Assembly: GCA_003157195.1 (NCBI GenBank)
Contig: PMIU01000042.1
Coordinates: 1-11,162 of the forward strand
Direction: 5' to 3'
Source: Candidatus Nomurabacteria bacterium
GTDB taxonomy: Bacteria; Patescibacteriota; Minisyncoccia; Phycocordibacterales; UBA9973
DNA: 11,162 nt
Of this stretch, positions 1-11,162 are shown piece by piece (the stretch's first letter is position 1; each line of letters begins with the position of its first letter). Made by a program: the position numbers and the translations under genes. The notes under the pieces were generated by a model. That model was not told the origin of the DNA. It saw only the letters and a program-made list of their open reading frames with translations, and did not search any database.

Positions 1-51
1 GTAAGATTAATAACAGAAGGACTTCTAACGGGATCCATATCCATATCATAA
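1..51 (+). CDS. Possible 3' end of a plus-strand gene (partial)
   Basis: Frame 1 is open from the window edge to TAA at 49-51 and would encode 16 residues ending GLLTGSISIS. The hairpin at 71-109 lies just after it and would suit the end of a convergent gene. Sixteen codons are too few to identify a family or to rule out chance; the opposite strand also has a short open stretch here. Confidence 0.25.
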   Translation, partial: VRLITEGLLTGSISIS

Positions 52-70
52 AGCTTTTTATAAAAAAAAC

Positions 71-109
71 AAGCACAAAAAATCCCCTTTTAGGGGATTT
101 TTTGTGCTT
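71..109 (-). terminator. Strong intrinsic terminator of the 122-1774 gene
   Basis: A perfect 18-bp stem (71-88 with 92-109, loop TTT at 89-91) contains a CCCCT/AGGGG core. On the minus strand it is followed by eight T residues (69-62). It starts 12 bases after the minus-strand stop codon. On the plus strand the following sequence is only TATT-like, so termination in that direction would rest on the internal T run. An outer 11-bp inverted repeat (50-60 with 113-123) flanks the hairpin and overlaps the stop codon at 122-124. Confidence 0.9.
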
Positions 110-121
110 TATTAAAAAGCT

Positions 122-1774
122 TTAAAGAGGATTTACTGTCACAGAAACCAGAGTTGAAACTGGCCCAATTGATCCATTAACATCCTGAGTCGCAACGCTG
201 TAAAAATAAGTGCCAGAAGAAAGTCCGTAATCTGTATAATTGTACATTATTCCTTGGGCAACATAAGAGACCGCAGTTTTTTGAGCAACCAAAACAGGAG
301 CAGTTGTCGTGGAGGTAACTTGGGATGGATTTATAGAACTACTACGATAAATATTATAAGTCGCGATTTGTGGCATTCCAGAATTTACTGATACTCCTGG
401 CCAAGATAAATAAACAGAGTTGCCGGAAACTACCGATGCCGATAGGCCAGTCACTATATTTGGTATCGTGTTAGTTGGTGTTGGAGGGGTAATCCCATCC
501 ACGATCTTGAAATAATTATCACTCGAATCACACATATCGGTGCCGGACTTGCAGACTTGGATTGTGTATGCGCCTGATGCTATTTCAAAATTTGAGGAAC
601 ACTCATGTCCGGGATAGCAGTTAGGAATTGACCAATCATATGAAGAACCATAGACACCTTTCGCTATGTTGTGAGGAGCAGAAATTGGATACAGTATAGA
701 CGTGCTAGCCATAGGGCAAATATTGCTGGTGCAAGGCGGATAGTATGAAATTAGATTAATATCATAAAGCTGAGCAACGAAACCAGACGTAAGATATAAA
801 TTTTTGTCTTGCCATTGTATTGTCTGCGTTGTTCCTTTTGTCCAAGTTTCCCCGCCGTTTGGTCTAGTTACAGTTATGGAAGAAGAAGTGGAAGTAACAT
901 TCCCAACATTCACACTAATGCTCGTCTGCGCGGTTTTTCCGGTAGTGGTGTTTGTTACAACAAAGGTAGGTGTGTAGTTGCCGGCTTGATAATAACTATG
1001 AGTAAAAGTTGCAGATTGTTGATTGGCATAAGATGTAGACGAATTTAGAGCATAAGCAGTTGGTTGATCTCCCCAATTAACTGCATATGAAAGATTCCCA
1101 CCGCTGACGTCCGAAGCTTTTACGCTCCATGTCCCCTGCTGATTTACATTTAATGTCTGTGGTCCGTCTATACTGGTAATAACTGGAGACTGACTATTTG
1201 TTGGCGGAGTTGTCGAAACCGGGCAAGCGGCAAATTGACAGCTTGGAGATATGCGACCCACATATGTTTGACCATCGGGGCAAAGCTTTGCATCCATTGT
1301 ACAAGCAATCCCTGTCGGTGGAGTTACTGTCGTTCCAAGATCATTATCATCTTGAAAATCTTTCACTGCTCGCGCAGTAATACGTCCGTATGAACCGTCA
1401 ATCTTTCCAAAATAATAACCTTGGTCTTTCAAGAATTGTTGGAGCGCCTTCACATCATTACTTCCTTTTAACCCAATTTTGAAATTGCTTTTAAATAAAG
1501 TATTAAACTGCGACACATCAGAAGAATTATCTTGTGTGGGTTGAATAGTATTAGGACATGCTTGTCCGGTTTCTTTACTAAACAAATCTCCGGTGACGCA
1601 GTCATTGACGACAAGCCACGAGCCGCAAGGTTGGCCTGTAGTAGTGCTATATTTGTTGTTTGTTCCACAACCCGGACCCCCAAGCCAAACATCCGCACCC
1701 GCAGACTTAGCGCCGAAACCCAATAAAATTAAGGATAAAATAAACACAAAAGAAAACAACGTATATTTTTTCAT
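122..1774 (-). CDS. Secreted multidomain cell-wall-binding protein (PG-binding, PKD-like, FN3-like)
   Basis: The open frame runs to 1795 (557 residues), but the ATG at 1774 (MKKYTLF, 550 residues) is the better start: it begins a clean signal peptide (MKKYT, hydrophobic core FVFILSLILLGF, cleavage near SAGA-D), and a promoter -10 box at 1784-1789 excludes the upstream ATG at 1795. Domains in 557-residue numbering: two Cys motifs of the TTGQPC / ETGQACP kind (50-81); a peptidoglycan_binding_1-like helical repeat at 112-150 (NDVKALQQFLKDQGYY, KIDGSYGRITARAVKDFQ); a Kazal-like Cys cluster at 165-192; a PKD-like beta-sandwich at 203-298 (WGDQPTA, FTHSYYQAGNYTP); a Ser/Thr-rich Kre9/KNH-like domain at 306-432 (RPNGGETW, TIQWQD); and a fibronectin III-like domain at 445-555 (LSWPGVS, YNIYRSSS, YFYSVATQD). 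It is probably exported and held on the cell wall. No catalytic domain is seen, so a structural or adhesive role is inferred. Confidence 0.9.
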   Translation of the reverse strand: MKKYTLFSFVFILSLILLGFGAKSAGADVWLGGPGCGTNNKYSTTTGQPCGSWLVVNDCVTGDLFSKETGQACPNTIQPTQDNSSDVSQFNTLFKSNFKIGLKGSNDVKALQQFLKDQGYYFGKIDGSYGRITARAVKDFQDDNDLGTTVTPPTGIACTMDAKLCPDGQTYVGRISPSCQFAACPVSTTPPTNSQSPVITSIDGPQTLNVNQQGTWSVKASDVSGGNLSYAVNWGDQPTAYALNSSTSYANQQSATFTHSYYQAGNYTPTFVVTNTTTGKTAQTSISVNVGNVTSTSSSITVTRPNGGETWTKGTTQTIQWQDKNLYLTSGFVAQLYDINLISYYPPCTSNICPMASTSILYPISAPHNIAKGVYGSSYDWSIPNCYPGHECSSNFEIASGAYTIQVCKSGTDMCDSSDNYFKIVDGITPPTPTNTIPNIVTGLSASVVSGNSVYLSWPGVSVNSGMPQIATYNIYRSSSINPSQVTSTTTAPVLVAQKTAVSYVAQGIMYNYTDYGLSSGTYFYSVATQDVNGSIGPVSTLVSVTVNPL

Positions 1775-1783
1775 ATGTTTCAT

Positions 1784-1811
1784 ATTATACTGCATATTAC
1801 GAATTTAGCAA
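1784..1811 (-). promoter_or_regulatory. Sigma70-type promoter for the secreted PG-binding protein
   Basis: TTGCTA at 1811-1806 and a perfect TATAAT at 1789-1784 are separated by 16 bases. The -10 box ends nine bases before the ATG at 1774, so transcription should begin within a few bases of the start codon, giving a leaderless or nearly leaderless mRNA. Confidence 0.75.
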
Positions 1812-1827
1812 CTCAATAGATAAGTAA

Positions 1828-2859
1828 TTATACCAACTCAATACCTGGAAGATAATTTTTACGACTTAGAAAATACCAAGTCAGTAACATTAAAACAATA
1901 ATTATAATTGTTGGATGTATGGGAGAGAATATTTTTGCCATATCCCATAGGCTAATCCAATTTACAGAAATATAGCCATTGACAGTCTCTATATTGTCAG
2001 TAAATTGAACATCTTGTTTTTTGATATTAGTAAGTTGCGCATTTACGTTATTTATCTGATTATTATAGCTTAGATTACTTGAAGCATAGGCAGAATTTTC
2101 TATATTTATATTTTGCTGTAATGATGCCTCTTGTTGAGATAAATTATACTCCTGATTTCTCAATGTAGCTAACACATTTACATCGGAAGTGGCAGGAATA
2201 GATGCTCGCACGGCGACAAGTTGATTTTTTATGCTGGTTATTTGTGTTTGTAAATCACTTACAATTTGTTTATGTTTTGTAGTTAAATCTTTCTGCTCTT
2301 TTTGCAATTGAGCAAGCGAGTCTGCGGCTGCTGTTTGCTGCTGTTCAATTGATTGTTTCTGTCCCAAAAGATTTTGTGATGAGCTGTTCTCTGTATATAA
2401 TTTCTCATTTGTTAGGCTTTCAATTTCAGATTTGAAATTTTTTAAATTACTCTTGGGGATAACAAAACTGACATACGAATACTTGGTGGATTCATTTAAG
2501 CTGTCTATTCTCCCTTCTGCCTCATTTATGGAATTTTTTACGTCACGCATTGCACTTTTGACGTCGCGAGTTTTTATTGATGCCCCATAAGTTACTTTCA
2601 TAAATTCTCTAGTATCTTTAACTGAAGAAGTTTCATATTGATTTGGATAATATGTAGGAGAAATAGAGGGTGCAGAAGGTGCAGAAATACCACCCTTAGA
2701 TTGTGTCTCATTAACAACACCGATATTATTATACTGATTATTTTTTCTGTTAAACAAACTAAATAACACAAATCCCAATATTAAAATAACAACGAAAATA
2801 ATCATTTTTCGACGAGATATTTTTATAACTTTTTTAGCTCTCAATGGCGTATTTTCCAT
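1828..2859 (-). CDS. DUF4349-like membrane protein with long coiled coil
   Basis: A 343-residue protein. A basic cytoplasmic N-terminus (RAKKVIKISRRK) precedes membrane segment 1 (about 19-36), then a Ser/Pro/Tyr-rich linker (50-80). A DUF4349-like domain follows (about 84-160), with the typical order of an alpha/beta stretch TREFMKVTYGASIKT, a helix ending in EAEGRIDS, and the strand YSYVSFVIPKSNLKNF. A Gln-rich coiled coil (about 160-285) comes next, then an ISVNWISLWD strand and a C-terminal membrane segment (about 316-331) with a short tail. The layout of N-terminal anchor, extracytoplasmic domain plus coiled coil, and C-terminal anchor matches DUF4349 proteins, whose role is not settled. 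No catalytic residues are evident. It has its own promoter and no Shine-Dalgarno sequence, and its stop lies 32 bases before the next gene's frame. Confidence 0.85.
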   Translation of the reverse strand: MENTPLRAKKVIKISRRKMIIFVVILILGFVLFSLFNRKNNQYNNIGVVNETQSKGGISAPSAPSISPTYYPNQYETSSVKDTREFMKVTYGASIKTRDVKSAMRDVKNSINEAEGRIDSLNESTKYSYVSFVIPKSNLKNFKSEIESLTNEKLYTENSSSQNLLGQKQSIEQQQTAAADSLAQLQKEQKDLTTKHKQIVSDLQTQITSIKNQLVAVRASIPATSDVNVLATLRNQEYNLSQQEASLQQNINIENSAYASSNLSYNNQINNVNAQLTNIKKQDVQFTDNIETVNGYISVNWISLWDMAKIFSPIHPTIIIIVLMLLTWYFLSRKNYLPGIELV

Positions 2860-2902
2860 AAAAAATTAATACTATTAATAATAAATTAATACACTGTATT
2901 AT

Positions 2903-2930
2903 ATCATATCTTCCGTATATTTTGTATCAA
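2903..2930 (-). promoter_or_regulatory. Promoter of the DUF4349-like gene
   Basis: TTGATA at 2930-2925, a 16-base spacer, and TATGAT at 2908-2903. An overlapping TATAAT at 2903-2898 would need a 21-base spacer. The likely transcript starts about 30 bases before the ATG at 2859. The promoter sits directly after the terminator of the ribosomal protein operon. Confidence 0.6.
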
Positions 2931-2936
2931 CGAACC

Positions 2937-2965
2937 AAAAAACGGAAGCCTTGCTTCCGTTTTTT
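2937..2965 (-). terminator. Intrinsic terminator of the rplJ-rplL operon
   Basis: A 13-bp stem (2937-2949 with 2953-2965, loop CTT) has a GC-rich ACGGAAGC/GCTTCCGT core bounded by A6 and T6 runs, so the minus-strand transcript ends in a U run. It lies about 105 bases after the rplL stop and just ahead of the next promoter. The A/T symmetry would let it act in both directions. Confidence 0.85.
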
Positions 2966-2998
2966 AGCTAGGTCTTGCCTAGATATTTCTATTTGAGC

Positions 2999-3070
2999 TC
3001 AATTTTGGTCGCTCATTGCTATGAGCGACACCTTCGGCATTCTCATGCCTGCGGCCCGCGGTAAAATTGA
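2999..3070. repeat. Nested multi-hairpin palindromic element after rplL
   Basis: An outer 8-bp stem (2999-3006 TCAATTTT with 3063-3070) encloses three hairpins: a perfect 9-bp stem GTCGCTCAT/ATGAGCGAC with loop TGCT (3008-3029); GGCAT/ATGCC with loop TCTC (3036-3049); and GCG/CGC (3051-3059). The last two are held together by ACC/GGT (3030-3032 with 3060-3062). It is more GC-rich than its surroundings and lies between the rplL stop and the operon terminator. It could be a mobile palindromic repeat or a 3'-UTR RNA structure; the sequence alone does not decide. Confidence 0.6.
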
Positions 3071-3071
3071 A

Positions 3072-3443
3072 TTACTTTAGTTCAATTTTTCCTCCTGCGG
3101 CTTCAATTTTCTTTTTCAGGTCTTCGGCTTCGGCTTTCTTCATCCCCTCTTTCAAGGTCGAAGGAGCAGCGTCAACCAAATCTTTGGCATCTTTCAAGCC
3201 AAGACCAAGAGCTTCTTTGACAACTTTCATCACAGCGATTTTTTGTTCACCGGCAGATGCGAGCACAACTGTAAATGCATCTTTTTCCTCAGCTGCTTCT
3301 GCGCTACCGGCTGCTCCGACCTGGGTCGGAGCGACAGCCGCTGCGGACACTCCGAACTTTTCTTCGATTGCCTTCACCAAATCATTGAGTTCCAAGACTG
3401 ATGCGCTCTCGAGGTCTTTCATAAATGAATCAAATTTTGACAT
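3072..3443 (-). CDS. rplL: Large ribosomal subunit protein bL12 (L7/L12)
   Basis: A 123-residue protein of normal family length. The N-terminal dimerisation helices ([32 protein letters not shown]) bind L10. A hinge rich in Ala/Gly/Glu follows (about 34-54). The C-terminal domain has the hallmark [38 protein letters not shown] and ends in [14 protein letters not shown]; this part recruits translation GTPases to the ribosomal stalk. It starts 28 bases after the rplJ stop and is co-transcribed with it. No Shine-Dalgarno sequence precedes the ATG; the spacer is A/T only apart from one C and one G. Confidence 0.98.
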
Positions 3444-3471
3444 ATAATTTTATTACTATTAATTGTTAATA

Positions 3472-3951
3472 TTATTTTTTCTTCGCCACTTCGTTCACTG
3501 CCAGAGCCAGACGTTGCATCGGGCTCTTGAGCAAGAATGCAATCTTCCCAAGCAATACTTCCCTGCTTGGTATAGTTGCGAGCTCCATCATAAATGCGCT
3601 CCCGACAAATTTCCCGTCAAAAATTCCACCCAGAATATTCAACATTCCTTTGTGGGTTTTTTGGAAATTGTACACTTCGCGCGGAGATGAAATGGCATCC
3701 TTGGAATAAGCGATAGCAACCTCGCCGGCCAATTCCGGAACTTCTCCTTCCGCTTTGCCTTTCAAGGCGCGAGCGAGTAAAGTTTTTCTGGAAACTTTGT
3801 AGTTCACTTCTTTGTCTCGAAGCTCTCTCCTCAATTTCGTTTCGTCGCTCACTTTCAAACCGTGAAAGTTAACAAAGACCAAAGACTCGGAGCCCTTGAT
3901 GGCTTTTTCCAAATCCTTAATCATTTCTTCTTTTTTTGATTTTTGTAACAT
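3472..3951 (-). CDS. rplJ: Large ribosomal subunit protein uL10
   Basis: A 159-residue L10 protein, slightly shorter than the usual 165-175 residues. It begins MLQKSKKEEMIKDLEKAIKGSESLVFVNFHGL, the typical N-terminal helix and strand that bind 23S rRNA, continues with LRRELRDKEVNYKVSRKTLLARAL, and ends in the helix PMQRLALAVNEVAKKK that carries L7/L12 dimers. L10 anchors the stalk and, in many bacteria, binds its own leader RNA. Here a leader with an attenuator (4005-4120) lies upstream, which implies autoregulation of rplJ-rplL. The ATG lacks a Shine-Dalgarno sequence, and a duplicated 10-bp motif lies just ahead of it. Confidence 0.97.
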   Translation of the reverse strand: MLQKSKKEEMIKDLEKAIKGSESLVFVNFHGLKVSDETKLRRELRDKEVNYKVSRKTLLARALKGKAEGEVPELAGEVAIAYSKDAISSPREVYNFQKTHKGMLNILGGIFDGKFVGSAFMMELATIPSREVLLGKIAFLLKSPMQRLALAVNEVAKKK

Positions 3952-3964
3952 TTTGATTAGCTTC

Positions 3965-3988
3965 TAGGTTCTAGTTTTTAGGTTCTAG
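3965..3988. repeat. Two 10-bp direct repeats in the rplJ 5' UTR
   Basis: TAGGTTCTAG occurs at 3965-3974 and again at 3979-3988, separated by four T residues (period 14). It lies between the attenuator and the rplJ start codon, so it is in the mRNA. Its role is unknown; it may be a small expansion. Confidence 0.7.
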
Positions 3989-4004
3989 AAAATAGATATT
4001 AAAT

Positions 4005-4120
4005 AAAAAAAACGGCTTTTAGCCGCAAGTTTTTCTCTTCCTGCGCAAGAACGGTTCTTGCGCAATTCAGATATCGACCCACTAAGTAGGATTTAATTGT
4101 TTACCTACTTTCTCTGCGGT
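4005..4120 (-). ncRNA. Ribosomal protein L10 leader with attenuator
   Basis: The minus-strand transcript starts ACCGCAGAGA, then a 7-bp stem AAGTAGG/CCTACTT (4107-4101 with 4090-4084) closed by ACC/GGT across an asymmetric loop, with the typical TTAAATCC segment. This is the arrangement of the L10 leader family (RF00557), where L10 or the L10-L12 complex binds. A perfect 10-bp hairpin follows (4064-4055 with 4051-4042). Then comes a terminator-like hairpin CGGCT-AAA-AGCCG (4025-4013) with eight U residues (4012-4005). The hexamer CTTGCG occurs both in the second arm of the 10-bp hairpin and at 4029-4024 at the base of the terminator, so the first arm could pair with either. That would allow an attenuation switch (inference). 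Confidence 0.8.
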
Positions 4121-4126
4121 ATGTCT

Positions 4127-4155
4127 AATATACACAAACTATTGCAATTTTGCAA
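4127..4155 (-). promoter_or_regulatory. Promoter of the rplJ-rplL operon
   Basis: TTGCAA at 4155-4150, a 17-base spacer, and TATATT at 4132-4127. The predicted start, about 4120, coincides with the first base of the L10 leader. The -35 box is one half of a doubled TTGCAA motif (4142-4147 and 4150-4155), which might be an operator. The promoter overlaps the last codons of the upstream 30-codon ORF. Confidence 0.75.
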
Positions 4156-4231
4156 GTATAAGAGCAATGATTGTCCCCAAAAGAATCATTATAAGGAATA
4201 TCCCCAGAACCTTGAAAAAATGCTTTGCCAT
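4139..4231 (-). CDS. Small single-pass membrane peptide (30 aa)
   Basis: ATG at 4231-4229, TAG at 4141-4139. The product starts MAKHFFKVLG, has a long unbroken hydrophobic stretch (IFLIMILLGTIIALILA, residues 11-27), and ends KLQ. A basic start, one membrane helix and a short basic tail are what one expects of a real membrane peptide. An extended -10 box lies eight bases before the ATG. It sits between the beta-helix gene and the rplJ leader, with its 3' end overlapping the rplJ promoter. I do not recognise a family; it is too short for SecE and lacks SecE motifs. Confidence 0.6.
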   Translation of the reverse strand: MAKHFFKVLGIFLIMILLGTIIALILAKLQ

Positions 4232-4239
4232 GTGGGTAA

Positions 4240-4248
4240 AGTATAGCA
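4240..4248 (-). promoter_or_regulatory. Extended -10 promoter of the 30-aa membrane peptide
   Basis: TGC-TATACT reads 4248 to 4240 on the minus strand, an extended -10 element. No good -35 hexamer lies 16-18 bases upstream. The box ends eight bases before the ATG at 4231, so the mRNA would be leaderless or nearly so. Confidence 0.5.
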
Positions 4249-4261
4249 CACTCTCCCAAGT

Positions 4262-7072
4262 CTAGTTTGGCAGTGAATCATCTGAAACATTCGAATTGAT
4301 GGTGAAAGTTTGAGAATCGGAAGATAAACCATTCGCAGAAATTGTTATTATGGATATCCCAGGAGTACCGTCTTTATAGCAAAAACTTCTATGGGCACTT
4401 CCAGATGCGATTGGAATTGTCAATGGGGTTTTCCAACCAGTAGTATCACATGTATTATCAGAAGCTGACGCGGTTGTGAACATTCCAGTTTCGGAACTTG
4501 AAAGCAAATTCACATGAATAGTAGATATTGCTTTAGTTGACACTCCTGATGTATTTTGTGATTCTACTGTAATGATACTCGAGGCAGTATCTGCATCAAC
4601 TGTTTGCGGGGAAGTAATTATTTTTAGTTGAGTTATTATACTGTCTACTTGGGGGTTTGGATTCGACGCAACTGCAACCGTCACAATATAATTTTGCGTA
4701 GAGATATCTTCTGCTGTAACTGTGTATGTAACCGGAGTGGAAAAATTCTGAGTTACATTATTATCCGGACTAATTTTTGCTTTGTCGGAAATTGCAATTG
4801 TCGGAATTAAATTTGCAACATTAGTTCCGAAAGGAACAGTTAAAGAAATAGTGTGATTAGTTTCATCAATAGTTCCGGCAACGTTTGGTGTTAAATTCGT
4901 AAAGCTAAACGCAGTGATTGCTTTGGCAGAACTGGGCACAGGGATAGAAGTATTAATCATTTTCACAGTTCCATCTTCGGAATTTCCCGCTCCGCTGTTC
5001 ACACCACTTGCCACTGCTTTTCCAGTAAATGAAGAATTACTATAGTATATAGCCACACGTCCCCCGCCTCCTGGACCATAACAACCGGAGGGACACACAG
5101 GCCCGCCTCCATTTGCCCGAAAAGTCCCAGAACCACCAAGCGTGTTTGCAGTTATATAAATACTGCCACCGCTTGATGTAGTGCTTCCATTAGCAGAAAT
5201 AATGCCATTATTAATAAAGTTGCCTGTAGATATTAGTCTTATGGCACCGCCTCCAGCAGAGTAACTTCCATTTCCACCACTACCGAAATCAACCGGCTGT
5301 GTAACAGAACCGTATGTTGGCTTTGCAGAACCATTACCCAGCCCGCCGTAACTCGCTCCAGCATAGTAAGTACCTGGATTGTTTGGATCATAAATAGCAG
5401 TTGGAGCTCCGGGCCCGGCGCTCTCGCCATAACCTTTTCCATCTGCAGAAATATACGAACCGGAATTAATTGTAATGTTTGGAATATTTAGGGAAAGTAT
5501 TTTTCCCGGAGCAGTGATAATTGTGGAATTTCCATTTAACGTTAGAGAGTTTGTAGTAATCGTTTCATTTCCGGAAAGTGTCATTGTCGAACCCCCATCT
5601 AGCGTAATGGTTGGTATGTTTAATATTTGATTATCAGCTAGCGCAAAAGATGAGTTTTTGTTAAACGAGAGATTGTTGGCAGTTATACTCACCCCGTTTT
5701 CTGAAGTTATTTGCGCGCCATTTGAAACAAAAATATTATTGAATGAAAAGGGCGCATCTGCCTGTAAAAACTTCCATGAACCATTCAAATATAAATCGTT
5801 TGAAGTTTCATCGAAAATTCCAACAGTGCCATTCTGCCCGCAAGACATAGTCATGCCATCGTATTGACCACATCCACCTTTGGCTTCCGCTGTACCATTG
5901 AACGATGATGTTTTGTAATAAATAGCAATACGTCCTCCGCCTCCGGGACTTTTAGTATAACCATTATCATAAAGAGCTCCACCATTTGCATTAAATTTTC
6001 CACTTCCTGTCATAGTATTAGTTGAAATATAAATACTGCCACCACTACTTGAGGGATAACCGTTCGAGGTAATAGTGCCGTTGTTGGTAAAAGTATCAGA
6101 GACCATAATACGAATAGCTCCGCCACCTGCACGGTTGCCACTATAATTAACACCACCGCTTCCTAAATCGGTCGGTTTAGTGGCTGAGCCATAAGTTTTT
6201 GAATACGAAGCACTGCTATAGCTAAGCCCACCGTAGCTTGCGCCAGTATAATTATCTGATGAAGCTCCGGGACCTTTGTCTGCGCCAAACCCTGTTCCAT
6301 TCGCAGAGATAGATGCGCCGAGATCGATAGTAATATTGACCGCAGTAATTTTTACACCTTTGAAGGAGTTAAGAGATGCAGAGTCTCCCTCCAAAGTTAA
6401 AACTGCGTTGTTGGTAATTATTAAATTATCATAATTATATTCACCGGCAGGCAAAGTGGTGTCTTTATCAATGGTAAAAGTAGTGAGTACCGGAAGAGCA
6501 GGAGGTGGAGGAATAACTGGCGGAATTTCTTTTACCACTGGCGGAACAATTGGGTCTGGTGTTGGAGAAGCAGCTACTCCACCAGTACCCAGCAAAAGAG
6601 TCGCTGATGGATTTTGTGTAGCATCAGAATTTTCAGTATTTTCTTCTGTGTTAGTCTCGGGCGGAAGTGTCGGCTCCGTTGTTATCGCCCCCGGCGCATT
6701 TTCATCGTCGGCTAAATCCACGGCAGTGGCTTGATTCCCCTCTTGAGGGGTGGCGCTTGCGCCGGGGTGGATAATTTTTCCACCTCCCCCTGAAGGGTAC
6801 TCCTCAAGAGGAGAATCATTCGTGGAATCCGACAACCCAGCAAGACCAGTTGCCAAACTGCTTCCGTCCGGCAAACTACTTGATACGTTAGCCAATAATC
6901 CACCAACCATATTCCCAAAAGCCAGACTAGTATTATGTATAAAGTTTCCTATTGCTAACCCGACATTACTTACACCGTCTCTGACATAAACACCTGCATT
7001 GTAAGTGGCAACAACTCCCCCTTTAACCACAATTGCCGTCGGATCTGCCACAGCTAAAGCTAGCCCTTGCAC
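4262..7072 (-). CDS. Glycine-rich beta-helix / Ig-like surface protein, probably the 3' part of an interrupted lipase-like gene
   Basis: A 936-residue ORF from a GTG codon, but the same frame is open to 7264, where a TAA (7267-7265) separates it from the hydrolase ORF. There is no ATG in the extra 64 codons, no ribosome binding site before the GTG, and no signal peptide, so the GTG is probably not a real start. The 64 codons finish the hydrolase fold (GHDFSKIYL supplies a likely catalytic His). Regions (936 numbering): mixed hydrophobic segment 1-85; in-frame palindrome-derived stretch 86-113; acidic/Pro-rich linker 115-195; two glycine-rich repeats, 260-400 and 546-690, sharing GPGA, GASYGGL, FGSGG or LGSGG, AGGGAIR, SSGGSIYI and GPGGGGR-like motifs and resembling a beta-helix; a DUF5018-like Ig domain 716-801 (ITAFSF, TVPFGT, VTYTVTAED); and a last Ig-like domain about 815-928 with two Cys. 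Probably cell-surface exposed. Confidence 0.75.
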   Translation of the reverse strand: MQGLALAVADPTAIVVKGGVVATYNAGVYVRDGVSNVGLAIGNFIHNTSLAFGNMVGGLLANVSSSLPDGSSLATGLAGLSDSTNDSPLEEYPSGGGGKIIHPGASATPQEGNQATAVDLADDENAPGAITTEPTLPPETNTEENTENSDATQNPSATLLLGTGGVAASPTPDPIVPPVVKEIPPVIPPPPALPVLTTFTIDKDTTLPAGEYNYDNLIITNNAVLTLEGDSASLNSFKGVKITAVNITIDLGASISANGTGFGADKGPGASSDNYTGASYGGLSYSSASYSKTYGSATKPTDLGSGGVNYSGNRAGGGAIRIMVSDTFTNNGTITSNGYPSSSGGSIYISTNTMTGSGKFNANGGALYDNGYTKSPGGGGRIAIYYKTSSFNGTAEAKGGCGQYDGMTMSCGQNGTVGIFDETSNDLYLNGSWKFLQADAPFSFNNIFVSNGAQITSENGVSITANNLSFNKNSSFALADNQILNIPTITLDGGSTMTLSGNETITTNSLTLNGNSTIITAPGKILSLNIPNITINSGSYISADGKGYGESAGPGAPTAIYDPNNPGTYYAGASYGGLGNGSAKPTYGSVTQPVDFGSGGNGSYSAGGGAIRLISTGNFINNGIISANGSTTSSGGSIYITANTLGGSGTFRANGGGPVCPSGCYGPGGGGRVAIYYSNSSFTGKAVASGVNSGAGNSEDGTVKMINTSIPVPSSAKAITAFSFTNLTPNVAGTIDETNHTISLTVPFGTNVANLIPTIAISDKAKISPDNNVTQNFSTPVTYTVTAEDISTQNYIVTVAVASNPNPQVDSIITQLKIITSPQTVDADTASSIITVESQNTSGVSTKAISTIHVNLLSSSETGMFTTASASDNTCDTTGWKTPLTIPIASGSAHRSFCYKDGTPGISIITISANGLSSDSQTFTINSNVSDDSLPN
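6733..6817. repeat. 85-bp palindromic insert in frame within the surface-protein gene
   Basis: The ends form a 16-bp inverted repeat with one mismatch (6733-6748 GATTCCCCTCTTGAGG with 6802-6817). Nested inside are further dyads: CCCCTC/GAGGGG, GGCGC/GCGCC and GGTGGA/TCCACC. Read on the minus strand it encodes 28 residues (DSPLEEYPSGG... HPGASATPQEGN) in the flexible linker, without breaking the frame. The base pattern is of a REP/MITE-like repeat and not of ordinary coding sequence. Confidence 0.7.
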
Positions 7073-7264
7073 TTTATGGAGTAAGGTCAGTTTCGGCGGA
7101 GAAATACAAGGGTCGCTTGAAATTTGTTCGTCATTTTCTTTTAAATTATTAAGTGCTGACTTAATATCAGCAATAATTTTATCGCCTTGATATTTTAAAT
7201 ATATTTTTGAAAAATCGTGTCCGTTTTTATCGTCACTATTTTGAAAAGCAATATGCGTATTGGG

Positions 7265-7267
7265 TTA
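7265..7267 (-). other. In-frame TAA splitting one gene into two ORFs
   Basis: This TAA ends the 189-codon hydrolase ORF. The next 1000 codons are open in the same frame and continue the hydrolase homology (PNTHIAFQNSDDKNGHDF). A point nonsense mutation, a sequencing error or readthrough could explain it. Confidence 0.8.
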
Positions 7268-7834
7268 TAAAATATTTCTTTTAAAAGTACCGCCAACTAA
7301 GCTCGCATTAATACCATCTGTGTCGGAAGTTAAATATTTTCCATCACCCGCGACCCTGCTGGCCGGAGTGGCCACACCATATACACCGATAGATTTGCTC
7401 GGCACTCCGCCCTCCTGCGAGGCGACTTTGTCGTAAAAGTTGTTGGCATAAAAATTGCCCTGCGAATGGGCGACAAGTAAAACCTTTTGTGTGGTGACTT
7501 TCTGGCTAGCGTCATTCAACATTTCCACCAGGTCATAATCGGACTTCTGGTCAAAAAACCCTTGTGCTACGACTTCAAATAAATCGCCCATGCCGGCCAG
7601 GTGGGTGGGGTTAAAAAAATATTGATAATCTAATTTTTGATTTTTATATGTATCTTTTAATAATACTTTCAATAACCTTTCGTTATTTCGAGCCCCCTCT
7701 TCATCAGTGAAAATACCATTAACGGTAGAAATAGTATAGCCATTCTTAGAACATAATTCACTCGCTAAAACATTTCTAGCACAAAATGAACAAAACAAAA
7801 CCAGAACAAGAATAAACAATATTCTTTTTTTCAT
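7265..7834 (-). CDS. Secreted alpha/beta-hydrolase (lipase-like), truncated N-terminal part
   Basis: A 189-residue ORF with a signal peptide (MKKR, core ILFILVLVLFCSF, cleavage near VLASE). The fold follows: first strand and loop STVNGIF (37-42), a helix with NNERLLKVLL, and the nucleophile elbow VLLVAHSQGN (118-127), where Ser124 in AHSQG is the expected nucleophile. Then come YGVATPASRVAGDGKYLTSDTDG (152-174), which should hold the acid residue. The frame stops at NIL-TAA, before the region that would carry the catalytic His. That region (GHDFSKIYL) is present immediately after the stop in the same frame. As written, the product would be an incomplete hydrolase. The gene starts 18 bases after the EF-hand-type membrane protein gene and is presumably co-transcribed with it. 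The substrate is unknown; lipid esters are the usual family substrates. Confidence 0.8.
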   Translation of the reverse strand: MKKRILFILVLVLFCSFCARNVLASELCSKNGYTISTVNGIFTDEEGARNNERLLKVLLKDTYKNQKLDYQYFFNPTHLAGMGDLFEVVAQGFFDQKSDYDLVEMLNDASQKVTTQKVLLVAHSQGNFYANNFYDKVASQEGGVPSKSIGVYGVATPASRVAGDGKYLTSDTDGINASLVGGTFKRNIL

Positions 7835-7852
7835 ATAAAAATTTATGAAATC

Positions 7853-8476
7853 TTAATTTTGTAATTTTACAATATCAACATCACAACTCTCAGAATCATC
7901 TATTTTCCCACCCTTAACAAAAGAGTAAAAATTTTTATGTTTAGCTTTTCTTTGTTCAGTATTAAGTTGCTTATCGGATATAAATTTTCCATATTTTTCT
8001 AATGCTAATATTACTCCTCCCCCATCGGGAACAATTTTTGATAAGCAGAAAACTGCCCTATCTCCTTTACTTGCTATTTCTCCAGCAATAGCTTCATTCA
8101 TAAAAGGTTGCACCGTCTCCATCTGTAAAGCCAGCGCATACTGCAAAAGCACAGCTCGGGTTTTCGCCGAATTGGGATACTGTTTAAAGACAGCTAGCTC
8201 TACGTCGTCGCGGATGCCGTTTTGGTTTGCATCCACACCCGCCACAGTTTTATCTGCCAAGGTACCCGGGTCCGGCGGAGGGTTTGTGCCCAATACATCG
8301 TCCATCGTGAGCTTGGTATTATGAATCTTCTCCACTTGCGCATTTGTCTTATCTAAATTAAAAAAGTGAACCACGCGGACGATAACTAAAATAGCATATA
8401 AAATAAACAAAACTAAAAAGGCCCAACAAAATATTCTAAAAATTCTGTGAGCCCATAACTTTTTTATTGTTTCCAT
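7853..8476 (-). CDS. Membrane-anchored protein with an EF-hand-type calcium loop
   Basis: A 207-residue protein. A basic N-terminus (METIKKLWAHRIFR) leads into one membrane helix (about 15-37, IFCWAFLVLFILYAILVIV), so the rest is likely outside the cytoplasm. Residues 82-93 (DANQNGIRDDVE) form a complete 12-residue EF-hand/dockerin-like loop: D, N, N, G, D and E at positions 1, 3, 5, 6, 9 and 12. The remainder is mostly helical with no motif that I recognise. It is first in a two-gene unit with the secreted hydrolase, so a calcium-related or accessory role for that enzyme is possible (inference). The start is supported by a promoter whose -10 box lies six bases upstream. Confidence 0.85.
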   Translation of the reverse strand: METIKKLWAHRIFRIFCWAFLVLFILYAILVIVRVVHFFNLDKTNAQVEKIHNTKLTMDDVLGTNPPPDPGTLADKTVAGVDANQNGIRDDVELAVFKQYPNSAKTRAVLLQYALALQMETVQPFMNEAIAGEIASKGDRAVFCLSKIVPDGGGVILALEKYGKFISDKQLNTEQRKAKHKNFYSFVKGGKIDDSESCDVDIVKLQN

Positions 8477-8482
8477 CTTTTT

Positions 8483-8510
8483 ATTATATAATCTATAAAA
8501 AATATTTCAA
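8483..8510 (-). promoter_or_regulatory. Promoter of the EF-hand protein / hydrolase operon
   Basis: TTGAAA at 8510-8505, a 16-base spacer, and a perfect TATAAT at 8488-8483. Only six bases separate the -10 box from the ATG at 8476, so the mRNA should start at or very near the start codon. A consensus DnaA-box sequence (8518-8526) lies eight bases upstream of the -35. Confidence 0.8.
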
Positions 8511-8547
8511 AAGCACCTGTGGATAACTTTCATAATTTCTTCATACT

Positions 8548-8570
8548 ATTCGGGTGTTAAACACCCGAAT
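8548..8570. repeat. REP-like palindrome, copy 1 (just after the transposase stop)
   Basis: ATTCGGGTGTT at 8548-8558 and its exact complement at 8560-8570 around one central base. It lies two bases after the transposase stop codon. It shares its core (TTCGGGTGT/ACACCCGAA) with the palindromes at 9033-9053 and 9245-9265. Confidence 0.85.
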
Positions 8571-8572
8571 TT

Positions 8573-9232
8573 TTATGGAAGTATGTCGTCTTCTAATAAG
8601 GAGGTTAGCCCCCGCTCGTCACGAATCATCGACACAACACTCATGCATTCTTTTTTAAAATTTTCATTGCCACCATAAAAATCCAAAAGCCCTTCCGCTT
8701 CTTTTTTTGCGACAAGGGTAAAATTATTATTATCATATTCTTTTTCACTGGATAAAACCAAATGCATTTTTTCTTTTGGAATATCGTGTACTAAATTATT
8801 TAAATGTACATACGGCCGAATTTTTAAAAAATAAGCATCATCGTCTATTAAATTTGATTTGAAACTACCTTGAAATAAAGATCCGGTTCTTTTATGAATT
8901 AAATTAAAATAATTTGTATATCCACCCAAAAGACGCTTAAAAAATTCTGAGATTCCGCCGTCTACTTCTTGTTTCACAATAAAATGAAAATGATTCGGAT
9001 TTAAACAAAAACAAACAATAGAAACAAGGGCTTTCGGGTGTTTAACACCCGAATCGCTAGGTTTTCCAAGCATCAAATCCTTAATACTACGTATAGGCTT
9101 GACCACGTTAAATTCTTTTACGCTTAAAGCAAATCTATCTAAGTCTGCCTTACTCATAAAAATATCTCTTTTATCAACTCCCCTGTTGTAGATGTGATAA
9201 TATTGACCGGTTATAAGTGGATCTTTTCTCAT
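8573..9232 (-). CDS. REP-associated tyrosine transposase (RAYT, Y1_Tnp / TnpA_REP family)
   Basis: A 219-residue HUH-type single-strand transposase. The N-terminus has the typical YYHIYNRGVDKRDIF (11-25). NPNHFHFIVKQ (78-88) holds the metal-binding HUH pair His81 and His83. The segment YTNYFNLIHKRTGSLFQGSFKS (105-126) carries the catalytic Tyr (Tyr105 or Tyr108). IRPYVHLNNLVHD (138-150) matches the usual IRYIHLNPVRA region. In known systems these enzymes cut and join REP palindromes as single-stranded DNA. Here one palindrome lies 12 bases before the start, one lies 2 bases after the stop, and one is inside the gene, encoding residues 60-67 (DSGVKHPK) in the loop before the HUH motif. All key residues are present, so the protein may be active. 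Confidence 0.9.
   Translation of the reverse strand: MRKDPLITGQYYHIYNRGVDKRDIFMSKADLDRFALSVKEFNVVKPIRSIKDLMLGKPSDSGVKHPKALVSIVCFCLNPNHFHFIVKQEVDGGISEFFKRLLGGYTNYFNLIHKRTGSLFQGSFKSNLIDDDAYFLKIRPYVHLNNLVHDIPKEKMHLVLSSEKEYDNNNFTLVAKKEAEGLLDFYGGNENFKKECMSVVSMIRDERGLTSLLEDDILP
9033..9053. repeat. REP-like palindrome, copy 2 (inside the transposase gene)
   Basis: TTCGGGTGTT (9033-9042) and AACACCCGAA (9044-9053) around one base. On the minus strand it is read in frame as part of DSGVKHPK, between KDLMLGKPS and the strand leading to the HUH motif. Compared with copy 1 the centre is T instead of A, and the arms agree over 10 bases. Confidence 0.85.
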
Positions 9233-9244
9233 ACAAATTGTTTG

Positions 9245-9265
9245 TTCGGGTGTTGGACACCCGAA
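9245..9265. repeat. REP-like palindrome, copy 3 (just before the transposase start)
   Basis: TTCGGGTGT (9245-9253) and ACACCCGAA (9257-9265) around TGG. It differs from the other two copies only at the centre. It is 12 bases from the transposase ATG and would be in its 5' UTR. Confidence 0.85.
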
Positions 9266-9271
9266 AATGTA

Positions 9272-10183
9272 TTAAAAATGATAACTTTTATCATTAACTC
9301 TGACTGATTTGCTATCGAAAGTCCATTCCAATTTAAATTCTTTTTCATCTTCAACCTTGGATTGGAAAATTTTCTTAAATTTTTCTCTTCTATCAAAAAT
9401 TGAAAGTTCTAAATTTTTATCATTTGAACTTTTCATAACTAAAGCCAACTTATTGCTGTCTAGAGACCAAACAGCTAATGGTGTATCTACCATATCGCTT
9501 TCCGGAGAAATAGGATGATATCTTAATATTATATTGCCAAATTTGTCGCCGACAGTTATTCCTGTGCGGTAAGAATAATTGTAGGCAAAAACCCACTTTT
9601 TATCCGGTGACCAAGTGTAACCGACTCCGTATTGTAATTGATATTTTTTGCCGGTTTTTAGATCAATCAAAAATTCTACTTCACATTCCGTACCACAACC
9701 TTCGTAGACTAAAATTTCACTATTTGAAAACCATTCCCAGCCACCAGTTCTAAAGGTGCCGTGAAAAACTTCTTTTGGTTTTCTAGTTTTCACATCTTCA
9801 ATATATAAAACAGTCGTTCTATCGTAAGGAATACTTTTATCATAAATATCATAATCTACAAAATAACCAAATTTATCCTCTCCTGGAGAAAAGAGAAGCT
9901 CAATAATGGGATTATTTTTATACTTAACTTCTCTTTTAAATTGACCGTCAATAAAATACACCCAGAGATATTCTCCACTAATTAACTTTGACGGTGCAAC
10001 TTTACTAATTTCAATTGACTCACCTGTTTTAAGCAAAGGAGTGACTGGTAAATTTTGTGTTATATTATCAGGTAAGATTTTGATTATGTTCTTGTTTCCC
10101 TGCTTCGATGCAATAAAATTCAAAATCAAAATAGAACAAAGAATAACGCTTAAAATTAAAATATTTTTGAATAATATTTTCAT
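9272..10183 (-). CDS. Membrane-anchored beta-propeller (TolB/WD40-like repeat) protein
   Basis: A 303-residue protein with an N-terminal signal anchor (residues 5-24, FKNILILSVILCSILILNF). The VILC sequence is not a good lipobox. After a linker come repeated PD40/TolB-like blades with the F/W-S-P/x-D or similar signature: LLFSPGEDKFGYFVD, WEWFSNSEILVYEG, YTWSPDKKWVFAYN, AVWSLDSNKLALVM and LEWTFDSKSVRV. This suggests an extracytoplasmic beta-propeller of five or six blades. It probably binds a ligand or protein; no enzymatic residues are evident. The ATG overlaps the stop of the upstream SleB-like gene by four bases (ATGA), so the two should be translationally coupled and may act together at the cell wall. 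Confidence 0.8.
   Translation of the reverse strand: MKILFKNILILSVILCSILILNFIASKQGNKNIIKILPDNITQNLPVTPLLKTGESIEISKVAPSKLISGEYLWVYFIDGQFKREVKYKNNPIIELLFSPGEDKFGYFVDYDIYDKSIPYDRTTVLYIEDVKTRKPKEVFHGTFRTGGWEWFSNSEILVYEGCGTECEVEFLIDLKTGKKYQLQYGVGYTWSPDKKWVFAYNYSYRTGITVGDKFGNIILRYHPISPESDMVDTPLAVWSLDSNKLALVMKSSNDKNLELSIFDRREKFKKIFQSKVEDEKEFKLEWTFDSKSVRVNDKSYHF
9277..9295 (-). terminator. Weak terminator-like hairpin at the end of the propeller gene
   Basis: AATGATAA (9277-9284) pairs with TTATCATT (9288-9295), loop CTT. On the minus strand a short T run ending in the TAA stop follows. The stem is all A/T but for two pairs, so it would be a weak terminator overlapping the last codons. Confidence 0.35.
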
Positions 10184-11162
10184 AACTTACAAAAAGTGAA
10201 GTGATCAATTTTCTTTATAGTATTTTCTTTTGTAGCCCATTTTGGAGTGCTAATACTATCATCAAAATAATGATTAGCCCCAGAAACTGGATCGGGAATT
10301 TCTCCTGAAATGATTTGCCCAGCAACATTATATGTTTCTTTCCATTTATTATGATCCGCCGGATTTTTTGTTGTACCCAATGGGTCCTTAAGAGCTCTTA
10401 AATTAAAATCTTTTCCTGGTAATTCCCAGAATGCGGAATATTGATATGGTTCTAAAATTATTTTATGATAATTATCTCTAAGAAAAACTTTTTTATTTAT
10501 AGTGCCCAAAGTTCCTAACCTATTTTTAATACACCAAGCCACAGCAGTGCGAGCCAATTCGGAAGTTCCTCGCGCTTCTCCCCAAATGGCTCGTGTTAAA
10601 ATCATCTGCTCAGTGTCGTCATTAAAATCCCCCGTCCATTTTGGATTGTCTACTGTTGGTATTTCTCCGAGATTTTTTCTATTAATTTCTATTTCAATTT
10701 TATTCAAGGCTGGACTGCCATCAGCATACAGCTCAACATAGTGCACGCCTTTTTCCAGTTTCAAATCATGATCAAAATCTTTTTCTTCCCCTTTTAAAAT
10801 TTTTCCGCACCAATACCAATTTTTGTGTGATTTTTCTGTATCATTTTCCTGAATTTTTCCGTCAATAATTAACTTTGCGTCTTCATCGTCTTTATTATCA
10901 TTTATAATTTCGTCCTCATCGTCATTCAAAGGATCGGTAAAAATTGCCCCATCCTTTTTTAAATATCGGATTACATGGATGGTGCGCAAAGCATTCAATA
11001 ATTTTATCCCCCAATATTTTTCAAAATTAGTAAGGCATTCAATGAGAGAATCGTTTATACTTTCAAACGTTGCCAGTGAATACCAATGAACAAAATCATA
11101 AAAATCCTGGTAAATATCTGTCAAATCTTCGGATAAGCTCGCTTGAAAAATGTTTTGACTCC
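10180..11162 (-). CDS. SleB-like cell-wall hydrolase, 5'-truncated by the window edge
   Basis: The frame is open to 11162, and the first possible start, a TTG at 11124 (314 codons), has no supporting signal, so the true start lies outside. Residues below count from that TTG. The N-terminal part (1-60) is helical and unrecognised. An acidic stretch (65-83, DDEDEIINDNKDDEDAK) follows, then a beta-rich segment (100-148, KNWYWCGKIL ... GVHYVELYADGSPAL) of the kind seen in accessory binding domains. The C-terminal domain (171-314) matches Hydrolase_2/SleB: TRAIWGEARG with catalytic Glu183, ARTAVAWCIKNRL, YQYSAFWE (227-234), VAGQIISGEIPDPVSGANHYF (267-287) and a final HFTF (308-311). This family cleaves peptidoglycan glycan strands. 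It ends in TGA, overlapping the next gene's ATG. Confidence 0.85.
   Translation of the reverse strand, partial: SQNIFQASLSEDLTDIYQDFYDFVHWYSLATFESINDSLIECLTNFEKYWGIKLLNALRTIHVIRYLKKDGAIFTDPLNDDEDEIINDNKDDEDAKLIIDGKIQENDTEKSHKNWYWCGKILKGEEKDFDHDLKLEKGVHYVELYADGSPALNKIEIEINRKNLGEIPTVDNPKWTGDFNDDTEQMILTRAIWGEARGTSELARTAVAWCIKNRLGTLGTINKKVFLRDNYHKIILEPYQYSAFWELPGKDFNLRALKDPLGTTKNPADHNKWKETYNVAGQIISGEIPDPVSGANHYFDDSISTPKWATKENTIKKIDHFTFCKL

Follow-up and report, generated by a model that had tools for sequence, protein, structure and literature searches.

Background

Some lipases are produced together with a dedicated helper; Lif, a membrane-anchored foldase, is paired with a lipase in this way. 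At the level of fold, the described enzymes that come closest to the one considered here are the cutinases and the minimal α/β-hydrolases of the Bacillus subtilis lipase A type, a bacterial family that presumably goes by the name of family I.4. To our knowledge, the surface enzymes of reduced, presumably host-dependent bacteria of the Nomurabacteria kind are poorly known.

The locus described here lies in a window of 11,162 nt ("the window" is the whole stretch of DNA analysed). On its minus strand, an ORF for a lipase-like hydrolase is separated from a very long open frame by a single TAA. An earlier, sequence-only reading had taken the two for one hydrolase-repeat fusion of about 1190 codons, split either by a recent or erroneous stop or by one that is read through. 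The best explanation is that there is one gene, and that the TAA is an assembly/sequencing error or a very recent, private nonsense mutation, the two being about equal; the probability of this reading is put at about 0.88. The stop itself matters little: one aberrant codon in a metagenome mimics a truncated hydrolase followed by a giant ORF that has no start. It is the cassette of hydrolase and partner, not the stop, that deserves attention.

Organization of the interrupted gene

The features of the gene and of its upstream neighbor are collected in Table 1.

Table 1. Features of the split hydrolase gene and its partner (positions in the window)
Feature	Position	Strand	Basis
5' piece: signal peptide and first three quarters of α/β-hydrolase, 189 aa	7265..7834	-	ORF listing; homologues up to 71% identical
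Probable signal peptide, residues 1-24, hydrophobic core, ending ...VLA	7763..7834	-	Boundary by eye, inferred
Nucleophile Ser124 in AHSQG	7463..7465	-	33/33 homologous loci
Probable catalytic Asp173	7316..7318	-	33/33 homologous loci
Aberrant codon 176, Asn for Ile	7307..7309	-	Comparison with P0057 and 33/33 homologous loci
In-frame TAA, gene codon 190	7265..7267	-	Translation; comparison with P0057
Probable catalytic His206, past the stop	7217..7219	-	58/59 rows of alignment A2, remaining row gapped; invariant in 31 rows of A4
3' piece: hydrolase remainder, linker, two Gly-rich repeats, DUF5018-like region, C-terminus	4262..7264	-	1000 codons
Region with Gly-rich repeat 1, probable β-solenoid (fold inferred)	5765..6484	-	Self-comparison with repeat 2
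Region with Gly-rich repeat 2	4955..5542	-	Self-comparison with repeat 1
DUF5018-like region, PF16410	4667..4939	-	Pfam scan, 53.5 bits, cut-off 38.2
Conserved partner gene, 207 aa, 18 nt upstream of the hydrolase gene	7853..8476	-	Profile searches, alignment

The 5' piece begins with an ATG, and past the TAA, in the same phase, the frame stays open for its full 1000 codons before the next stop, so that 7834-4262, when translated as a single frame, comprises 1191 codons including the terminal stop. The ORF listing of the window counts the downstream ORF from a GTG at 7072 (4262-7072, minus strand, 936 aa); an in-frame ATG does not occur until position 6910, where it forms codon 119 of the downstream frame. 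No evident start or export signal is present close to the 5' end of the 3' piece (ribosome binding sites were judged by eye). An open frame of this length in phase with the preceding ORF is far beyond chance, and homology settles the matter: since the downstream frame begins partway through the hydrolase domain, and homologues are fused in one frame, it is part of the same gene. Translation bears out what the sequence-only reading had said of the junction, namely the position of the stop, the serine elbow AHSQGN before it, the GHDFSKIYL motif after it (beginning at the 15th codon past the TAA), and the want of a nearby ATG. The histidine of that motif had been called likely catalytic, and its conservation agrees with this.

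Further downstream, the two Gly-rich repeats, about 190 aa each, are identical at 93 of 189 aligned residues (49%); the earlier name of β-helix for this C-terminal part is plausible from its sequence. The undamaged gene would thus encode a secreted protein of about 1190 aa that consists of a signal peptide, a minimal lipase/cutinase-like α/β-hydrolase, a linker, the two repeats, and a DUF5018-like end. The window would then hold one damaged copy of this single gene in a Nomurabacteria-type (Paceibacteria) bacterium. As written, translation would halt ahead of the catalytic histidine and the last core helix, leaving a presumably inactive and probably unstable fragment of 189 aa.

The uninterrupted copy and other relatives

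A search of a protein database with residues 1-500 of the downstream frame (590 matches, the best 120 listed, from the 7999 scored candidates sharing most words) retrieved P0057, an uninterrupted protein of 1190 aa that aligns to the window gene end to end, initial Met included. The two differ at three positions, 176, 190 (the stop), and 358, in a comparison made at the protein level, where synonymous differences are invisible. P0057 is encoded on a contig of 11,678 bases and may derive from the same sample or genome as the window. It is the representative of a 4-member cluster in a database clustered at 90%, and a truncated copy could hide among these members. When the 189-aa piece was used as the query, no near-identical short protein was present among 55 matches; the best match covers 96% of the query at 67% identity, and the top identity, 75%, extends over 40%.

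Other relatives show the same arrangement. Uninterrupted homologues (P0058-P0060 and others) carry the hydrolase, linker, and repeats, often with Ig-like modules, all in one ORF, and are called, where named, hypothetical, immunoglobulin-like, or DUF5011/DUF5018 domain-containing. In the genus, the hydrolase is present in 21 of 80 genomes. The comparison with homologues proposed earlier finds that 17 of these 21 hydrolases cross the junction in a single frame and continue into a long C-terminal part, with 838-1324 codons open, G008 being also fused to the upstream gene; one is cut by a contig end, and the other three are interrupted (G000, the window genome; G057; and G010). Together with P0057, this supports the claim of a fused gene of about 1190 codons. 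Among the short forms examined (contig ends, frameshifts, G057, G109, and G416), no homologue ends naturally before the histidine, and this too favors the fusion over a hydrolase of 189 residues. Similarly, the short proteins among the 25 database matches inspected (of 55) seem to owe their length partly to contig ends and partly to frameshifts, and none on its own establishes a natural protein of 189 residues.

Nine relatives were scanned against Pfam for their C-terminal modules. Three contain DUF5018 and surface Ig-like domains, one of these having in addition seven LVIVD repeat stretches; two contain a PF13229 β-helix and a lamin-tail domain, two a lamin-tail domain without the β-helix, and the remaining two match nothing in Pfam. 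Of the four lamin-tail matches, three score under the cut-off that Pfam sets. Judging from these sequences, the relatives share the N-terminal enzyme and differ in their C-terminal modules.

The nature of the stop codon

An assembly or base-call error, or a chimeric strain consensus, around 7265-7309 has close to an even chance of being the cause of the TAA. Codon 176, which lies 14 codons ahead of the stop, encodes Asn in the window, at a position that is Ile in P0057 and at all homologous loci compared, and the remaining 1175 residues contain just one further difference from P0057. The chance that two among three random codons of 1190 fall this close is about 0.07; the clustering is suggestive of faulty sequence in this stretch or of decay that set in very recently. 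The window genome is in 111 contigs and has 5.82% contamination, which also fits an error, but the changes at codons 176 and 190 could be real. Residue 190 is variable among relatives; thus, no particular residue is required there.

A real nonsense allele in the population, with the enzyme off or lost in the strain and the 189-aa remnant being a pseudogene product, stands a little below even odds. Such a reading would account for codon 176, where an invariant residue is lost, as in decay, and similar cases exist. Across the order, a hydrolase match was found in 53 of the 397 genomes drawn (56 rows), and in-frame stops within the hydrolase domain were found in 3 of the 56 rows: the TAA of the window genome, a TAG in G057, and a TAG in the remote G109. 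In G057, a related species, the single TAG lies in the same domain, just past the histidine, and a database protein, P0006, found on 6 contigs, shares the end point of the truncated product; this looks like a reproducible allele, and genuine nonsense alleles therefore do seem to occur in this family. The stop of G109 comes soon after the serine. Against a nonsense allele in the window are the near-identical, uninterrupted P0057, the 1000 downstream codons that are otherwise open, and the lack of any enrichment, 3 of 56 hydrolase rows being interrupted vs 3 of 55 partner rows (the partner stops taken as counted). A nonsense hotspot in the hydrolase family was discarded as an explanation, as these counts reveal no excess.

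The stops of G057 and G109 sit elsewhere than the window TAA, and no other row of the 56-row set has a stop at its place. By this alignment, the window stop is not a family feature. G010 and G472 are also frameshifted, both in the linker, and some of the other interrupted relatives may be sequence errors. Taken as a group, the interrupted relatives (G057, G109, G010, and G472) speak against a purely private accident.

Functional readthrough of the TAA, yielding both a hydrolase stub and the full-length surface protein, is very improbable. It would explain why the frame is open for 1000 codons beyond the stop, but the uninterrupted P0057 accounts for this as well, and the stub would be without its catalytic histidine. 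TAA terminates 7 of the 8 other ORFs listed in the window; it is thus an ordinary stop there, which argues against recoding. Rfam gives 33 tRNA matches in the genome, and ARAGORN, which was run on 30 + 3 tRNA loci (one not called), detected no UUA anticodon and no ochre-suppressor tRNA; since the genome is 91% complete, this absence is strong but short of total. In the literature library searched, no paper combines "stop codon readthrough" with "Candidate Phyla Radiation". With no conserved stop in relatives, no suppressor tRNA found, ordinary TAA usage, and an uninterrupted copy at hand, readthrough and recoding were rejected. That part of the sequence-only reading is not supported, and its other part, a recent stop or an error, is the one that P0057 and the relatives uphold.

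The alternative of two genes, one for a short hydrolase and one for a separate repeat protein, is just as improbable and was rejected: G416 has an apparently natural form of 460 aa that retains the whole hydrolase domain without the long repeats, and the database contains proteins in which the same repeats accompany a different, C-terminal LCAT-type domain, but the first in-frame ATG comes 119 codons in, and the downstream frame opens inside the hydrolase domain, carrying its histidine and last helix.

Several items count against the explanation of one gene with an accidental or very recent stop: the origin of P0057, its 4-member cluster, the G057/P0006 alleles, the chance of 0.07, and the modest TM-scores given below.

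The hydrolase domain

In the intact form of the gene, the nucleophile elbow is present, and the Ser, Asp, and His of the triad follow in that order (Table 1). A structure model of a close relative shows the α/β-hydrolase fold. The 189-aa product as written is without His206 and the helix that spans 204-225 in the model, and so has neither the complete triad nor the complete core. Judging from the model, a lipase/cutinase-like fold probably loses its catalytic histidine and its final core helix through the stop.

Foldseek places 12 chains at E up to 0.001 with the hydrolase model, with TM-scores that are modest (0.29-0.41 by query length). TesA of M. tuberculosis is first by Z (13.3, rmsd 3.1, 153 aligned), so the fold does not reveal on which class of substrate the enzyme acts. 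Sequence searches add little. Among 31 hydrolase members, Pfam returns one match at E 0.002, to an unrelated enzyme, and none that is convincing; a PDB sequence search returns 2 chains (best E 0.21) and no convincing relative. The PADLOC models of anti-phage defence systems give no match at E up to 0.01 for the hydrolase (the window piece and L061), the partner, or the downstream frame, a negative that applies to that library, and PHROGs give none for the downstream frame, the partner, or the transposase ORF. The intact enzyme would be secreted, would act on a lipid or ester, and may work on the cell surface alongside the protein encoded upstream; the fragment would be inactive.

The conserved partner gene

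The product of the gene upstream of the hydrolase carries at its N-terminus a hydrophobic helix, which by eye looks like a membrane helix. Twenty aligned rows share two invariant Cys and a conserved Asp/Asn-rich stretch, D-x-N-x-N-x-x-R-D-D-V-E. In the genus, the partner is matched in 21 of 80 genomes and coincides with the hydrolase in 20; the exceptions are G019, which has a partial partner match only, and G021, where the hydrolase is without a partner, near a contig end. In the order, the partner is found in 52 of 397 genomes and the hydrolase in 53, with both in 47, the hydrolase only in 6, and the partner only in 5, all of which are weak partial matches. Of 56 hydrolase rows, 49 have the partner upstream on their own strand, 45 of these at a distance of ≤115 nt; the other seven comprise three rows that begin at contig ends and four remote homologues (421-443 aa). 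In G008, the partner and the hydrolase are fused in frame, and the signal peptide of the enzyme is gone. The distances of partner and hydrolase are correlated (r 0.44 over 19 loci, with 0 of 2000 permutations as high), a value expected from shared descent alone and hence no proof of a link. The genes downstream of the hydrolase differ across the 18 loci examined; thus, no third conserved gene is claimed.

A profile of the partner matches 2088 database proteins at E up to 1e-5 among 8000 candidates scored, and the legible names among the 120 listed matches are hypothetical or uncharacterised. Against Pfam, the window partner yields a sub-threshold DUF3995 match alone. The 20 partner members hit two unrelated NCBIfam families (one member each, E 0.004-0.005), and a PDB sequence search gave 1 chain at E 0.17 and no convincing relative. 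The libraries searched therefore hold no convincing family match for either the hydrolase or the partner. The structure model of the partner is all-helical, with a pLDDT (64.6) too weak for interpretation. A search of titles and the openings of abstracts brought up no paper that appears to describe the hydrolase or the pair.

From the gene pairing and the topology, we infer that the partner may be a chaperone, an anchor, or an inhibitor. Tentatively, and with somewhat greater odds of being wrong than right, the pair can be viewed as an undescribed two-gene system of Paceibacteria, in which an anchored helical partner would fold, anchor, or restrain a secreted lipase-like enzyme with exchangeable display modules, perhaps aimed at the surfaces of a host or neighbours; loss alleles would then represent strain-level switching-off. 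The display modules meant here are the Gly-rich solenoid, the LVIVD propeller, the lamin-tail, and the Ig domains. If the pair is a lipase with its dedicated helper, it would offer an experimental way into the question of how such cells act on surrounding membranes.

Comparison with known systems

One likeness is to the homologues of Nomurabacteria/Paceibacterota (P0058-P0060 and others), which likewise have an N-terminal hydrolase domain followed by a linker and repeats; unlike the window gene, these are without interruption, and their C-terminal modules vary. With minimal α/β-hydrolases of the Bacillus subtilis lipase A type and with the cutinases, the likeness is at the level of fold, at 13-16% identity (15-16% for bacterial lipase A, a fold match alone). 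However, the window family differs from both in its long fused C-terminal modules and in having no convincing Pfam match. The window partner is unlike Lif in that the Pfam scan gave no match to the lipase-chaperone model, and the order of the lipase and Lif genes is reversed relative to the window pair. Nevertheless, in the Lif pairs, as in the predicted products of the window, a secreted lipase-like enzyme adjoins a helical protein with an N-terminal hydrophobic helix.

The partner gene and its fusion to the hydrolase

In 49 of the 56 matches to the hydrolase, the partner gene lies upstream on the same strand, making it a near-constant companion of the enzyme. The partner protein, both in the window and in relatives, carries a hydrophobic helix at its N-terminal end. 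At one locus (L035, genome G008) a single frame of 1000 codons joins the partner and the hydrolase in frame; this fusion lacks the end of the partner as well as the signal peptide of the enzyme, and it is probably natural rather than an assembly error.

Other interrupted hydrolase genes

The same hydrolase gene is interrupted in L031 (G057) by one in-frame TAG directly past the catalytic His, an event independent of the stop in the window. A database protein found on 6 contigs (P0006) has the same truncated end as the L031 product. In L032 (G010) and L162 (G472), the linker past the hydrolase domain is frameshifted, and the coding sequence goes on in another frame past the frameshift.

A probably mislabelled database record

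The database protein P0116 is labelled Burkholderiales; its contig (276,871) equals in size contig C1 of G028, a genome assigned to the window's own genus. The record is probably mislabelled.

Transposase ORF and palindromes

The window also holds a transposase ORF and three copies of a 21-base palindrome; no further copies were found in the assembled genome when up to 1 mismatch was allowed.

Partner gene, transposase ORF and palindromes in the window
Feature	Position	Remark
Partner gene	7853-8476 (-)	
Y1-type transposase ORF	8573-9232	PF01797 match
21-base palindrome	8549-8569	flanks transposase ORF
21-base palindrome	9245-9265	flanks transposase ORF
21-base palindrome, third copy	9033-9053	within transposase coding sequence

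Gly-rich repeats with other enzymes

The contig of P0197, a partner homologue, equals in size that of P0121 (220,684 each). P0121 and a second database protein, P0109, contain the same Gly-rich repeats as the window protein. Both lack the N-terminal hydrolase and have instead an LCAT-type hydrolase near the C-terminal end; thus, the Gly-rich repeats are paired with different enzymes.
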